NCBI RefSeq assembly: GCF_000214375.1
Contig: NC_015578.1
Span: 1,178,001 to 1,242,000, forward strand
Origin: Treponema primitia ZAS-2
Lineage (GTDB): Bacteria > Spirochaetota > Spirochaetia > Treponematales > Breznakiellaceae
Length of the DNA stretch: 64,000 nucleotides
Direction: 5' to 3'
In this document: positions 1 to 64,000 of the stretch, piece by piece
How the letters are laid out: each line of letters starts with the position of its first letter
Position numbering within the stretch: position 1 is the first letter of the stretch
The notes under the pieces: generated by a model
Seen by the model: only the letters and a program-made list of their open reading frames with translations
Databases searched by the model: none
Told to the model about the DNA's origin: nothing
Program-made: the position numbers and the translations under genes

Positions 1-242
1 AGGTTTGTATCATAACAGACGATGAATACCGCGGGGGCGCCGTTCCTGCAGGGGGTACTGGCATCAATTTTTTTAAGACCCTCCGCCCCGGTTACCGCCA
101 GGATGCGCTGGGGCTGTTTATTTGCCGCAGTAGGGGCGATTCTCCCGGTTTCAAGGATAATGTTCAATTTTTCCCGTTCCACCGGTGTGTCCTTGTACTT
201 GCGTACCGAATAACGGCTGAGGGCTAATTCTTTAAAAGTCAT
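1..242 (-). CDS. Nitroreductase family protein (N-terminal part, runs off the window)
   Basis: The frame reads leftward from an ATG at 242 and stays open to the window edge (about 80 residues). It begins MTFKELALSRYSVRKYKD, the usual start of the FMN-dependent nitroreductase family (SRxSxRxY...), followed by an ILETGRIAPTAANKQP-type segment that contacts flavin in this family. An AGGAG Shine-Dalgarno lies about 7 nt upstream of the ATG. It sits 60 bp downstream of the Gfo/Idh/MocA gene on the same strand, so it may be the last gene of the aldolase-kinase operon. The substrate cannot be told; the C-terminal half is outside the window. Confidence 0.85.
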   Translation of the reverse strand, partial: MTFKELALSRYSVRKYKDTPVEREKLNIILETGRIAPTAANKQPQRILAVTGAEGLKKIDASTPCRNGAPAVFIVCYDTN

Positions 243-302
243 GGGTGGGCTCCTTTTTTTAAGTATATCAGGAACCACCACAGGGTTAAAGGCCGGTTTG
301 AG

Positions 303-1277
303 TTAAGCGGGCTCTCCGGGAAACCGTAATCCCCAGATGGCTCTTATGGCGTCCATGGTTTCCATCACCCGGATGATGTCCCGGTGGGGCATTTCAGGGC
401 ATTCGGATGAACCGGATTCGATAGCTTTCCTGCAGGCTTCAACCTCATACTCAAAACCGGTCAGTTGCGGCGGAGGGTCAAATGAAGCAATGAGTTTATC
501 ATCAGTATTATAAACCCGAATGCCCGCACAATTGTTAATGTTAAGAAATTCAATATAACCCTTATCGCCATATATAATGCCGCGCCGGTCACTCCGGTAC
601 AGCATGCCAAACTGGAGGAAGGCAATTTTTCCATCATCATAGCTAAAGTTGACACTGCTCATGGCGTCTACCCCTGTTTTATAGGGGATCAGGGTTGAGC
701 CGATTTTTTTAATTTTATCCCCAAAGTGCATCAGCGCAAAATTGACCGGGTATACCCCGATATCCAACAAGGCGCCCCCGCCCAATTCAAGTTTTCCCAG
801 CCTCTCCACATTATGAACCGGGTACGCTAAATTTGCGGAAAGCGCATGGATTTCCCCTATTAAATTTTTTGCAAGTATTTCATCCATGGTTTTTCTCATG
901 GGCATATACCGGGTCCAGATAGCTTCCGCCACCAGCAGTTTTTTCTCCCGTCCAAGGGCAAGTACTTCCTTTGCCTGAGCGGCATTCAGGGTAAAAGCCT
1001 TTTCGCAAAGGACATTTTTTCCGTTAAGAAGCGCCGCCTTTATCTGTTCCGCATGGTGGGAAATTGTTGTGGCAATATAAATTAAATCAACATTTTTGTC
1101 CTGATACAATTCTTCGTAGGACCCATAGGTATGGGGTATTTTGTATTTATCCGCAAACTCCCCGGCTCGTTTTAAATCCCTGGATGCCACGGCATAGGCC
1201 TTTGCGTTTTCCATCTGGTTTAAGGTTCTTGCCATGGTATTGGCAATATTTCCGGCTCCGATAATACCTACGTTCAT
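303..1277 (-). CDS. Gfo/Idh/MocA family NAD(P)-dependent oxidoreductase; candidate aldose 1-dehydrogenase
   Basis: The 324-residue protein has an N-terminal Rossmann motif (VGIIGAGNIA, residues 3-12), the CEK motif of the family near residue 94 (VLCEKAFTLN), and the substrate-domain segment EAIWTRYMPM. That last segment resembles dimeric dihydrodiol dehydrogenase / D-xylose 1-dehydrogenase relatives, which oxidise pyranoses at C1. The ATG at 1277 was chosen over an upstream in-frame start because AGGGAG lies 7 nt before it. It is the third gene after eda and kdgK. Inference: it may supply the missing galactose-to-galactonolactone step for the GH35/DgoD genes across the divergent promoter. Members of this family vary widely in substrate, so the specific role is uncertain. 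Confidence 0.85.
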   Translation of the reverse strand: MNVGIIGAGNIANTMARTLNQMENAKAYAVASRDLKRAGEFADKYKIPHTYGSYEELYQDKNVDLIYIATTISHHAEQIKAALLNGKNVLCEKAFTLNAAQAKEVLALGREKKLLVAEAIWTRYMPMRKTMDEILAKNLIGEIHALSANLAYPVHNVERLGKLELGGGALLDIGVYPVNFALMHFGDKIKKIGSTLIPYKTGVDAMSSVNFSYDDGKIAFLQFGMLYRSDRRGIIYGDKGYIEFLNINNCAGIRVYNTDDKLIASFDPPPQLTGFEYEVEACRKAIESGSSECPEMPHRDIIRVMETMDAIRAIWGLRFPGEPA

Positions 1278-1311
1278 TTTAGTCTCCCTGGCACTTGGCC
1301 CGCGCGGACCC

Positions 1312-2415
1312 TCAGCGGACAATACGCCCGCTTGATGAGCCCTTCATCAGTGACAGTATTTCATCTTTTGTGGAAAAGTTAAAGTCCCCGTAAATTGAAT
1401 GGCATAAGCAGGAAGCTGCTACGGCAAATGAAACGACATCACAGTCGCTTTTAGACAATTCGGAATCCTGAAGCGCGTAAATCAAGCCGGCGGAAAACGA
1501 ATCCCCGCCGCCTATGCGGTCAACAATATTATGGATTTCGTAGGGGGTATAAACACCCTTGTTTTCCGGGGCAAAGCAGGGGGTGTCAGTTTTTTTGTTG
1601 TACAGCATGGCGCCCCAATTATTATGGCTGGCGGAAATGCTTTCTCTGAGCGTGAAGGCAACTTTTGATACATTCGGGTACTTTTCGGTGATTTGACGAG
1701 CCACATCGGGATATTTCCCCGTTTCAAGCTTACCCCCCGCAGCATCACTGTTGCCGGCTTTGATATTAAGCATATCGTCAGCGTCTTCCTCGTTACCGAT
1801 AACAATATCCGCGTGGGGTATTATTTTTGCCATAACCTTACGGGCCAGTTCCCTGGGCTTATAAGAATCGTCCCAATTCCAGAGTTTTTTGCGGAAGTTA
1901 AGGTCCACCGAAACAGTTACCCCCCTGTCCCGGGCCATTTTTACCCCAAGTTCCGCCGCCTCTGCGGCATTTTTTGAAAGCGCAGGGGTAATTCCGGTAA
2001 TATGGAACCAACGGCAATCTTTGAAAATTGCTTCCCAATCATAGGCGTCAGGGGGCGTCAGAGCGATTGCGGAATAGTCACGGTCATAGATAACATTGCT
2101 GGGCCGCTGATTGGCCCCGGCTTCCACAAAATAAATCCCCAGCCGCCCTGATTTCCGGCGAAGGACAAACCGGGCGCCTACCCCGGCAGCATTCAGGTTA
2201 GCAATACATGCGTCGCTGATAGGATTCTCCGGCAATGCGCTCACCATTTCTACCGGCAGGCCCTGGAGTCCCAGAAAAGCTGCAACATTGGCTTCTGCGC
2301 CGGCGAAGCTCATGTCCGTCGGGCCGGGCAGGGCCTGTCTGAAACGCAGGTACCCCGGCATGGTCACCCGGAGCATCACCTCGCCGAAACTTACAAAGGT
2401 TTTTCTATCGCTCAT
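1312..2415 (-). CDS. kdgK: PfkB-family 2-dehydro-3-deoxygluconate/galactonate kinase
   Basis: Ribokinase/PfkB-fold kinase of 367 residues. It starts FVSFGEVMLRVTMPG, typical of KdgK, and has the family C-terminal signature DRIGGGDSFSAG with the catalytic Asp. KdgK phosphorylates 2-keto-3-deoxygluconate with ATP; some relatives also take the galactonate epimer. With DgoD nearby on the other strand, 2-keto-3-deoxygalactonate is the likely physiological substrate here (inference). The start at 2415 has AGGGG 6 nt upstream and overlaps the eda stop by 4 bp (ATGA), so the two are probably translationally coupled. The classical galactonate pathway uses the unrelated kinase DgoK, so a PfkB enzyme would be a substitution. 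Confidence 0.88.
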   Translation of the reverse strand: MSDRKTFVSFGEVMLRVTMPGYLRFRQALPGPTDMSFAGAEANVAAFLGLQGLPVEMVSALPENPISDACIANLNAAGVGARFVLRRKSGRLGIYFVEAGANQRPSNVIYDRDYSAIALTPPDAYDWEAIFKDCRWFHITGITPALSKNAAEAAELGVKMARDRGVTVSVDLNFRKKLWNWDDSYKPRELARKVMAKIIPHADIVIGNEEDADDMLNIKAGNSDAAGGKLETGKYPDVARQITEKYPNVSKVAFTLRESISASHNNWGAMLYNKKTDTPCFAPENKGVYTPYEIHNIVDRIGGGDSFSAGLIYALQDSELSKSDCDVVSFAVAASCLCHSIYGDFNFSTKDEILSLMKGSSSGRIVR

Positions 2416-3077
2416 TTTGTTCCCCTGTAGGCCTGCCAAATAGCTATAGCCCGTTTGGCCCGGCGGCTAATCTCGTCCCATTGCTTTGCCCGTATCAGGG
2501 GCCGCTGGGCAATCCATGTGCCGCCTATCCCAAGTACCTGGGGAATATTTGCATACTGCCCGATATTTTCTTCGCTCACCCCGCCCAGGGGAATATAGCT
2601 TAGCTTAAGATAATTATAGGGGTTATTCAGGCTTTTCAGATAGGAAGCGCCCCCGGAGGGTTCGGCGGGAAAAAATTTCAGGATACTTGCACCGGCTTCC
2701 AGGGCTGCTTCAAGTTCCGAGGGGGTGACAATGCCCGGGATAAAGGGCAAATTCGCCTGCTTTGCCTCCGCAGCAATTGCGGGATTGAAACCCGGGGCAA
2801 GCCCAAAGGCCGCTCCGAGCTTTTTTACCCGCTGGGCCTGGCCGCTCTTTATAATGGTTCCTATCCCTATGGTCATTTCCGGCACATCACGGGCGATACG
2901 TTCTATTGAAGGTTCCGCTGCTTCTGTTCTGAGGGCAAGCTCAATGGCGCTGATCCCCCCGGCAACCAGGGCCCGGCAAAGGGGGACCGCATCCCCGGGA
3001 TCATCAATTTCCAGTACCGCAATAATGCCCTTTGGGGCGAGTAAGTCATATAATTCTGCATGTGTATCGCCGCTCAT
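2412..3077 (-). CDS. eda: KDPG/KDPGal aldolase
   Basis: Class I aldolase of 221 residues that cleaves 2-keto-3-deoxy-6-phospho-sugar acids into pyruvate and glyceraldehyde-3-phosphate. The conserved Glu lies in IELALRTE (about residue 46) and the Schiff-base Lys in ILKFFPAEP (K134). The phosphate-binding loop is near IPLGGVSEENI and GIGGTWIA. It is the first gene of the minus-strand operon and has AGGAGC upstream of the ATG. Sequence alone does not separate gluconate-type (Eda) from galactonate-type (DgoA) aldolases; the neighbouring dgoD favours use on KDPGal. Confidence 0.92.
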   Translation of the reverse strand: MSGDTHAELYDLLAPKGIIAVLEIDDPGDAVPLCRALVAGGISAIELALRTEAAEPSIERIARDVPEMTIGIGTIIKSGQAQRVKKLGAAFGLAPGFNPAIAAEAKQANLPFIPGIVTPSELEAALEAGASILKFFPAEPSGGASYLKSLNNPYNYLKLSYIPLGGVSEENIGQYANIPQVLGIGGTWIAQRPLIRAKQWDEISRRAKRAIAIWQAYRGTK

Positions 3078-3093
3078 AGCTAATGCTCCTAAC

Positions 3094-3120
3094 GTTTCAT
3101 TTTTTTACAATCCGTTTCAT
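3094..3120 (-). promoter_or_regulatory. Candidate KdgR-type operator half-sites in the eda leader
   Basis: Two direct ATGAAAC boxes (minus strand, 3120-3114 and 3100-3094) are spaced exactly 20 bp apart, two helical turns. They sit at about +1 to +27 of the predicted eda promoter. The same TGAAAC half-site forms a perfect palindrome upstream of the ABC operon (4016-4029). The known enterobacterial KdgR box has TGAAAC / GTTTCA arms, and the gene between the two sites encodes a KdgR-like IclR protein. Binding is inferred. Confidence 0.5.
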
Positions 3121-3126
3121 TTTATG

Positions 3127-3155
3127 ATAGTAAGGGTGAATTTAGGTTCTGTCAA
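3127..3155 (-). promoter_or_regulatory. Sigma70-type promoter for the eda-kdgK operon
   Basis: On the minus strand, TTGACA (3155-3150) and TACTAT (3132-3127) are separated by exactly 17 bp. Transcription would begin near 3120, at the first ATGAAAC box. Confidence 0.7.
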
Positions 3156-3196
3156 TACGGTGTTCCATTTTTTAAAAAAATTTGATACAACAAAGT

Positions 3197-4015
3197 ATGG
3201 ATACTAATGAAAAGGTAAGCGCCGTGGCCCGGACCATGGCTATCCTTGAAATCCTGAGTAAGGATGACCAACTGGGGGTCAGCGAAATAGCCCGCCGAAG
3301 CGGCCTGAATAAAAGCACGGTATTTCGTTTTCTCAGCACCCTTTCCCAATTGGGGTATGTGTACCGGGATGCGGCCAATGATCGGTATGGCCTTTCGCTA
3401 AAACTCAATGCCCTGGTGGGAATTCGTTCAAGCTCCCGGGATATCCTCCGTTATGCCTCTTCGCCCCTTGATTTTCTTGCAAAAGAGACCGGAGAAACCA
3501 TTCATTTGGCAATTTTAGAGGATGGGGAGCTGGTTTACCTTCGGAAAATCGAGTCGGCCCACTCATTACGGGTCGTTTCAATGACTTCTTCGGTTGGGGA
3601 CAGCGTTCCCATGTACTGCACCGGGCTTGGAAAGGCAATTTTAGCGTGGTTTTCCGTAGCTGAACAGGAAAAATATATCGCCCACCAGGTTTTTACCAAA
3701 TATACCGAGACAACCATAGTGGATGGCCCCTCTTTATTGAAGGAATTGGGGCAAATTAAGGATTGCGGGTATGCCTTTGACAGGCAGGAGCATGAGCAAG
3801 GGGTGGTTTGCGTTGCCGCCCCGGTGTTTACCTCGGGGCAATTGCCCATTGCGGCGGTGAGTATTGCGGGGCCTTCGATACGGATGCGGGAGGAGATCCT
3901 TCCCCGGTATATCGACCTTATTTTATCGGTTACTAAAGAAATATCGGAAAAACTGGGAACCATGAGCTCTGAAGACGAGAATTTACCGGTATTTTCTGAA
4001 CCGGAACTTAAATAA
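3197..4015 (+). CDS. IclR-family regulator, KdgR-like
   Basis: 272-residue IclR protein. The N-terminal winged helix-turn-helix (about residues 8-65) includes LNKSTVFRFLSTLSQLGYV, very close to the recognition helix region of enterobacterial KdgR. The C-terminal effector domain (about 80-255) has the MYCTGLGKAILAW motif of the family. KdgR senses 2-keto-3-deoxygluconate and represses sugar-acid genes. Here it is divergent from eda/kdgK and precedes the ABC-GH35-dgoD genes, so it probably controls both units through TGAAAC sites. The ATG at 3197 was chosen over a TTG at 3182; neither has a Shine-Dalgarno, and TACAAC (3186-3191) lies only 5 nt upstream, so the mRNA may be leaderless. Confidence 0.88.
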   Translation: MDTNEKVSAVARTMAILEILSKDDQLGVSEIARRSGLNKSTVFRFLSTLSQLGYVYRDAANDRYGLSLKLNALVGIRSSSRDILRYASSPLDFLAKETGETIHLAILEDGELVYLRKIESAHSLRVVSMTSSVGDSVPMYCTGLGKAILAWFSVAEQEKYIAHQVFTKYTETTIVDGPSLLKELGQIKDCGYAFDRQEHEQGVVCVAAPVFTSGQLPIAAVSIAGPSIRMREEILPRYIDLILSVTKEISEKLGTMSSEDENLPVFSEPELK

Positions 4016-4029
4016 TGAAACATGTTTCA
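4016..4029. promoter_or_regulatory. Perfect palindrome TGAAACATGTTTCA, probable KdgR-like operator
   Basis: A 14-bp perfect inverted repeat begins directly after the regulator's stop codon and ends 8 bp before the -35 box of the ABC operon promoter. Its arms match the TGAAAC/GTTTCA arms of the known KdgR box, with a 2-bp rather than 3-bp centre. Confidence 0.6.
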
Positions 4030-4037
4030 ATATTTGC

Positions 4038-4066
4038 TTGACAAAATGAATTTTCCCATGTAATAA
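4038..4066 (+). promoter_or_regulatory. Promoter of the ABC transporter / GH35 / dgoD operon
   Basis: TTGACA (4038-4043), a 17-bp spacer and TAATAA (4061-4066). A TTGATACAATAAA sequence at 4110-4122 in the leader also resembles TTGATACAACAAA just before the regulator start (3183-3195), and may be a second shared site. Confidence 0.7.
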
Positions 4067-4139
4067 TAAATTGATGTTCAATATGGGAGGCTTTTAGATA
4101 TTCCTGTAATTGATACAATAAATTTTTTGGAGGAAATTT

Positions 4140-5444
4140 ATGGTTAAGAAAGAAAAATGGTTTATTGGTTTAGTCATGATCCTGGCACTTGCTTTTGCCG
4201 CTAACCCACTCCGGGTCGATGCCGGGGGACAGGCTCAGCCGGCCGGGAAAAACACGATCACCGTTTGGGCGTGGGATGACAATTTCAATATCGCTATCAT
4301 GAAGACCGCCGTGGCCCGTTACAAGGAACTGAGGCCGGATGTAGATTTCAATGTTGAAATTATTTCCAGTTCTAAAGAAGATGTTTACAAAAAACTTCAG
4401 ACAGGCCTGGCCTCCGGGGGCAGGAATTTACCCGACATTGTTCTGATAGAGGATTACAGCTTTTATCAGTATGTCAGCGCCTATTCAAAATACTTCTATC
4501 CCTTGAATGATGTACTGGATTATTCCCAGTTTTCCCCCTACAAGGTTCAGGTAATGACCCTGAACGGTAAGCGCTACGGCGTCCCCTTTGATACCGGGGT
4601 ATGCGCGAACTTTTTCCGCCATGACATTCTGGAAAAAGCGGGCTTTACGGATGCGGATATTACCGATATAACCTGGGATCGGTTTCTGGAAATCGGGAAG
4701 GTTGTAGAGCAGAAAACCGGTGTTAAGATGACCATTGCCAATGGTACCAACTGGTCATCTTTCTTCCGTATGATGATTCAGTCCGGCGGGGCATGGTATT
4801 TTGATGCCAATAACAACATGACTATTACGAATAACGCCGTCCTGCGTGAAACCTTTGAGACGATCAAAAAACTCCGGGATGCCGGGGTAATTCTTGAATG
4901 TGCCGACGATTCACAGCTTGCGGGGGCCCTCAATAACGGTACCACCGCTTCGGTTATCAATGCTGCATGGCGGGTTTCCACGGTCAAGGCGGAGCCATCC
5001 CAGTCCGGCCAGTGGCGGGTTACCACCATGCCCCGGCTGAACAATGCCAAGGGTGTTAACGCTTCTAATACCGGCGGTTCGAGCTGGTACGTGATTGAAA
5101 ACAACCAGCCCAAGGATTTGGTCAATGACTTCCTCAAAACTATTTTTGCCGGAGATCAGTCATTCTACAACAAGATCCTGGTTGATCAGGGCGCTGTCTG
5201 CGCCTGGCTTCCTTCCCAGTCCGGCCCGGCCTATTCCGTAGGCGATCCCTTCTTTGGCGGCCAAAAGGTAAATCTGTTTTTTGCTGAACAGCTTCCCAAG
5301 ATTCCGCCGGTAAATTATGGCCAGTATGTTCCTGAAGCCAATACAGCGGTCAATTCCGCGCTGTTTAATTATCTTCAGGGCAACATAACAATTGATGAAG
5401 CGCTTAAACGCGCTGAGGACCAGCTCAAAAACCAGATACAGTAA
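4140..5444 (+). CDS. ABC sugar transporter, extracellular solute-binding protein (family 1)
   Basis: 434 residues. A cleavable-looking signal segment (KKEKWFIGLVMILALAFAANP, about residues 3-23) is followed by the solute-binding protein family 1 fold beginning ITVWAWDDNFNIAIMKTAVARYKE. There is no clear lipobox Cys, unlike many spirochaetal binding proteins. GGAGG precedes the ATG at 4140. It is the first gene of the plus-strand operon; two permeases, a beta-galactosidase and galactonate dehydratase follow, which suggests a beta-galactoside ligand. The ligand cannot be read from sequence. Confidence 0.9.
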   Translation: MVKKEKWFIGLVMILALAFAANPLRVDAGGQAQPAGKNTITVWAWDDNFNIAIMKTAVARYKELRPDVDFNVEIISSSKEDVYKKLQTGLASGGRNLPDIVLIEDYSFYQYVSAYSKYFYPLNDVLDYSQFSPYKVQVMTLNGKRYGVPFDTGVCANFFRHDILEKAGFTDADITDITWDRFLEIGKVVEQKTGVKMTIANGTNWSSFFRMMIQSGGAWYFDANNNMTITNNAVLRETFETIKKLRDAGVILECADDSQLAGALNNGTTASVINAAWRVSTVKAEPSQSGQWRVTTMPRLNNAKGVNASNTGGSSWYVIENNQPKDLVNDFLKTIFAGDQSFYNKILVDQGAVCAWLPSQSGPAYSVGDPFFGGQKVNLFFAEQLPKIPPVNYGQYVPEANTAVNSALFNYLQGNITIDEALKRAEDQLKNQIQ

Positions 5445-5466
5445 ATCTGTTCCAGGCGGGGTGATT

Positions 5467-6345
5467 ATGAATAGTATTGTGCATAGGGCTAATAAATATG
5501 ATAAGTATGGCTGGGCTTTTATATCCCTTGCCATGCTTGCCTTTGCCCTGTTTACGGTTTATCCTATAATCAGCTCGCTTGGACTTTCTCTGAAAGTACT
5601 GCGCCAAGGTGATTATGTTTTCGGGGGGCTTGCCAATATCAAGCGCTTGATTGGGGACAAAATTTTTCACCGGACCATTGGCAACACGTTTATTTTTTTG
5701 GTAATCCAGGGGCCTATCATGCTTTTCCTGGCCCTTGTTTTTGCAAGTATCCTGAATAATAAAATAAAGTTTCGTTCGTTTTACCGTACCGCAATATTTA
5801 TTCCCTGTGTTATGTCCCTTGTTTCCTATTCTGTCCTGTTCAAGATGATGTTTGCCACAAACGGCATTATCAATAATTTTCTTATGTGGACCCATGTACT
5901 GAAGGAGCCCATATTTTTTATAAATGATCCCTTCTGGGCACGAGTGGTAATCATGATCGCCATGACATGGCGCTGGACAGGGTACAATATGATGTTTTAC
6001 CTTGCGGCAATGCAGAATATTCCCCTTGAAACCTATGAAGCGGCCCATGTTGACGGCGCTGGTCCTGTGACCATTTTTTTCCGCATTACCCTGCCGCAGC
6101 TTAAGCCAATTATCCTGTTGACCACGATAATGACCACCAACGGCAATTTGCAGCTTTTTGATGAGCCCATGAATTTAACCGGTGGTGGGCCGGCGGAGTT
6201 GACGACTACCATGTCCCAGTATATTTATAACAATGCTTTTGTATTTTCTCCCGCATTTGGGTATTCGGTAATGATGTCCTATGTGATCGTAATAATGGTC
6301 GCTCTTCTTGCTTTCATTCAATTCAAGGTTGTCAAGGACGATTAG
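5467..6345 (+). CDS. ABC sugar transporter permease (MalF/UgpA type)
   Basis: 292-residue inner-membrane permease with about six hydrophobic segments, beginning YGWAFISLAMLAFALFTVYP. The binding-protein-dependent transport (EAA) motif is ETYEAAHVDGAGPVTIFFRI, the loop that docks the ATPase. The ATG at 5467 has GGGGTG just upstream and lies after the binding-protein stop, so it is preferred to an in-frame start at 5392 that would overlap the previous gene. It pairs with the next permease. Confidence 0.92.
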   Translation: MNSIVHRANKYDKYGWAFISLAMLAFALFTVYPIISSLGLSLKVLRQGDYVFGGLANIKRLIGDKIFHRTIGNTFIFLVIQGPIMLFLALVFASILNNKIKFRSFYRTAIFIPCVMSLVSYSVLFKMMFATNGIINNFLMWTHVLKEPIFFINDPFWARVVIMIAMTWRWTGYNMMFYLAAMQNIPLETYEAAHVDGAGPVTIFFRITLPQLKPIILLTTIMTTNGNLQLFDEPMNLTGGGPAELTTTMSQYIYNNAFVFSPAFGYSVMMSYVIVIMVALLAFIQFKVVKDD

Positions 6346-6347
6346 GC

Positions 6348-7193
6348 ATGAAATATAAAATGGCTGCGAAATCTGTAGTTATATGGGAGAAAATCGCGAC
6401 GGTCTTCAAGCATATATTCCTCATAGTAGTTGCTCTGATGAGTATTTTCCCGTTTTTCTGGATGATTATTGGTGCAACAAATGAAACCAGGGAAATAACC
6501 AAGGGTGTCCTGATCCCGGGCACAAATTTTCTTAAAAACCTTACAGGATTACAGCAAACAGGAAATATTTTTCATTCAATTATTAATACCGCTGTTATAA
6601 CATTGTTTCAGGTATTTTTTTCCCTGTTGATCTGTTCTATGGCAGGATACGGTTTTACAAAATACCCAAACAGGATAAGAAGCCGTCTGTTCAGTGTGTT
6701 TTTGCTTACCATGATGATTCCCTTTGCTGCGATAATGATTCCCCTTTTCACCATGATGAGCAGCTTTAATCTTATTGATACCAAGATTAGCGTTATAATT
6801 GCATCCCTTTCCAATACATTTCTAATTTTTTTCTTCCGCCAGAGCTTCAAGTCATTTCCTACGGAGATAATTGAAGCCGCACGTATTGATGGTGCCGGTG
6901 AATTTTATACTTACTTCAGGATTGTGATACCTGCCATGCGGTCAACTTTTGCCGCCGCCCTGATCTATGCCTTTATGAAAGAGTGGAATAACTACCAATG
7001 GCCCCTTCTGACATTGCAGTCCACCGGCAGCAAGACCCTGACATTGTTTATTTCAAACCTGTCTTCCGCTTACTATGTTGATTACGGACAGATTATGGCT
7101 GCTGTTCTGATAGCGACCATCCCGACCATAATTGTTTTTATGACTATGCAAAAACAATTTGTTGCCGGAATTATTGGTTCTGTTAAGGGCTAA
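6348..7193 (+). CDS. ABC sugar transporter permease (MalG/UgpE type)
   Basis: 281-residue permease of the carbohydrate uptake transporter-1 family. The first membrane span is IFLIVVALMSIFPFFWMII, and the EAA loop reads EIIEAARIDGAGEFYTYFRI. It begins 2 nt after the preceding permease stop. No ATP-binding subunit is encoded in the operon or elsewhere in the window, so the importer probably borrows a shared MsmX/UgpC-type ATPase (known practice for this family; inference here). Confidence 0.92.
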   Translation: MKYKMAAKSVVIWEKIATVFKHIFLIVVALMSIFPFFWMIIGATNETREITKGVLIPGTNFLKNLTGLQQTGNIFHSIINTAVITLFQVFFSLLICSMAGYGFTKYPNRIRSRLFSVFLLTMMIPFAAIMIPLFTMMSSFNLIDTKISVIIASLSNTFLIFFFRQSFKSFPTEIIEAARIDGAGEFYTYFRIVIPAMRSTFAAALIYAFMKEWNNYQWPLLTLQSTGSKTLTLFISNLSSAYYVDYGQIMAAVLIATIPTIIVFMTMQKQFVAGIIGSVKG

Positions 7194-7212
7194 TTGAAAG
7201 AGGAGAATTATC

Positions 7213-9570
7213 ATGGATTATTATCTTAATGCGCGGGATGTGAATAGTAAAATTTATCCTTGCCCTGTTGAATATACGGGCGTAGATCCTGCGGGAAACA
7301 GAATTGACTTTACCAACTATTATATGCGTTACAACGGTAAGCCCTATTATGCAGTTTCCGGGGAAATGCATTTTTCGAGAATAGATATGCGGTCCCTGGA
7401 AGATGAAATCATCAAGATGAAGATGGCCGGAATTACCATGATTTCAACCTATCTTTTTTGGATACACCATGAAGAAGTAAAAGGACAATTTGACTGGAAG
7501 GGGAATAAAAATCTGCGTGAATTCCTGAGCCTGTGCAAAAAGCAGGGTATTTTTGTTTTGCTTAGGCTCGGGCCTTTTTCCCATGGGGAATGCAGGAACG
7601 GCGGACTTCCGGACTGGCTTTTCGGCGTTCCCTTTGATATTAGAAGCAATGACGAAGAATATCTCTTTTATGTTAAAAGATACTTTAATGAAATCGGGAA
7701 TCAGGCAAAGGGTTTTATGTTTAAGGATGGAGGCCCTGTTGTCAGTATACAGATCGAAAATGAATATGAACATGCTTCTTCTCCCTGGGAACCGACTACG
7801 GAAAATTCAGGCGAATGGACACCTAGCGGTAACGATGGGCCTTCTCATTTCAAAGAGCTAAAAAAAATTGCCCTGGAAGCGGGGCTGATTGCACCCCTCT
7901 ACAGTACAACAGCCTGGGGCGGCGCATGCGCTCCGGTTGAATATGTCATGCCCCTTTGGGGGGGATATCCCTTTTGGCCCTGGATTTTCTATGGGGACGA
8001 CATAAAAGAGCATCCTGCCACCACGGAATTTATTTATAAAGATTTTCATAATAATGATGCCCCCAAATATTATAATTTTGATCCCATTTACCCCCCTGAG
8101 GATTTTCCCTTTGTTTGCTGCGAAATGGGCGGAGGTATGGCCAGTTTTTACCGCTATCGCTTTAAGCTGCCCTGGGCCAGCGTGGAAGCCCTGGCAAACA
8201 TAAAGGCCGCAAGCGGCTGTAATTTTCTTGGGTATTATATGTATCACGGCGGCACAAACCCAAAGGGCCTGAAAGTCCCCTATCTCAATGAATGTGCCCT
8301 GCCGAAGGTTTCCTATGATTATCAGGCGGCAATCGGGGAATACGGACAGATACGCGAATCTTTCAAGCGCAGCAAACTGCTGCATTATTTTTACAAAGAT
8401 TTTGAAGCTGTTTTCTGCGACACAAAAACAGTGCTCCCCGATGATGCAAAGGATATGAAGCCCGATGATATGGAAAGCCTGCGCTACAGCATCCGTGTTA
8501 ACAAGGGTAGGGGGTTTCTTTTCCTGAATAACTATCAGGATCATGCCGAAACCAGGGCAAAGGAAGATTTTTCCATAGCTGTCGAACTTTCAGAAGGAAA
8601 AATCCGGGTGCCGGAGGAAGGCGCCCTGTGCCTTGACAAGGATGCATCGGCTGTTTTGCCCCTGAATCAGGACCTGGACGGCGTTACTGTACGGTATGCA
8701 ACGGTCCAGCCTGTGACAAGGCTGCAAAAAGGCGATGAGATCTGGTACTTTTTCTGCCGGGTCAGGGGGATGAAACCTGAAATTTGTGTTGAAGGAAATG
8801 ATCCGGTCAAATTTAGCGATACTAAAACTGAAAAGGCCATTCTGAAAGGAAAGGATGGCAGACAGATAATGGTCTGTGTTTTGAGTGTAGAAGATAGCCT
8901 GCGTTTCTGGAGAATTAAACTCCCCGGCGGAGATTTGGCTTTTTTGTGCGACCAAACCATGCTTGAGGATGCCGGTAATTTGCGGATAGAAAGTATAGGC
9001 TCTGTGGAGGGGGAGATTGCCGTTTTCCCCGCCCGTGAAAGTATCAGTATTAATGATACAAGTTACAAGGCAAAGAGAGATGACGGTATTTTTTCATACT
9101 TTGATATATCCTATGGTAAAAATAACGTTTCCCTTTCCTGGGAAGATGCCAGCTCAAAGGCGAAAGATTCTGACGGCGCTCTGCGCCGCCCTGTTATCGG
9201 CAGCCCTATAACTTCAACAAAGATTACAAATGCCAGGGCAAAGATAAAAATAGACCCTGCTTCATTTGATTGCTGCAAACAAGTTTTGCTGCGGGTTGAA
9301 TATACAGGCGACATAGGGTATGCGTATACGGATACAGAGCTTGTCAGTGATAATTTTTGTAATGGCGATGTATGGGAATTCGGCCTCAGGGAATACAGGA
9401 ATGAGGTACTGGAAAAGGGTATACACATTTACATTTCCCCGCGCAGAAAGGGCGGTAAGGTTTGCAGCGATTCGGAGATGGCAGCCCGTTTTGCCGTATA
9501 CGATGAGTCCTATGCGGAAATTTCAGGCATAAGCGCTATACCCGTGTTTGACTGTCGGCTCGTTTTATAA
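7213..9570 (+). CDS. Glycoside hydrolase family 35 beta-galactosidase
   Basis: 785-residue GH35 enzyme. The N-terminal TIM barrel (about residues 35-370) has the family signature GGPVVSIQIENEYE at 173-186, with the acid/base Glu in IENE, and a second conserved acidic segment VCCEMGGGM (E304) as probable nucleophile. C-terminal beta-rich domains follow. No signal peptide is seen, so hydrolysis should be cytoplasmic after ABC import, releasing galactose. AGAGGAG lies upstream of the ATG. It is directly followed by galactonate dehydratase, which links galactose release to oxidative breakdown. GH35 enzymes can also act on other beta-galactosides or beta-glucosaminides; linkage preference is unknown. 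Confidence 0.9.
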   Translation: MDYYLNARDVNSKIYPCPVEYTGVDPAGNRIDFTNYYMRYNGKPYYAVSGEMHFSRIDMRSLEDEIIKMKMAGITMISTYLFWIHHEEVKGQFDWKGNKNLREFLSLCKKQGIFVLLRLGPFSHGECRNGGLPDWLFGVPFDIRSNDEEYLFYVKRYFNEIGNQAKGFMFKDGGPVVSIQIENEYEHASSPWEPTTENSGEWTPSGNDGPSHFKELKKIALEAGLIAPLYSTTAWGGACAPVEYVMPLWGGYPFWPWIFYGDDIKEHPATTEFIYKDFHNNDAPKYYNFDPIYPPEDFPFVCCEMGGGMASFYRYRFKLPWASVEALANIKAASGCNFLGYYMYHGGTNPKGLKVPYLNECALPKVSYDYQAAIGEYGQIRESFKRSKLLHYFYKDFEAVFCDTKTVLPDDAKDMKPDDMESLRYSIRVNKGRGFLFLNNYQDHAETRAKEDFSIAVELSEGKIRVPEEGALCLDKDASAVLPLNQDLDGVTVRYATVQPVTRLQKGDEIWYFFCRVRGMKPEICVEGNDPVKFSDTKTEKAILKGKDGRQIMVCVLSVEDSLRFWRIKLPGGDLAFLCDQTMLEDAGNLRIESIGSVEGEIAVFPARESISINDTSYKAKRDDGIFSYFDISYGKNNVSLSWEDASSKAKDSDGALRRPVIGSPITSTKITNARAKIKIDPASFDCCKQVLLRVEYTGDIGYAYTDTELVSDNFCNGDVWEFGLREYRNEVLEKGIHIYISPRRKGGKVCSDSEMAARFAVYDESYAEISGISAIPVFDCRLVL

Positions 9571-9607
9571 GATAGCATAGAAACTGATAGATGAGGGGTA
9601 TTGTACT

Positions 9608-10756
9608 ATGAAAATTAAGCAAATGGAATTGTTTAAAGTTCCTCCGCGCTGGCTCTTTTTGAAAATTACCACCGACGATGGATTGTTCGGTTGGGGTGAG
9701 CCTGTTGTCGAAGGAAGGGCGGATACCGTTAGGGCCTGTGTGGAAGAATTGAAGGATTATGTAATCGGCAAGGACCCGATGCGTATTGAGGATATCTGGC
9801 AGGTATTGTATCGCTGCGGTTTTTACCGGGGCGGCCCTATCCTTTCATCCGCAATTTCCGGCATCGAACAGGCGCTTTGGGACATAAAGGGAAAATATTA
9901 CAATGCCCCGGTATATGATCTCCTGGGCGGCGCCTGCAGGGACAGCATAAAAATTTATTCCTGGATAGGCGGAGACCGCCCTTCCGATGTGGCAAAGGCC
10001 GCATTAGAAAAAAAGGAAATAGGTTTCAGCGCTGTTAAGATGAATGCCACAGAAGAGCTGAATTATATTGATAATTTCAGTAAGGTGGAGGAAGTTATAA
10101 GCCGTGTTTCCGGTATCAGGGAAGCCTGCGGAAAAGATTTTGGCATTGCCGTTGACTTTCACGGGCGGGTTCATAAACCAATGGCAAAAATTCTGGCTAA
10201 AGAACTGGATCCCTTTCATCTCATGTTTATTGAGGAACCGGTACTTAGTGAAAATTATGAAGCCTTTAAGGAAATTGCCGCTTATACGTCCACTCCTATA
10301 GCTACCGGGGAGAGGCTTTATACCAGATGGGATTTTAAGAAAATTTTCGAGCAGGGCACCGTAAATATCATTCAGCCCGATCCTTCCCATGCCGGGGGCA
10401 TACTTGAATGCAGAAAAATTGCCGCCATGGCGGAAGCCTACGATGTAGCGGTCGCCCCCCATTGCCCCCTGGGGCCAATCGCTCTGGCAGCCTGCCTGCA
10501 ACTGGACGCCTGCACACCGAATGCGATCATACAGGAACAAAGCCTGGGTATACACTACAACAAGGGCAACGATTTAATGGATTATGTTAAAGATAAAAAT
10601 GTTTTCCGCTACAGCGACGGATATGTTCCTGTTTCTACGGCCCCGGGGCTGGGAATTGATATTGATGAGGATATGGTCAGGGAAAGAGCAAAGATCGGGC
10701 ATCATTGGAAGAACGATGTCTGGCGTAACGCCGATGGAACTGCTGCGGAGTGGTGA
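9608..10756 (+). CDS. dgoD: D-galactonate dehydratase
   Basis: 382-residue enolase-superfamily enzyme, the same length as E. coli DgoD and recognisably collinear with it. Shared segments include PPRWLFLKI, GWGEPVVEGRADTV, AYSW/IYSWIGGDRP-type, FHGRVHKPMAK, FIEEPVL, APHCPLGPIALAAC, QSLGIHYNKG and the C-terminal AAEW. Metal ligands are the D in AVDFHGR, the E in FIEEPV and the E in ATGERLY; the catalytic His is in APHCPLG. It dehydrates D-galactonate to 2-keto-3-deoxygalactonate. It is the last gene of the operon and ends 3 bp before the convergent helicase gene; no terminator is visible between them. Confidence 0.95.
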   Translation: MKIKQMELFKVPPRWLFLKITTDDGLFGWGEPVVEGRADTVRACVEELKDYVIGKDPMRIEDIWQVLYRCGFYRGGPILSSAISGIEQALWDIKGKYYNAPVYDLLGGACRDSIKIYSWIGGDRPSDVAKAALEKKEIGFSAVKMNATEELNYIDNFSKVEEVISRVSGIREACGKDFGIAVDFHGRVHKPMAKILAKELDPFHLMFIEEPVLSENYEAFKEIAAYTSTPIATGERLYTRWDFKKIFEQGTVNIIQPDPSHAGGILECRKIAAMAEAYDVAVAPHCPLGPIALAACLQLDACTPNAIIQEQSLGIHYNKGNDLMDYVKDKNVFRYSDGYVPVSTAPGLGIDIDEDMVRERAKIGHHWKNDVWRNADGTAAEW

Positions 10757-10759
10757 AGG

Positions 10760-12628
10760 CTATCGCCGGCTCCGGGGCGGTCCCCGCTTTCCCATGCTTG
10801 TAGTTCCAGTTCCCGAGGCCGGTTTTATAATCGGGTCTCCCGGGGTATTCCGGGAAAAGGTGCAGGCCCTTCGGGCAGCATCCTCGGGTAGGGTAGCAAA
10901 GGCGCAGTAATCCTTCACTTCAATGTCGTCCACCAGTCGGCCCGGTACACCCCCGGCCCGCCCGAGCAGTTCCGCCACATCCCGGGCCCCGGCGCCATTA
11001 CGCCTGCCCAGCCCCACGTATACCCGCGCGCCGCCCCCGGCGGAGGAGAAGGCTTCTCCGGAGAAATTTCCCCCGGCGGGCCTTGCAGGAACACCGCGTT
11101 TGCCCTTGACCGGGTGTTGCTTGAAATCAAGCTCCCGTTTGGGGTCCTCGCTAAGTTCGGTAATTGCCCCATACCGTGAGGGGTCAAGTTTTTCCCCATA
11201 GGCCATGGCGATAAGGGCCTCTACGGCGCTCTCGGCGCCCAGCCGTTTTATCAGTTTCCTTCCCAGCCTGGTCTGGGGCAGGGCTGCCTGTAAGGCCGCC
11301 GGCAGGGCCACTGCCTGGGCTTCCGGCGCCTGTTCCGGCCCGCTTTCCCCCTCAGAAACAACGGCTTCTGCTGTTTCGGCTTCAAAAATGGTGTCCGCCA
11401 CCGTTTCCGGTAGGGCCTCCATGATACCCCGGAGTATGCGGTTTTCCAGGGATTTGGTCACCGAGGAAACCGCCGGGGCTTTCATCCAGTTGATCTTGCT
11501 CCCCAGGGTCCGCTCCATGCTTCGGGAAATGTGGCTGATGCGGCCCCGATCCGAGGGTAGGGCCAAAGTGATGGCAATGCCCCGCCTGCCCGCCCGGCCG
11601 GTGCGGCCTATGCGGTGGACGTAGGTTTCCCCGTCATTGGGAAGGTCCCAGTTGATCACATGGGTAAGCCGTTCTATATCCAGACCCCGGGCTGCAACAT
11701 CTGTGGCCACCAGGATGGAAACATCCCCGCCATTGGCACTGTACCGGGTGCGGAAACGCCTGAGGGTCCGTTCCCGGGCTTCCTGGGAAAGGTCACCGTG
11801 GATGGCCTCTGCGGAATAGCCCCCTTCCATGAGTCGCCGGGATAGCTCATCAGCCCCCACCTTGGTGGCGCAAAAGATAAGCCCGTAGAAACTTTCTGCA
11901 CTATCGATAAGCCGCCTGAGGGCTTCCAGGCGGTCTTCCTTTTTGAGCACCAGGTAGTATTGATCCACCAGGGGCTTTTCATCATCCGGGGCAGTATCTT
12001 CCAGGATATCCACCGCCCCTATATGGTTTTTGACAATTTTTAAGATCGGGTCCGGCATGGTGGCAGAAAAGAGAGCCACCCGGCGGTCACTTTTTACGGA
12101 CTTTAGTATCCGTTCCACATCTTCGATAAAGCCCATATCCAGCATCTCATCCGCTTCATCCAGGATGAACCATTCTATGGCCGATAAGTCCAGTACCTTC
12201 CGTTCCATCAGATCCATGACCCGCCCTGGGGTGCCCACCACGATCTCGGTCCCCCGTTTCAGGTCCAGAATCTGGCTTCTGATGGAGGCCCCACCGTATA
12301 CTGCGGTGATCCGGGGTATGGGGGAAGAGGCCAGGGAGGCAATTTCCCGGGAAACCTGGAGAGCCAATTCCCTGGTAGGGGTCAGGATCAGTGCCTTGGG
12401 TGCATGGCCGCTCTGCCGCAGCCGTTCCACCAGGGGAATGCCGAAAGCCGCGGTCTTGCCGGTTCCGGTCCGGGCCTTGACGATCAGGTGCCCCTGATTC
12501 GCCAAAAGCCGGGGAAGGGCGATGCTCTGGATGGAGCTTGGGGCGGTAAAACCCTTGCGGGTCAATGCTGCTAAAATGTCATCGGACAAGCCAAAGGAAG
12601 AGAAGGGATGGGTATCGTCGGTGGTCAT
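10760..12628 (-). CDS. DEAD-box ATP-dependent RNA helicase (DeaD/DbpA type)
   Basis: 622 residues. Motifs in order: Q-motif (FSSFGLSDDILAALTRKGF), Walker A ARTGTGKT, PTRELALQ, DEADEMLDMGF, FSATMP, the second RecA domain with VATDVAARGLDIERL, and HRIGRTGRAGRRG. A C-terminal RNA-binding domain of the DbpA/CsdA kind (RVYVGLGRRNGAGARDVAELL, then VKDYCAFATLP) suggests rRNA or ribosome assembly work. It lies downstream of rplM-rpsI-recX on the same strand but is separated from recX by a 144-bp nested inverted repeat, so its expression may be separate; a -10-like ATATATTAG lies about 25 nt before the start. Cold-shock-type regulation is possible but not shown. Confidence 0.93.
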   Translation of the reverse strand: MTTDDTHPFSSFGLSDDILAALTRKGFTAPSSIQSIALPRLLANQGHLIVKARTGTGKTAAFGIPLVERLRQSGHAPKALILTPTRELALQVSREIASLASSPIPRITAVYGGASIRSQILDLKRGTEIVVGTPGRVMDLMERKVLDLSAIEWFILDEADEMLDMGFIEDVERILKSVKSDRRVALFSATMPDPILKIVKNHIGAVDILEDTAPDDEKPLVDQYYLVLKKEDRLEALRRLIDSAESFYGLIFCATKVGADELSRRLMEGGYSAEAIHGDLSQEARERTLRRFRTRYSANGGDVSILVATDVAARGLDIERLTHVINWDLPNDGETYVHRIGRTGRAGRRGIAITLALPSDRGRISHISRSMERTLGSKINWMKAPAVSSVTKSLENRILRGIMEALPETVADTIFEAETAEAVVSEGESGPEQAPEAQAVALPAALQAALPQTRLGRKLIKRLGAESAVEALIAMAYGEKLDPSRYGAITELSEDPKRELDFKQHPVKGKRGVPARPAGGNFSGEAFSSAGGGARVYVGLGRRNGAGARDVAELLGRAGGVPGRLVDDIEVKDYCAFATLPEDAARRACTFSRNTPGDPIIKPASGTGTTSMGKRGPPRSRR

Positions 12629-12693
12629 AAATTCCTTAAAAACAAATGATTTCTAATATATGGTAGCATTTGCGGGGTATTCCGTCTAGGGGT

Positions 12694-12837
12694 AGAAAAA
12701 AGATGGGAAATAACATAGGTGGATATAACGCGGGGCCTGGTGGGTAAATCGCATCGGCCCCCGCGGAATAATGCGGGGGCGATGCGATTTACCCACCACC
12801 CGCGCTTTTGTACGATGGTATTTCCCATCTTTTTTCT
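12694..12837. repeat. 144-bp nested inverted repeat between recX and the helicase gene
   Basis: The outer arms at 12694-12712 and 12819-12837 are exact 19-bp inverted complements (core GATGGGAAATA). Inside them, arms at 12738-12764 and 12773-12798 are complementary over 26 bp with a single 1-nt bulge and an 8-nt loop (12765-12772). On the minus strand the outer 3' arm ends in CATCTTTTTTCT, so it could end recX transcripts. The nested form also resembles a small non-autonomous mobile element. No convincing gene is present in 12629-12912. Confidence 0.85.
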
Positions 12838-12843
12838 GCTGAT

Positions 12844-12854
12844 GGGGGGGGGGG
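12844..12854. repeat. G11 homopolymer tract
   Basis: Eleven consecutive G on the plus strand, in the recX-helicase intergenic region. It is a candidate slippage site, or a place where sequencing length should be checked. Confidence 0.8.
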
Positions 12855-12912
12855 AAGCGGTGTGGTAGGCGGGGGGCGACTCAATTCGAGATAAGCCACG
12901 AGTCTAGGGGGC

Positions 12913-13554
12913 TTATTCTTCTTCCCAGTAACGTCTTAGGACTTGGGAGGAGAAGCCTTCGCTTTTTAGGTTGCTTCTTAGAAAACGGGTTTCTCCGCCG
13001 GCGGGGCTTCCGTGAGCTGTGGCGGGGTATCGTTTTTCGATGAAACGTGCAAGTAGGGCTGTTTCTTGCTCAAGGCTTAGGGCTTTTTTGCAAGTATCCC
13101 GGGCGGTTTCCCGGTCAATGCCCCGGCGGCATAGCCCATTGATAAGTCTGCGGGGACTTTCTGCGCCGCGGTTCAGCCGGGATTCTATCCACCGTTCCGC
13201 AAAACGGCGGTCGTCCACGATTTCTAACTCCGTCAGGCTGGAAACTGCCGCTTTTATGTAGGCCTTAGCATAGCCCCGTTTCTCAAGCTTCACCTTGAGT
13301 CCCGTCACGGTCTGTTCAGCCAGGGCTACCAGGCGCAGGGCTGCCCGCTCGGCACGGTAGCACTCTGCCGCAAAACGCAGGGACTCTTCTTCATCGGGAC
13401 TGATTTCTTTATTTGGGAAAAAATAATCCCCCTCCTGAAGCGGGGGGGGAAGGTATCTGGGATTATAAGAAAACAACGCCCCATCCGAAAGCCCGATGCG
13501 GCAAATAACCGGCCCTGCCTTAGGCGCATTGGTTTTTAAGGACACCACGGTCAT
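12913..13554 (-). CDS. recX: Regulatory protein RecX
   Basis: 213 residues. The RecX helical repeats occupy about residues 65-210: LVALAEQTVTGLKVKLEKRGY, then LEIVDDRRFAERWIESRLNRG (the DDxxFAxxW signature) and GIDRETARDTCKKAL. RecX binds RecA filaments and tempers recombination. recA is not in the window. It lies 41 bp downstream of rpsI on the same strand and may be read through from the ribosomal-protein promoter. The coding strand contains a C8 tract (complement of 13442-13449), a possible slippage site. Confidence 0.88.
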   Translation of the reverse strand: MTVVSLKTNAPKAGPVICRIGLSDGALFSYNPRYLPPPLQEGDYFFPNKEISPDEEESLRFAAECYRAERAALRLVALAEQTVTGLKVKLEKRGYAKAYIKAAVSSLTELEIVDDRRFAERWIESRLNRGAESPRRLINGLCRRGIDRETARDTCKKALSLEQETALLARFIEKRYPATAHGSPAGGETRFLRSNLKSEGFSSQVLRRYWEEE

Positions 13555-13595
13555 TTCGTCCCCACCGGTATTTGGTAGTTGTTAAAAATAGAAAA

Positions 13596-13988
13596 TTACC
13601 GCTTGGAGAACTGGAAGCGTCTACGTGCCCCGGCCTGGCCGTATTTCTTACGTTCCACCATCCGGGAGTCCCGGGTAAGAAACCCGTTGCTCCGCAGGGC
13701 AGCATAGTTGGCCTGGTCAATCTGGCAAAGCGCACGGGAAAGTCCGTGACGACAAGCACCGGCCTGGCCATTTATACCACCGCCGTAGACATTGATCAGA
13801 ATGTCAAACTTGTTTTCATTGGCGGTCACCATCAGGGGCTGCCGCACAATAACGGCATGTTCGCTTTGGACAAAATACTGGCCCAAATCTTTGCCGTTTA
13901 CCACTATTTTGCCTTCCCCGTCCCGGATATACACCCGGGCAACAGAAGTCTTCCGCCTGCCGGTTCCAATACCAAGATTCTTAATCAC
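13596..13988 (-). CDS. rpsI: 30S ribosomal protein S9
   Basis: 130 residues with the complete S9 signature: [14 protein letters not shown] near the N terminus, [19 protein letters not shown] in the middle, and the basic tail [18 protein letters not shown] that reaches the ribosomal P site. It starts with GTG (13988). The purine-rich AGAGGG just upstream is part of the two-hairpin repeat that fills the rplM-rpsI gap. The rplM-rpsI order is the standard bacterial arrangement. Confidence 0.97.
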
Positions 13989-14002
13989 CTTATAACCCTC
14001 TA

Positions 14003-14064
14003 CTTAGTGCGGTGACTACCGCACAGTTTAATCGAAGCGAAACGAAGTTTCGCACAAACTTATA
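14003..14064 (-). repeat. Two-hairpin 5'-UTR repeat, copy 1 (before rpsI)
   Basis: On the plus strand: GTGCGGTGACTACCGCAC (a 7-bp stem with a GACT loop), then AGTTTAATCGAA, then GCGAAACGAAGTTTCGC (a 7-bp stem with a GAA loop). In gene sense (minus) the element ends in TAGAGGGTTA, which contains the Shine-Dalgarno of rpsI, and its other end overlaps the rplM stop codon. It is related to 15354-15428 and 18750-18816. Confidence 0.8.
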
Positions 14065-14488
14065 ACTCAATAGCCTGGGGGCTCTGAGCTCCATGGGGAT
14101 GTTCAGAACCCGCATAGACCTTAACGTTCTTCCATAATTTCCGGCCCAGGGGTCCCTTGGGCAACATGCCCTTAATGGCCAACTCCAGGGGAGACGTGGG
14201 ATGCCGTGCGGCAAGCTTTTCGTAGGTGACGGTCTTAAGCCCCCCTACATAGCCTGAATGATGATGATAGAGCTTATTCTGGACTTTCCGTCCGGTCAGC
14301 ACCAGCTTTTCCGCATTAATCACCACCACAAAATCACCCACTTCCTGATGAGGGGCAAACACGGCCTTTTCTTTTCCCCTGACAATGGAAGCAGCCCTAG
14401 CCGCGACCCTGCCAAGCACTTTGCCGCTGGCGTCAATAACAAACCACTTCCGCTCTACATCAGCGGGTTTTACAAATATAGTCTTCAT
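14060..14488 (-). CDS. rplM: 50S ribosomal protein L13
   Basis: 142 residues, normal L13 length. Characteristic segments: KWFVIDASGKVLGRVA, GDFVVVINAEKLVLTGRK, LYHHHSGYVGGLK, and KGMLPKGPLGRKLWKNVKVYAGSEHPH. First gene of the rplM-rpsI pair; a promoter lies 37-66 bp upstream. Confidence 0.97.
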   Translation of the reverse strand: MKTIFVKPADVERKWFVIDASGKVLGRVAARAASIVRGKEKAVFAPHQEVGDFVVVINAEKLVLTGRKVQNKLYHHHSGYVGGLKTVTYEKLAARHPTSPLELAIKGMLPKGPLGRKLWKNVKVYAGSEHPHGAQSPQAIEL

Positions 14489-14524
14489 ACCTTACCTTCT
14501 AAATAATATACAGGGCGAGTTAAA

Positions 14525-14554
14525 ATAATGCCATAAAACAGAGATTTATGTCAA
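14525..14554 (-). promoter_or_regulatory. Promoter for rplM-rpsI
   Basis: On the minus strand, TTGACA (14554-14549), an 18-bp spacer and CATTAT (14530-14525). A short GGGG-AAA-CCCC hairpin lies just upstream, without a T tract. Confidence 0.6.
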
Positions 14555-14571
14555 GTAGGGGTTTCCCCCGC

Positions 14572-14793
14572 TTATTCCTCGGTTTTTTCTGTTTTTTCTT
14601 CTTTTTTCGCTTCCGCCCGGTCTTTAATATCCGCAATGCCGATGAAAACCGCGATAAGGCCGATAAATACGGCAATCACCGGCAGCCCGCCCCGGAGAAA
14701 GGCCAGAACATCCCCCCACCAGCCAAGCCCCGCAGGCAGAACCGCGCAAACCGCTGCGGCAATGATAATAAGACCAAGAATAAGAGCTTTCAT
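14572..14793 (-). CDS. Small membrane protein, unknown function
   Basis: 73 residues from the ATG at 14793, which has GGAGG 5 nt upstream. Two hydrophobic spans (ALILGLIIIAAAVCAVLPAG and GGLPVIAVFIGLIAVFIGIA) are followed by a charged tail rich in Lys and Glu. Family not recognised. It starts 15 nt after the preceding small membrane gene, so the two probably form one transcript upstream of rplM. Confidence 0.7.
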   Translation of the reverse strand: MKALILGLIIIAAAVCAVLPAGLGWWGDVLAFLRGGLPVIAVFIGLIAVFIGIADIKDRAEAKKEEKTEKTEE

Positions 14794-14808
14794 AGTAACC
14801 TCCAAAAA

Positions 14809-15108
14809 CTAATGATGAATTTTACGGATAATCATAACCAAAAATGCGGCTATGAAGAAACCGGTTGGTAAATTGGATAGTATCAGCATCGCCAGGGGTA
14901 CGGAACCCACCAGAAACGCCGATCCGCTGGTGATCCCGAACATACCAAGGATAGAATACACAATTTCGGCATAGGCCGTTATGGTTCCTATGACCATGAG
15001 CATCCAGGCTGCATCCCGGGTTTTTGACCAGACTATGATGGCAAAAAAGGACGCTAGGGCTCCCAGAAGCAGACGGCTCGATATGTAGAGGATCTCCCCT
15101 ATATCCAT
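14809..15108 (-). CDS. Small multi-span membrane protein, unknown function
   Basis: 99 residues with three hydrophobic stretches: LLLGALASFFAIIVWS, AAWMLMVIGTITAYAEIVYSI and a C-terminal VPLAMLILSNLPTGFFIAAF, ending in a basic RKIHH. No catalytic motif was recognised. It precedes the 73-residue membrane protein in a likely two-gene unit. Confidence 0.7.
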   Translation of the reverse strand: MDIGEILYISSRLLLGALASFFAIIVWSKTRDAAWMLMVIGTITAYAEIVYSILGMFGITSGSAFLVGSVPLAMLILSNLPTGFFIAAFLVMIIRKIHH

Positions 15109-15253
15109 ATCAATAGTATCCCCATTAAGCGGGAAAATTTCAAGATAGGATTTTAGGGGCTGCTTTGGGCAGCCCTATAATTATCCCACGGTACAATCAA
15201 CATACCCGCTGCAGAGCAATGGGGTATCTTGTTCTGTACGGCATGGATTGTAT

Positions 15254-15279
15254 GCGGGTTTAATACGTATTAAACCCGC
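15254..15279. repeat. 26-bp perfect palindrome
   Basis: Self-complementary over all 26 bp, centred on TAATACGTATTA with GCGGGTT/AACCCGC arms. It lies 151 bp upstream of the MCP start. It may be a dimeric-regulator operator or a cruciform; no regulator is encoded next to it. Confidence 0.75.
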
Positions 15280-15353
15280 TTGCGAATAAAGACCAGGAAA
15301 TCAAAAAATCATACTAAGCATTTTCAATAAGACTCCTATACTGATATTGAGCT

Positions 15354-15428
15354 TAAATAGAGGTTATGCGAAACTTCGTTTCGCTTCGATTAACATAGCA
15401 GCTAACGCTGCTTAGTATAGAGGTTAAT
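15354..15428 (+). repeat. Two-hairpin 5'-UTR repeat, copy 2 (before MCP)
   Basis: Inverted with respect to copies 1 and 3 on the plus strand, but in the same orientation relative to its downstream gene. It holds GCGAAACTTCGTTTCGC, then a different hairpin AGCAGC-GTTA-GCTGCT (read on the minus strand), and ends in TAGAGGTTA, the Shine-Dalgarno of the MCP at 15430. Confidence 0.8.
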
Positions 15429-15429
15429 A

Positions 15430-17610
15430 ATGAGTTTGTCTAAACGGGTTTCCCTGCTGATTGCAATTCTGGTGTTTTTTGTTTCTCTTTGTATCGGCCT
15501 CATTTCTCTGGCGGTCGCTACCAGGGTAGTGTTGGCGACTTCTGAAGACGCCATCAGGGCCGAAGCAAATCTGGGCGCTGAAATAGTATCCGCCATGATT
15601 GATACCCAGCTTGATAGATTACAGGAACTGGCAAACCGCCGCCGGGTCCAGTCCCTGAATTGGGAAGACCAGGTAGAGGACCTTATCACTGAGATGGACC
15701 GGGTGGGGTATCTGGATATGGCCATCGTTACCCCCGATGGGACCGCCCATTATATAAAGGAGAAAACTACCGCCATGCTCGGCGATAGGGATTATATAAT
15801 ACGGGCCTTTCAGGGAGAAAAGGCGGTTTCCGATGTCATTGTCAGCCGGGTTATCAATAAGCCGGTGGTTATGTTTGCAGTCCCCATCTATGCAGAGGGC
15901 AAGGTGGCGCCACTTGCAACACCGACTTCAGTCGGCAAGTTCCCCGCGCCACTTGCAACGCAGTTTCCCGCGCCACTTGCAACGCAGTTTCCCGCGCCAC
16001 TTGCAACGCAGTTTCCCGCGCAGGTCCTCATCAGCAGGCAGGATGGGACCTTTCTGGATACTATGACCAAAAGTATCGGCGTTTCCAACGGCGGTTATGC
16101 CTTTATGATTAACCACAACGGGGTTATCATTGCACATCAGAATACTGACTATGTAGTAAAACAGATTGCCCCGATAGAAGAAGCAAAGGCTAACCCTGCA
16201 CTGCTATCCCTGGGGAATGCGGTCCGGGAAATGATCAGCAGCAAACAGGGGTTCACCAGTTACACTGTTGACAAGCGGGGTATGGTGGCCGCCTATGCCC
16301 CTGTTGAGGGCTTGAACTGGATACTTGCGGCTACCGCCGCGCAGGAAACTATTCTTGAGGGGGTTACTGCCCTGCGGAATCTCCTTATTATCGTTGTGGC
16401 AATTTTCCTTGCCCTCGGGATTATCGCAGCTCTATTGATAGGTAAATCCGTTTCAAAACCCCTGGTTAAAATGATCCCCATTCTGGAAGATATGTCCAAC
16501 GGGGACTTAACAAAAAAACTGGAAGTAAAATCAAAGGATGAGATCGGCGCTATGGCCGATAAATTCAATACCTCCATCGGGAATCTCTCCGGCATGGTTT
16601 CGGGGACCAAGCTGGCGGTGGGAAAACTTAAAGCAATGGCCGACAATCTTTACAGTACCATGCAGCAAAGCTCCGAAGCGGCGGGCCTTATTGCACAAAG
16701 CGTCTCCTTAATCAAGCAGAAGGCTATGTCCCAGGCGGCATCGGTAACCGAAACTCATGCCACCATTGGGGAAATAAAATCCCACGCTGAAAAGCTTAAC
16801 GATTCTATCGAAAGTCAGAGTGCAGCGGTGGTGGAATCCTCATCGGCTATTGAGGAAATGGCGGCTAACATTAAATCTGTTGCGGAGATTCTTACCAGGA
16901 ATTCCGAATCCATGGAGGAGCTCCTTAAGGCTTCGGAAACCGGCAAGGATGGTATCCAGCAGGTCTCGGAGGTGCTCAAAAAACTTGAGGATGATTCCGA
17001 GGGCCTCCTTGAAGCCAGCTCCATGATTCAAAGTATAGCCCAGCAGACCAACCTCCTGGCGATGAACGCCGCAGTCGAGGCGGCCCATGCGGGAGAGTCC
17101 GGCCTGGGTTTTGCGGTAGTTGCCAACGAGATACGAAAACTGGCGGAGAATTCATCCGCCCAGGGCAAGTCAATTTCCGCTGTCCTCAATAACCTCAAGG
17201 GCCAGATAAACCAGGCCGTCTCCCTGGCAGGGGAATCCCAGGAACGCTTCTCCCGGGTTTCGGAATTGCTGGATCAGGTCCGTAACCAAGAGACGGTGAT
17301 CAAGAACGCCATGGATGAGCAGACCACGGGGAGTTCCCAGGTCCTGGAGGCCATCCATGCGATCAAAGAGATTACCACCCAGGTAAAGGACGGTTCCGGC
17401 GAGATGGTGCATGCCAGCGCCGCCATCCTTGAAGAGATGGATCATCTTGCAGGGGCCACCGAGGAAACCAACTCAGAGGTGGACGGCATAGCGGGCAGTA
17501 CAGACCGGATCAATAACGCGGTGAGCGCCCTTAACGAGATCACCGGTGAAACCAAGGAAAGTATTTCCCGGCTCTCCCGGGATGTGGACAAGTTTAAAGT
17601 TGCCCAATAG
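15430..17610 (+). CDS. Methyl-accepting chemotaxis protein (dCache-HAMP-MA) with in-frame repeat insertion
   Basis: 726 residues. TM1 (about 8-32), a double-Cache-like periplasmic sensor (about 35-305), TM2 (LLIIVVAIFLALGIIAALLI, about 317-336), HAMP, and the cytoplasmic signalling domain with the hairpin tip IAQQTNLLAMNAAVEAAHAG that binds CheA/CheW. Between the two Cache modules, residues about 160-198 consist of a low-complexity FPAPLATQ repeat (three exact 24-bp units plus a modified first unit) that replaces the normal short strand turn. The start has GAGG in the upstream two-hairpin repeat. The ligand is unknown; relatives with this sensor often bind amino acids or other small metabolites. 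Confidence 0.93.
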   Translation: MSLSKRVSLLIAILVFFVSLCIGLISLAVATRVVLATSEDAIRAEANLGAEIVSAMIDTQLDRLQELANRRRVQSLNWEDQVEDLITEMDRVGYLDMAIVTPDGTAHYIKEKTTAMLGDRDYIIRAFQGEKAVSDVIVSRVINKPVVMFAVPIYAEGKVAPLATPTSVGKFPAPLATQFPAPLATQFPAPLATQFPAQVLISRQDGTFLDTMTKSIGVSNGGYAFMINHNGVIIAHQNTDYVVKQIAPIEEAKANPALLSLGNAVREMISSKQGFTSYTVDKRGMVAAYAPVEGLNWILAATAAQETILEGVTALRNLLIIVVAIFLALGIIAALLIGKSVSKPLVKMIPILEDMSNGDLTKKLEVKSKDEIGAMADKFNTSIGNLSGMVSGTKLAVGKLKAMADNLYSTMQQSSEAAGLIAQSVSLIKQKAMSQAASVTETHATIGEIKSHAEKLNDSIESQSAAVVESSSAIEEMAANIKSVAEILTRNSESMEELLKASETGKDGIQQVSEVLKKLEDDSEGLLEASSMIQSIAQQTNLLAMNAAVEAAHAGESGLGFAVVANEIRKLAENSSAQGKSISAVLNNLKGQINQAVSLAGESQERFSRVSELLDQVRNQETVIKNAMDEQTTGSSQVLEAIHAIKEITTQVKDGSGEMVHASAAILEEMDHLAGATEETNSEVDGIAGSTDRINNAVSALNEITGETKESISRLSRDVDKFKVAQ
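15905..16020 (-). repeat. Tandem 24-bp repeat inside the MCP coding sequence
   Basis: Three exact 24-bp units (core CGCCACTTGCAACGCAG) follow one altered unit that carries an inserted 15-bp segment containing the palindrome CCGACTTCAGTCGG. The units keep the reading frame and encode FPAPLATQ. Related units, in the opposite orientation, occur at 39761, 41112 and 59107. Confidence 0.9.
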
Positions 17611-17628
17611 GGGAGAGCAAGCTTGCTA

Positions 17629-18744
17629 TTACCCTAAATACCCTTTGGCTTTCAACAACTCTGCATTCAATATCCCCCCGCCGGCAGCGCCCCGGACCGT
17701 GTTATGGGACACCGCGACAAAGCGGATGTCGAACACGTTGCAGGGACGGAGCCGCCCGATAGACACCGCCATGCCCTTTTCGGCATCCCGGTCCTTCCGG
17801 GGTTGGGGCCGGTTCGGCTCTTCCCGGATGATGATGGGCTGGTTCGGCGCCATGGGCAGATCCAGTTCCTGGGGCAGTGCCCGGAAATCGGTCCAGATAC
17901 GCTTTATCTCATCAATGGACGGCTTTTTGGCGCCAAATTCCAGGCTCACGCAGGCGGTATGGCCGTCTATCACCGGTACCCGGTTGCAGTGGGCGCTGAT
18001 TTTCGGGCCTGGGGCGTTAACAAAACTGTTCCCCTGTATGGAGCCCAGAATTTTCAGGGGTTCCTGTTCTGTTTTTTCTTCTTCCCCGCCAATGTAGGGC
18101 ACCACATTGTCCACAATGTCCAGGCTGGGTACCCCGGGATAGCCGCCGCCTGAAACTGCCTGGAGGGTGCTGACGATGATCCGCTGAACCCCGTAGCCTG
18201 CCTGAAGCAGGGCCCAGAGGGGGGTCATGTAGCTCTGTATCGAACAGTTGGGCTTCACGGCGATAAAGCCCTTGTCCCAGCCTCTGTTTTTTTTCTGAAG
18301 GGGGATAATGTCCGCGTGTCCTGGGTTCACCTCGGCGATAAGCATGGGCACGTCGCTGGTCCAGCGGTTAGCCGATGCGTTGGACACCACAGGAATCCCC
18401 GCCGCAGCATAACTGTCTTCCAGGGCGGTGATCTCATCCTTCCCCATTTCCAGGGCGGAGAACACAAAGGCACAGTCCCCCCGTTTCACCGCCGCCGCAG
18501 CTTTGGTCACATCGTTGGCATCCTCCACAATCAGGGAGGCGGCGTCAAGGCGACTGGTCCCGCCCAAATCGCCCCGGGTAGCGTTCCATTTGCCCCCCAC
18601 GGCTTCACTATACAATTTTCCTGCGCTCCGGGGAGAAGCTGCCACATACCGTACTTCAAACCAGGGATGGTTTGCCAAAAGCGCAATGTACTGCTGTCCC
18701 ACCATGCCGGTGGCGCCTAATATTCCTACGGGAATCTTTTCCAA
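17629..18744 (-). CDS. asd: Aspartate-semialdehyde dehydrogenase
   Basis: 371 residues. NADP-binding motif VGILGATGMVGQQY (residues 6-19), catalytic Cys in VKPNCSIQ (C167), catalytic His region GHTACVSLEF. It reduces aspartyl-4-phosphate to the semialdehyde, the branch-point for lysine, threonine and methionine. It starts with TTG (18744) preceded by GAGG 6 nt away; that Shine-Dalgarno belongs to the two-hairpin repeat copy 3. Last gene of the lysC-dapB-dapA-asd cluster, convergent with the MCP gene (18 bp apart). Confidence 0.95.
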   Translation of the reverse strand: MEKIPVGILGATGMVGQQYIALLANHPWFEVRYVAASPRSAGKLYSEAVGGKWNATRGDLGGTSRLDAASLIVEDANDVTKAAAAVKRGDCAFVFSALEMGKDEITALEDSYAAAGIPVVSNASANRWTSDVPMLIAEVNPGHADIIPLQKKNRGWDKGFIAVKPNCSIQSYMTPLWALLQAGYGVQRIIVSTLQAVSGGGYPGVPSLDIVDNVVPYIGGEEEKTEQEPLKILGSIQGNSFVNAPGPKISAHCNRVPVIDGHTACVSLEFGAKKPSIDEIKRIWTDFRALPQELDLPMAPNQPIIIREEPNRPQPRKDRDAEKGMAVSIGRLRPCNVFDIRFVAVSHNTVRGAAGGGILNAELLKAKGYLG

Positions 18745-18749
18745 AATTA

Positions 18750-18816
18750 ACCTCTGTTTAGTGCGGCTGCTGCTGCACTGTTTGATCGAAGCAAAACAAA
18801 GTTTCGCATAACTTCT
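18750..18816 (-). repeat. Two-hairpin 5'-UTR repeat, copy 3 (before asd)
   Basis: Plus strand: GTGCGGC-TGCT-GCTGCAC hairpin, GTTTGATCGAA, then GCAAAACAAAGTTTCGC and ATAACTTCTAT. In gene sense it ends in AGAGGTTA before asd. Stem bases differ from copies 1 and 2 but pairing is kept. Confidence 0.8.
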
Positions 18817-18825
18817 ATATTGTCA

Positions 18826-19758
18826 CTATTCTTTTAGCGTAAATCCCAGTCCTTCTACCACTGTCCTCAGCGGCGCTACGCTGCCTGATGCCAGGGGCCC
18901 CAGAGGGAGCCGGGCCGGCCCTGCGGGAAGCCCCGCCCAGTTCATTGCTGCCTTGATGGGAACCGGGTTCGTTTCGATGAAGGCGGTTTTGGCGAAGGGC
19001 AGCAGTTCGTAGTGCAGCTTTCTGCCCTCCTCAAAATTACCCTCCAGACAGGCCTTGGTCAGGGCGGCAATTTTTTTCGGTATCAGGTTGGATATCACCG
19101 AAACGACACCGTCGCCCCCCAGGGCGATCAGGGGCAGGGTGAAGGAATCATCCCCGGATAGCACCGTGAAGGGCTTCCCCGCCGCCTTTCCTGGCAGGGC
19201 AATTTCCCTGATGATGTCCCCCATCTGGGTGATATCCCCGGAAGCTTCCTTAACCCCGATGATGCCGGGTATTTCCGCAAGCTTTTTCATCAACTGTACG
19301 GGGATATTCTTCCCGGTCCGGCCGGCGATGTTGTAGATCACCACCGGTATGCCCACTGCGGCGGCAGCCTCAAAGTGTTTGATAAGCCCCGAGTCGTTGG
19401 GTTTATTGTAATAGGGGGTGACCACCAGGGCAGCGTCGGCCCCCAGGTCTTTGGCCCGTTTGACGTAGCCCACCATATGTTTAGTGGAGTTGGAGCCCGC
19501 TCCGATGATTACCGGAACGCGCCCCCGGATTTCCTCCAAGGCAATCCTGATCAGCTTTTCTTCCTCATCATCATCCAGGGTCGGGGTTTCCCCGGTGGTC
19601 CCCATGGGAACCAGGCCGTTGATCCCTTCGTCAATCTGGAACTTGACGAGCTTCCGCCATCCCTCAAAATCCACATCCCCGTTTTCCTTCATAGGGGTGA
19701 TCAGAGCCGTAAAGGCTCCGCGGAACCTTTGGTACAGTTCCTGTTGGGATTGGTTCAT
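18826..19758 (-). CDS. dapA: 4-hydroxy-tetrahydrodipicolinate synthase
   Basis: 310-residue class I aldolase-fold enzyme that condenses pyruvate with aspartate semialdehyde. The GTTGE motif is at 53-57, the catalytic Tyr in VIYNIAGRTG (Y142), and the Schiff-base Lys in IIGVKEASGD (K170). The ATG at 19758 was chosen because GGAG lies 7 nt before it; a longer in-frame reading upstream lacks homology. It lies between dapB and asd in a lysine-pathway cluster. Confidence 0.95.
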   Translation of the reverse strand: MNQSQQELYQRFRGAFTALITPMKENGDVDFEGWRKLVKFQIDEGINGLVPMGTTGETPTLDDDEEEKLIRIALEEIRGRVPVIIGAGSNSTKHMVGYVKRAKDLGADAALVVTPYYNKPNDSGLIKHFEAAAAVGIPVVIYNIAGRTGKNIPVQLMKKLAEIPGIIGVKEASGDITQMGDIIREIALPGKAAGKPFTVLSGDDSFTLPLIALGGDGVVSVISNLIPKKIAALTKACLEGNFEEGRKLHYELLPFAKTAFIETNPVPIKAAMNWAGLPAGPARLPLGPLASGSVAPLRTVVEGLGFTLKE

Positions 19759-19836
19759 AGTATGCTCCATTTCTTTCGTTGTAATTGCACGGCGCAGAGG
19801 CCGCACGGTGACTTATTATTTCACAAAGCGGGGCTG

Positions 19837-20646
19837 TCAAACAAGGGTTTCCTTCAAGATATCTTCCATTACATCATCAAAGGTGAATACCCCGTTCCTG
19901 GCCTTGCCCGCAGCTTTCCCGGGCTTGCAGTCCAGGAGCCATTCGGCGGCCCGTATGGCCCCTAAAGCAAGGCCGTCCCGGTTCCGGGCGCTGTGACTTA
20001 TCTCGATGGTGTCCGAAGGGGAATCGAAGCTCAGGGCGTGGAGCCCGGGCACAGAACCCAGGCGCAGGCTGGGAAAGTGGATCTCATCCGGCTCAGGGGG
20101 GCGATCCAGTTTTTCCCAGACCGCCTTCTTTTTCCGGGTCATCGCCTGGAGCACCTTGCCCACCAGGATTTTGGCAGTCCCGGAAGGGCTGTCAACTTTT
20201 TTGTTGTGGTGAAATTCCCAGCCTCCCACGTCGTATTCCGGAAAAGGGTCCGCCAGTTTGGCCGCCAGGGCGGCGATGCGGTAGAAGAGATTTACCCCCA
20301 GGGAATAGTTGGAGGACCAGCAAAGGGAGGCGCCTTTTGCGTTTACCAGTTTTTCTATCTCCGGGAGCTTATCGTACCAGCCCGTGGTACCCGCCACGGT
20401 GGGGATCCCCCGCTCTATCAGGGCAGCGATGTTTCCTGCCGCCGTATCGGGCCGGGTAAACTCCACCGCCACATCCGTTCCCCCAAGTTCCTTCGCCTCC
20501 GCAATAGCCTTGTACAGGGGCGCCCCCGAGGCGGTCGGCCCCGGGGCGGCGGGGTCAAGCGCCACAGTAATAGTGTGGCCCCGTTCCAGGGCGGTTCTTT
20601 CCAGTATCCGGCCCATCTTGCCGTATCCGATAAGGGCAATGTTCAT
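19837..20646 (-). CDS. dapB: 4-hydroxy-tetrahydrodipicolinate reductase
   Basis: 269 residues. N-terminal nucleotide-binding motif IALIGYGKMGR, then VAGTTGW, SSNYSLGVNLFY, and the substrate signature EFHHNKKVDSPSGTA, which contains the His-His and Lys residues characteristic of DapB. Its ATG overlaps the lysC stop by 4 bp (ATGA), indicating coupling. Spirochaete peptidoglycan is usually described as ornithine-based, so the pathway here may mainly supply lysine (inference). Confidence 0.95.
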   Translation of the reverse strand: MNIALIGYGKMGRILERTALERGHTITVALDPAAPGPTASGAPLYKAIAEAKELGGTDVAVEFTRPDTAAGNIAALIERGIPTVAGTTGWYDKLPEIEKLVNAKGASLCWSSNYSLGVNLFYRIAALAAKLADPFPEYDVGGWEFHHNKKVDSPSGTAKILVGKVLQAMTRKKKAVWEKLDRPPEPDEIHFPSLRLGSVPGLHALSFDSPSDTIEISHSARNRDGLALGAIRAAEWLLDCKPGKAAGKARNGVFTFDDVMEDILKETLV

Positions 20647-21998
20647 AGCCTCTCCTCTTTCGACAGGGGTTCAAAAAAGCATTTGTGCAGGGCGATTACT
20701 ACTTCCCCCGCCTGGGTGTCATCCACAATAAAACTGATATTTACTTTACTGGCCCCCTGGGAAATCATCTGCACCTGTATCCCCAGGAGTACGCAGGTCC
20801 CGAAGGCCCGCTGGAGTATCTCCGATGAACGCCGCACATCACCTACAATGGTGACTATAGCCTTGCCAGTCCGTATCTCCACACTGGCTATGCGGGACAG
20901 GTCCTGTTTCAGGGCTCCCAGCTCGTGGTCCGCGTCCAGGGTCAGGGACACCGAAACTTCACTGGTGGCTACCATGTCCACCGAAAGTTTATGCTCCGCG
21001 AAGGTGGTAAATACCTCGGCCAAAAAGCCGTGCTGCCCCACCATGCGGGTAGAAACGATATCCACCAGGGTAACGTTTTTCCGGGAAGTGATGGCCCGCA
21101 CCGGGCCTGCCTTTTTATCCAGGCTTCCCACAATCCGGGTGCCCGGCGCATCGGGGTTATAGGAATTTTTCACCCGCACCGGGGTCCCGGTTTTGATACA
21201 GGGCTGCATGGCCCGGGGGTGCAGCACCTGGGCGCCGAAATAGGCCAGCTCTGCCGCTTCCTCGTAGGTCACGGTCTCCACAGGCCGGGCCTTTTTCACC
21301 AGCCGCGGGTCCGCAGTTAGTATGCCGTCCACATCTTTCCAGACCTGGGCCTCATCAGCTTTCAGGGCCGAGGCGATCATGGTGGCGCTTAAGTCCGAGC
21401 CCCCCCGTCCCAGGGTGGTGATATTCCCCTGCCGGTCCCTAGCGATGAACCCCGTAACCACCGGCACAAGCCCCCCGCCAATCAAAGGAAGCAGGGCCTT
21501 TGGGATTAGGTTCCAGCTGTCCTTTTCAAGCTCCGCGGAACTAAAATTTGAATCCGAAAGAAACCCTGCGTCCCAAGAATCCAGGGCCCGGGCTTGTATG
21601 CTAATGGAATTGAGGTAGGCTGCGACGATCCGTACGGAAAGCCGTTCCCCAAAGGAAACCAGATAGTCCCTGGTCTTGCCCGTAAGTTCCTTGATCATGG
21701 AAATCCCCGTCAAAAGGGTGTTCAGTTCCTTAAGCAGGGCCGTCACTTCCCCCAGGCCGGTACTTTCCAGGCCCAGTTCTTTTACCGTATCCAGGTGAAG
21801 CTTTTCTATGCTGTCCGTAACCACAAGCCCTTCGTTCAGGGCCTTGTCGGCGGCTTCCAGAAGGTGATCCGTGGTATCCCCCATGGCGGACAATACCAGG
21901 ACCGGCTTTTCTGCGATGCGGCGGGCTACAATATCAGCTACATGGCGGATCCGTTCAGCATTGGCAACGGAACTCCCCCCAAATTTCATGACGATCAT
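20643..21998 (-). CDS. lysC: Aspartate kinase
   Basis: 451 residues. The N-terminal amino-acid kinase domain starts VMKFGGSSVANAERI and includes TLGRGGSDLSATM; a C-terminal pair of ACT domains (from about residue 305, beginning NVTLVDIVSTRMVGQHGF) is the usual allosteric feedback site. GAGGG lies 8 nt before the ATG. First gene of the cluster, with its own promoter about 40 bp upstream. The leader is too short for a lysine riboswitch, so control is probably by feedback on the enzyme. Confidence 0.95.
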   Translation of the reverse strand: MIVMKFGGSSVANAERIRHVADIVARRIAEKPVLVLSAMGDTTDHLLEAADKALNEGLVVTDSIEKLHLDTVKELGLESTGLGEVTALLKELNTLLTGISMIKELTGKTRDYLVSFGERLSVRIVAAYLNSISIQARALDSWDAGFLSDSNFSSAELEKDSWNLIPKALLPLIGGGLVPVVTGFIARDRQGNITTLGRGGSDLSATMIASALKADEAQVWKDVDGILTADPRLVKKARPVETVTYEEAAELAYFGAQVLHPRAMQPCIKTGTPVRVKNSYNPDAPGTRIVGSLDKKAGPVRAITSRKNVTLVDIVSTRMVGQHGFLAEVFTTFAEHKLSVDMVATSEVSVSLTLDADHELGALKQDLSRIASVEIRTGKAIVTIVGDVRRSSEILQRAFGTCVLLGIQVQMISQGASKVNISFIVDDTQAGEVVIALHKCFFEPLSKEERL

Positions 21999-22034
21999 CG
22001 GTTATTCCCTCTTTGTCCCCGAATATTGACCACC

Positions 22035-22063
22035 ACTGTAGCAAAAGCTGTATTTATATGCAA
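22035..22063 (-). promoter_or_regulatory. Promoter for lysC-dapB-dapA-asd
   Basis: On the minus strand, TTGCAT (22063-22058), a 17-bp spacer and TACAGT (22040-22035), about 37 bp before the lysC ATG. Confidence 0.55.
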
Positions 22064-22138
22064 TGGTTTTGTAATTTCCAACAGTACCGGCCATTCACTT
22101 CATTGAGGCATCCTGAGTTTTGTGTTACACTGTTAACA

Positions 22139-24064
22139 ATGATTGCGGAAAAAAGTCTTGTGGCGTATAAAAACCGTCCGGCCCTGGTTTCGGAAAGAAC
22201 CGGGGATAAGCTGGGTATTTCCCTGGCAGGGGGTGAAAAACTCAAGGTCCGGGAAAAGGACATTGAGCTGCTCCACCCCGGGCCCTGTACCCAGGCAACT
22301 ATTGAGGGTCTTCTGTCCGGGGATGAAACCGGGGAGATTGATATTAAGGGCGCCTGGGAACTCCTGTTGGGCAATAAGGTTCCATTGCGGGATTTGGCGG
22401 AACTGATTTACGGTGAATATACTCCCCGAACTGCCTGGGCCGCTTATGAAATCTTCAAGAAGGGGCTGTATTTTTCCGGGGACATAGCCGGGATAAGCAG
22501 CCGGGATGCGGCGGCGGTAGCGGCGGATGGGGAACGGCGGAGCCTGAAACAGCGGGACCAGGCTGAGCGGGAAGCCTTTCTGGAACTCCTCAAATCAGGA
22601 ACCGCGGATTTTTCCGACCCTTCCGGCGAGGAAATCCGTTTTTTACAGGATGTTGAAGCCCTGGCCTACGGGCGTACCGAAAAGAGCCGTACCCTGCGGG
22701 ACCTGGGCCGCCAGGAAACCCCCCTGGAAGCGCACAGGCTGCTCCTGTCCGCCGCTTTCTGGACTCCCTGGGTAAATCCCCACCCCCAGCGTTATGAGCT
22801 TTCCCTGGCCCCAGCACGGCATTTGCCGGATCCGCCTCCCCCGGAGGCCCGCACCGACCTTAGCGGGCTTGAAGCCTATGCCATAGACAGCCCCTGGAGT
22901 CACGATCCGGATGACGCGGTTTCTCTGGAGAAGCACCCCGCAGGGGGGCCGGATACCCTGTATGTCCACGTTGCCGACCCAGCGGCATCGATCCTTTCCG
23001 GCAGCCCTGGGGATCTGGAAGCTCGGGGTCGGGGGGCCACCCTCTATCTCCCGGAAGGGACGGCGCGTATGCTTGCGGAAGAGTCCCTGTCCCTCTACGC
23101 CCTGGGGCTCAGTTCCATTCCGGATACCAGTCCGGCCACGGAACTTTCCCCGGCCCTCAGTTTCAAACTCCTCCTGGGCGATGATGGCTCAATTCTGGAA
23201 ACCGACATTTTCCCCTCCTTGATTCGGGTTACCCGGCTCAGTTATGCCGGTGCGGACGCCCAGGTTGCTGGGGACGCCAATCCCGTGCTGGCCGGACTTT
23301 TCCAAATAGCGGAACGTAACCTGAGGCGCCGTATGGCTGCCGGGGCGGTAGTGATCGAACTGCCGGAAACCCATATGTCTGTGAACCTGCCGGAAAAGCC
23401 CGGCGCGGACGGAACCGTTTCCATCCACCTTTTGGAGAACTATAAATCTGCGGATATGGTCCGGGAGTGTATGCTCCTGGCAGGGGAGGGCGCCGCCGGC
23501 TGGGCTCTCCAGAAGCGGCTTCCCTTCCCCTACGTGAGCCAGGAAACGGGGGATCTTCCCTCTTCCCCCCTGCCCGGCATGGCCGGTTCCTATCAATTGC
23601 GCCGGTGTATGCGCCCCAGGACCCTTTCGGTCAAACCGGGGCTCCACTGGGGGCTCGGTTTGGACCAGTATACCCAGGTGACCAGCCCCTTGCGCCGCTA
23701 CACGGACCTCCTGGCCCACCAGCAGATCCGCGCCTTGCTTTCCGGGGCTGTCCCTCTGAGCGAAGATGATCTTATGGTCGCCTTAGCCGCCGGAGAAGCT
23801 GCCGCAGCCGCCACGGTGCAGGCGGAACGGGCCTCCCGGGCCCATTGGATCGCGGTCTATCTCCGGGATAAAAAGGGATCCCCCTGGGAAGGCATTATGA
23901 TGGAAAAAAAGGGAAACCGTGTAGTGGTAATGATCCCCGGCCTGGGCCTTGAAACCCAGGTCGCGGCTAATTCAGAGCTTGCCCCCAATGATCCGGTAAC
24001 CCTAACCCTCTCGGGGGTCAAAATTCCCGAGGCGGAGGCGCTTTTTATCATCAATCAGGAATAA
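22139..24064 (+). CDS. RNB-domain 3'-5' exoribonuclease (RNase II/R family)
   Basis: 641 residues. The RNB catalytic core begins near residue 245 with AIDSPWSHDPDDAVSL, whose Asp residues bind the catalytic metal, and continues to QVTSPLRRYTDLLAHQQ, a hallmark of RNase II/R. A C-terminal S1-like beta segment follows. N-terminal cold-shock domains are not obvious, as in shorter spirochaetal/cyanobacterial relatives. The ATG at 22139 was chosen because homology begins there. It has no Shine-Dalgarno; TTGAGG (22103-22108), 17 bp, TACACT (22126-22131) would start transcription at the ATG, suggesting a leaderless mRNA. Confidence 0.9.
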   Translation: MIAEKSLVAYKNRPALVSERTGDKLGISLAGGEKLKVREKDIELLHPGPCTQATIEGLLSGDETGEIDIKGAWELLLGNKVPLRDLAELIYGEYTPRTAWAAYEIFKKGLYFSGDIAGISSRDAAAVAADGERRSLKQRDQAEREAFLELLKSGTADFSDPSGEEIRFLQDVEALAYGRTEKSRTLRDLGRQETPLEAHRLLLSAAFWTPWVNPHPQRYELSLAPARHLPDPPPPEARTDLSGLEAYAIDSPWSHDPDDAVSLEKHPAGGPDTLYVHVADPAASILSGSPGDLEARGRGATLYLPEGTARMLAEESLSLYALGLSSIPDTSPATELSPALSFKLLLGDDGSILETDIFPSLIRVTRLSYAGADAQVAGDANPVLAGLFQIAERNLRRRMAAGAVVIELPETHMSVNLPEKPGADGTVSIHLLENYKSADMVRECMLLAGEGAAGWALQKRLPFPYVSQETGDLPSSPLPGMAGSYQLRRCMRPRTLSVKPGLHWGLGLDQYTQVTSPLRRYTDLLAHQQIRALLSGAVPLSEDDLMVALAAGEAAAAATVQAERASRAHWIAVYLRDKKGSPWEGIMMEKKGNRVVVMIPGLGLETQVAANSELAPNDPVTLTLSGVKIPEAEALFIINQE

Positions 24065-24139
24065 GTGTATACTTCTTTAGGGTGGAATTTGGTTTTACTC
24101 TCTTGACGGAAGATGAATTGTGTATAAGACTAACTTTAT

Positions 24140-26503
24140 ATGAGTGACTATCTGGATCCAAATAATGAGGAGCTTCTCAAAGACTTTTTTAGTGAAGCCC
24201 AGATGCAAGTCGATACTCTGGAACAGAATATTCTGGTCCTTGAGAATGAAGGCGGCAACAAAGACGCGGTAGACGAAATATTCCGTGCGGCCCATACCCT
24301 GAAAGGGGGGTCCGCGACTGTGGAAATGATGGAATTGTCCCATTTTACCCACATGGTAGAGGATGTTTTGGATGCTATCCGCTCGGATCAGCTTGCGGTC
24401 AACGAGGATGTGGTAGACACCCTCCTGGCAGCCATCGATATCATTAAAGCCATGCTCGGACAGCGCATGGAAGGGGCGATCTATCAGGCGGATACTTCCG
24501 AGATGGAAGGCCGGCTGGAGGCTTTGATCCCCGAAAGCTCCAAGGGCAAGAAAGGGGGCGCCGTAAAGGCTAAACCCCCTGCGGCTGCCGCTCCTGCCCC
24601 GGCCGCAGCTGCCGTTGCTGCTCCCGCCGCCCCTGCCGGGGGTCTTTCGGAAGACGATCTCCGGGAACTGCGGGAATCCGTGGATGGCGGAATGCCTATC
24701 TTCCGCATTTCCGTAGTTTTTGACGAAAGCAGCCTGATGAATACCGTTGGGGGTATCCAGGTATACGCCGCCCTCAAGGGGGATGGCACGGTACTGCGGA
24801 CCATACCGGATTTTGAACAGCTCTACGAGGATAATTTCTACCCCACGGTGGAATATTACGTTGCCAGCAATAAAACCCCGGAGGATCTGAAAAAACACGT
24901 TCTCATCCCCGATGTATCCCTTTCAGCCATTGTGACTGATGTAAGCAAACCTGCCGCCGAGGCCGCCCCTGCTCCTGCCGCTGCTCCGGCGCCGGTTGCT
25001 GCTCCTGCTGCCCCGGCTCCTGCAGCCGCCCCAGCGGAAGCTGCCGCCCCTGCGGCAAAATCTGCGGCAGCCACCGCAGCAGCCGGTGAGGATGCCAAGA
25101 AGGCCGGGAAAGAGGCGGGCTCCATACTCAGGGTAGACTCCAAACGCATTGACGACCTCCTCAACCTGGTATCCGAAACGGTTATCACCAAGGCGACCTT
25201 TAACCAGATAAGTAACCAGTTCGGCGATTTGGTAAACGATCTCCACAGCATAGAGGGCGCCTACCGGGAGAAAATTAAAAACCTCTTCGATCGGCTTCCG
25301 GATTATCTGGAGGGCATCCAGGAAGGACGCTCTATAAAGGATGTCCGTAAGGAAATCAACGAAGAATACGGGGATATTTTCGCCCTCTTTGACGGCTTTG
25401 AAGCGTCCCTGAAAAACAATATGGGCAAATTCCGGTCCACCTCCCAGAACCTGGGGCGGATCACTGGGGAACTCCAGGAAGGGGTCATGCGTATCCGTAT
25501 GGTGCCCATCAGCCAGATATTCAGCCGTTTTCCCCGGCTCGTCCGGGACCTGTCCAAGTCTCTTAATAAGAAAATTAATCTGGTTATCGAAGGGGAGGAG
25601 ACCGAACTGGATAAGTCGGTTATTGAAGACCTCCTGGACCCGATCATGCACTCGGTACGGAACTCCATCGACCACGGGATCGAATCCCAGGAAGAACGGA
25701 AGGCTTCGGGCAAACCCGAGGAAGGCATGGTCCTCCTCAAGGCAACCAACGAAGGCAATATGATCGTCATCGAGATTTCCGATGACGGCAAGGGCATAGA
25801 CGTGGAAGCGGTCAAGGGCAAGGCGGTTGAACGGGGGCTTATCAGTCCCAACAAGCTCCTTACAGACCCGGAAGCCTTCAACCTGATCTTTGAACCCGGG
25901 TTTTCCACTGCCAAAACCATCACCAGTATATCCGGCCGGGGGGTCGGCCTGGATGTAGTCCGCCGGTCCATTGAAAAACTCAACGGAACCGTTACGGTTA
26001 CCTCCGAAAAAGGGAAGGGCACTACTTTCCTCATCAAACTGCCCCTCACCCTGGCAATTATCCAGGGCCTTTTGGTCCGGGTGGGCGGGGAAATCTACTC
26101 TATCCCAATTACATCGGTCATCGAAAGCCTGCGGATTAAGCCCGAGGAAATCAGGATGATCGACAATTACGAAGTGTTCAACATCCGTAACGATGTTATC
26201 TCCCTGCTCAGGCTCAACCGGCTCTTTGGTATACACACCGAGGAACAGCAGGATTACAATTTTATCGTTATCGTGGGCACCGCAGAAAAGAAGATGGGCT
26301 TCATGGTGGACAGCCTGATCGGCGAAGAAGACGTGGTCATCAAACCCCTGCGGGATCAGTTCACCAACTCTCCGGGCATTGCCGGGGCGTCCATACTGGG
26401 GGACGGTTCAGTCTCCCTGATCATCGACGTAAGTCAGCTATTGGAACTGGGGCTCCACCAGGAATTGGAAGCGCGGAGGGTTCGGGAGTTGTCGAACCGG
26501 TAG
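24140..26503 (+). CDS. cheA: Chemotaxis histidine kinase CheA
   Basis: 787 residues. The P1/Hpt domain has the phosphorylated His in AAHTLKGGSATV (H52). An Ala/Pro linker leads to a P2-like response-regulator-binding domain (about 173-265) and a second long Ala/Pro linker. The P3 dimerisation region (from about 330) is followed by P4 ATPase (NSIDHGIE, DDGKGID, GRGVGLDVV) and P5 CheW-like domains. It phosphorylates CheY in response to MCPs. No Shine-Dalgarno is visible; TTGACG-16 bp-TAAGAC ends 10 nt before the ATG, so the message may be leaderless. First gene of the operon cheA, cheW/cheR-like, cheX. Confidence 0.96.
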   Translation: MSDYLDPNNEELLKDFFSEAQMQVDTLEQNILVLENEGGNKDAVDEIFRAAHTLKGGSATVEMMELSHFTHMVEDVLDAIRSDQLAVNEDVVDTLLAAIDIIKAMLGQRMEGAIYQADTSEMEGRLEALIPESSKGKKGGAVKAKPPAAAAPAPAAAAVAAPAAPAGGLSEDDLRELRESVDGGMPIFRISVVFDESSLMNTVGGIQVYAALKGDGTVLRTIPDFEQLYEDNFYPTVEYYVASNKTPEDLKKHVLIPDVSLSAIVTDVSKPAAEAAPAPAAAPAPVAAPAAPAPAAAPAEAAAPAAKSAAATAAAGEDAKKAGKEAGSILRVDSKRIDDLLNLVSETVITKATFNQISNQFGDLVNDLHSIEGAYREKIKNLFDRLPDYLEGIQEGRSIKDVRKEINEEYGDIFALFDGFEASLKNNMGKFRSTSQNLGRITGELQEGVMRIRMVPISQIFSRFPRLVRDLSKSLNKKINLVIEGEETELDKSVIEDLLDPIMHSVRNSIDHGIESQEERKASGKPEEGMVLLKATNEGNMIVIEISDDGKGIDVEAVKGKAVERGLISPNKLLTDPEAFNLIFEPGFSTAKTITSISGRGVGLDVVRRSIEKLNGTVTVTSEKGKGTTFLIKLPLTLAIIQGLLVRVGGEIYSIPITSVIESLRIKPEEIRMIDNYEVFNIRNDVISLLRLNRLFGIHTEEQQDYNFIVIVGTAEKKMGFMVDSLIGEEDVVIKPLRDQFTNSPGIAGASILGDGSVSLIIDVSQLLELGLHQELEARRVRELSNR

Positions 26504-26528
26504 CGCCCCGGTACAGTGAGGATAAAAT

Positions 26529-27875
26529 ATGGCAGTGATTAGAGATTTAGCTGAGGTAAACGCCGAGCTTCAGGAACAGATGGAACGGACCGATACGGTT
26601 GATTTCAAGATGATCACCTTTTCCCTTGCCGGGAAAGACTATGCGGTGGACATCATGAACGTCAAAGAAATCGCCAAAGCGGATAAGTTCACCTACGTTC
26701 CCAACGCCGCGTCCTTTGTCCGGGGGGTATACAACCTCCGGGGGGACATCATCCCGATTGTAGACCTCAGGACCTTCTTCCACCTTCCCACGGATAAAAA
26801 GAAGGATGGCCTGGAAAATATGCTGATTCTCCGCATTGAGGATCGGGTCTACGGGACTATCGTTGATAAGATCGACCGGGTGGTGGGGATCAATTCCGAT
26901 TCCATCCAGCCTCCGCATCCCATATTCGGGGACATTAATATCAAATACATCAGCGGTGTGGTTGAAAAGCAGGGGGAGCTTTTCATCATCTTGGACGTGA
27001 TCCGGATCTTTACCCAGAGCGAAGAGGACAAGGCGAAACCCCGGGGCCAGGCCATACAGGAAGCTTCCGTAAGCCCGGCGCCGGACAATTTCTTCCCTGC
27101 CCCCCAGAGCGCGGCTGCGGCTGCACTGCCTGAGCCTCCCCGGGACTCGGACCTCCAGTTTGTCAAAGAAAGTTTAGGCGCCCTTAAGCGGTTTACCGCC
27201 GGCCCCTACAACGATACCTGGGTCCGCAAGCGTTTTGCCGATTGGGCCACCACCCACGGGGGCAGCGATCTCCAGCTTAAAAACGCCTCCGAGGCTGAGG
27301 AATTCCTCAAGCCCTTCTATTCCCCCAGTACCGGGGCCTTCTGGAACGACGACTTTGCCTATACCCTTAAAGCAGCGCTGCCGGATATGCCCTCCAACAG
27401 CATCCAGGTTTGGAACCTGGGCTGCGGAAAGGGCTATGAAACTTTTTCATTAGCCTGTATACTCAAGTCACGGTATCCTGATGGTCATATCAAGGTCTGG
27501 GCCAATGATAACGACATCATGGCCATATCTTCGGCGCCAAATATGATTTTTGACCTGGAGGATGTGCCGGAGTATTGCCGGGGCTTTATGTCCAAAGGAA
27601 AGAACGGGTACAGTTTCAGCCCTGCTATCAAGGACTCGATACTTTTCGAGTACCATGACGTGCTGAATGAAAACCCCCTTCCTGAACTGGACATTATCCT
27701 GGCGCGGGATTTGATTTCCTTCTTTAATGAGCAGCAGCAGGGAAAAATCTTTGCCGATTTTTCCGAAAAACTGAAGACTCGGGGGGTAATTATTCTGGGA
27801 ACAAATGAAGAACTTCCTGAAGGCGAATGGCTATCCATCGGGAAGAGCGGCGTTTCCGCATTTATGCGAGCTTAA
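26529..27875 (+). CDS. CheW fused to a CheR-like domain
   Basis: 448 residues. The N-terminal CheW domain (about 15-165: FKMITFSLAGKDYAVDIMNVKEI, GVYNLRGDIIPIVDLRTFF) couples receptors to CheA. After a linker, a CheR-type methyltransferase-like domain (about 215-448) carries a modified SAM-binding loop, WNLGCGKGYETFSLA, and ILARDLISFFNEQQQ. Known treponemal F2-type chemotaxis systems contain such a CheW-CheR-like array protein. Several CheR catalytic residues look changed, so it may be structural rather than a methyltransferase. It lies 25 bp after cheA and 24 bp before cheX. Confidence 0.9.
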   Translation: MAVIRDLAEVNAELQEQMERTDTVDFKMITFSLAGKDYAVDIMNVKEIAKADKFTYVPNAASFVRGVYNLRGDIIPIVDLRTFFHLPTDKKKDGLENMLILRIEDRVYGTIVDKIDRVVGINSDSIQPPHPIFGDINIKYISGVVEKQGELFIILDVIRIFTQSEEDKAKPRGQAIQEASVSPAPDNFFPAPQSAAAAALPEPPRDSDLQFVKESLGALKRFTAGPYNDTWVRKRFADWATTHGGSDLQLKNASEAEEFLKPFYSPSTGAFWNDDFAYTLKAALPDMPSNSIQVWNLGCGKGYETFSLACILKSRYPDGHIKVWANDNDIMAISSAPNMIFDLEDVPEYCRGFMSKGKNGYSFSPAIKDSILFEYHDVLNENPLPELDIILARDLISFFNEQQQGKIFADFSEKLKTRGVIILGTNEELPEGEWLSIGKSGVSAFMRA

Positions 27876-27899
27876 TTTTAGTTTTGAAAGGAGTATGTT

Positions 27900-28370
27900 A
27901 TGAGAGTTGAATATATTAACCCTTTTGTTGAAGCGGCCTTTAATGTTTTGAAAGAAGTCCTCAATACGGATGTGAAGCGGGGGGACCTCTACCTCAAATC
28001 CACCACCATGTCCATTATGGGGGTCGCCGCCATGGTCGGCCTTGCGGGGGATGTGGAAGGCCGGGTTCTCTTTGATATGACCAAGCCCACCGCCCTGGGG
28101 ATTGCAGGGGCCATGAATGGTGAAGCTTTCACCGTCATGGACGAGCTTGCCAAGGCTACCATCCAGGAACTGGCCAACATGATCACCGCCCAGGCGGTTA
28201 CCAAGCTCCATGACCTGGGCTTCAAGTTTGACCTGACCCCGCCGGCCCTTTTTACCGGTGAGAACATGGAAATCTCCAACCGCGAGGTGGAAGCCCTGAT
28301 TGTTCCCATGGAGCTTGGCAATAATATCGGTAAAATCGAGATTAACGTAGCTGTCCGGGAACGGGGCTAG
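27900..28370 (+). CDS. cheX: CheY-P phosphatase CheX
   Basis: 156 residues. The CheX/CheC-type fold begins VEYINPFVEAAFNVLKEVL. The phosphatase motif region is FTVMDELAKATIQELANMITAQA, matching the conserved ExxN helix of CheX. AGGAGT precedes the ATG. In other treponemes cheY commonly follows cheX; here a terminator and tRNA-Val follow instead, so CheY must be encoded elsewhere. Confidence 0.92.
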   Translation: MRVEYINPFVEAAFNVLKEVLNTDVKRGDLYLKSTTMSIMGVAAMVGLAGDVEGRVLFDMTKPTALGIAGAMNGEAFTVMDELAKATIQELANMITAQAVTKLHDLGFKFDLTPPALFTGENMEISNREVEALIVPMELGNNIGKIEINVAVRERG

Positions 28371-28391
28371 ATACTTTTAGGCCTTGCCGGG

Positions 28392-28430
28392 TAACGCCCC
28401 TGGGCTTTCCGGGGGGTGTTGTCTTTGTTT
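28392..28430 (+). terminator. Probable terminator of the cheA operon
   Basis: AACGCCCC and GGGGTGTT arms around a 12-nt loop, followed by GTCTTTGTTT. The T tract is interrupted. Confidence 0.5.
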
Positions 28431-28443
28431 AAGCAGTTTCCCG

Positions 28444-28472
28444 TTGACAAGGTCCTGCAATATATGTAAGAA
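28444..28472 (+). promoter_or_regulatory. tRNA-Val promoter
   Basis: TTGACA (28444-28449), 17 bp, then TAAGAA (28467-28472). Transcription would start about 12 nt before the tRNA. Confidence 0.5.
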
Positions 28473-28490
28473 TTAGTGTACCCAAAACAG

Positions 28491-28564
28491 GGGCGGTTAG
28501 CTCAGTTGGTTAGAGCATCAGTATGACACGCTGAGGGTCGACAGTTCAATTCCGTCATCGCCCA
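28491..28564 (+). tRNA. tRNA-Val (anticodon GAC)
   Basis: Folds into a full cloverleaf: acceptor GGGCGGT/ATCGCCC, D arm GCTC-GAGC, anticodon stem TCAGT/GCTGA with loop ATGACAC (anticodon GAC), variable GGGTC, T loop TTCAATT, discriminator A. CCA is not encoded. The T stem (GACAG/CCGTC) has one A-C mismatch. It is followed at once by a strong terminator, so it is a single-tRNA transcript. Confidence 0.92.
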
Positions 28565-28565
28565 T

Positions 28566-28607
28566 CCCGGTAAGTTCTTATTAAACGAGGATTTACCGGG
28601 TTTTTTT
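28566..28607 (+). terminator. Rho-independent terminator of tRNA-Val
   Basis: CCCGGTAA (28566-28573) pairs with TTACCGGG (28593-28600), followed by seven T. Confidence 0.85.
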
Positions 28608-28661
28608 ATGCCAATCCACTTTTGGCGTCCTGTTTCTGTGCCAAATCTCCAGGTGTTTTTC

Positions 28662-28690
28662 TTGCTTTCTCAATTTTCGTCTGTTACGAT
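28662..28690 (+). promoter_or_regulatory. Promoter of the mannitol-type PTS operon
   Basis: TTGCTT (28662-28667), 17 bp, TACGAT (28685-28690). Start of transcription near 28697, 40 bp before the mtlA ATG. Confidence 0.5.
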
Positions 28691-28736
28691 GATTATATGA
28701 ATTAGCAAATATTCAGGTAAATAAATGGAGGATGGA

Positions 28737-30146
28737 ATGAAACAAGCAGTTCAAAAAGTCGGGCGCTCGTTAAGTGCAATGGTTATGCCTAATCTGGGAG
28801 CGTTTATTGCATGGGGGCTCATAACTGCCCTTTTTATTGATACCGGCTGGATACCAAATAAAACATTAAGTGCCATGGTAGATCCCATGTTGAAGTATTT
28901 ACTGCCCCTGCTGATTGGGTATACCGGCGGTAAGCTGGCGGGTGGTGGTGTCCGGGGCGGCGTAGTTGGTTCTATTGCCACCATCGGTGTCATTATGGGC
29001 GCCGGGATTCCTATGTTCCTGGGCGCAATGATTGCCGGGCCTCTGGGTGGTTTTTGTATCAAAAAATTTGATGAAGCTATTGATGGTCATATCCCGGCAG
29101 GTTTCGAAATGCTCATCAATAATTTTTCTGCGGGCATTATCGGTGCAATTCTTTCGATACTCTGTTATCTTGGTATCGGGCCGGTTGCAGAAACAATAAC
29201 TAATGCCTTAGGCGCCGGGGTCGGCTGGCTGGTGGATCACAGGCTTTTGCCCTTTGCCTCAATCATTGTTGAACCTGCTAAGATTCTCTTCCTCAATAAC
29301 GCAATAAACCACGGAGTCTTTACACCTCTGGGAAGCCAGCAGGCGGAAACCATGGGACGTTCAATCTATTATATGATTGAATCAAACCCCGGTCCCGGCA
29401 TGGGGCTTTTGCTGGCCTACTGCCTTGTGGGAAAGGGCAGCGCCAAGAGCAGCGCCCCCGGAGCGGCAATCATTCATTTCTTTGGGGGTATTCACGAAAT
29501 TTATTTCCCCTATGTGCTGATGAATCCGGTACTGATTCTCGCCATGATTGGCGGCGGTTTTTCCGGTGTACTTACTTTAACTATTTTTAAGGGCGGCCTT
29601 ATCGCCCCGGCTTCTCCGGGATCAATTTTCGCAGAACTGATGATGACTCCCAAGGGCGCTTATATTCCCAATATTCTGGGTATCCTGGTAGGCGGGACAG
29701 TATCATTTTTCCTTTCACTGATCCTGCTTAAAGCCTTTGGAAAGGGAGACGCTGATCTTGAAGCCGCCCAGTCAAAAGTTAAGGCAAATAAAGCTGAATC
29801 AAAAGGTGTAGAGCTTAATGAAGTTAAAACCGCCTGGGACAATAAAGGCGCTGGGTCTTCACCGGCGGAAGTTAAGAAAATAGTCTTTGCCTGTGACGCA
29901 GGAATGGGTTCAAGTGCAATGGGCGCCACAAAACTGCGCAAGAAGATACTGGCCGCCGGATTTAGTGATATTACCGTAGTACATTCCCCGGTGAGTGAAA
30001 TCCCTGCGGATGCTGATATTATTGTATGTCACAAGGAATTAGGCGGGCGGGCGTCCGCCGCTAAGCCGGGGGCGCGTTTGGTAACCATCACTGATTTCCT
30101 CAATGCTCCGGAGTATGAGGAACTTATCAATAGCCTGAAAAAGTAG
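28737..30146 (+). CDS. mtlA: PTS mannitol-type EIICB
   Basis: 469 residues. The EIIC membrane domain (about 1-340) includes LGAFIAWGLITALFIDTGW, the NNAINHGVFTPLG segment and the HEIYFPY motif that contributes to mannitol binding in MtlA. A Lys/Ala-rich linker leads to EIIB (about 385-469) with the phosphorylated Cys in VFACDAGMGSSAMG. EIIA is a separate gene (32476), as in Gram-positive mtl loci. The ATG at 28737 has GGAGG 5 nt before it. It imports and phosphorylates the hexitol, giving hexitol-1-phosphate. Confidence 0.92.
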   Translation: MKQAVQKVGRSLSAMVMPNLGAFIAWGLITALFIDTGWIPNKTLSAMVDPMLKYLLPLLIGYTGGKLAGGGVRGGVVGSIATIGVIMGAGIPMFLGAMIAGPLGGFCIKKFDEAIDGHIPAGFEMLINNFSAGIIGAILSILCYLGIGPVAETITNALGAGVGWLVDHRLLPFASIIVEPAKILFLNNAINHGVFTPLGSQQAETMGRSIYYMIESNPGPGMGLLLAYCLVGKGSAKSSAPGAAIIHFFGGIHEIYFPYVLMNPVLILAMIGGGFSGVLTLTIFKGGLIAPASPGSIFAELMMTPKGAYIPNILGILVGGTVSFFLSLILLKAFGKGDADLEAAQSKVKANKAESKGVELNEVKTAWDNKGAGSSPAEVKKIVFACDAGMGSSAMGATKLRKKILAAGFSDITVVHSPVSEIPADADIIVCHKELGGRASAAKPGARLVTITDFLNAPEYEELINSLKK

Positions 30147-30157
30147 AAAGGAAGGAT

Positions 30158-30418
30158 ATGATGCTGCAATTTACCCATACTATTACGGATCCTAATGGTA
30201 TCCATGCGAGGCCCGCAGGACTCTTTGTTAAAGAAATGCAGGTTTTTAAAAGCAATGTTACTATTAATCGTGAGGAACAAAGCGCCAGTGCAAAGCAGCT
30301 TATCGCGCTTATGAAGATGCGGCTCAAATGCGGCCAGACCTTTACCGTTATTGCCGAAGGAGAAGATGAGGCTGTTGCAATAGAAGCGGCAAAAACTTTT
30401 CTTGCCTCTAATTTGTAA
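30158..30418 (+). CDS. HPr-like phosphocarrier, operon-specific, lacks Ser46
   Basis: 86 residues. The PEP-dependent phosphorylation site is GIHARPAG with His16. Alignment to B. subtilis HPr puts Gln (Q47, in AKQLIALM) at the position of regulatory Ser46, so it cannot be phosphorylated there by HPr kinase. AGGAAGG precedes the start. It lies directly after mtlA and before the MtlR-type activator; the operon also carries its own EI (35286), so it probably serves this transporter. Confidence 0.92.
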   Translation: MMLQFTHTITDPNGIHARPAGLFVKEMQVFKSNVTINREEQSASAKQLIALMKMRLKCGQTFTVIAEGEDEAVAIEAAKTFLASNL

Positions 30419-30432
30419 GGGCTGTGGGTAAA

Positions 30433-32466
30433 ATGAATTTATCCGGGATTTCGGCGCGGCTTGCACATCTTCTGGAACTGCTGCTGGCCGCGCAGGAACC
30501 GGTAAAGGTTGATTTCCTGGCAGAGGCCCTTGGAACCAGCCGGCGTACCGTATTTCGGGAACTGGAAACCGCGGGCCCTGTTTTGAATTCCTTTCAGGCG
30601 GAGCTTGTTTCCATTCCCGGAAAGGGTATCGCCTTTTCAGGAACAGAAGACGCGCGGAAAAGCATTTATGCAGCCCTTGGGGATTATGGTTTGCAGCCCG
30701 CTTCCAAACGGGAGCGTCTTTTGCTGCTGGTGATTGAAATTCTTGCGAATTCGGGGGTAATACAAAAACTGTTTTATTATTCCAATATACTAAAGGTTAG
30801 TGAATCCACAGTCAGCAATGATATTAATGAGCTGGAACCCTGGTTTAAGCAGCATGGTATACATCTTGTAAGAAAAGGCGGGATAGGGATAATGCCTGAG
30901 GGGACGGAAGAAGCGATACGCACCGCCCTGGTGAGCCGTCTTATTACGGATGGTGAGACAGGTGGAAAATCGTATACTGCTTCTTTTTCTTTTCCCGGAG
31001 ATCTTATAGAACAGGGGGTACGGGAGGTTATGCAAAGCAACGGTGATAAGTTTGAATGGATGACCGCCGAATCCTATTCCATGATTACCGTATATTTAAT
31101 GGTGATGGTAAAGCGTATCTTTGCGGAAAAGTCCCTTGGGGATGAAAATAAAGTCCTGGGTGATTATCAGATAACGCTTGCAGGTATTGTGGCAGGTGAT
31201 CTTTCCAACTATTTTTCAGTATCCTGCGGAAATGCGGAAATTCAGGGACTAGCAGTTCAGATACAGGCTTGCCGGGCCAAGCAGGAAACGCCGGTAGAAA
31301 CAGGCTCCCCGGAACGGAAGGAATTAATCCGGGCTTTAACCTACGAAATGATAGATCGTTTTGATTCTTCCATTGCCGGGGTTCTTAAAACTAATGAGAA
31401 ATTGGTGCAGCTTCTGGGCAAACATTTAGGATCGGCTTTGACCAGGTTACAGGCAGGTCTGGATGATCCTAATCCTCTGCAAATGGAACTTATTAACAAG
31501 TATCCTGAAGTTTTTCAGAAAACCTGCCGCGCCGTAACGGCAATGGAAGAAAGCCTTGGGTTTAAGGTTCCTGTAAATGAAATTACTTATATTGAAATAC
31601 ATTTTCTGTCAGCCCTTGCGGCGCTTGGAGAAAAAAACATCAGGAAGCGGATCCTCCGGGCAGGGGTTATTTGTGTTGCCGGTATAGGGACATCCTATAT
31701 GGTGGCGGCTCAAATACGAAAGCGTTTTATCGGGGATCTGGAATTGGATGTATGCGGTTGGGATGACAGGGAATCCTGGGAAAAGGATGATTTTATAATT
31801 TCAACAATTCCCCTGGAAAATACAGAAAAGCCGGTGGTATTAATCCAGGCAATCTTACAGGAAAATGATTATCAGCAAATACAAAATACAATCAATGCCT
31901 ATGCCTTTGTTGAACGGGGAATGATTGTTCAAAAGGTAGATCGATCCCTTGATGAACAGCTTGAAAAACTGGAAAATATTTTGTTGTTTACCAGAATGCT
32001 TCTGGGTAGTTTTACGGTTATACGGATAAATGCTGATTGCAGTTTTGATTATTTGTTTCGTTTTGCATCTGATCGTTTTGCCCCTCTGGCCAGAGAGACT
32101 ATTTACAATAAATTGATGGATCGTGAAAAAATTTCAAGCCAGGTAATCCCCGATCTGGGGGTTATTTTGCTCCATACCCGCAGCGATGCTATTACAATTC
32201 CGGTATTTGCGATACTTAAACCTGATGGAGAAAAATTCAAGGATGAGTATTTCAGAGGTGCAAAAAGTTGTGTGGTCATGCTCCTGCCCGAAGCTGCGCC
32301 GGCTGAAATGACCGACTTAATGGGCGGTTTATCAAGCGCCCTTATAGATGTACCGGCGTTTCTTGATGCAATTCATGATGGTAACGAAAAAGTAATTAAG
32401 GCTTTATTGGAAGCGGAAATTTCCGACTCCCTTCTTCAATACAGTAACGAAAAATTAAAGAAATAG
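30433..32466 (+). CDS. mtlR: MtlR-type PRD-domain transcriptional activator
   Basis: 677 residues. N-terminal HTH domains (DFLAEALGTSRRTVFRELE and ILKVSESTVSNDINELE), two PTS regulation domains (about 185-400, with the His-containing IEIHFLSALAALGEKN in PRD2), an EIIB-like domain with Cys in ICVAGIGTSYMV (about 418), and a C-terminal EIIA-like domain with His in VILLHTRSDAI. This is the architecture of MtlR, whose activity depends on phosphorylation by HPr and EIIB. A GTG at 30424 is an alternative start. It is encoded inside the operon it probably controls. Confidence 0.9.
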   Translation: MNLSGISARLAHLLELLLAAQEPVKVDFLAEALGTSRRTVFRELETAGPVLNSFQAELVSIPGKGIAFSGTEDARKSIYAALGDYGLQPASKRERLLLLVIEILANSGVIQKLFYYSNILKVSESTVSNDINELEPWFKQHGIHLVRKGGIGIMPEGTEEAIRTALVSRLITDGETGGKSYTASFSFPGDLIEQGVREVMQSNGDKFEWMTAESYSMITVYLMVMVKRIFAEKSLGDENKVLGDYQITLAGIVAGDLSNYFSVSCGNAEIQGLAVQIQACRAKQETPVETGSPERKELIRALTYEMIDRFDSSIAGVLKTNEKLVQLLGKHLGSALTRLQAGLDDPNPLQMELINKYPEVFQKTCRAVTAMEESLGFKVPVNEITYIEIHFLSALAALGEKNIRKRILRAGVICVAGIGTSYMVAAQIRKRFIGDLELDVCGWDDRESWEKDDFIISTIPLENTEKPVVLIQAILQENDYQQIQNTINAYAFVERGMIVQKVDRSLDEQLEKLENILLFTRMLLGSFTVIRINADCSFDYLFRFASDRFAPLARETIYNKLMDREKISSQVIPDLGVILLHTRSDAITIPVFAILKPDGEKFKDEYFRGAKSCVVMLLPEAAPAEMTDLMGGLSSALIDVPAFLDAIHDGNEKVIKALLEAEISDSLLQYSNEKLKK

Positions 32467-32475
32467 GAGGCTTTT

Positions 32476-32916
32476 ATGGCGAATTTACCAATGCTCAGGA
32501 AGGAAAACATTCTGCTGAATCAACCCAAAGCGGATAGGGAAAGCATTATACGCCGCTGCGGAAGGATGCTGGTTGATTCGGGGTATGCGAATGAACGTTA
32601 TATTGAAGGGATGGTAAAGAGGGATAATTCTTTTACCACTTATATCGGTAACTATATTGCACTACCCCACGGGGAAGAAGCGTACAAGGTTGATATTATT
32701 GCTACAGGTATTGTGGTACTTGCTTTTCCTGAGGGTATTGATTGGCAGGGAACCCTGGCATACCTGGTGATCGGAATTGCAGCCAAGGGTGATGAGCATA
32801 TTGATATCATGGGCAACGTGGTGGATAACCTTGAAACCGGCGATGATGTTGAGAAACTTGTCAGGGAAGGAACTGTTGAGGATGTTTATAAAATGCTCGC
32901 CGGTGCTTCTGTATGA
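32476..32916 (+). CDS. mtlF: PTS mannitol-type EIIA
   Basis: 146 residues of the mannitol/fructose EIIA family. It begins LRKENILLNQPKADRESII as MtlF proteins do, and has the phosphorylated His in YIALPHGEEAY (about residue 64). AGGAGG precedes the ATG. It passes phosphate from the operon's HPr to the EIIB domain of MtlA. Its stop overlaps the start of the kinase gene by 4 bp. Confidence 0.93.
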   Translation: MANLPMLRKENILLNQPKADRESIIRRCGRMLVDSGYANERYIEGMVKRDNSFTTYIGNYIALPHGEEAYKVDIIATGIVVLAFPEGIDWQGTLAYLVIGIAAKGDEHIDIMGNVVDNLETGDDVEKLVREGTVEDVYKMLAGASV

Positions 32917-33887
32917 TCATCACGGTAACCTTAAATCCGGCCCTGGATAAGACTGCCAGGGTAGAGATTATGCAGCCCAATACCCTTAACCGCCTTTCCG
33001 ATGTGCGTGTTGATGCCGGCGGAAAAGGGGTAAATGTGTCCGCCATGATAAGCGCTCTGGGCGGCAACAGTTTGGCTACCGGCTTTGCGGGAGGCGGGGC
33101 GGGTGAAGAGCTCTTGTCGAGAATTGCGGGGCAGGGTTTGGCCCATGATTTTGTGCGGATAAAATCGGTAACCCGCACAAATCTTAAAGTTGTTGATTCA
33201 AAAGGCGCCTTAACCGAATTAAACGAACCGGGACCGGAAATTACGGCTGAGGAATATTCGGCCTTGGAAAAAAAGCTTTTAGGTTTTGGAACAAACGGGA
33301 ACACCTTTGTTCTTTCCGGGAGCCTCCCCAGGGGGCTTAAAAGCGATACGTATAAAAAACTCTGCGGCCTGCTTCGGCAAAACGGGGCTGCGGTATTTTT
33401 AGATGCCGATGGCCCGGCGTTGGAGCTGGCCCTCAATTCGGATACATCCGCTTTGCATGGGGTTGGACTTCCCAATTTTATTAAGCCCAACCGGTATGAG
33501 CTTTTAAAACTGTTCAGCATGGAAGACCAGGAAACTTCTGAAAAAATTTTAGCCCGCCTGTGCTTGCAATTGCTTGATAAGGGAGTTGAGCTGGTTAGTC
33601 TTTCTTTGGGGGCCGAGGGTGCGCTTTTTGCCAGGGCAGAGGGTATCTGGCGATGCCCGGGGCTCCCGATACGGGTACAGTCAAGTGTTGGCGCAGGGGA
33701 CAGCATGGTGGCCGCCCTGGTATACGGTTTTGAAAAAGGTCTGGGGATGGAAGAATGTTTTGCCCTGGCCATGGCCGCCTCAGCAGGGGCCTGTACTACT
33801 GAAGGTACCAGGCCGCCTTCAAGGAATTTGGTAGATGAGTATTTGAAACAGGTTAGTTTACAAAAAATAGTATATGGGAATCTCTAA
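32913..33887 (+). CDS. fruK: 1-phosphofructokinase / tagatose-6-phosphate kinase family (PfkB)
   Basis: 324 residues. ITVTLNPALDKTA at the N terminus, DAGGKGVNVSAMISALGG, VLSGSLPRG, FIKPNRYEL and the C-terminal SVGAGDSMVAALVYGFE are typical of FruK. It phosphorylates a ketose-1-phosphate (or tagatose-6-phosphate) to the bisphosphate. It is translationally coupled to mtlF (ATGA). In a normal mannitol operon no such kinase is needed, since MtlD yields fructose-6-P; its presence suggests that fructose-1-P is the intermediate here. Tagatose-6-phosphate kinase activity is the main alternative. Confidence 0.87.
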   Translation: MIITVTLNPALDKTARVEIMQPNTLNRLSDVRVDAGGKGVNVSAMISALGGNSLATGFAGGGAGEELLSRIAGQGLAHDFVRIKSVTRTNLKVVDSKGALTELNEPGPEITAEEYSALEKKLLGFGTNGNTFVLSGSLPRGLKSDTYKKLCGLLRQNGAAVFLDADGPALELALNSDTSALHGVGLPNFIKPNRYELLKLFSMEDQETSEKILARLCLQLLDKGVELVSLSLGAEGALFARAEGIWRCPGLPIRVQSSVGAGDSMVAALVYGFEKGLGMEECFALAMAASAGACTTEGTRPPSRNLVDEYLKQVSLQKIVYGNL

Positions 33888-33908
33888 AAACTTCAGTTTT
33901 TAGAGATT
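33879..33908 (+). repeat. Hairpin over the fruK stop codon
   Basis: AATCTCTAAAAACT and AGTTTTTAGAGATT (14 bp each) around a TC loop. The stop codon of the kinase lies in the left arm. The CTCTAAAAACT arm matches the hairpin family at 33955, 42713 and 52362. Confidence 0.8.
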
Positions 33909-33954
33909 TACAGCTTAAAAAAGCATTTGCACAGTCTTTAGACGAGCAAATGCA

Positions 33955-33993
33955 GGGTACCTCTAAAAACTAACCGAGTTTTTAGAGGTACCC
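33955..33993 (+). repeat. CTCTAAAAACT hairpin family, copy A
   Basis: Perfect 17-bp arms (GGGTACCTCTAAAAACT and its complement) around the loop AACCG. It lies between the kinase and dehydrogenase genes, just before the latter's Shine-Dalgarno (AAAGGAG). No T tract follows, so it is not an ordinary terminator. Another small hairpin with GCATTTGC/GCAAATGC arms is at 33923-33953. Confidence 0.85.
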
Positions 33994-34012
33994 ATAAAGG
34001 AGAAATGTTAAA

Positions 34013-35284
34013 ATGGGACAAAAAACAAAAGCGGTGAGGCTCTACGGGGCGGATGATCTCAGGCTGGAAGAATTTGAACTTCCTGAAATAAAGGATGATG
34101 AGATTCTTGTCAGAATAATAAGCGATAGTATTTGTATGTCTACGTACAAGCTTGCGAAACAGGGAAAAAAACACAAACGATGTCCTCAGAATGTGGATAC
34201 CAATCCTATTATCATTGGCCATGAGTTTGCCGGGGATATAGTAAAAGTGGGGGCAAAATGGAGCGGTGAATTTAAAGCAGGCGAAAAATTTGCCCAGCAG
34301 CCTGCGCTTAATTATAAAGGAAGCCTTGCCTCCCCCGGTTATTCCTACGAATTTTTCGGCGGGGATGCAAGTTATTGTATTCTTCCCCATGAGGTGATGG
34401 AATTGGGCTGCCTTCTTCATTACGATGGAGACGCTTATTTTTATGCTTCCCTGGCAGAACCGGTAAGCTGTATTATCGGCGGCTATCATATTATGTACCA
34501 TACCAACAAGCAGAATTATGATCATGCCATGGACATTAAAGAAGGCGGCAATGTGCTTATCCTCGGCGGCGCCGGCCCCATGGGGCTTGAAGCAGTTGAA
34601 TACCCCCTGTACGGCGGTAATAAACCCACTCGGATTGTTGTTACCGATGTGGATGACGGCCGGCTTGAACGGGCAAAAAAACTAATCCCCCCTGAACTGG
34701 CAAAAAAACAGGGTGTAGAGCTGCACTATGTAAATCCCCGCGGTTTTGCGGATCAGTATACTGCTCTTATGGATATTACCGGGGGGAAAGGGTACGACGA
34801 TGTATTTGTCTACGCCCCTATTAAGGAGCTTGCGGAGGCGGGAGATCGGCTTATGGCCTTTGACGGCTGCCTTAACTTTTTTGCAGGTCCCTCGGATAAA
34901 AACTTTTCTGCCATGATGAACCTCTACAACTGCCATTATACCAGCACCCACATACTGGGAAGCACCGGGGGTAATACTGATGACCTCAAGGAAGCTATTA
35001 AGCTGGCATCGGAAAAGAAAATCCGTCCTGCGGTTATGGTAACCCATATCTGCGGTATTGATGCTGTGGCCTCAGCGGTTATTAATTTGCCGGAATTACG
35101 GGCGGGAAAGATTGTTACCTATACGCATATCAATATGCCCTTAACTGCCATAAGTGATTTTGCCAAACTGGGTGAAAAGGATCCTCTATTTGCGGACCTG
35201 CATAAAAGTTGTGATGCCCATCAGGGATTGTGGAATGCGGAAGCGGAAAAAATCCTTTTAAAACACTTTAAAGTGGGAGCATAA
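34013..35284 (+). CDS. Zinc-type alcohol dehydrogenase, L-sorbose-1-phosphate reductase-like
   Basis: 423-residue medium-chain dehydrogenase. Catalytic-zinc segment SDSICMSTYKL, IIIGHEFAGDIVKVG, Rossmann loop LILGGAGPMGLEA. The long inserts and the SLAEPVSCIIGGYHIMYH segment resemble SorE-type sorbose-1-phosphate reductases. It is in the position that mtlD would occupy, and no MtlD is encoded here. SorE chemistry acts on the carbon next to the phosphorylated one; the same chemistry on mannitol-1-P would give fructose-1-P, the substrate of the adjacent FruK-like kinase (inference). Confidence 0.8.
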   Translation: MGQKTKAVRLYGADDLRLEEFELPEIKDDEILVRIISDSICMSTYKLAKQGKKHKRCPQNVDTNPIIIGHEFAGDIVKVGAKWSGEFKAGEKFAQQPALNYKGSLASPGYSYEFFGGDASYCILPHEVMELGCLLHYDGDAYFYASLAEPVSCIIGGYHIMYHTNKQNYDHAMDIKEGGNVLILGGAGPMGLEAVEYPLYGGNKPTRIVVTDVDDGRLERAKKLIPPELAKKQGVELHYVNPRGFADQYTALMDITGGKGYDDVFVYAPIKELAEAGDRLMAFDGCLNFFAGPSDKNFSAMMNLYNCHYTSTHILGSTGGNTDDLKEAIKLASEKKIRPAVMVTHICGIDAVASAVINLPELRAGKIVTYTHINMPLTAISDFAKLGEKDPLFADLHKSCDAHQGLWNAEAEKILLKHFKVGA

Positions 35285-35285
35285 A

Positions 35286-36905
35286 ATGATCACATTGCAG
35301 GGTAAGGGAGTGAGTGATGGCATAGCGCTTGGAAAACTGACTTTTCTGGAACGTACCCATTTTTCGGTGGAAAAGAGGACCATTACCGATGTTCCGGCTG
35401 AAGTTGAACGTTTTAATGCAGCCAGAGAAACAGCCGCTGCACAATTGGAAGAGCTTTCCAGGACCATGGCTGAAAAAATAGGTAAAGAAAATGCCCTGCT
35501 TTTTGATATTCACAGTATGATGCTCTCTGACCCTGATTTTTTTGAACCTATGATAGGCATTATCGAAAACCAGAAGATCTGCGCAGAATATGCGGTTATG
35601 GAAGCCGGCTCCGCGCTGGCCCAGGATTTTGCGGACATGGACGATGATTATATGAAAGAGCGGGCTGCGGATGTCCGGGATGTGGCTAACCGGGTAGTAG
35701 CGATACTGTCAGGTACCTGGATGGATGTTTCTGCAGGAAGCGATCCGGTTATTCTTGCGGCAGATGATTTTAGCCCCAGTGAAACGGTTCAGTTTGACCG
35801 TTCCAAGGTGTTAGCCCTGGTTTCCAGGGCAGGGGCAGCAAATTCTCATACTGCCATATTTGCCCGGACCATGGGGATTCCGGCTATTATAGGTTTTGGG
35901 TCCTCCCTTTCAGCGGGGCTTGCGGGTGTAAATGCAGCGGTAGACGGCGGTACAGGGGTGCTTTGCATTGACCCCGGGCCTGCGGTTATTGAAGAATTTC
36001 AGAAAAAACATGAACTCCTGGAAGAAGAAAAACAGGCCATGGAAAAATACCGGGGCAGGGAAACGCTTACAAAAAGCGGAAAAAAGATACAGCTCTTTGC
36101 CAACATTGGTTCTGTTACGGATGTGGAAGCAGCTATTCTGGGGGATGCCGAAGGGATAGGTCTTTTCCGCAGCGAATTTCTTTACCTGGGCCGTGAGGAT
36201 TATCCCGGTGAAGAAGAGCAATATGAAACCTATAAGCGGGTACTTGAATTAATGAAGGGCAAACAGGTAATTATCCGTACCATGGACATAGGGGCTGACA
36301 AACAAGCCGCGTATTTCGGCCTCCCTGGGGAAGAAAACCCTGCCCTGGGGATGCGGGCAATACGTATTTGCTTGACCCGGCCTGAACTGTTCAAGACCCA
36401 GTTGCGGGCAATTTACCGGGCTTCCTCTTTCGGCAACGCCGCAATCATGTTTCCCATGATCTGTTCTGTGGCAGAATTACTGCGTGCAAAAGCGATTTTA
36501 AAGGAAGTGCGGAATGAGTTGCAGGTTCAGGGAATCGCTTTTAATGAAAAAGTGCCCGTCGGTATCATGATTGAAACCCCTGCCGCCGCCATAATAAGTG
36601 ACCTTCTGGCAAAGGAGGCTGATTTTTTCAGTATAGGTACCAACGATCTGACCCAGTACACCCTTGCTATAGACCGTCAAAATGATTTGTTAAGCGAGTT
36701 TTGCGATATTCACCATGAAGCAATACTCAGGCTCATAAAGCTTAGCTGCGATAACGCCCATAACGCGGGTATTCCGATTGGTATCTGCGGCAGCCTGGGC
36801 GCCGACAAGACCCTTACTCAGTTTTTTATTGAAACCGGCATTGATGAGCTTTCGGTGGAACCTTCCTGTGTGCTGCCTTTGCGGAAAGTGATTGCGAAAT
36901 TGTAG
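35286..36905 (+). CDS. ptsI: PTS enzyme I, mannitol-operon paralogue
   Basis: 539 residues. Swivelling phosphohistidine domain with AANSHTAIFARTMGIPAI (His188), then the PEP-binding TIM barrel with GIGLFRSEFLYLG, GMRAIRICLTRPE, IMIETPAAA and the catalytic Cys in GICGSLGAD. It transfers phosphate from PEP to HPr. It starts 1 nt after the dehydrogenase stop. A second enzyme I at 47921 is clearly paralogous and collinear, so each sugar operon carries its own general PTS proteins. Confidence 0.95.
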   Translation: MITLQGKGVSDGIALGKLTFLERTHFSVEKRTITDVPAEVERFNAARETAAAQLEELSRTMAEKIGKENALLFDIHSMMLSDPDFFEPMIGIIENQKICAEYAVMEAGSALAQDFADMDDDYMKERAADVRDVANRVVAILSGTWMDVSAGSDPVILAADDFSPSETVQFDRSKVLALVSRAGAANSHTAIFARTMGIPAIIGFGSSLSAGLAGVNAAVDGGTGVLCIDPGPAVIEEFQKKHELLEEEKQAMEKYRGRETLTKSGKKIQLFANIGSVTDVEAAILGDAEGIGLFRSEFLYLGREDYPGEEEQYETYKRVLELMKGKQVIIRTMDIGADKQAAYFGLPGEENPALGMRAIRICLTRPELFKTQLRAIYRASSFGNAAIMFPMICSVAELLRAKAILKEVRNELQVQGIAFNEKVPVGIMIETPAAAIISDLLAKEADFFSIGTNDLTQYTLAIDRQNDLLSEFCDIHHEAILRLIKLSCDNAHNAGIPIGICGSLGADKTLTQFFIETGIDELSVEPSCVLPLRKVIAKL

Positions 36906-36999
36906 GAAGGATGCTCAAGCTCTACCTTTGCCCGAAGACTTCGGATATTGCCTTTTTATAAAGATTCTGGTAGAACGAATACAGTAAAAAGGAGACACC

Positions 37000-37377
37000 A
37001 TGAAAGTTATTCAAACCGCTGCGGCGCCTGCTGCTATCGGTCCCTATTCCCAGGCTATGGTCACGGGAAATTTGGTTTTTAGTTCCGGGCAGATCCCCCT
37101 TTCTGCGGAAACCGGGGAAGTAGTCGGTGCCGAAGTGAAAGAGCAGACCGAGCAGGTTATCAGGAACCTCAAGGCGGTGCTGGAAGCCGCCGGCTCTTCT
37201 CTTGCTGCTGTGGTCAAGACTACCTGCTTCCTGGCGGACATGCAGGATTTCGCTGCTTTTAACGAGGTCTACGCCAAGCATTTCAGCGGCAAACCTGCCC
37301 GCTCTACCGTGGCGGTGAAGCAGTTGCCCAGAAACGTCCTGGTAGAAATTGAGGCGGTAGGGGAACTGGTGAATTAA
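37000..37377 (+). CDS. ridA: RidA family reactive intermediate deaminase
   Basis: 125 residues with the YjgF/RidA signature: AAPAAIGPYSQAMVTGNLVFSSGQIPL at the N terminus, ARSTVAVKQLPRNVLVEIEAVG near the C terminus including the Arg that binds the carboxylate of enamine/imine substrates. It hydrolyses reactive 2-aminoacrylate and related imines formed by PLP enzymes. AAAGGAG lies upstream of the ATG. It stands alone between the PTS operon and a convergent lipoprotein gene. Confidence 0.95.
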   Translation: MKVIQTAAAPAAIGPYSQAMVTGNLVFSSGQIPLSAETGEVVGAEVKEQTEQVIRNLKAVLEAAGSSLAAVVKTTCFLADMQDFAAFNEVYAKHFSGKPARSTVAVKQLPRNVLVEIEAVGELVN

Positions 37378-37491
37378 ACCAGGTGGCAACGGTATGAGGT
37401 AGCCGGGGCTATATTTCATAGTTTTGCCTGGCGCCTCTACGTTGCCTCTGGGCCGCATACGGCTGCAGCCTACTCCCTCGCGCGGGCTGTA

Positions 37492-38286
37492 TTAGAACTG
37501 CTCCCTTAACATTGCTATTATTTCAGCTGTTTGTACATCCAAGGCTTTCACACTTATACGCCGTGTTGAACCTGTTCCGCTAACAGTACCGGTAATAACA
37601 ATATTTGCACCCAGCATTTTACCTATGGATAGTGCAGAGTTATCGGAAACATCTCCTGATAACTGAAAGTTTTGTTCTTCCTTTATCTTATCGATAGTAT
37701 TTCTATTTACGATTTTGAACTTTCCGGTATTTACCAGCTGATACTCAAGCTCATCAGTAATATATTCTGCGCTTTCACGATCACTCGATGAAATTGATAA
37801 TACCGCCAGTGTTGTATTTCCCGTTAATTGTTGTGCCAAAACGTCGCTTAATTTCATAACGGCACTTTCAAGTTCTTTTGTTGCCCTAACGCTGAGTTGA
37901 GGGCGTTCTATTAAATTGGATTCTGTTAATATAAAATATTGATCCGGTACAGGACCTTCCAACCATGCTGCATTAATCCATAAAAGCATAGGAATTAAAG
38001 CCCAACAAAATACATAACCCACTACAACGGCAGCGGCATTAGCTTTTTTTGTTTCTGTATGCAAAGTCCTTTGCAAAGTTTCATAGCCTTCTTTTTCAAT
38101 CACAATACGATATTTTTTGTCCACGGAGTTTTTTATTTTTGTTTTTGTTATGGGAGTTGAACCAACAGTTTTGCCATCTATTGTAACTCGAGCATCAGGA
38201 ATATTAGTATTGATATTAACAAGGGTTGTAGTTTGACATCCTGTGAATATCGCAAGAATCAATAATAGGCATATTAATTTTTTCAT
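37492..38286 (-). CDS. PEGA-domain lipoprotein with a CsgG/FlgO-like C-terminal domain
   Basis: 264 residues from the ATG at 38286 (AGGGAG 8 nt upstream). Lipoprotein signal MKKLICLLLILAIFTGC with lipobox Cys17. A PEGA domain (about 22-75: DARVTIDGKTVGSTPI, KEGYETLQRTL) is followed by a hydrophobic stretch (about 85-105). The C-terminal domain (about 145-264: TTLAVLSISSSDRESAEYI, LGANIVITGTVSG) resembles outer-membrane CsgG/FlgO-type domains. Probably a surface or periplasmic lipoprotein; function not recognised. Confidence 0.8.
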   Translation of the reverse strand: MKKLICLLLILAIFTGCQTTTLVNINTNIPDARVTIDGKTVGSTPITKTKIKNSVDKKYRIVIEKEGYETLQRTLHTETKKANAAAVVVGYVFCWALIPMLLWINAAWLEGPVPDQYFILTESNLIERPQLSVRATKELESAVMKLSDVLAQQLTGNTTLAVLSISSSDRESAEYITDELEYQLVNTGKFKIVNRNTIDKIKEEQNFQLSGDVSDNSALSIGKMLGANIVITGTVSGTGSTRRISVKALDVQTAEIIAMLREQF

Positions 38287-38372
38287 AAAATGTCTCCCTG
38301 TCATGAAAATCTCCAAGGATATGTATAAAATTTCATACACATTCTTTTAACTTTTCCTACTATATATGGCTA

Positions 38373-39041
38373 TCAGTTTTTTTGCAACAGCTCGAACCGG
38401 TTTTTATTGAACCGGATGAGGCCTTGGTCCTGCATTTTGCCCAATTCTGCGGACATGGCGCTGCGGTCTACCGAAAGGTATTCCGCCAGCTCCTGGCGCT
38501 TAAAGGGTATGGTGAGGACAGTACTTCCCTGTTGCTGGGCCTGGGAGGAAAGGTAGGAAAGCAGTTTTTCCCTGGTGGTGCGGCGGGTAATATGCTCCAT
38601 CTTTTTTATCAGGGCAATATTTTTGCGGGCCATATCCTGGAGGGTGTTTTTTATAAGGTCCCGGTGGAATACGCAGACGGAAGAACAGGTGGTGATGATC
38701 CTGGTCAGATCGATCAATAGGACTTCGGATTTTTCCACCGCTTGAACGCTCACGGGCAGCTTTTTTACGCCCCCGCAGGAAAAGGCTTCCCCGAAAAGTT
38801 CCCCCGGTTCCGCCCGGGCCAGGATAACCCGGTTGCCCCAAAAATCATCCTGAAGTATATGCAGGGCCCCTGACAGGACCACCCCGATAAACCGGGGCTC
38901 ATCATCGGCCATGAAAACAAAGGAGTCTTTCTCATATTTTTTATGCCGCGCTGAAAGGCATTCCAGAAGGCTCACCAGATCGGGTCCGGCTATCCCCTTA
39001 AAAAGGGGGCACCTGGCTAAAAGGGGTAAATATTTTTTCAT
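38373..39041 (-). CDS. Crp/Fnr-family transcriptional regulator
   Basis: 222 residues. An N-terminal cyclic-nucleotide-binding-like beta roll (about 12-125: VLSGALHILQDDFWGNRVILARAEPGELFGE) and a C-terminal winged HTH (about 145-220: LAEYLSVDRSAMSAELGKMQDQGLI). Cysteines (C11, C89 and a TTCSSVC cluster) lie in the sensor domain, but no clear FNR-type four-Cys iron-sulfur pattern is present. It is divergent from a 2x[4Fe-4S] ferredoxin gene, 96 bp apart, which it may regulate. Confidence 0.9.
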   Translation of the reverse strand: MKKYLPLLARCPLFKGIAGPDLVSLLECLSARHKKYEKDSFVFMADDEPRFIGVVLSGALHILQDDFWGNRVILARAEPGELFGEAFSCGGVKKLPVSVQAVEKSEVLLIDLTRIITTCSSVCVFHRDLIKNTLQDMARKNIALIKKMEHITRRTTREKLLSYLSSQAQQQGSTVLTIPFKRQELAEYLSVDRSAMSAELGKMQDQGLIRFNKNRFELLQKN

Positions 39042-39137
39042 GAAATGGCCTCCAAAAAAGCTTTCGTTGTAAAAACAACAGACTATAGAGCTATCATTTT
39101 CTATATTTTCAGTATAAGGTCAATACGGGGGTATTCC

Positions 39138-39839
39138 ATGATACGGCAAATCGTAAAAATCGATACTGAAAAATGCAATGGCTGCGGCATTTGCGCCGAG
39201 GCCTGCCATGAGGCGGCTATAGGGATAGTAGATGGTAAGGCAACATTGCTGCGGGACGATTACTGCGATGGTATGGGGAACTGCCTCCCCGCCTGCCCAA
39301 GCGGGGCCATCGCCTTTGAAGAACGGGAGGCGGCTGCATACGACGAAAAGGCGGTTAAGGCGAACCAGGCGGCAGGAACCGGGCAGAGGGCGGGGACGGA
39401 ACCGGGGACTGGGAGTGCTGGGCAGAAGACAGCGCAAGCCGGGAGCACCGGGACTGTAGAAAGCCGGCTCAGTCAGTGGCCGGTGCAGATCAAGCTGGCT
39501 CCGGTGAAGGCGCCCTTTTTTGACCAGGCCAGGCTTTTGGTGAGTGCCGACTGCGGGGCCTACGCTTACGGCAATTTTCATAATGAGTTTATGAAGGGGC
39601 GTATCACCCTGATCGGCTGCCCAAAACTGGACCAGACTGATTACAGCGAAAAATTAACGGAAATATTCAAGGGGAACGATATCAAGTCCGTGACCGTGGT
39701 GAGGATGGAGGTTCCCTGCTGCGGTGGGATCGAGAATGCCGTGATCGCGGCGCTGAAAAACTGCGTTGCAAGTAGCGGGAAGATAATACCCTGGGAGGCG
39801 GTGACCCTGTCGGTTAAGGGGGAGCTGCTGGAGGGGTAG
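39138..39839 (+). CDS. 4Fe-4S ferredoxin-domain protein
   Basis: 233 residues from the ATG at 39138, which has GGGGG upstream. Two [4Fe-4S] motifs, CNGCGICAEACHEAA and CDGMGNCLPACPSGA (residues about 14-60), then a Gly/Thr/Ala-rich linker (about 75-110). A C-terminal domain has conserved Cys residues (SADCGAYAYG, IGCPKLDQ, VPCCGGIENAV). It probably carries electrons in anaerobic redox metabolism; partner unknown. Near the C terminus, KNCVASSGK is encoded by a degenerate copy of the 24-bp repeat. Confidence 0.88.
   Translation: MIRQIVKIDTEKCNGCGICAEACHEAAIGIVDGKATLLRDDYCDGMGNCLPACPSGAIAFEEREAAAYDEKAVKANQAAGTGQRAGTEPGTGSAGQKTAQAGSTGTVESRLSQWPVQIKLAPVKAPFFDQARLLVSADCGAYAYGNFHNEFMKGRITLIGCPKLDQTDYSEKLTEIFKGNDIKSVTVVRMEVPCCGGIENAVIAALKNCVASSGKIIPWEAVTLSVKGELLEG
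39761..39780 (+). repeat. Partial 24-bp repeat unit in the ferredoxin gene
   Basis: CTGCGTTGCAAGTAGCGGGA matches 19-20 bases of the unit seen at 41112 and 59107, in a third reading frame (NCVAS). Confidence 0.55.
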
Positions 39840-39878
39840 AATTAGTCTGTGGATCGACTAAAAAAGGTAAAAAAGAGC

Positions 39879-39907
39879 TTGACAAAGTTGGAATAATTCT
39901 CCATACT
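39879..39907 (+). promoter_or_regulatory. Promoter of the beta-glucoside PTS operon
   Basis: TTGACA (39879-39884), 17 bp, CATACT (39902-39907). It lies directly before the RAT antiterminator sequence. Confidence 0.75.
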
Positions 39908-39920
39908 GGTCTCTGAACTA

Positions 39921-39976
39921 AGGATTGTTAGTGAAGGTATTCCCGTTTCACGGGACGCCTTTACGCATGACCTAAA
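39921..39976 (+). promoter_or_regulatory. RAT antiterminator site for the LicT-type regulator
   Basis: AGGATTGTTAGTGAAGG at the 5' side matches the conserved start of BglG/LicT antiterminator RNAs (GGATTGTTA). The 3' side (CGCATGACCTAAA) overlaps the left arm of the terminator at 39969, so the two structures exclude each other. A CCCGTTTCACGGG hairpin forms the apical part. Confidence 0.8.
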
Positions 39977-40028
39977 TTTCTGATAGCTGCGGACCAAGCG
40001 GCTTTTCGGGGATTTAGGTCTTTTTTTT
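39969..40028 (+). terminator. Attenuator terminator before licT
   Basis: GACCTAAAT (39969-39977) pairs with ATTTAGGTC (40012-40020), followed by eight T. The terminator is overridden when the antiterminator protein stabilises the overlapping RAT. Confidence 0.85.
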
Positions 40029-40048
40029 GGTTTTTTGCGGGACGGTCC

Positions 40049-40891
40049 ATGAAAGCTATCAGGAAATACAATAACAATATCATCCTCGCAAATGACCAGG
40101 GTCATGAAGTCATTGTCCTGGGGAAAGGGATAGGGTTTCAGGCAAATCCGGGGGACCCGGTGGATACAAGGCTTATCGAAAAAACCTTTATTCCCCAGGA
40201 GACCGTCCAAATCAGCCGTTTCGCCGATACTCTTGCGGATCTGCCCTATGAATATATACTCCTGGCAACTAAAGTCGTGGATTGCGGGAAGGAACTATTG
40301 CAGGCCGAGCTAAACCCCAGTGTGGTAATTGCCCTAGCAGACCATTTCTCCGGTACCTTGCCCCATTTTGCGGAACGTAAAACCCTGGAGTCTCCCCTCA
40401 AGTGGGACCTCCGGCATCTTTATCCCCGTGAATTTAAGGCGAGTATGCGGGGACTGGAGATTATCCGGCAGGAACGGCACGAGGATTACCCCGAATATGA
40501 GGCCTACAATATAGCCCTGCATTTTATCAATGCGGAGACTGATACTGCGGATATGCCTACCACGTTCAAAATCGTGGCGATTACCAGCGATATTATCGGG
40601 ATTATTAAAGAGTCCCTGCATATCAACTTCGATGAAGAATCCTTTGATGTAATGCCCTTTGTGATTCATCTGCGGAATTTGGTGCTGAAATACACCGTGA
40701 ATCCGGAACAGAAAATCCGGGGGGATGATGACTTATACGCCCTGGTGATGAAGCGTTATCCCGAAGCAGCGGATTGCTGCACACGGATCTGCGCATATTT
40801 GCGGGAAACCCACGGTTGGGAACCGGTACGGAACGATCGCTTGTTTCTGGTACTGCATATCAAACGTATCTCCGATGGGATGGCAAAGTGA
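40049..40891 (+). CDS. licT: BglG/LicT-family transcription antiterminator
   Basis: 280 residues. The N-terminal RNA-binding CAT domain (MKAIRKYNNNIILANDQGHEVIVLGKGIGFQ, about 1-55) is followed by PRD1 (about 65-170, including LADHFSGTLPHF and a DLRHLYPREF segment) and PRD2 (about 175-280, including VIHLRNLVLKY and HIKRI). PTS phosphorylation of PRD histidines controls dimerisation. It binds the RAT sequence 73-128 bp upstream and allows read-through when a beta-glucoside is transported. First gene of the bgl operon; its stop overlaps the HAD gene by 4 bp. Confidence 0.94.
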   Translation: MKAIRKYNNNIILANDQGHEVIVLGKGIGFQANPGDPVDTRLIEKTFIPQETVQISRFADTLADLPYEYILLATKVVDCGKELLQAELNPSVVIALADHFSGTLPHFAERKTLESPLKWDLRHLYPREFKASMRGLEIIRQERHEDYPEYEAYNIALHFINAETDTADMPTTFKIVAITSDIIGIIKESLHINFDEESFDVMPFVIHLRNLVLKYTVNPEQKIRGDDDLYALVMKRYPEAADCCTRICAYLRETHGWEPVRNDRLFLVLHIKRISDGMAK

Positions 40892-41772
40892 AGGGCAAGA
40901 TAGTGTTTTTAGACTTTGACGGTACCGTGGGGGACCGCAACTTTATACCCTTCTCCGCTTCTCGCGCCTGCCGCAGGGCACGGGCTAACGGGCACATCCT
41001 CTACCTCGCCACCGGGAGGTCCCTGGTGCAGGTCAATCCCGGGCTGGTTAAAAAAATGTTTGACGGGGCAGTGTATTCCTCGGGCGCGTATATTGAAGCT
41101 GCGCCGGAACTGCGCGGGGAACTGCGTTGCAAGTGGCGCGGGGGCAAGCGGGAACTTATTTACACTGCGGTCATGGACAGCGCTCTGGTAGACCGGCTCA
41201 TCGGCTTTTTGGATAAGCATGGAGCCTTCTATATGCTGGAACTGGCGGACCGGGTGATTGCCGGTCCCGGCTTTGATGCATATTTCAAAGCCCTCTTTAC
41301 AGGTAGAAAGTGGACTCCGGCTTTGCTCTTGGAAAAGTTTTTTGTCGGAATGATTTACCGCAGGAGTCTCTCCCTGAATGAACCAATGCTGCACCGTGCG
41401 GATGTTCTCAAGCTGGTCTTCATGATCCGGGGGGGTATTAGCTTTGAGGATATACAGAAGGAATTCGGCGGGGAATGTGAAATTGTCCGTAGCTCTATCC
41501 CTATTACGGGTATGTCCGGGGGGGAAATCAGCCCGAAAGGGGTACACAAGGGAGCGGCGCTGCTCAAGGTTATTGCCCGCCACGGCATAGCGAGAGAAAA
41601 CAGCATTGCTATTGGGGACAGCGATAACGACCGCACCATGATAGAAGCTGCAGGGATCGGCATTGCCATGGGTAACGGAGATGAAAAGCTGAAGGCCATT
41701 GCAGACGATGTTACGGACACACTCTACCGGAATGGTCTGGCCAAGGCGTTCAAAAAATACGGTTTAGTGTGA
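40888..41772 (+). CDS. Cof-type HAD phosphatase with in-frame repeat insertion
   Basis: 294 residues from GTG at 40888, overlapping the licT stop (GTGA). HAD motif I FLDFDGTVGD (D9 nucleophile, D11), motif II ATGRS, motif III Lys in SPKGVHKGAAL, motif IV AIGDSDNDRTMI. A Cof-type sugar-phosphate or nucleotide phosphatase of the cytoplasm. Residues about 74-88 ([15 protein letters not shown]) are encoded by a 24-bp repeat unit plus part of a second, placed after the first cap strands; without it the sequence reads straight through. Substrate unknown; a hexose phosphate is likely from context. Confidence 0.88.
   Translation: MKGKIVFLDFDGTVGDRNFIPFSASRACRRARANGHILYLATGRSLVQVNPGLVKKMFDGAVYSSGAYIEAAPELRGELRCKWRGGKRELIYTAVMDSALVDRLIGFLDKHGAFYMLELADRVIAGPGFDAYFKALFTGRKWTPALLLEKFFVGMIYRRSLSLNEPMLHRADVLKLVFMIRGGISFEDIQKEFGGECEIVRSSIPITGMSGGEISPKGVHKGAALLKVIARHGIARENSIAIGDSDNDRTMIEAAGIGIAMGNGDEKLKAIADDVTDTLYRNGLAKAFKKYGLV
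41112..41148 (+). repeat. 24-bp repeat unit inside the HAD gene
   Basis: One full unit (41112-41135, core CTGCGTTGCAAGTGGCG) and the first 9 bases of a second unit. It is in frame and encodes RGELRCKW. Confidence 0.85.
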
Positions 41773-41842
41773 TGGATAAAATAGTGATTGTGTAATACCA
41801 GCCTCGTATGGGGCGTGGAATTTTTATTTTTCGGAGAAGTTG

Positions 41843-42697
41843 ATGAAAAAATTTGGTTTAATTTTGGTTGTGCTTTTGGCAATCTGTTCTCTGTCCGTGT
41901 TTGCGGGCGGCGGCAAAGACGGAGGCAAGGATGGAGGCCAGGACAGTGCCAAGGCAAATCCTGAGATACTCACGATATATGTCGTGAGGCATGGACAGAC
42001 GATCTTCAACCTGATGGACAGGGTACAGGGGATCTCAGACGGCATCCTTACAGAAAGGGGAATTGTCGGAGCAGTTAACATGGGGAAGGGCTTACGGGAC
42101 ATTAAGTTCGATAACGTGTATTCCAGCGACCTGAAAAGGGCAAGCGAAACCGCTCGTCTCGCTCTGGAACAGAACCGCGTCACAAAAAACTGGACGGTAA
42201 AAGAATTAAGCGAACTGCGCGAGGTAAGCTTCGGCATATTCGAGGGCGACCCCAACTACATGATGTACGTTGCGTTCGGCAAAGACCTTGGCGTACAGGT
42301 ACCGGCGGATGCAAAAACAATTGCGGCAGCGGCGGCCCCAATACAGGAGTATTACCATGGTGATTTTGGCACGTTCCTTGAGGGTCTGGCGGATTTTAAC
42401 AAAAGAGTTGACACCCAGTACAAGATTTCTGAGGATGCCTCCGAAGTGTACGTGCGGCTTCAGGCAGGTGTGGACAAGATTATCGCCGAAAACCCTTCAG
42501 GCGGAAACGTGATGCTCGTAGCACACGGTCAGTCAATCACATTTCTCTTAAAACAGATTAATGTGGAACTTCCTCCGGGAACAGGTTTAGGCAACTCAAG
42601 CGTTACAAAAATTGTCTATAACTATGCGGATAAGACATTTACGCTTGAAGGCACAGTTGGCGATATGAGCTACGCGGAAGCGGGTGCGAAACTCTAA
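41843..42697 (+). CDS. Exported histidine phosphatase (phosphoglycerate-mutase-like)
   Basis: 284 residues from the ATG at 41843 (GGAG 6 nt upstream). Signal peptide MKKFGLILVVLLAICSLSVFA, then a Gly/Lys/Asp-rich linker, then a histidine-phosphatase domain with YVVRHGQT (catalytic His), SSDLKRASETA, and the second His in MLVAHGQS. It should act outside the inner membrane on a phosphate ester. It lies between the HAD phosphatase and the bgl EII gene, an unusual place for a secreted phosphatase. Confidence 0.9.
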   Translation: MKKFGLILVVLLAICSLSVFAGGGKDGGKDGGQDSAKANPEILTIYVVRHGQTIFNLMDRVQGISDGILTERGIVGAVNMGKGLRDIKFDNVYSSDLKRASETARLALEQNRVTKNWTVKELSELREVSFGIFEGDPNYMMYVAFGKDLGVQVPADAKTIAAAAAPIQEYYHGDFGTFLEGLADFNKRVDTQYKISEDASEVYVRLQAGVDKIIAENPSGGNVMLVAHGQSITFLLKQINVELPPGTGLGNSSVTKIVYNYADKTFTLEGTVGDMSYAEAGAKL

Positions 42698-42712
42698 AGC
42701 CTGAGCAAATGT

Positions 42713-42752
42713 AGGGCGCCATAAAAACTAACCGCGTTTTTAGAGCTGCCCT
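42713..42752 (+). repeat. CTCTAAAAACT hairpin family, copy B
   Basis: AGGGC ... CATAAAAACTAACCGCG ... GTTTTTAGAG ... GCCCT, an imperfect member with the same AACCG loop. The preceding GAGCAAATG also matches copy A. It lies just upstream of TAGAGGTTA, the Shine-Dalgarno of bglP. Confidence 0.75.
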
Positions 42753-42772
42753 ATATTAAATAGAGGTTAACT

Positions 42773-44725
42773 ATGGCAAAGGATTTTGCAAAGACGGCAC
42801 AGGGTATTCTCGACGGCGTGGGCGGCAGGGAAAACATCAAAAATGTGGTTCATTGCGCCACTCGCCTGCGTTTCACCCTGGCGGACAACGCTAAGGCGTC
42901 CGATGAGGCGACAAAGGGCACCCCAGGGGTGGTGAGCGTGGTGAAGGCGGCGGGCCAGTATCAGGTTGTCATCGGGAACGATGTTCACGAGGTTTACGTC
43001 GAACTGGAAAAACTTGGCGTCCCCTGTGGCGGGCAGGTGGCGGCGGCAGAGAGTGAAAAAGGGCCGGTAACCCTGGCCTCAATCGGCAATGGCCTTATCG
43101 GCACCATAAGCGGCTTGTTTACCCCGATTTTGCCCGCCCTGATGGGCATCGGCATGATCAAGGGCGTGATTGCTATCCTGACCGTGGTATTTCCCGGATG
43201 GGCCGCATCCGGCGATATGTCCTACACGGTGCTCTATACCGCAGGAGATGCCCTCATGTACTTCCTGCCTATATTGGTCGCCTTCACTTCGGCGCAGCGT
43301 TTCGGCCTTGACCCGATAGTCGGCATGGTGATGGGAGCAGCCCTGGTCTACCCCGACATTGTAGCCCTCTATCCTTTTGGCCCCTGGGGGGTGCATAAGT
43401 TTTTCGGGGTGGATATCTTCGTTATGATGCGCTACTCGGGTACGGTGCTTCCTTCGATTTTCGGAGTCTACGGCGCATCAATACTGTACAAATATTTACG
43501 GAAGACCCTGCCTTCTGCGATAAAGAATTTTGTGGCGCCCTTTGCCACCCTGTTTATTGCAATTCCTCTGATGTTCCTCATCGTCGGCCCTATATTCGGC
43601 GTGGTAGGCCTCGGTATTCAGAACGGGATTACCAGTATTGTGGCAATCAACTTTATCGGGCCAATTCTTATTGGATTGATTATAGGCGGTTTTTGGCAGG
43701 TCTTGGTAATCTTTGGTTTGCACTGGGCGATTGTGCCGATTGCTATTCTGGAAACGGCGTCGCCGAATCCTGTTTTTGCGGGTAACCATGTGAGCGCTAT
43801 CTTTGCTTATGGGCAAATTGCCGTTATCGCGCAGATGGGCGCCGTGTTTGCCATGGCGCTCCGCATGAAAAACGCCGAGCGCCGTTCCGGCGCCATTGCC
43901 GCGGGGATTTCGGGCATATTCGGCATCACAGAGCCGATTATTTACGGCTTTACACTGCCCAAAAAACAACCCTTCGTCCTTGCCTGTATTTCCGGCGCGG
44001 TCTTCGGCGCCCTGGCGGGACTTTTAGGCAGCATCAACTCAGGGGGTTACGGTATAGCGACCCAGATGGGGGCGATGGGCGTTTTTGCCTATCCCAGCTA
44101 TCTTCTGCCCGGTTACGCCGGGTCCACCATAAACTTCCTTATCGCCCTTGGTGCGAGCATTCTTTCTGTGGGTGCTTCATTCATCCTTGTCTACGCCACC
44201 TATAAGCCTAATGAAGCGGAGCTTAAAGATGATGGGGCGACAGTGATCGATACTTCCGCTGTAAACAAAGCCACGGCGCTCAAAATCATCTCTCCCGCAA
44301 AGGGGCGCGTGATGGCCCTCAAGCTGTCCGCCGACCCTGCCCACCAGGAAGAAGCATTGGGTAAAGGGGTATGCATTATGCCTTTGGGGGGCAAGATTTT
44401 TGCGCCCTTTGACGGCACAGTAGATATGGTGTTCGACTCAAAACACGCGGTAAATCTTAAATCAAAGGATGGCATTGAACTTCTGATTCACTGTGGCATT
44501 GATACAGTGAAACTTGGTGGCAAGGGCTTTATCATGCACATCAAGGAAGGCGACGCAATCAAGGCGGGGCAGCTTTTGTTTGAGTACGACAAGGATGTGA
44601 TAGCCCGGGCCGGTTACAGCCTGGAAACCCAGGTGGCGATCACCAATTCTGAAAGCTATAAGAAGATCACCCAAGCCAAAGCCGGCGAGGCCGCCGTAGG
44701 CGATGTGGTGTTGTATCTGGAATAA
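42773..44725 (+). CDS. bglP: PTS beta-glucoside EIIBCA
   Basis: 650 residues in the order EIIB-EIIC-EIIA. EIIB (about 1-90) has the phosphorylated Cys28 in VVHCATRLRFTL. EIIC (about 100-470) has ten or so membrane segments and the GITEPIIYGFTLP motif. EIIA of the glucose type (about 500-650) has IHCGIDTVKLGGKGF with the phosphorylated His. It imports and phosphorylates beta-glucosides, which the 6-phospho-beta-glucosidase downstream then splits. AGAGGTTA precedes the ATG. Confidence 0.95.
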   Translation: MAKDFAKTAQGILDGVGGRENIKNVVHCATRLRFTLADNAKASDEATKGTPGVVSVVKAAGQYQVVIGNDVHEVYVELEKLGVPCGGQVAAAESEKGPVTLASIGNGLIGTISGLFTPILPALMGIGMIKGVIAILTVVFPGWAASGDMSYTVLYTAGDALMYFLPILVAFTSAQRFGLDPIVGMVMGAALVYPDIVALYPFGPWGVHKFFGVDIFVMMRYSGTVLPSIFGVYGASILYKYLRKTLPSAIKNFVAPFATLFIAIPLMFLIVGPIFGVVGLGIQNGITSIVAINFIGPILIGLIIGGFWQVLVIFGLHWAIVPIAILETASPNPVFAGNHVSAIFAYGQIAVIAQMGAVFAMALRMKNAERRSGAIAAGISGIFGITEPIIYGFTLPKKQPFVLACISGAVFGALAGLLGSINSGGYGIATQMGAMGVFAYPSYLLPGYAGSTINFLIALGASILSVGASFILVYATYKPNEAELKDDGATVIDTSAVNKATALKIISPAKGRVMALKLSADPAHQEEALGKGVCIMPLGGKIFAPFDGTVDMVFDSKHAVNLKSKDGIELLIHCGIDTVKLGGKGFIMHIKEGDAIKAGQLLFEYDKDVIARAGYSLETQVAITNSESYKKITQAKAGEAAVGDVVLYLE

Positions 44726-44739
44726 AAGGAGATTAAACC

Positions 44740-46215
44740 ATGAAACTAAGGAAATTATTTTTATCATTCGCCATCCTACTGGCATTGACAGGTACAAGCT
44801 TTGCCGGAGGTTCAAAGGAACCGCAAACCATCACAATCATACACACCAACGATGTGCATGGGCGCGTGGAGGTATATCCTTATGTGAAGGGCTACGCGGA
44901 TGCCCTTCGCAAGGAAAAAAAGAACGTAGTGGTAGTGTCCGCCGGTGATGAATTTGACGGCACGCCATTCGCGTCTCTTTCCGGCGGGCGGGACATTGCG
45001 GAAGTGATGAACCTGACCGGCTACGATTTGTTTGTTATGGGGAATCACGAACAGTTTCCCCAGATGGATTTTCAAATGCTGGCGACCTTGGCAAAGTTCC
45101 CCATACTGGCGGCAAATATCGGTGCGAATTGGAAAACCCAAATTCCCCAAATTAAAAATTACACTATCAAAAAATTCGGAGCCACGAAGATAGCATTTAT
45201 CGGGATTACCACGGGGACAAGCGGGGATGAATCCGTGGCAGTGGTGGAAAAAGCGCGAAAAGATGCGACCAAGGAAGGCGCCAACGTGTTCATCGCCGTT
45301 ACCCACTTGGGCGTACAGGACCCGGATCTAACAATTCGCAGCACCTACATCGCCGAAAAATGCCCTTGGCTTACCGCTATCATTGACGGCCATTGTCACA
45401 CCGCGCACTCCAACGGCTTACTGCACAATGGCATCCTCATTGGTGAAACCGGTGAATACGGCAACAATATCGGTGTGGTGGAAGTGACCGCAAAAAAGGG
45501 TGAAGTCCTGGGTGTCACCGCCCGGCTAATCCCCATCGCGGGACATCAGGCGGAATCGGGTATCATAGCCGACGCGGCGGTGCAAACCTTTATAGACACA
45601 GTAAACACGCGAAATGCCGCCTACCTGGACGAAGTACTGTTTACGCTGCCAACCACACTCATTGGCACACGGGACTACAGCCGCCGCGTTGAATCAGTGT
45701 TTGGCGATATGCTCACCGATGCTATGCGCTTGAAAACAGGGGCTCAAATAGGCTTGCTTGTGGGAACAGCGATTCGGGCAAATATTGACGCAGGGGAGGT
45801 TACACGGGGGGAACTCAAAACCGCCCTTTATGAGGACTTGCCGCTTTGTACGCTTTACCTTTCAGGCGCGGAAATACGCGGGGAGTTTGAAACCGCCCTT
45901 AAGGCATATCCCAACGAGAACAACTACTTTTTACATGTCTCAGGGCTTTTTGTGGAGTTTGATACCACGCTTCCGGTTGGTGAACGCGTTACGAGCATCA
46001 AGCTGGAAAATGGCGCTCCGCTGGAACCGGATACATCGTATTTGTGCGTAAGCAAAAGTGACTCGCTATACTTTGTGTCTTTCTATGATGAATTGATGCG
46101 GACACAGGATTTTAATATCGGCTTTGGAACCATAGCCGAATCGTTGGCCGATTATATTACCGGTGGAGCGCAAATTCCCGCCGGAGTTGCCGGCAGAATT
46201 AAACCAATAAACTAG
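44740..46215 (+). CDS. Exported 5'-nucleotidase / UshA-type metallophosphatase
   Basis: 491 residues. Signal peptide KLFLSFAILLALTGTSFAGG. N-terminal calcineurin-like metallophosphatase domain with IIHTNDVHG, SAGDEFDG, GNHEQFP and DGHCHTAHSNG supplying metal ligands. The C-terminal 5'-nucleotidase domain (from about residue 300) has SVFGDMLTDAMR and binds the nucleotide base in the family. It hydrolyses nucleotides or sugar nucleotides outside the cytoplasm. It starts 14 nt after bglP in the same operon, where its link to beta-glucoside use is unclear. Confidence 0.92.
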   Translation: MKLRKLFLSFAILLALTGTSFAGGSKEPQTITIIHTNDVHGRVEVYPYVKGYADALRKEKKNVVVVSAGDEFDGTPFASLSGGRDIAEVMNLTGYDLFVMGNHEQFPQMDFQMLATLAKFPILAANIGANWKTQIPQIKNYTIKKFGATKIAFIGITTGTSGDESVAVVEKARKDATKEGANVFIAVTHLGVQDPDLTIRSTYIAEKCPWLTAIIDGHCHTAHSNGLLHNGILIGETGEYGNNIGVVEVTAKKGEVLGVTARLIPIAGHQAESGIIADAAVQTFIDTVNTRNAAYLDEVLFTLPTTLIGTRDYSRRVESVFGDMLTDAMRLKTGAQIGLLVGTAIRANIDAGEVTRGELKTALYEDLPLCTLYLSGAEIRGEFETALKAYPNENNYFLHVSGLFVEFDTTLPVGERVTSIKLENGAPLEPDTSYLCVSKSDSLYFVSFYDELMRTQDFNIGFGTIAESLADYITGGAQIPAGVAGRIKPIN

Positions 46216-47912
<1,697 letters not shown>

Positions 47913-47920
47913 GAGGCGTT

Positions 47921-49543
47921 ATGATTACTCTGCAGGGGAAAGGCGTATCCGACGGCATTGCCCTGGGTCGGTTGGTGTTCTTTGAGCGTTCAAGTGTGGT
48001 GGTAGAGAGGAAGCCTATCACGGACCTTACGGCTGAGCTTGAGCGCTTCTATGGGGCAAAACGCACCACCAGCGACCAGTTGGATGAATTGGCAAACAGC
48101 ATGGCGGAAAAAATCGGCAAGGAAAATGCGCTGTTATTTGAAATCCACCGGATGATGCTTGACGACTCGGATTACATCGACCCGATTATTAAGATGATCG
48201 AGACCCAGATGGTTTGCGCCGAGTATGCTGTAGAGGTATGCGGTAAACGGCTTGCCCAGGACTTTGCAGAGATGGACGACACGTACATGAAGGAACGGGC
48301 CGCGGATGTTGATGATGTTTCAAGACGGCTCATCGGAGTGCTTTACGGTACACAGAAAGCCGTAGGCGTTGGGGATGGGCCGGTTATTTTTGCTTCCGAC
48401 GACTTTAGCCCCAGCGAAACTGCTCAGTTTGACCGCAGGAATGTGCTGGCCCTGGTATCCCAGCAGGGAGCGGCGAACTCACATACGGCGATCTTCGCCC
48501 GCACCATGGGGATACCGGCGATCATCGGCTTAGGCGCAACCCTGGCGCCGGGATTCGGCGGCAAGGATGCTGCGCTTGACGGCGAAACAGGGGTTCTCTA
48601 CATTGAGCCGGATGCAGCCACCATAACTGCCATTGAAGAAAAGCGGCAAAGACTTGAGCACAAAAAGAACATCCTTGAAAAGTTCAGGGGCCTGCCCACT
48701 CTTACCAAGGGCGGCCAAAAGGTAAAGCTATACGCCAACATCGGTTCGGTAGCGGACGTGGAGGCGGTTATTGCCGGTGATGCTGAAGGGATAGGATTAT
48801 TCCGCAGCGAATTTTTGTACCTGGGCCGCAGCGATTATCCCAGCGAAGACATTCAGTACGAAAGCTACCGCAAGGTGGTAGAGGATATGCAGGGCAAGCA
48901 GGTGATAATCCGCACCCTGGACATCGGTGCGGACAAACAGGTTGAATATTTTGCCCTGCCCCACGAAGAAAATCCCGCTTTGGGTATGCGGGCTATACGT
49001 ATCTGCCTGACCCGCCCGGAATTGTTTGAAACCCAACTACGGGCAATTTACCGGGCTTCGGCCTACGGCAACACAGCGATCATGTTCCCCATGATTAGCG
49101 ATGTTAGCGAACTGCGCCGTGCCAAAAAAATTGCCGCCGGGGTACGGGAAAAACTCAAAGCGGATAATATCCCCTTCAATCCCGAAACCCCTGTAGGCAT
49201 TATGATTGAAACTCCGGCCGCTGCGATGATCAGCGATCTCCTTGCCGTAGAAGCAGACTTTTTCAGCATCGGTACCAATGATTTGACCCAATATACCCTG
49301 GCGGTGGACCGGCAAAACAATGCCCTGAGTGAATTCTGCAATACCCACCACGAAGCGATTCTCCGTTTTATCCGCCTGACCGCGGAGAACGCTCATAGGG
49401 CAGGCATCTGGTGCGGCATCTGCGGTATGCTCGGGGCGGACAGCGAGCTCACCGAAAGTTTCGTGAACATGGGCATTGATGAGCTTTCGGTGGAGCCGTC
49501 CTGCATCCTGGACCTTAGAAGCCGGATTGCAGGGTATGAGTAG
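47921..49543 (+). CDS. ptsI: PTS enzyme I, bgl-operon paralogue
   Basis: 540 residues, collinear with the enzyme I at 35286 from MITLQGKGVSDGIALG to the C terminus. His188 lies in AANSHTAIFARTMG, and the PEP-binding barrel has GIGLFRSEFLYLG, IMIETPAAA and the catalytic Cys in CGICGMLGAD. AGGAGG precedes the ATG. Last gene of the beta-glucoside operon. A convergent tRNA-Arg follows 27 bp downstream. Confidence 0.95.
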   Translation: MITLQGKGVSDGIALGRLVFFERSSVVVERKPITDLTAELERFYGAKRTTSDQLDELANSMAEKIGKENALLFEIHRMMLDDSDYIDPIIKMIETQMVCAEYAVEVCGKRLAQDFAEMDDTYMKERAADVDDVSRRLIGVLYGTQKAVGVGDGPVIFASDDFSPSETAQFDRRNVLALVSQQGAANSHTAIFARTMGIPAIIGLGATLAPGFGGKDAALDGETGVLYIEPDAATITAIEEKRQRLEHKKNILEKFRGLPTLTKGGQKVKLYANIGSVADVEAVIAGDAEGIGLFRSEFLYLGRSDYPSEDIQYESYRKVVEDMQGKQVIIRTLDIGADKQVEYFALPHEENPALGMRAIRICLTRPELFETQLRAIYRASAYGNTAIMFPMISDVSELRRAKKIAAGVREKLKADNIPFNPETPVGIMIETPAAAMISDLLAVEADFFSIGTNDLTQYTLAVDRQNNALSEFCNTHHEAILRFIRLTAENAHRAGIWCGICGMLGADSELTESFVNMGIDELSVEPSCILDLRSRIAGYE

Positions 49544-49570
49544 ATAAAGGCCTGAGTATACAGGTACTTC

Positions 49571-49643
49571 TGATCCAAGGCGGATTCGAACCGTCGACCT
49601 GCCGCTTAGGAGGCGGCCGCTCTATCCCCTGAGCTATTGGACC
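49571..49643 (-). tRNA. tRNA-Arg (anticodon CCT)
   Basis: On the minus strand a full cloverleaf: acceptor GGTCCAA/TTGGATC (one G-U), D arm GCTC-GAGC, anticodon stem GCCGC/GCGGC with loop CTCCTAA (anticodon CCT, reads AGG), T loop TTCGAAT, discriminator A; CCA not encoded. The T stem GACGG/CCGCC has one A-C mismatch. Confidence 0.93.
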
Positions 49644-49677
49644 CTAGCAATAGGGTACCCTTTTCGGGGGCTGTCTG

Positions 49678-51864
49678 TCAATGTTTAAGCCGGGCTTTTC
49701 CTAAGGCACGGGATGCATTGAGGATGGCGATAAACGCCACACCCACGTCGCCGAACACCGCTTCCCACATATTTGCCATGCCCAGGGCGCCCAGGACCAG
49801 GATGATCCCCTTTACCCCCAGGGCAAAGACGATGTTTTGGGTTACGATGGTCCGGGTTTTTTTTGCGATCCCCAGGGCGGTGACAAGTTTGGAGGGCTCG
49901 TCGGTCATGAGCACTATGTCCGCCGCTTCAATGGCTGCATCGGAACCCAGGCCCCCCATGGCGATGCCTATGTCGCTGCGGGCCAGTACCGGGGCGTCGT
50001 TGATGCCGTCCCCCACAAAGACCAGTTTTCCTCCAGGAGACTTTTCCCCCTCCAGGATCTCAAGTTGTTCGACTTTCTGGTGGGGCAGCAGTTCCGTATA
50101 TACCCTGTCCAGGCCCAGTTCACGGCCTATCTTTTCGCCCACCGCCCTGGTGTCCCCGGTGAGCATCACGGTGTTTGTTACCCCCGCTGCTTTCAGGGCA
50201 CGGATTGTTTCTACGCTGTCCTGCTTGAGCTCATCGCTGATACCCAGGTGTCCCGCATAAACGCCGTCCACGGCCAGGTAGACCAGGGTCCCCTCAAAAT
50301 GGGGATTTCCGGCTTTCTGGCTTGAGGCAGTGGGTCGGGAAATGTTTTCCGCTTCCAGTAAACGGCTGTTTCCTGCGAGCACAGTTTTACTGTCAATAGT
50401 AACCTTGATGCCCTGCCCTGCGATTTCTTCAAGGTCCTTGATTTTCTGCTGGTCCATGGCCTGTCCATAGGCCCGCTGTATGGAAATGGCAATGGGGTGG
50501 CTGGAATTGCTTTCTGCATGGGCCGCGTAATAGAGCAGGTCTGCATTGGTGAAACCTGGTTCAGGGGCAATTTCAGTGACCGTGAATACGCCTTTGGTGA
50601 GGGTTCCTGTTTTGTCAAACACCACGGTCTCAACTTTAGTGAGGGCGTCCAGGTAGTTGCTGCCTTTAACCAGTATGCCCTGCCGGGATGCGCCGCCTAT
50701 GCCGCCGAAAAAGCTTAAGGGTATGGAGATGACCAGGGCGCAGGGGCAGGATACCACCAGGAATACTAAGGCCCGGTTGATCCAGTCGGAGAAAAGGGCG
50801 CCGGGAATAAAGAGGGGGGGGACGATGGCCAGGAAAACTGCCATACCTACCACCACCGGGGTATAGTAGCGGGCAAATTTGGTGATGAAGTTTTCGATGG
50901 GGGCCTTTTTGCTCCCCGCGTTTTGTACCAGGTCGAGGATTTTGGAAACCGTGGATTCCCCGAACACCTTGGAGACCTGGATTACCAGGAGCCCGCTTTT
51001 GTTGATGGAACCGGAAAGCGCCGTGTCCCCCGGGGCCGCATCCCGGGGCATGGATTCCCCGGTAAGGGCGGATGTATCCAGGGCTGAACGGCCTTCCCGC
51101 ACAAGGCCGTCCAGGGGGACCTTTTCTCCGGGCTTTACCACCATGAGATCCCCCACCAGGGCTTCTGTGGGGTCGGCGCGTACAATCTCTTCCCCCCGTT
51201 TTAGGTTGACATAGTCGGGTCTGATATCCATCAATGCGCTGATGGATCGCCTGGAATTGTTTACCGCATGGTCCTGGAAGGCTTCGCCGATCTGATAAAA
51301 CAGCATTACTGCGACGCCTTCGGGGTATTCGCCGATGGCGAAGGCGCCTACGGTGGCCAGGCTCATGAGAAAGTTTTCGTCAAAAATTTGGCCCCTGGTG
51401 ATATTCCTCAATGCCCGGAGTAAGACTTCTCCGCCTATCAGTAAATAGGCGGCTAAAAAAAGCGCCAGTTCCGGGACGGGAGAAAGGTGCAGGATCATGC
51501 CGGTGATAAAGAGAGCGATCCCAAGGCCAAAGCGGGCATAGTCAAAAACTTTTTCCCGGGCATCATGGTGTTCCTCCCCATGGCTGTGACCATGATCGTG
51601 GGTATGAGCATGGTCATGGGAGGCTTCGGGCTTGGTCGCCCCGGGGCCTATTCTGGTCATGACTATATCCGGTTCGAGTTTTTTTACGATTGAACTTGCC
51701 CGGGCTATGATTGTCTCCTCATTCCCGCCTGTTTCCAGGATCAGTTTTTGTGCGGTAAAATCAACCACCGCATGGTGGACACCTTCCAGTTTCCGTATAC
51801 CTGCTTCGATTTTTCCGGCGCAAACCGGGCAGCAAAGGCCTTCCAGTGAAAATTGCATTTCCAT
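49678..51864 (-). CDS. Heavy-metal P1B-type ATPase (Zn/Cd/Pb exporter)
   Basis: 728 residues. An N-terminal HMA domain with a CCPVC metal-binding motif (11-15), then a His-rich linker (about 83-101: SHDHAHTHDHGHSHGEEHH), about eight membrane spans, the CPC motif in VVSCPCALVI that marks soft/divalent metal transport, phosphorylation site DKTGTLTKG, and GDGINDAPVLA. It exports Zn2+/Cd2+ from the cytoplasm; the CPC motif also fits Cu+, but the His-rich linker and the paired ArsR protein favour zinc/cadmium. It starts 2 bp after the ArsR stop. Confidence 0.93.
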   Translation of the reverse strand: MEMQFSLEGLCCPVCAGKIEAGIRKLEGVHHAVVDFTAQKLILETGGNEETIIARASSIVKKLEPDIVMTRIGPGATKPEASHDHAHTHDHGHSHGEEHHDAREKVFDYARFGLGIALFITGMILHLSPVPELALFLAAYLLIGGEVLLRALRNITRGQIFDENFLMSLATVGAFAIGEYPEGVAVMLFYQIGEAFQDHAVNNSRRSISALMDIRPDYVNLKRGEEIVRADPTEALVGDLMVVKPGEKVPLDGLVREGRSALDTSALTGESMPRDAAPGDTALSGSINKSGLLVIQVSKVFGESTVSKILDLVQNAGSKKAPIENFITKFARYYTPVVVGMAVFLAIVPPLFIPGALFSDWINRALVFLVVSCPCALVISIPLSFFGGIGGASRQGILVKGSNYLDALTKVETVVFDKTGTLTKGVFTVTEIAPEPGFTNADLLYYAAHAESNSSHPIAISIQRAYGQAMDQQKIKDLEEIAGQGIKVTIDSKTVLAGNSRLLEAENISRPTASSQKAGNPHFEGTLVYLAVDGVYAGHLGISDELKQDSVETIRALKAAGVTNTVMLTGDTRAVGEKIGRELGLDRVYTELLPHQKVEQLEILEGEKSPGGKLVFVGDGINDAPVLARSDIGIAMGGLGSDAAIEAADIVLMTDEPSKLVTALGIAKKTRTIVTQNIVFALGVKGIILVLGALGMANMWEAVFGDVGVAFIAILNASRALGKARLKH

Positions 51865-51866
51865 AG

Positions 51867-52238
51867 CTAATTCCTTTCGCTCACATGGAGTAAACCAGTG
51901 GCGATAATGTTGCTCACATGTTCATCTTCCAGGGAATAGAACACTACCTTTCCTTCCCGGCGGTATTTGACCAGCTTGGTCTGCCTGAGCGCCCGGAGTT
52001 GGTGGGAAATCGAGGATTTTGTCATCCCCAGGAGGACCGCAATATCGCAGACGCACATTTCCGAGTGGAGCAGGGCGCAGACGATCTTTACCCGGGTGGA
52101 ATCCCCGAAGACCTTGAAGAGATCCGCCAGGTCCAACAGGGATTCCTCCTCGGGCATCAGGGTCCTGACCTTGGCTACAACCTCTTCGTGGATGGTATTG
52201 CAGTCGCAGCGGTCAATTTCGGCGATGTAGTTGCTCAT
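51867..52238 (-). CDS. ArsR/SmtB-family metal sensor (CadC/ZntR-like)
   Basis: 123 residues from the ATG at 52238 (GGAGGAATAC upstream). N-terminal EIDRCDCNTIHEE supplies cysteines, the winged HTH has MCVCDIAVLLGMTKSSISHQLRALRQ with the CVCD metal-binding motif of CadC, and FYSLEDEHVSNIIATGLLH is the C-terminal alpha-5 metal site. It probably represses the operon until Zn/Cd/Pb binds. It precedes the P-type ATPase in a two-gene operon. Confidence 0.93.
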   Translation of the reverse strand: MSNYIAEIDRCDCNTIHEEVVAKVRTLMPEEESLLDLADLFKVFGDSTRVKIVCALLHSEMCVCDIAVLLGMTKSSISHQLRALRQTKLVKYRREGKVVFYSLEDEHVSNIIATGLLHVSERN

Positions 52239-52259
52239 GTATTCCTCCAATGGTTGAAC

Positions 52260-52305
52260 AGTTGAGTATATAGACAACTATAATAACAGAGAAAAAAATT
52301 GTCAA
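52260..52305 (-). promoter_or_regulatory. Promoter and operator of the metal-resistance operon
   Basis: On the minus strand, TTGACA (52305-52300), 17 bp, TATAGT (52282-52277). An AGTTG-N10-CAACT inverted repeat (52260-52279) overlaps the -10 and start region, the usual position of an ArsR/SmtB operator. Confidence 0.75.
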
Positions 52306-52361
52306 GGATATGTTGCAAAAAAAGTGGAAAAACTAAAAAATTACCAGGCTTGTTTTAATTT

Positions 52362-52402
52362 AGGGCATCTCTAAAAACTCGGTTAGTTTTTAGAGATGCC
52401 CT
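52362..52402 (-). repeat. CTCTAAAAACT hairpin family, copy C (after sulP)
   Basis: AGGGCATCTCTAAAAACT with its exact complement around a short TCGGT/ACCGA loop. It is inverted relative to copy A on the plus strand. It lies 11 bp after the sulP stop and may serve as its transcript 3' end, though no T tract follows. The outer stem GGCAT/ATGCC replaces the GGTAC/GTACC of copy A. Confidence 0.85.
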
Positions 52403-52412
52403 TTATGCAGAT

Positions 52413-54161
52413 TTATACTGCTTCTGCCTTCTGTATTGCTTCTTCCAGGGTGGATGCCATGTTTTCCTCGCCTATTTCGGCGATGAAACCTGCTTTTTCC
52501 AGGGCCTTTCGGGGTTGATCCCGAGCCTCGCTGATGATGAGCCTGATCTTGCCGCTGCGGCATTGGGCCAGAAAGGATTCTAGGGCGGTGATGCCTGTGG
52601 AGTCCACTGCGGGGACATCCCGCATACGCAGAATAAAGGCCTGGGGTTTTTTTGCCACTCCCCGCAGAACATGCTGGAGCATATCCGCTACCCCGAAAAA
52701 GAAGGGGCCCGTAATTTCGTATACTTCAATATTTTTGGGATGCACCGGCCGGGCGCCTTCATCCGCAGGGCTGAGGGGAACCCCCGTGCCGCTATACACC
52801 GTTTCAAATCCCGGCAACTTATCGCCGGGACGTATGCCCGTCACTTCGATCATCCGTTTGAGGAAGAGGAAGACCGCCATGATCATCCCCACCTCCACCG
52901 CAAAGGTCAGGTCCACGGCGATGGTAAGTATGAAGGTGGTGAGGAGCACAATGGTGTCGCTCTTGGGCGCCCGGTAGACGATTCGGGTGAACCGGGGCAG
53001 GTTGCTCATATCCCAGGCTACCACCATGAGTACTGCGGAAAGGCTTGCCAGGGGAATGGAGGATGCGACCGGGGCCAGAAAGAGGATGAAGAGTACCAGT
53101 ACCACCGAGTGGATTATCCCTGAAACCGGGCTTACCGCGCCGGCTTTGATGTTTGTGGCGGTCCGGGCTATGGCCCCGGTGGCAGGGATGCCCCCCATGA
53201 AGGCGGCGGCTATATTGCCCACCCCCTGGGCGACCAGTTCCATGTTGGCATTATGCCGGTCCCCGGTCATGGTATCCGCCACCACCGCGGAAAGTAGGGA
53301 CTCGATGGCTGCCAGCAGAGCAATGGTAAAGGTATCCGGCAGCAGGTCCCGGACCAGACCCCAGCTGAGATTGGGCATCACCGGCACGGGTAGCCCCCGG
53401 GGAATGCCCCCGAACCGGGTCCCGATGGTTTCCGTGGGCAGGGCGAGGAAATGGCACACCACCGTGGCGGCAATCACCCCAACCACCGCGGCGGGGATGC
53501 GGGGGTAGAGTTTGCGGATCAGCAGTATGATAGCCAGGGTACCCAGGCCCACGCCTAAGGTTACCGGGTTGAGGGTAGTAAAGGAACCGATATACTGCCC
53601 CCAGGATTCAAAAAATTCCGGGGAGGTTTTTTCAATGGAAAAGCCAAAAAAATCTTTTATTTGCTGGGAAAAGATCAGCACCCCGATGCCGGTGGTAAAC
53701 CCCGTGGTCACCGGGTAGGGAATGAACTTAATGAGCTTTCCCAACCCTGAAATACCCATGAGTATCAGGATGATCCCCGCCATGGCGGTGGCAACTATGA
53801 GCCCCCCCATGCCGTGCCGGGATATTACCCCATAGAGTATCACCACAAAAGCCCCGGTGGGCCCGCCGATCTGGAATTTGCTACCCCCCAGGAGGCTGAT
53901 AAAGAACCCTGCTGCAATGGTAGTATACAAGCCCTGGGCGGGGGTTCCCCCGGCGGCAATGCTGAAGGCCATGGCCAGGGGCAGGGCGACGATTCCCACG
54001 GTAATACCGGAGATACAGTCCTTGCTCAGGGATTTAAGGGAGTAGCCGCCCCCTTCTTTTTTAGAAAACAGCTCAAAGGTTCTGGGGATAAAATCCCGGA
54101 GATACGCGAGTTTTAATGGATTGAATGATGCCATACTTGCAGTATCGGAAAAGAAATTCAT
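52413..54161 (-). CDS. SulP-family anion transporter with STAS domain
   Basis: 582 residues. SulP membrane domain (about 45-440) with the segment SISGITVGIVALPLAMAFSIAAG-like (seen as DCISGITVGIVALPLAMAF), GGPTGAFVVILYG, and GGIPATGAIARTATNIKAGA. The C-terminal STAS domain (about 475-575) has ILRMRDVPAVDSTGITALE, containing the Asp-Ser of anti-sigma antagonists. Substrate could be sulfate, bicarbonate or dicarboxylate; the family does not allow a choice. Monocistronic, divergent from the XPB gene. Confidence 0.92.
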   Translation of the reverse strand: MNFFSDTASMASFNPLKLAYLRDFIPRTFELFSKKEGGGYSLKSLSKDCISGITVGIVALPLAMAFSIAAGGTPAQGLYTTIAAGFFISLLGGSKFQIGGPTGAFVVILYGVISRHGMGGLIVATAMAGIILILMGISGLGKLIKFIPYPVTTGFTTGIGVLIFSQQIKDFFGFSIEKTSPEFFESWGQYIGSFTTLNPVTLGVGLGTLAIILLIRKLYPRIPAAVVGVIAATVVCHFLALPTETIGTRFGGIPRGLPVPVMPNLSWGLVRDLLPDTFTIALLAAIESLLSAVVADTMTGDRHNANMELVAQGVGNIAAAFMGGIPATGAIARTATNIKAGAVSPVSGIIHSVVLVLFILFLAPVASSIPLASLSAVLMVVAWDMSNLPRFTRIVYRAPKSDTIVLLTTFILTIAVDLTFAVEVGMIMAVFLFLKRMIEVTGIRPGDKLPGFETVYSGTGVPLSPADEGARPVHPKNIEVYEITGPFFFGVADMLQHVLRGVAKKPQAFILRMRDVPAVDSTGITALESFLAQCRSGKIRLIISEARDQPRKALEKAGFIAEIGEENMASTLEEAIQKAEAV

Positions 54162-54219
54162 ACTAACAAGGGGAAAACACTATACCCTAGTTAAACTGAG
54201 AATTGCTGCCCGCATACCC

Positions 54220-54248
54220 TTCCCACTGTGCTATATTTCCTATATAAT
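54220..54248 (+). promoter_or_regulatory. Promoter of the XPB operon
   Basis: TTCCCA (54220-54225), 17 bp, TATAAT (54243-54248). Transcription would begin about 3 nt before the ATG at 54258, leaving almost no leader. Confidence 0.6.
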
Positions 54249-54257
54249 GGATAGGAT

Positions 54258-56057
54258 ATGTCGATTGACTCTTCGAACCCTCTGATTGTGCAAAGTGATC
54301 GGACTCTGCTTTTGGATGTCCACGCCCCTAAGGCTGAGGAGGCCCGGGCTGCTATTATGCCCTTTGCGGAATTGGAAAAGTCCCCGGAACATATACATAC
54401 CTTCAGGATAACCCCCCTGTCCCTCTGGAATGCTGCCAGCGCCGGTTTTTCTCCGGAGGATGTGACTGCGGTCCTTGATACCTACAGCCGCTACCCGGTG
54501 CCCCAGAGCATAGTCGAAGGTTTCTCCGATACCATGGACCGGTATGGCAAGATACGCTTGGTATCGGCGCCTCAGGCTGCGGCGGCAGAGGCGGCTTTTC
54601 CGGTGGATTCATCTGGGGCGCCCCAGGCCGGGGCGGTTCGGAGTTTGCCCGAGGAATTGCTCCTGGTGGCAGATGAAGAGGCTATCCTGGCGGAGATAGG
54701 GGCGGCCAAGTCCCTGGAAAAGCTTTTGCGGATTACCGAACAGGGTTTCAAGCTGAGGCTGACCGATCGGGGGAGCGTCAAACGGGAGCTTATCCGCATG
54801 GGCTGGCCGGTGCAGGACATGGCTCCCCTGGTCAGCGGGGCGTCCCTGGAACTGGAACTGCGGGATATCGCCGCTTCGGGCCAGTCTTTTACCCTGCGGG
54901 ACTACCAAGCCGAGGCTGCCCGGTCGGTGCTGGGGAACAATGGCCCGGGTACAGGGTATGGGGTGGTGGTACTACCCTGCGGTTCCGGGAAGACCATGGT
55001 GGGGATGGCCCTCATGACCCTGCTCAAGACCAATACCCTGGTGCTGACCACCAATGTGGCGGCGGTGCACCAGTGGATAGACGAACTTTTGGATAAAACA
55101 GATCTCACCAAGGATCAGATTGCCGAGTACACCGGTGATTCTAAGGGGGTGGCGCCGGTTACTATTGCCACCTACCAGATCATCACCTGGCGGCCCGATA
55201 GGGATGCGGATTTCCCCCACTTCAAACTGTTCAGGGAACGGCCCTGGGGGCTGATCATCTACGACGAGGTCCATCTGCTGCCGGCCCCGGTGTTCCGGGT
55301 CACCGCGGAATTGCAGGCGGTTCGGCGCCTGGGGCTTACCGCTACCCTGATCCGTGAGGATCGGGCGGAGGATGCGGTGTTCAGCCTGGTGGGGCCCAAG
55401 CGCTACGATGTGCCCTGGAAGGACCTTGAGGGCAAGGGGTGGATTGCCGAGGCGCTCTGCACGGAGATACGCCTGGATATGCCGGAAAAGCTCAAGATAC
55501 CCTACGCCGTGGCTGCCCCCCGGGAGAAGTACCGCATCGCCAGCGAGAATCCTTATAAGGAAATTATCGCCCGGCAGTTGGTGGAAAACCACCCGGAAGA
55601 TCATATCCTGGTGATAGGCCAGTACATTGCCCAGTTAGAATCCCTTGCCCGACTTTTAAAGGCCCCCCTGATCACCGGCAAGACCGCCAATGCGGAACGG
55701 GAAAAGGTATACGGCGCATTTAAGCGGGGGGATGTCCGGGTCATCGTGGTTTCTAAGGTGGCGAATTTCGCCATCGACCTGCCCGATGCCTCCATGGCTA
55801 TCCAGGTTTCAGGCTCCTTTGGTTCCCGGCAGGAGGAAGCCCAGCGGCTGGGCCGCATTTTGCGCCCCAAAGGCCGGAACTCCTACTTTTACACCCTGGT
55901 TTCCCGGTATACTGTGGAGGAGGACTTTGCCGCCAACCGGCAAAAATTCCTGGCCGAACAGGGCTATAAGTACGCCATCCAGCACTGGACCGAAAAGGAG
56001 ATACTCTCAGGTCAGAGCGGGATTGTGTCCGGTCCGGAAAAGGGTGATTCCAAATGA
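54258..56057 (+). CDS. Bacterial XPB/Rad25-type DNA helicase
   Basis: 599 residues. N-terminal damage-recognition-like region (about 1-210), then helicase motifs: FTLRDYQAEAA, Walker A LPCGSGKTMVG, DEVH box IIYDEVHLLP, motif III GLTATLIRED with the RED sequence typical of XPB, a thumb-like insert, and motif VI QRLGRILRPKGRN. A 3'-5' DNA helicase for repair or transcription-coupled strand opening. T. pallidum and mycobacteria carry such archaeal/eukaryotic-type XPBs. It overlaps the next gene by ATGA, so the two proteins are probably made together. Confidence 0.93.
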   Translation: MSIDSSNPLIVQSDRTLLLDVHAPKAEEARAAIMPFAELEKSPEHIHTFRITPLSLWNAASAGFSPEDVTAVLDTYSRYPVPQSIVEGFSDTMDRYGKIRLVSAPQAAAAEAAFPVDSSGAPQAGAVRSLPEELLLVADEEAILAEIGAAKSLEKLLRITEQGFKLRLTDRGSVKRELIRMGWPVQDMAPLVSGASLELELRDIAASGQSFTLRDYQAEAARSVLGNNGPGTGYGVVVLPCGSGKTMVGMALMTLLKTNTLVLTTNVAAVHQWIDELLDKTDLTKDQIAEYTGDSKGVAPVTIATYQIITWRPDRDADFPHFKLFRERPWGLIIYDEVHLLPAPVFRVTAELQAVRRLGLTATLIREDRAEDAVFSLVGPKRYDVPWKDLEGKGWIAEALCTEIRLDMPEKLKIPYAVAAPREKYRIASENPYKEIIARQLVENHPEDHILVIGQYIAQLESLARLLKAPLITGKTANAEREKVYGAFKRGDVRVIVVSKVANFAIDLPDASMAIQVSGSFGSRQEEAQRLGRILRPKGRNSYFYTLVSRYTVEEDFAANRQKFLAEQGYKYAIQHWTEKEILSGQSGIVSGPEKGDSK

Positions 56058-58183
56058 AAGATTTTCAGTTCCGTTCCCCCGATACCTGGAAGTCCGCCTT
56101 GCTGACCCTGCCGGACAGTGCCTATTTTGAGCTTATGCGCAGTGTCTTTGGGAATATCAAGACCCCCTTCAATAAACAACGTTTGGTGGAGGATCTGGAG
56201 GGCTTTTTTTCCCGTAAGGAAATTCAGGAAATAATTGCCGCCTATTTGGACGAAACCGACGCCAGGATCATTACCGCCGTGGCTGCCCTGGATGAGCCTG
56301 CTCCGGGTGAATTGGAAACCTTTTTTGCCGGGGAACTGAGTTTTGCGGAGCTGCACAGCATACTTCTCAACCTGGAGGAACGGCTCATCCTCTACCGTTT
56401 CCAAGACAGGGGGGTCTCCCGCCTGGCCCTGAATCCCCTGCTGGAACCGGTGTTAGGTCCGCTTATCGCCGATAAGGGTTCCCTTTTTCCCTCTGAAACC
56501 AGGGTGCAAGAGGGGGGGGGCGCTCTCCTGGATGACCGGGTTCTGGCGGCACTTTTCGCCTTTATTCCTGAAGAACCGGATTTTTTCAAAGCAGAGGGAG
56601 GGGTGCGGAAAAAAGTTCTGGATGACGGAAAGCTTCTCTTCCCGGCCCTGGATCTGGAAACCTTGATAGGAGGTCTGCAAAACCTGGGGCTTCTGAGCCA
56701 GAAAGGTGAGGGGCTGGCTATTGACGAGTTGAGGCTCCGTCATTTTGGGAGCCTCTCTTCCCGGGAACGGCGGGAGTATCTGGCCGCGGGCCTTTGCTTT
56801 GACAAGAACCCCCCCAAACCGTTTCCGGGCATGTTTAACCGGAGCCGGATCCAAGCCCTGACCCGGTTCATCCATACCTATCTGGACATCCTCAAACCTG
56901 ACCGGCAATACCCTAAAACAACCCTAAAGCGGATCGCGGATATTCTGGAACGGAGCGGTATTGAACAAGTCGCCTGGGACGCCGAAATCAGCAGCCTTAA
57001 GCGGCCTGGCCCGGAGTTACCCGGCTCGACCCTCCAGGAAAAGCCTGGGGTGGTATCCGCCCTGTTTGATTCGATTCTCTCTGCCCTGAAGAGTTCCGGC
57101 CTCCTGGGAATGGCGGGGGAATGGTATTTTCTTTACCCATTAGAAACCCAGGATGCCGGGTCTAAGCCGGTTATTGCCATGGATACCGCCTTTTCCTGCA
57201 TACTCTACCCGGAGATCGGCTTTACCGACGCCCTGGCCCTGGCCTCTTTTTGCGTGGTTCGGGAAACCGGTACGGCGGTACGTTTTGAGTTGACCCGGGA
57301 ATCCGTGGTCCGGGGCTTTGACCGGAACCTGGATTCACAGACCATGCTGTCCTTACTGGATCGGCTTTCGGGGAACCAGGTTGAGCAGAACCTCCGCTGG
57401 ACAGTCAAGGACTGGGAATCCCGGTATTCCGGGGTTTCCCTCTTCCAGGGCCTGGTCCTTTCCCTTTCCGAAGACCGGCGCTATCTGGCCGAGGCGGAAC
57501 CCGTGGCCTCCCTGATTTTCCGGACCCTGAACCCCGGGGTGTACCTCCTCTCGGTTTCGGATAAGGCCGATGCGGTGCAGGCCCTGCACAAGGCGGGGAT
57601 AGACATCATTGCCCAGCCCCCACAGATCACAGAATCCTTTCCCGGGGAACGGCATTCACCCTATCCGTCCTTGGAAGCCGGTCCCCGGTTCCGGGGAAAC
57701 GGCTTTTATGACAATTCCCCGGAATTACTCTTCCCCAAATCCGGGGGAAATTCTTTCCCTTTCACCAACGAAAAGTCCGAGTCCTACAAGGGACGGTTCC
57801 GTTCCGCCCTGGAAAGTATTAGCCTTTCCAAGCCCGAACGGGACGAGCTGACCGCGCGGATAGAGCGGCGGCTGATACTCAATGAATCCCAGCTGGTGGG
57901 GGTCTCGGTACGGTATGAAAAACTGGAAGCCCGGGGCCTGGACTATGTGGGAAAGACCTCCATCGCAAAACAGGCCATCGCATCAAAGCTGCTCATAGAA
58001 ATCATGTGGTCGGATCAGAACGGGGAACTTAACCGGGTTATCGGAATACCCGAAGCTTTGGAAAAATCCGGCGGGGATACTATTTTAGTACTCAAGCCCG
58101 TAAGCCCGGGGGAAACTATCCGGCTCCCCCTGGGAAAAATCAGCCTGCTCAGGCGGATTAAACAATCAATTTTTGGAGAATGA
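56054..58183 (+). CDS. XPB-associated protein (helicase-associated / XPB-Ssl2 N-terminal-like)
   Basis: 709 residues, no Walker motifs. It consists of helical winged-helix-like segments (for example SFAELHSILLNLEERLILYRF) and a segment around residues 375-500 (AMDTAFSCILYPEIGFTDALALASFCVV, FELTRESVVRGFD, then LFRTLNPGVYLLSV-like text) that resembles the protein encoded next to XPB in mycobacteria. The C terminus (about 590-709: SLSKPERDELTARIERRLIL, EARGLDYVGKTSIAKQA) resembles WYL-type helicase-associated regulatory modules. Likely a partner or loader of XPB; the family call is tentative. A G9 tract (56512-56520) in the coding sequence is a slippage risk. Confidence 0.7.
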   Translation: MKDFQFRSPDTWKSALLTLPDSAYFELMRSVFGNIKTPFNKQRLVEDLEGFFSRKEIQEIIAAYLDETDARIITAVAALDEPAPGELETFFAGELSFAELHSILLNLEERLILYRFQDRGVSRLALNPLLEPVLGPLIADKGSLFPSETRVQEGGGALLDDRVLAALFAFIPEEPDFFKAEGGVRKKVLDDGKLLFPALDLETLIGGLQNLGLLSQKGEGLAIDELRLRHFGSLSSRERREYLAAGLCFDKNPPKPFPGMFNRSRIQALTRFIHTYLDILKPDRQYPKTTLKRIADILERSGIEQVAWDAEISSLKRPGPELPGSTLQEKPGVVSALFDSILSALKSSGLLGMAGEWYFLYPLETQDAGSKPVIAMDTAFSCILYPEIGFTDALALASFCVVRETGTAVRFELTRESVVRGFDRNLDSQTMLSLLDRLSGNQVEQNLRWTVKDWESRYSGVSLFQGLVLSLSEDRRYLAEAEPVASLIFRTLNPGVYLLSVSDKADAVQALHKAGIDIIAQPPQITESFPGERHSPYPSLEAGPRFRGNGFYDNSPELLFPKSGGNSFPFTNEKSESYKGRFRSALESISLSKPERDELTARIERRLILNESQLVGVSVRYEKLEARGLDYVGKTSIAKQAIASKLLIEIMWSDQNGELNRVIGIPEALEKSGGDTILVLKPVSPGETIRLPLGKISLLRRIKQSIFGE

Positions 58184-58228
58184 GCTCCGCTTTGCGGGTC
58201 TTCCAATTGAAATTCTAAGGAGTAAACC

Positions 58229-59008
58229 ATGCCCTTATTACCTTTTTCAAGCAACCAGGCGGAGTCCCAGTTCAAACTGGCAGTACTCATCGACGCCGAT
58301 AATACCCAGCCCGCCATCATCGAAGGCCTCCTGGATGAGGTCGCCAAGTACGGCGTAGCCAGTGTCAAGCGTATCTACGGCGACTGGACCAGTACCAACC
58401 TCCGGTCCTGGAAAGACCGGCTTCTGGAACACGCCATCCAGCCCATCCAACAGTTTTCTTACACTACCGGGAAAAACGCCACCGACAGCGCCATGATCAT
58501 CGACGCCATGGACCTGCTCTACAGCGATAAGTTGGACGGTTTCTGCATCGTATCCAGTGATTCGGACTTTACCCGCCTGGCAGCACGGCTGCGGGAAAGC
58601 GGCCGGACCGTCTATGGTTTTGGGGAAAAGAAAACCCCCCGGGCCTTTGTTTCGGTTTGCGACAAATTTATCTACACAGAAATACTGCGGGACAACCAGG
58701 AAGAGGCAGACGAGGACGAATCCCGCCCGGCAGCCAGACCTAGGAAGGACTTCAAGGTGGACCGGAAGCTGCTCAAGCTCCTGCGGGACACTGTGGACGA
58801 CCTGGCCGACGAATCCGGCTGGGCCTACCTGGGCGGGATAGGGCAGAAGATCACCCTCCGTTCCAGCGAATTTGATCCCCGGAACTACGGCTTCAAAAAG
58901 CTGGGGGATCTCTTCCGTGCGGTCTCCCAGTTTGAAACCGAGGAGCGGCCCCAGGAAAACGGCACCGGCAGGCAGGTGTATATACGGTGGAAACGGCGGG
59001 CCCATTAG
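58229..59008 (+). CDS. NYN-domain protein with C-terminal OST-HTH/LOTUS domain
   Basis: 259 residues. N-terminal NYN (PIN-like nuclease, LabA/DUF88 type) domain, about 15-155, with acidic residues in LAVLIDADNTQPAII, TDSAMIIDAMDLL and IVSSDSDFTRLAARL. After an acidic linker, a LOTUS/OST-HTH domain (about 175-258: LLKLLRDTVDDLADESGWAYLGGIGQKI) that binds RNA in relatives. Probably an RNA-directed nuclease or binding protein. AAGGAG lies upstream of the ATG. It follows the XPB pair by 45 bp on the same strand and may share the transcript. Confidence 0.9.
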   Translation: MPLLPFSSNQAESQFKLAVLIDADNTQPAIIEGLLDEVAKYGVASVKRIYGDWTSTNLRSWKDRLLEHAIQPIQQFSYTTGKNATDSAMIIDAMDLLYSDKLDGFCIVSSDSDFTRLAARLRESGRTVYGFGEKKTPRAFVSVCDKFIYTEILRDNQEEADEDESRPAARPRKDFKVDRKLLKLLRDTVDDLADESGWAYLGGIGQKITLRSSEFDPRNYGFKKLGDLFRAVSQFETEERPQENGTGRQVYIRWKRRAH

Positions 59009-59106
59009 CTCCTAAAGAAAAATTACGGAAAAATAATAGCACTCATCTGAATATTATTCAAACACCCCCAGGCTTCTTCCCTTAAAGTTAAAGCAGGTAT
59101 TTATCT

Positions 59107-59158
59107 GCGCGGGGAACTTCGTTGCAAGTAGCGCGGGGAACTTCGTTGCAAGTAGCGC
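59107..59158 (+). repeat. Two exact tandem 24-bp repeat units upstream of the second MCP
   Basis: Units at 59107-59130 and 59131-59154 are identical (core GGGGAACTTCGTTGCAAGTA), followed by a further GCGC. They lie 18 bp before the MCP start. The unit differs from the coding copies by having TA at the end, which makes a TAG stop in one frame. Confidence 0.9.
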
Positions 59159-59175
59159 TTATGGAGGCGGCCATT

Positions 59176-61356
59176 ATGAAACTCAGAGTACGCTTAAGCA
59201 TATTGGTAATAGCAATAATGGTAGCGGTTATTTCCGTTATTTCTGTCGTCATTCTGAGCCGCGCTTCGGAAATGCAGACGGAAACAGCCATAGAAAGTAC
59301 AACGAACATGGCTAATATGTATGCCATGGATTTACGGCGGCGTTTTGAAACCTATATGCAAACCGCAATCCTGCTGTCCCAGATAATGAAGGATTACGAA
59401 TCCGTGGACCTAAGCCAGCGGCGTATCCGCTACAATGGCATCATACGCAGTGTGTTGGTGGAAAACCCGAGTTATTTGGGTATTTTTACTATATGGAAGC
59501 CCAATGCCCTGGACGGCAGGGATGCTGAATTTGCCAATACCCCAGGTACCGATGAGACCGGCCGTTATATAAGCCGGTACCACCGGGATTCAGGCCTGAT
59601 AACCCTAAGCCTCTTTGATGCATATAACGAGACACTGGAAGGGGCAAGCGGGGTTATGAGTATCGCCAACCCTGTTTGGCGGGAAGCCAGGGGTTCCACA
59701 GTTTTGGTGGTGGATGTCACGGTCCCCATAGTATCATCCCAGGGTGAAATGGTGGCCCTAGTGGGGATTAATATTGATATCAGCGCCATGCAGGACATAG
59801 TCTCGGGGATTAAACCCTATGGAACGGGAATAGCAACGGTCTATTCCAATGACGGGACCGTGGCGGCCCACAATATTCCTGCGCGGACCGGTCAGCATAT
59901 GGTGGAAACCGATACGCCCCTTTTTAAAGACTATACCTCCCTGGCATTGGAATGTATACAACAGGGAAAACCCGTCAATTTCCAGGGACATTCCCCGGCC
60001 CTGGATGTGGATCTCCAGATAATTATTGAGCCCTTTACGGTTTCTGAAACCACCACTCCCTGGTCCATAATGATAGCCATTCCCATGGATAAGGTGCTGG
60101 AAGATGTACAGGCATTGACCTTTTTCACCATTATACTATCCCTGGTTGCCATGATTGCCGCAGGGGTAATTATCTTTTTTGTGGCCGGCAGTATAGCAAA
60201 GCCCATCGTTAATGTTTCCCGTACCCTCAAGGATATTTCCGAAGGGGAAGGGGATTTGACCAAGCAGATTGCCGTCAAATCCGCTGATGAGATCGGCGAT
60301 CTGGCCCGGTACTTCAACATGACCCTGGAAAAAATCAGGGACCTGGTGATCACCATCAAAAAACAGGCCGTAGCCCTCTTCAATATTGGTAACGATCTCT
60401 CCTCCAATATGACAGAAACTGCTGCGGCGATAAATGAGATCACCGCCAATGTCCAGAGCATTAAAGGCCGGATTCTCAACCAATCTGCCTCGGTGACTGA
60501 AACAAATGCGACCATGGAGCAGATCACCGTCAATATCAACAAACTGGACGAACTCATTGAACAGCAGTCCGTTAATGTGGCCCAGTCATCTTCCTCAATT
60601 GAACAAATGCTCGCCAATATTCAATCGGTTACCCAGACCCTGAAAAAAAACGCAGATAATGTAACTGATTTGGCCACCGCTTCGGAGGTTGGCCGCTCCA
60701 GCCTTCAGGAGGTAGCCGGAGATATTCTGGAAATTACCCGGGAATCCGAGGGGCTTCTGGAGATCAATTCGGTGATGGAAAATATCGCCAGCCAGACCAA
60801 CCTTCTTTCCATGAATGCCGCCATTGAAGCCGCCCACGCCGGAGAAGCGGGCAAAGGTTTTGCGGTGGTGGCGGATGAAATACGCAAACTCGCCGAATCT
60901 TCGGGGGAACAGTCCAAGACCATTTCTGTGATACTCAGGAAAATCAAGGACGCCATTGACAAGATCACTAAATCTACCGACGAGGTGCTTACTAAATTTG
61001 AAGCCATTGATTTGGGGGTTAAAACCGTTTCGGATCAGGAAGGAAATATACGCAGCGCCATGGAAGAACAGAATACCGGGAGCCAGCAGATCCTGGAGGC
61101 CATAGGGCAACTGAACAATATAACCCAGATGGTCAAAAGCGGTTCCATGGAGATGCTTGAGGGGAGCAAAGAAGTTATCCAGGAGAGCAAAAACCTGGAG
61201 ATGGTTACCCAGGAAATCACCGACGGGATGAACGAGATGGCCACCGGGGCGGAGGAGATCAATGTGGCGGTAAGCGAGGTAAACAACATCTCAGGGGAAA
61301 ACAAGGAAAACATAGACATCCTGGTCAAGGAGGTTTCCCGGTTTAAGGTCGAATAA
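59176..61356 (+). CDS. Methyl-accepting chemotaxis protein (dCache-HAMP-MA)
   Basis: 726 residues from the ATG at 59176, chosen because GGAGG lies 9 nt before it; homology starts with the membrane anchor [21 protein letters not shown] double-Cache sensor (about 35-310: [30 protein letters not shown]), TM2 (about 318-345), HAMP ([20 protein letters not shown]), and the signalling domain with the tip [20 protein letters not shown]. Unlike the first MCP it has no repeat inside the sensor. Ligand unknown. Confidence 0.94.
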
Positions 61357-61443
61357 GGTTTTTAAGAAGCACCTTATAATGCAGAATCACAAAGCAGTAA
61401 CAGATTTTTAATATTATAAGACGCCTGATGAGGCTGTTTAAGG

Positions 61444-61482
61444 AAAAAGACCTGTCCGGAAAGCAGAACGCTACCCGGACAG
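61444..61482 (-). terminator. Terminator of the esterase/MBL gene
   Basis: On the minus strand, CTGTCCGG (61482-61475) pairs with CCGGACAG (61459-61452), followed by GTCTTTTTCC. Confidence 0.6.
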
Positions 61483-61493
61483 ATGTGAAATAT

Positions 61494-63134
61494 TTAGAAG
61501 TTGAAAACCTTCTCAGTGAAATATATGAGGTTGGCGTTCTGCCCGCCGTTCATGTAGGTTGCTATAGCCGAATTATTCCGTTGGTATATTCCAGGGGTGA
61601 TCGTCCCTTTGATAACACCGTTCACGCAGGTCAACATATTCTGTGCATAGAGCTGGTTGAACTGTTTGCGGTATTCATAATGTCCGGGCAAGATGAAGTA
61701 GGAATTGTTGCCTATCCTGTCCAATAGCTTTTGAACGTTCTTTTGATAGTCCACGATTGAACACATCCCGATCTGCATCCAGGCATCGCCGGAACCAATG
61801 GCATCACCGGAAAAAATAATATTTTTATAGAAGTAAACCAAAGAACCCGGGGTATGGCCTATGACCTCAAAGGCTTCAAGCTTGTCCCCGCCCAGGGGAA
61901 TGGAAAAACCATCTTTGATTGTTTGCAGTTTGCCAATATCCGGGCCCAAACGGGATGGATAGGAATCCTCTTCAGTTTCATGGACATAGACGGCTTTAAG
62001 CTGGTCCTGACCAACAAAATTGTCCAGGCGGCTTATATGATCTCCGTGTCTATGGGTGATAAAGATGCTTATGGGAAGAGTCTTGTTTATCAGAACATTG
62101 TCCCTGATAAATTCGTACAGATTGCCCGCCCCCATGCCGGTATCAATAATGACCACTTTTTCGGCATCCTCAACCACATGGATCTTCCCAAGTTCATAAT
62201 CCAATATTTCCGTCACGCCCCCTATTGTCTTCTTTATGGTATAACCCAGGGATGGGTTTGTGGTATTCCCATTGGACCGGGTGAGGGATTGCTCGAAGAG
62301 CCAGTTGTAGGCGGTGAGGCCGGTGAAAATTTTCTGCCAAGCTTCATGGGGCGGGACGATAGAACCGGGGGTGTAGTTTTCGGATTTTATGCAGGCGCTG
62401 CCGGCTGCTTTCAAAGCATCTACCGCATCGGTCATGGCATTTACGGGAACCACATCATCATCCGCGGCATGATTGACCCAAATAGCCATATTGGCGATTG
62501 CCTTGAAGGCAGCTCCGTTATTTTCATAGTACTTTTGATCCACCTGGGCGCTGATAGGCAAGGCGCCGGCAAATTTTGTCGGGTTTTTCAGGATATAATC
62601 CCAAACACCATTGCCCCCCAGAGAGATTCCCACGATGTAGAGCCTGTTGGTATCAATTGAGGCATTTGCATTAATTAGATCATTTAGGGCTTTAAAGACG
62701 AGGGTATAAACCACATCATCGGTCCAAGTCTTGCCTTGTGGACATTGGGGGGCAAGCACATATACCGGATTTTTGGTGATAAGATCATCCGCAACCCAGA
62801 AGGTAGCGCCGTTGGATTCGGTCAACTGCGCTATATTATCGGTTCCCAAGCCTTTTTCGCCATGCAGATAGAGGACAAGAGGATATTTTCCATCGGCGGA
62901 GGCCCTATTAACAGCTATAGGATCAACCGTAGGGTCGAAATATCTGTAGGGTATCTGGTTTTTCCCCTCTGTCACGCTTCCTGCTTTAAATCCGCCGGGA
63001 ACATAGGTATTTTTTTCAGCCGCCGGACCAGCCATCACGGTAGCGGTAAACCATAAGGAAACCACCAACATCAGACCTAGCATCAATGCAGCGCGATTTT
63101 GCCCCCATTGCCATTTGATTCGTTTCTTATCCAT
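61494..63134 (-). CDS. Exported esterase-like alpha/beta hydrolase fused to a metallo-beta-lactamase domain
   Basis: 546 residues. An N-terminal hydrophobic export signal (about 15-36). Alpha/beta-hydrolase domain (about 50-280): YPLVLYLHGEKGLGTDN, nucleophile Ser in RLYIVGISLGGNGVWD, acid and His regions near ADDDVVPV and VPPHEAWQ, like polyhydroxybutyrate depolymerase/feruloyl-esterase relatives. Metallo-beta-lactamase domain (about 300-500): FITHRHGDHISRL, VIGHTPGSLVYF, IFSGDAIGSGD, ILPGHYEY. The start has AGGAGGTTAAG upstream. Two hydrolases in one exported chain suggest stepwise breakdown of an ester or phospho-ester; the substrate is not known. Confidence 0.87.
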   Translation of the reverse strand: MDKKRIKWQWGQNRAALMLGLMLVVSLWFTATVMAGPAAEKNTYVPGGFKAGSVTEGKNQIPYRYFDPTVDPIAVNRASADGKYPLVLYLHGEKGLGTDNIAQLTESNGATFWVADDLITKNPVYVLAPQCPQGKTWTDDVVYTLVFKALNDLINANASIDTNRLYIVGISLGGNGVWDYILKNPTKFAGALPISAQVDQKYYENNGAAFKAIANMAIWVNHAADDDVVPVNAMTDAVDALKAAGSACIKSENYTPGSIVPPHEAWQKIFTGLTAYNWLFEQSLTRSNGNTTNPSLGYTIKKTIGGVTEILDYELGKIHVVEDAEKVVIIDTGMGAGNLYEFIRDNVLINKTLPISIFITHRHGDHISRLDNFVGQDQLKAVYVHETEEDSYPSRLGPDIGKLQTIKDGFSIPLGGDKLEAFEVIGHTPGSLVYFYKNIIFSGDAIGSGDAWMQIGMCSIVDYQKNVQKLLDRIGNNSYFILPGHYEYRKQFNQLYAQNMLTCVNGVIKGTITPGIYQRNNSAIATYMNGGQNANLIYFTEKVFNF

Positions 63135-63267
63135 CTTAACCTCCTAGATATTTATATATTCAAAATAGAATATAAACTAGATTCAAGGTAATGTATCGAG
63201 GATTTCTTTGTCAATGCGCTCTGAATAAGGGGCCGGGTCTGTTTTGACCACCCTGGGCCGTCCCTGA

Positions 63268-63277
63268 CCCCCCCCCC
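63268..63277. repeat. C10 homopolymer tract before yebC
   Basis: Ten consecutive C on the plus strand, directly upstream of the proposed -35 box of yebC. A possible slippage site, or a sequencing length to check. Confidence 0.75.
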
Positions 63278-63325
63278 TTCCCATTCTCCCCCCTTTGTTG
63301 TATAGTGATAAAAATGATCATTTTT
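63278..63325 (+). promoter_or_regulatory. yebC promoter region with 16-bp palindrome
   Basis: TTCCCA (63278-63283), 17 bp, TATAGT (63301-63306). A perfect palindrome AAAAATGATCATTTTT (63310-63325) covers the start of transcription and could be an operator. Confidence 0.5.
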
Positions 63326-63338
63326 ACAAGGAGCAATC

Positions 63339-64000
63339 ATGTCCGGCCATAGTAAATGGGCGACTATTAAACACGCTAAGGGCGCAGCGGATGCAAAACG
63401 CGGCCAAATTTTTACCAAGCTGATCAAGGAAATTTCCATTGCCGCCAGGATGGGTGGGGGGAGTCCCGATGCCAATCCGCGCTTGCGGACCGCTATTCTC
63501 AAGGCCCGGGGGGCCAATATGCCCAAGGATAACATCGACAGGGCTATCAAAAAGGGTACCGGCGAGCTTGAAGGGGTCAATTACGAAGAATTGATCTACG
63601 AAGCCTATGCCCCAGGGGGTGTGGCGATTTTCATCGAGGTCCTGACGGACAATAAAAACCGGGCCGCTGCGGATATCCGCAATATGCTGACCCGGGCGGG
63701 GGGGCAGCTTGCCACTTCCGGTTCGGTTTCCCGGCTCTTCAAACGCGAGGGGATCATCACCGTGGATGGGGAAAAGTACACCGAGGACCAGATCATGGAG
63801 ATCGCCATCGAGGGGGGCGCGGAAGACGTGGCCCTTTCCGACGGGATCATCGAGGTTACCACCGCGCCCGAGGATTTCGAGTCCGTGGCGAACTGCCTGA
63901 ACGATAAGGGCATCGAAACCATGAGCGCCGAGGTGAGCATGGTGGCTGATGTCGAGGTGGCCCTGGATTTGGATGCCACCGGCAAGGTAGCTAAGCTTAT
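63339..64000 (+). CDS. yebC: YebC/PmpR-family protein (truncated by window end)
   Basis: The first 220 residues or so of a YebC/TACO1 family protein. It starts MSGHSKWATIKHAKGAADAK, the invariant family N terminus, and includes NMPKDNIDRAIKKGTGE and YEAYAPGGVAIFIEVLTDN. AAGGAG lies upstream of the ATG at 63339. YebC proteins are transcriptional regulators and, in some bacteria, help translation of proline stretches. Normal length is about 240-250 residues, so only the end is missing. Confidence 0.95.
   Translation, partial: MSGHSKWATIKHAKGAADAKRGQIFTKLIKEISIAARMGGGSPDANPRLRTAILKARGANMPKDNIDRAIKKGTGELEGVNYEELIYEAYAPGGVAIFIEVLTDNKNRAAADIRNMLTRAGGQLATSGSVSRLFKREGIITVDGEKYTEDQIMEIAIEGGAEDVALSDGIIEVTTAPEDFESVANCLNDKGIETMSAEVSMVADVEVALDLDATGKVAKL

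Follow-up and report, generated by a model that had tools for sequence, protein, structure and literature searches.

A short dispersed repeat of Treponema primitia that enters genes in frame and is probably a non-autonomous insertion element

Repeat copies in the analysed window

The window analysed here is a stretch of 64,000 nucleotides (G000:C1:1178001-1242000) from the genome of Treponema primitia ZAS-2, which forms a single contig of 4,059,867 bp. A preliminary description had claimed related 24-bp units at four places of this window. All four are present, and with their extents refined the units and the genes concerned are the following (N denotes a free position of the unit, described below):

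15430 to 17610, plus strand: gene of a methyl-accepting chemotaxis protein (MCP) of 726 aa, an ORF named from its sequence; host of the array
15908 to 16022, minus strand: four-unit array (24+24+24+39 bp; net insert 111 bp) inside this MCP gene, its opposite-orientation reading giving FPAPLATQ repeats
39045 to 39839, plus strand: gene of a ferredoxin-like 4Fe-4S protein, an ORF named from its CxxCxxC motifs; host of the 12-bp derivative
39762 to 39777, plus strand: 12-bp derivative, target TGCG followed by TTGCAAGTAGCG, adding VASS to the ferredoxin-like protein
40888 to 41772, plus strand: HAD hydrolase gene (ORF and Pfam Hydrolase_3); host of the single unit
41111 to 41138, plus strand: single 24-bp unit with TGCG flank in this HAD phosphatase gene, translated as a 10-residue stretch
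59106 to 59157, plus strand: two tandem 24-bp units with N=A, non-coding, in the leader just 5' of an MCP gene
59176 to 61356, plus strand: MCP gene downstream of the tandem pair, its ATG at 59176 preceded by GGAGG

If the window is scanned for a 13-bp core with at most two mismatches, 8 matches are found, all of them exact, compared to an expectation of 2.25; none of 100 shuffles reaches 8. Frame assignment confirmed that the three genes carrying copies use three different frames, as had been proposed. The ferredoxin copy had been regarded as degenerate. Its presence is certain, but comparison with orthologues identifies it as a real 12-bp derivative and not as a decayed full 24-mer: the protein reads ALKNCVASSGK in T. 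primitia versus ALKNCGK or ALKNSGK in 4 orthologues of the same genus. The only known RNA families detected in the window were two tRNAs. The window also contains tandem repeats of 24 and 45 bp (24584-24638 and 24951-25053) that code for Ala/Pro within a long ORF and are unrelated in sequence to the 24-bp element.

Structure of the unit

To describe the unit we parsed 99 loci from approximately 530 kb of sequence around copies. In T. primitia it reads TGCG-CGGGGAACTK-CGTTGCAAGTN-GCG, and the layout of a parsed locus is TGCG-CGGGGAACT-K-CGTTGCAAGT-N-GCG with K and N as free positions. The form found in relatives is CGGGAAACTTCGTTGCA-nnn-TGCG. A hairpin module that is 15 bp longer (TGCCGACTAAAGTCGG and variants) may stand in place of K, leading to forms of 39 and 54 bp; one, two and possibly three modules occur per unit, and their variants include a paired two-sided change from CCGACT/AGTCGG to CCGGCT/AGCCGG. 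Tandem arrays are common, with 1-5 units per locus.

The net insert lengths are 24, 39, 48, 54, 63, 72, 78, 93, 96, 102, 111, 120 and 135 bp, all of the form 24k+15m. A length divisible by three had been noted before, and it holds for every parsed net length in genic and intergenic loci alike. Because intergenic copies share it, staying in frame is an inherent feature of the element and not chosen site by site.

The element is strand-asymmetric. The 24-mer folds no better than its shuffles (z=0.3 for the short form), and no inverted repeat beyond GCGC was found between the ends TGCGCGGGG and AAGTNGCG. On the left flank a C precedes TGCG in 49 of 88 cases, while the right flank favors C or G.

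Two further arrangements were observed. Three consecutive 15-bp hairpin modules with degenerate 24-mer ends lie at genome position 2385824-2385868 (L067), and this row of three suggests that the module is able to multiply on its own. The goat rumen Treponema MAG RGIG3210 (L250, 1622 onward) contains an array of a closely related unit, TGCGCGGGGAACTCTCGTTGCAAA, with a period of 25 bp, which is not divisible by three.

Occurrence in the genome and among treponemes

The number of copies in the genome depends on the pattern and the mismatch limit. A 17-mer with at most two mismatches gave 103 matches, a 21-mer with at most one mismatch 118, and the 24-bp core with at most three mismatches 142, compared to 0 for the reversed pattern in each case. 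We therefore state 118-142 near-exact units for the T. primitia genome. The parsed stretches cover 103 of the 142 core matches; the other 39 units were counted only, without classification. The prospect that the window might hold the only copies is thus refuted by well over a hundred further ones.

A scan of GTDB genomes with an exact pattern, in which the records of the window's own genome were left out, revealed a second high-copy genome, Treponema sp. Crp329_bin9 (G244). It also detected treponeme MAGs with a low copy number, for the most part Emb289P3 bins. In Crp329_bin9, 68 loci were parsed, and its near-exact units number 114. The left part of its elements is the same and the right part is variable (GCA-nnn-TGCG), a comparison of the two ends that is biased, the left part having been fixed in the exact query. 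The genic context in Crp329_bin9 is less pronounced, with 26 of 68 loci in genes, in all six frames.

In a survey of 394 genomes of the order, 28 had at least one match, the T. primitia genome (118) and Crp329_bin9 (114) being outstanding. These two belong to different genera, and many genomes of the same genera have zero matches. The distribution is patchy, as for bursts of mobile elements.

Host genes and reading frames

Genes were called with a codon-usage gene finder built for this analysis. About 61 of the 99 loci lie wholly within a predicted gene, a mild depletion (P=0.018) compared to the 0.72 expected from random 28-bp windows. All six frames are used among the 61 genic loci (same-strand 11/4/17, opposite 8/15/6). 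Hosts confirmed by Pfam include DeoC, RelA/SpoT, PrmC, RecG, MutL, a family B DNA polymerase (PolB), an M3 peptidase, NifH + nitrogenase-component-1 protein, an OmpR-type response regulator and the HAD phosphatase of the window. One single ORF (L088:1967-4168, minus strand) has a NifH/frxC domain and a nitrogenase component 1 type domain, with the element inside the second.

The unit had been described as open in all six frames. This is correct for the 24-mer unless N=A, which creates TAG in one frame, and it is not correct for the hairpin-bearing 39-mer with its stop in one or two frames, so that the complete MCP array is not open in all six frames. The TAG reported for one frame of the non-coding copies is there, N being A in them. 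The frame prone to TAG under N=A is under-used (4 of 61 loci, P=0.018); none of these four copies has N=A (P=0.026), and hairpin forms do not occur among them. The HAD copy is read on the same strand in this frame and has N=G. The other stop-prone frame, on the minus strand, where TAAAG would give a stop, contains a single hairpin form, and this form carries the stop-free variant TGAAG. Such a bias in frames and variants would be expected if broken genes were selected against.

Empty sites and target

Orthologues were searched with a concatenated query of host fragments, leading to matches in five genomes of the same genus. For about 20 loci, including the MCP and ferredoxin copies of the window, insert-free orthologues or homologues of solved structure were found, and none of the orthologues compared at these loci was seen to share the insert. 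The concern that orthologues might have the same residues at the same places was not borne out. The difference is exactly 24 bp for PolB (versus G039, G074 and G103) and 102 bp for RelA (versus G103 and G137). The solved structure 8qps, aligned to DeoC, is without exactly 8 residues at the insert, and the solved homologue of RelA resumes beyond a query gap of 37 residues. An MCP homologue in G150 has no stretch corresponding to the 111-bp array. At the HAD locus the sole support for absence is the alignment to the solved homologue PDB 3fzq, which is gapped at the insert. The PolB gene of G123 has an element copy of its own approximately 40 bp from the T. primitia insertion point.

The leader of an atpK-like gene (genome 1526389-1526639; L055:2990-3240) contains a triplicated repeat of approximately 85 bp with a GCC..TTTGGTTGGC hairpin. 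The first two copies of this repeat bear the element; copy 3 is element-free and reads gaacTGCGCAGCT, with TGCG present. The M3 peptidase and response-regulator orthologues in G074, both with an ungapped junction, also have TGCG where the element is missing, as do the ferredoxin orthologues. The evidence for TGCG is less clean in RelA and two further cases; several of the orthologue alignments are gapped near the junction.

Judged from these alignments, it is most likely the target that contributes the conserved left T, because relatives mostly show T or C where the right-hand N is not T. The right-end N was considered as target base and rejected on the basis of four sites, two of which are ungapped: at positions with A, G or C as N, relatives have T or C. 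The terminal GCG could belong to the target or to the element, with a duplication of 3 bp possible and none longer. Three more junctions of 12 bp in the genome resemble the ferredoxin case and are candidates by sequence; the 12-bp forms may have arisen by slippage deletion or by direct insertion.

In sibling genomes other short palindromes, CGGACTTTAGTCCG and GGGACTTTAGTCCC, occupy linker positions in RelA and a HydF-like GTPase where T. primitia has the 24-bp element (L128/L148 and L137 of G103; L129/L134 of G137). They are perhaps another family of micro-elements at the same permissive spots.

Possible mechanisms

Units have appeared at new sites, as is evident from the sites empty in relatives; the TGCG target, the fixed lengths, the frames and the tandem growth are also directly visible. 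We consider it probable that the repeat acts as a micro-insertion element of a non-autonomous kind, its 24-bp unit being copied into TGCG sites that were there before. The small, protein-tolerated, self-spreading element suggested at the outset is to a large extent supported by the approximately 61 of 99 loci that are genic, in six frames, and by the insert-free orthologues. Gene conversion, proposed there as a driver, is conceivable. The unit would insert at an existing TGCG, preferably CTGCG, the T of the target would stay on the left, and no duplication would arise beyond the ambiguous 3-bp GCG. One or more 15-bp hairpin modules at K would lead to inserts of 24, 39, 54 bp etc., and additional units would join in tandem. 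Insertion into a gene would usually add at least 8 residues without breaking it, because the lengths are divisible by three and five or six frames of the 24-bp unit contain no stop. A trans-acting nuclease or recombinase may read the conserved core of approximately 21 nt, and persistence in genes might be mere tolerance without benefit. More tentatively, we find it conceivable that the 24-bp unit, with the 15-bp hairpin cassette as optional cargo, itself transposes by means of an enzyme inserting it 3' of the T of TGCG. The size divisible by three and the open frames would then have evolved for life inside genes, and the element would steadily supply the core proteins of gut treponemes with new peptide segments.

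Such copies might be put down to chance similarity or to tandem repeats of low complexity, and a tandem form is indeed seen in the MCP gene and elsewhere. The counts, however, far exceed the controls (103-142 matches versus 0 for the reversed pattern, and a window count reached by no shuffle), which refutes this explanation and leaves it with practically no probability. One could also regard the repeat as a functional motif that was selected as protein linker, protein-binding site or regulatory DNA and arose by convergence, and the conservation of the core across genera would fit. It is contradicted by the frames and by the empty sites, since six frames mean six different peptides, and both orientations, unrelated genes, intergenic copies and insert-free orthologues occur; we consider it very improbable.

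With regard to the route of insertion, a REP/REPIN-like element could be moved by a Y1 transposase (RAYT, IS200/IS605-type) that inserts 3' of TGCG without duplication. The target kept on the left, the lack of a long duplication, the strand asymmetry, the hairpin module with its paired two-sided change and at least one Y1_Tnp gene each in the window genome and in Crp329_bin9 are in agreement with this idea. On the other hand, Y1_Tnp is missing from the copy-bearing genomes G351 (12 copies) and G350 (7) and present in copy-free ones, so that its presence does not track copy number; no full element was found beside the Y1 genes scanned, the loci are mostly genic and not intergenic, and a strand bias is absent. 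We therefore regard a Y1 enzyme as unlikely. Two family searches over 41 genomes, one over Crp329_bin9 and motif scans of gene neighbourhoods showed no association with RAYT/Y1 as mover. No mobilising enzyme was found. Eleven divergent Y1_Tnp-like genes were observed in G344, which has zero element copies. The main rival is template switching without any enzyme, which we judge doubtful. A strand ending in TGCG would pair with the TGCG of an existing copy during replication or repair, copy to the next GCG (24, 39 or 12 bp off) and return at the target GCG, the lengths mirroring the GCG spacing of the template. This is supported by the TGCG microhomology at the best-resolved empty sites, by insert lengths equal to GCG-to-GCG spacings, by a 12-bp form that starts at the internal TGCG present when K=G, the native site having AACTGCG or AATTGCG, and by the absence of both a transposase association and a replichore orientation bias. 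The latter, expected for insertion into single-stranded DNA of the lagging strand, was not found among the 99 loci (56 leading, P=0.23). What template switching does not explain is the conservation of one core of approximately 21 nt over several genera and its amplification in few genomes.

Relation to known repeats

Elhai et al. 2008 (Genome Res 18:1484) reportedly described small dispersed repeats (SDRs) in Nostoc and other cyanobacteria. By analogy, the T. primitia element seems to work like these SDRs and like the Rickettsia palindromic elements (RPE), the closest in behavior. SDR units measure about 20 bp and are described as possibly mobile and repeated in tandem (PMC2884548), and SDR5 of Nostoc is precisely inserted inside a short HIP1 site (PMC4390886). 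Compared by description, the T. primitia unit is similar in size (24 bp versus approximately 20-27 bp), in being dispersed in and between genes and in a mobility that is here supported by empty sites. It differs in lineage and in target (TGCG versus HIP1); the modular 15-bp hairpin and the six-frame genic use are features measured for the T. primitia element.

RPEs are often inserted in-frame in unrelated genes, adding residues (PMC10969869, PMC3733652); they have been described as approximately 150 bp long, and RPE-4 and RPE-6 end in CGTC (PMC3733652). The resemblance to RPEs proposed in the preliminary description holds for in-frame insertion in unrelated genes and does not extend to size and palindrome: RPEs are palindromes of about 100-150 bp, whereas the T. 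primitia unit has 24 bp, is not a strong palindrome and lacks a CGTC end. REP/REPIN sequences have 20-40 bp, a high copy number and clusters, with some copies genic (PMC3733652, PMC3116915). The T. primitia element is likewise short, high-copy and clustered, with a hairpin in its long forms. Unlike REP/RAYT systems, its consensus has no GTAG/CGTC tag and its short form no stable palindrome; it is mostly genic (61 of 99), generally not in head-to-head pairs and not found in full beside the RAYT genes scanned. It shares with MITEs and ERIC/RUP-type repeats the character of a non-autonomous dispersed insertion, but is far shorter, without terminal inverted repeats or a clear target duplication (at most GCG), and no parent IS was found. 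Literature searches on T. primitia and on intragenic or palindromic repeats in treponemes gave no report of the element.

Significance

Of the dispersed elements whose coding insertions can be demonstrated by empty sites together with a readable target motif, this is one of the smallest. It makes two questions testable, namely how repeats of 20-30 bp move when no transposase is visible, and whether open frames and lengths divisible by three evolve in elements for a life in genes. Close relatives range from zero to more than 100 copies, which allows comparative tests. Extra residues are found in constrained proteins such as RelA/SpoT, DeoC, MutL, PolB and a nitrogenase-like oxidoreductase, so that the element represents a natural experiment on insertion tolerance. 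Copies thus lie in important genes of this termite-gut spirochete, whose proteins simply gain a few amino acids because the length of the element is divisible by three.
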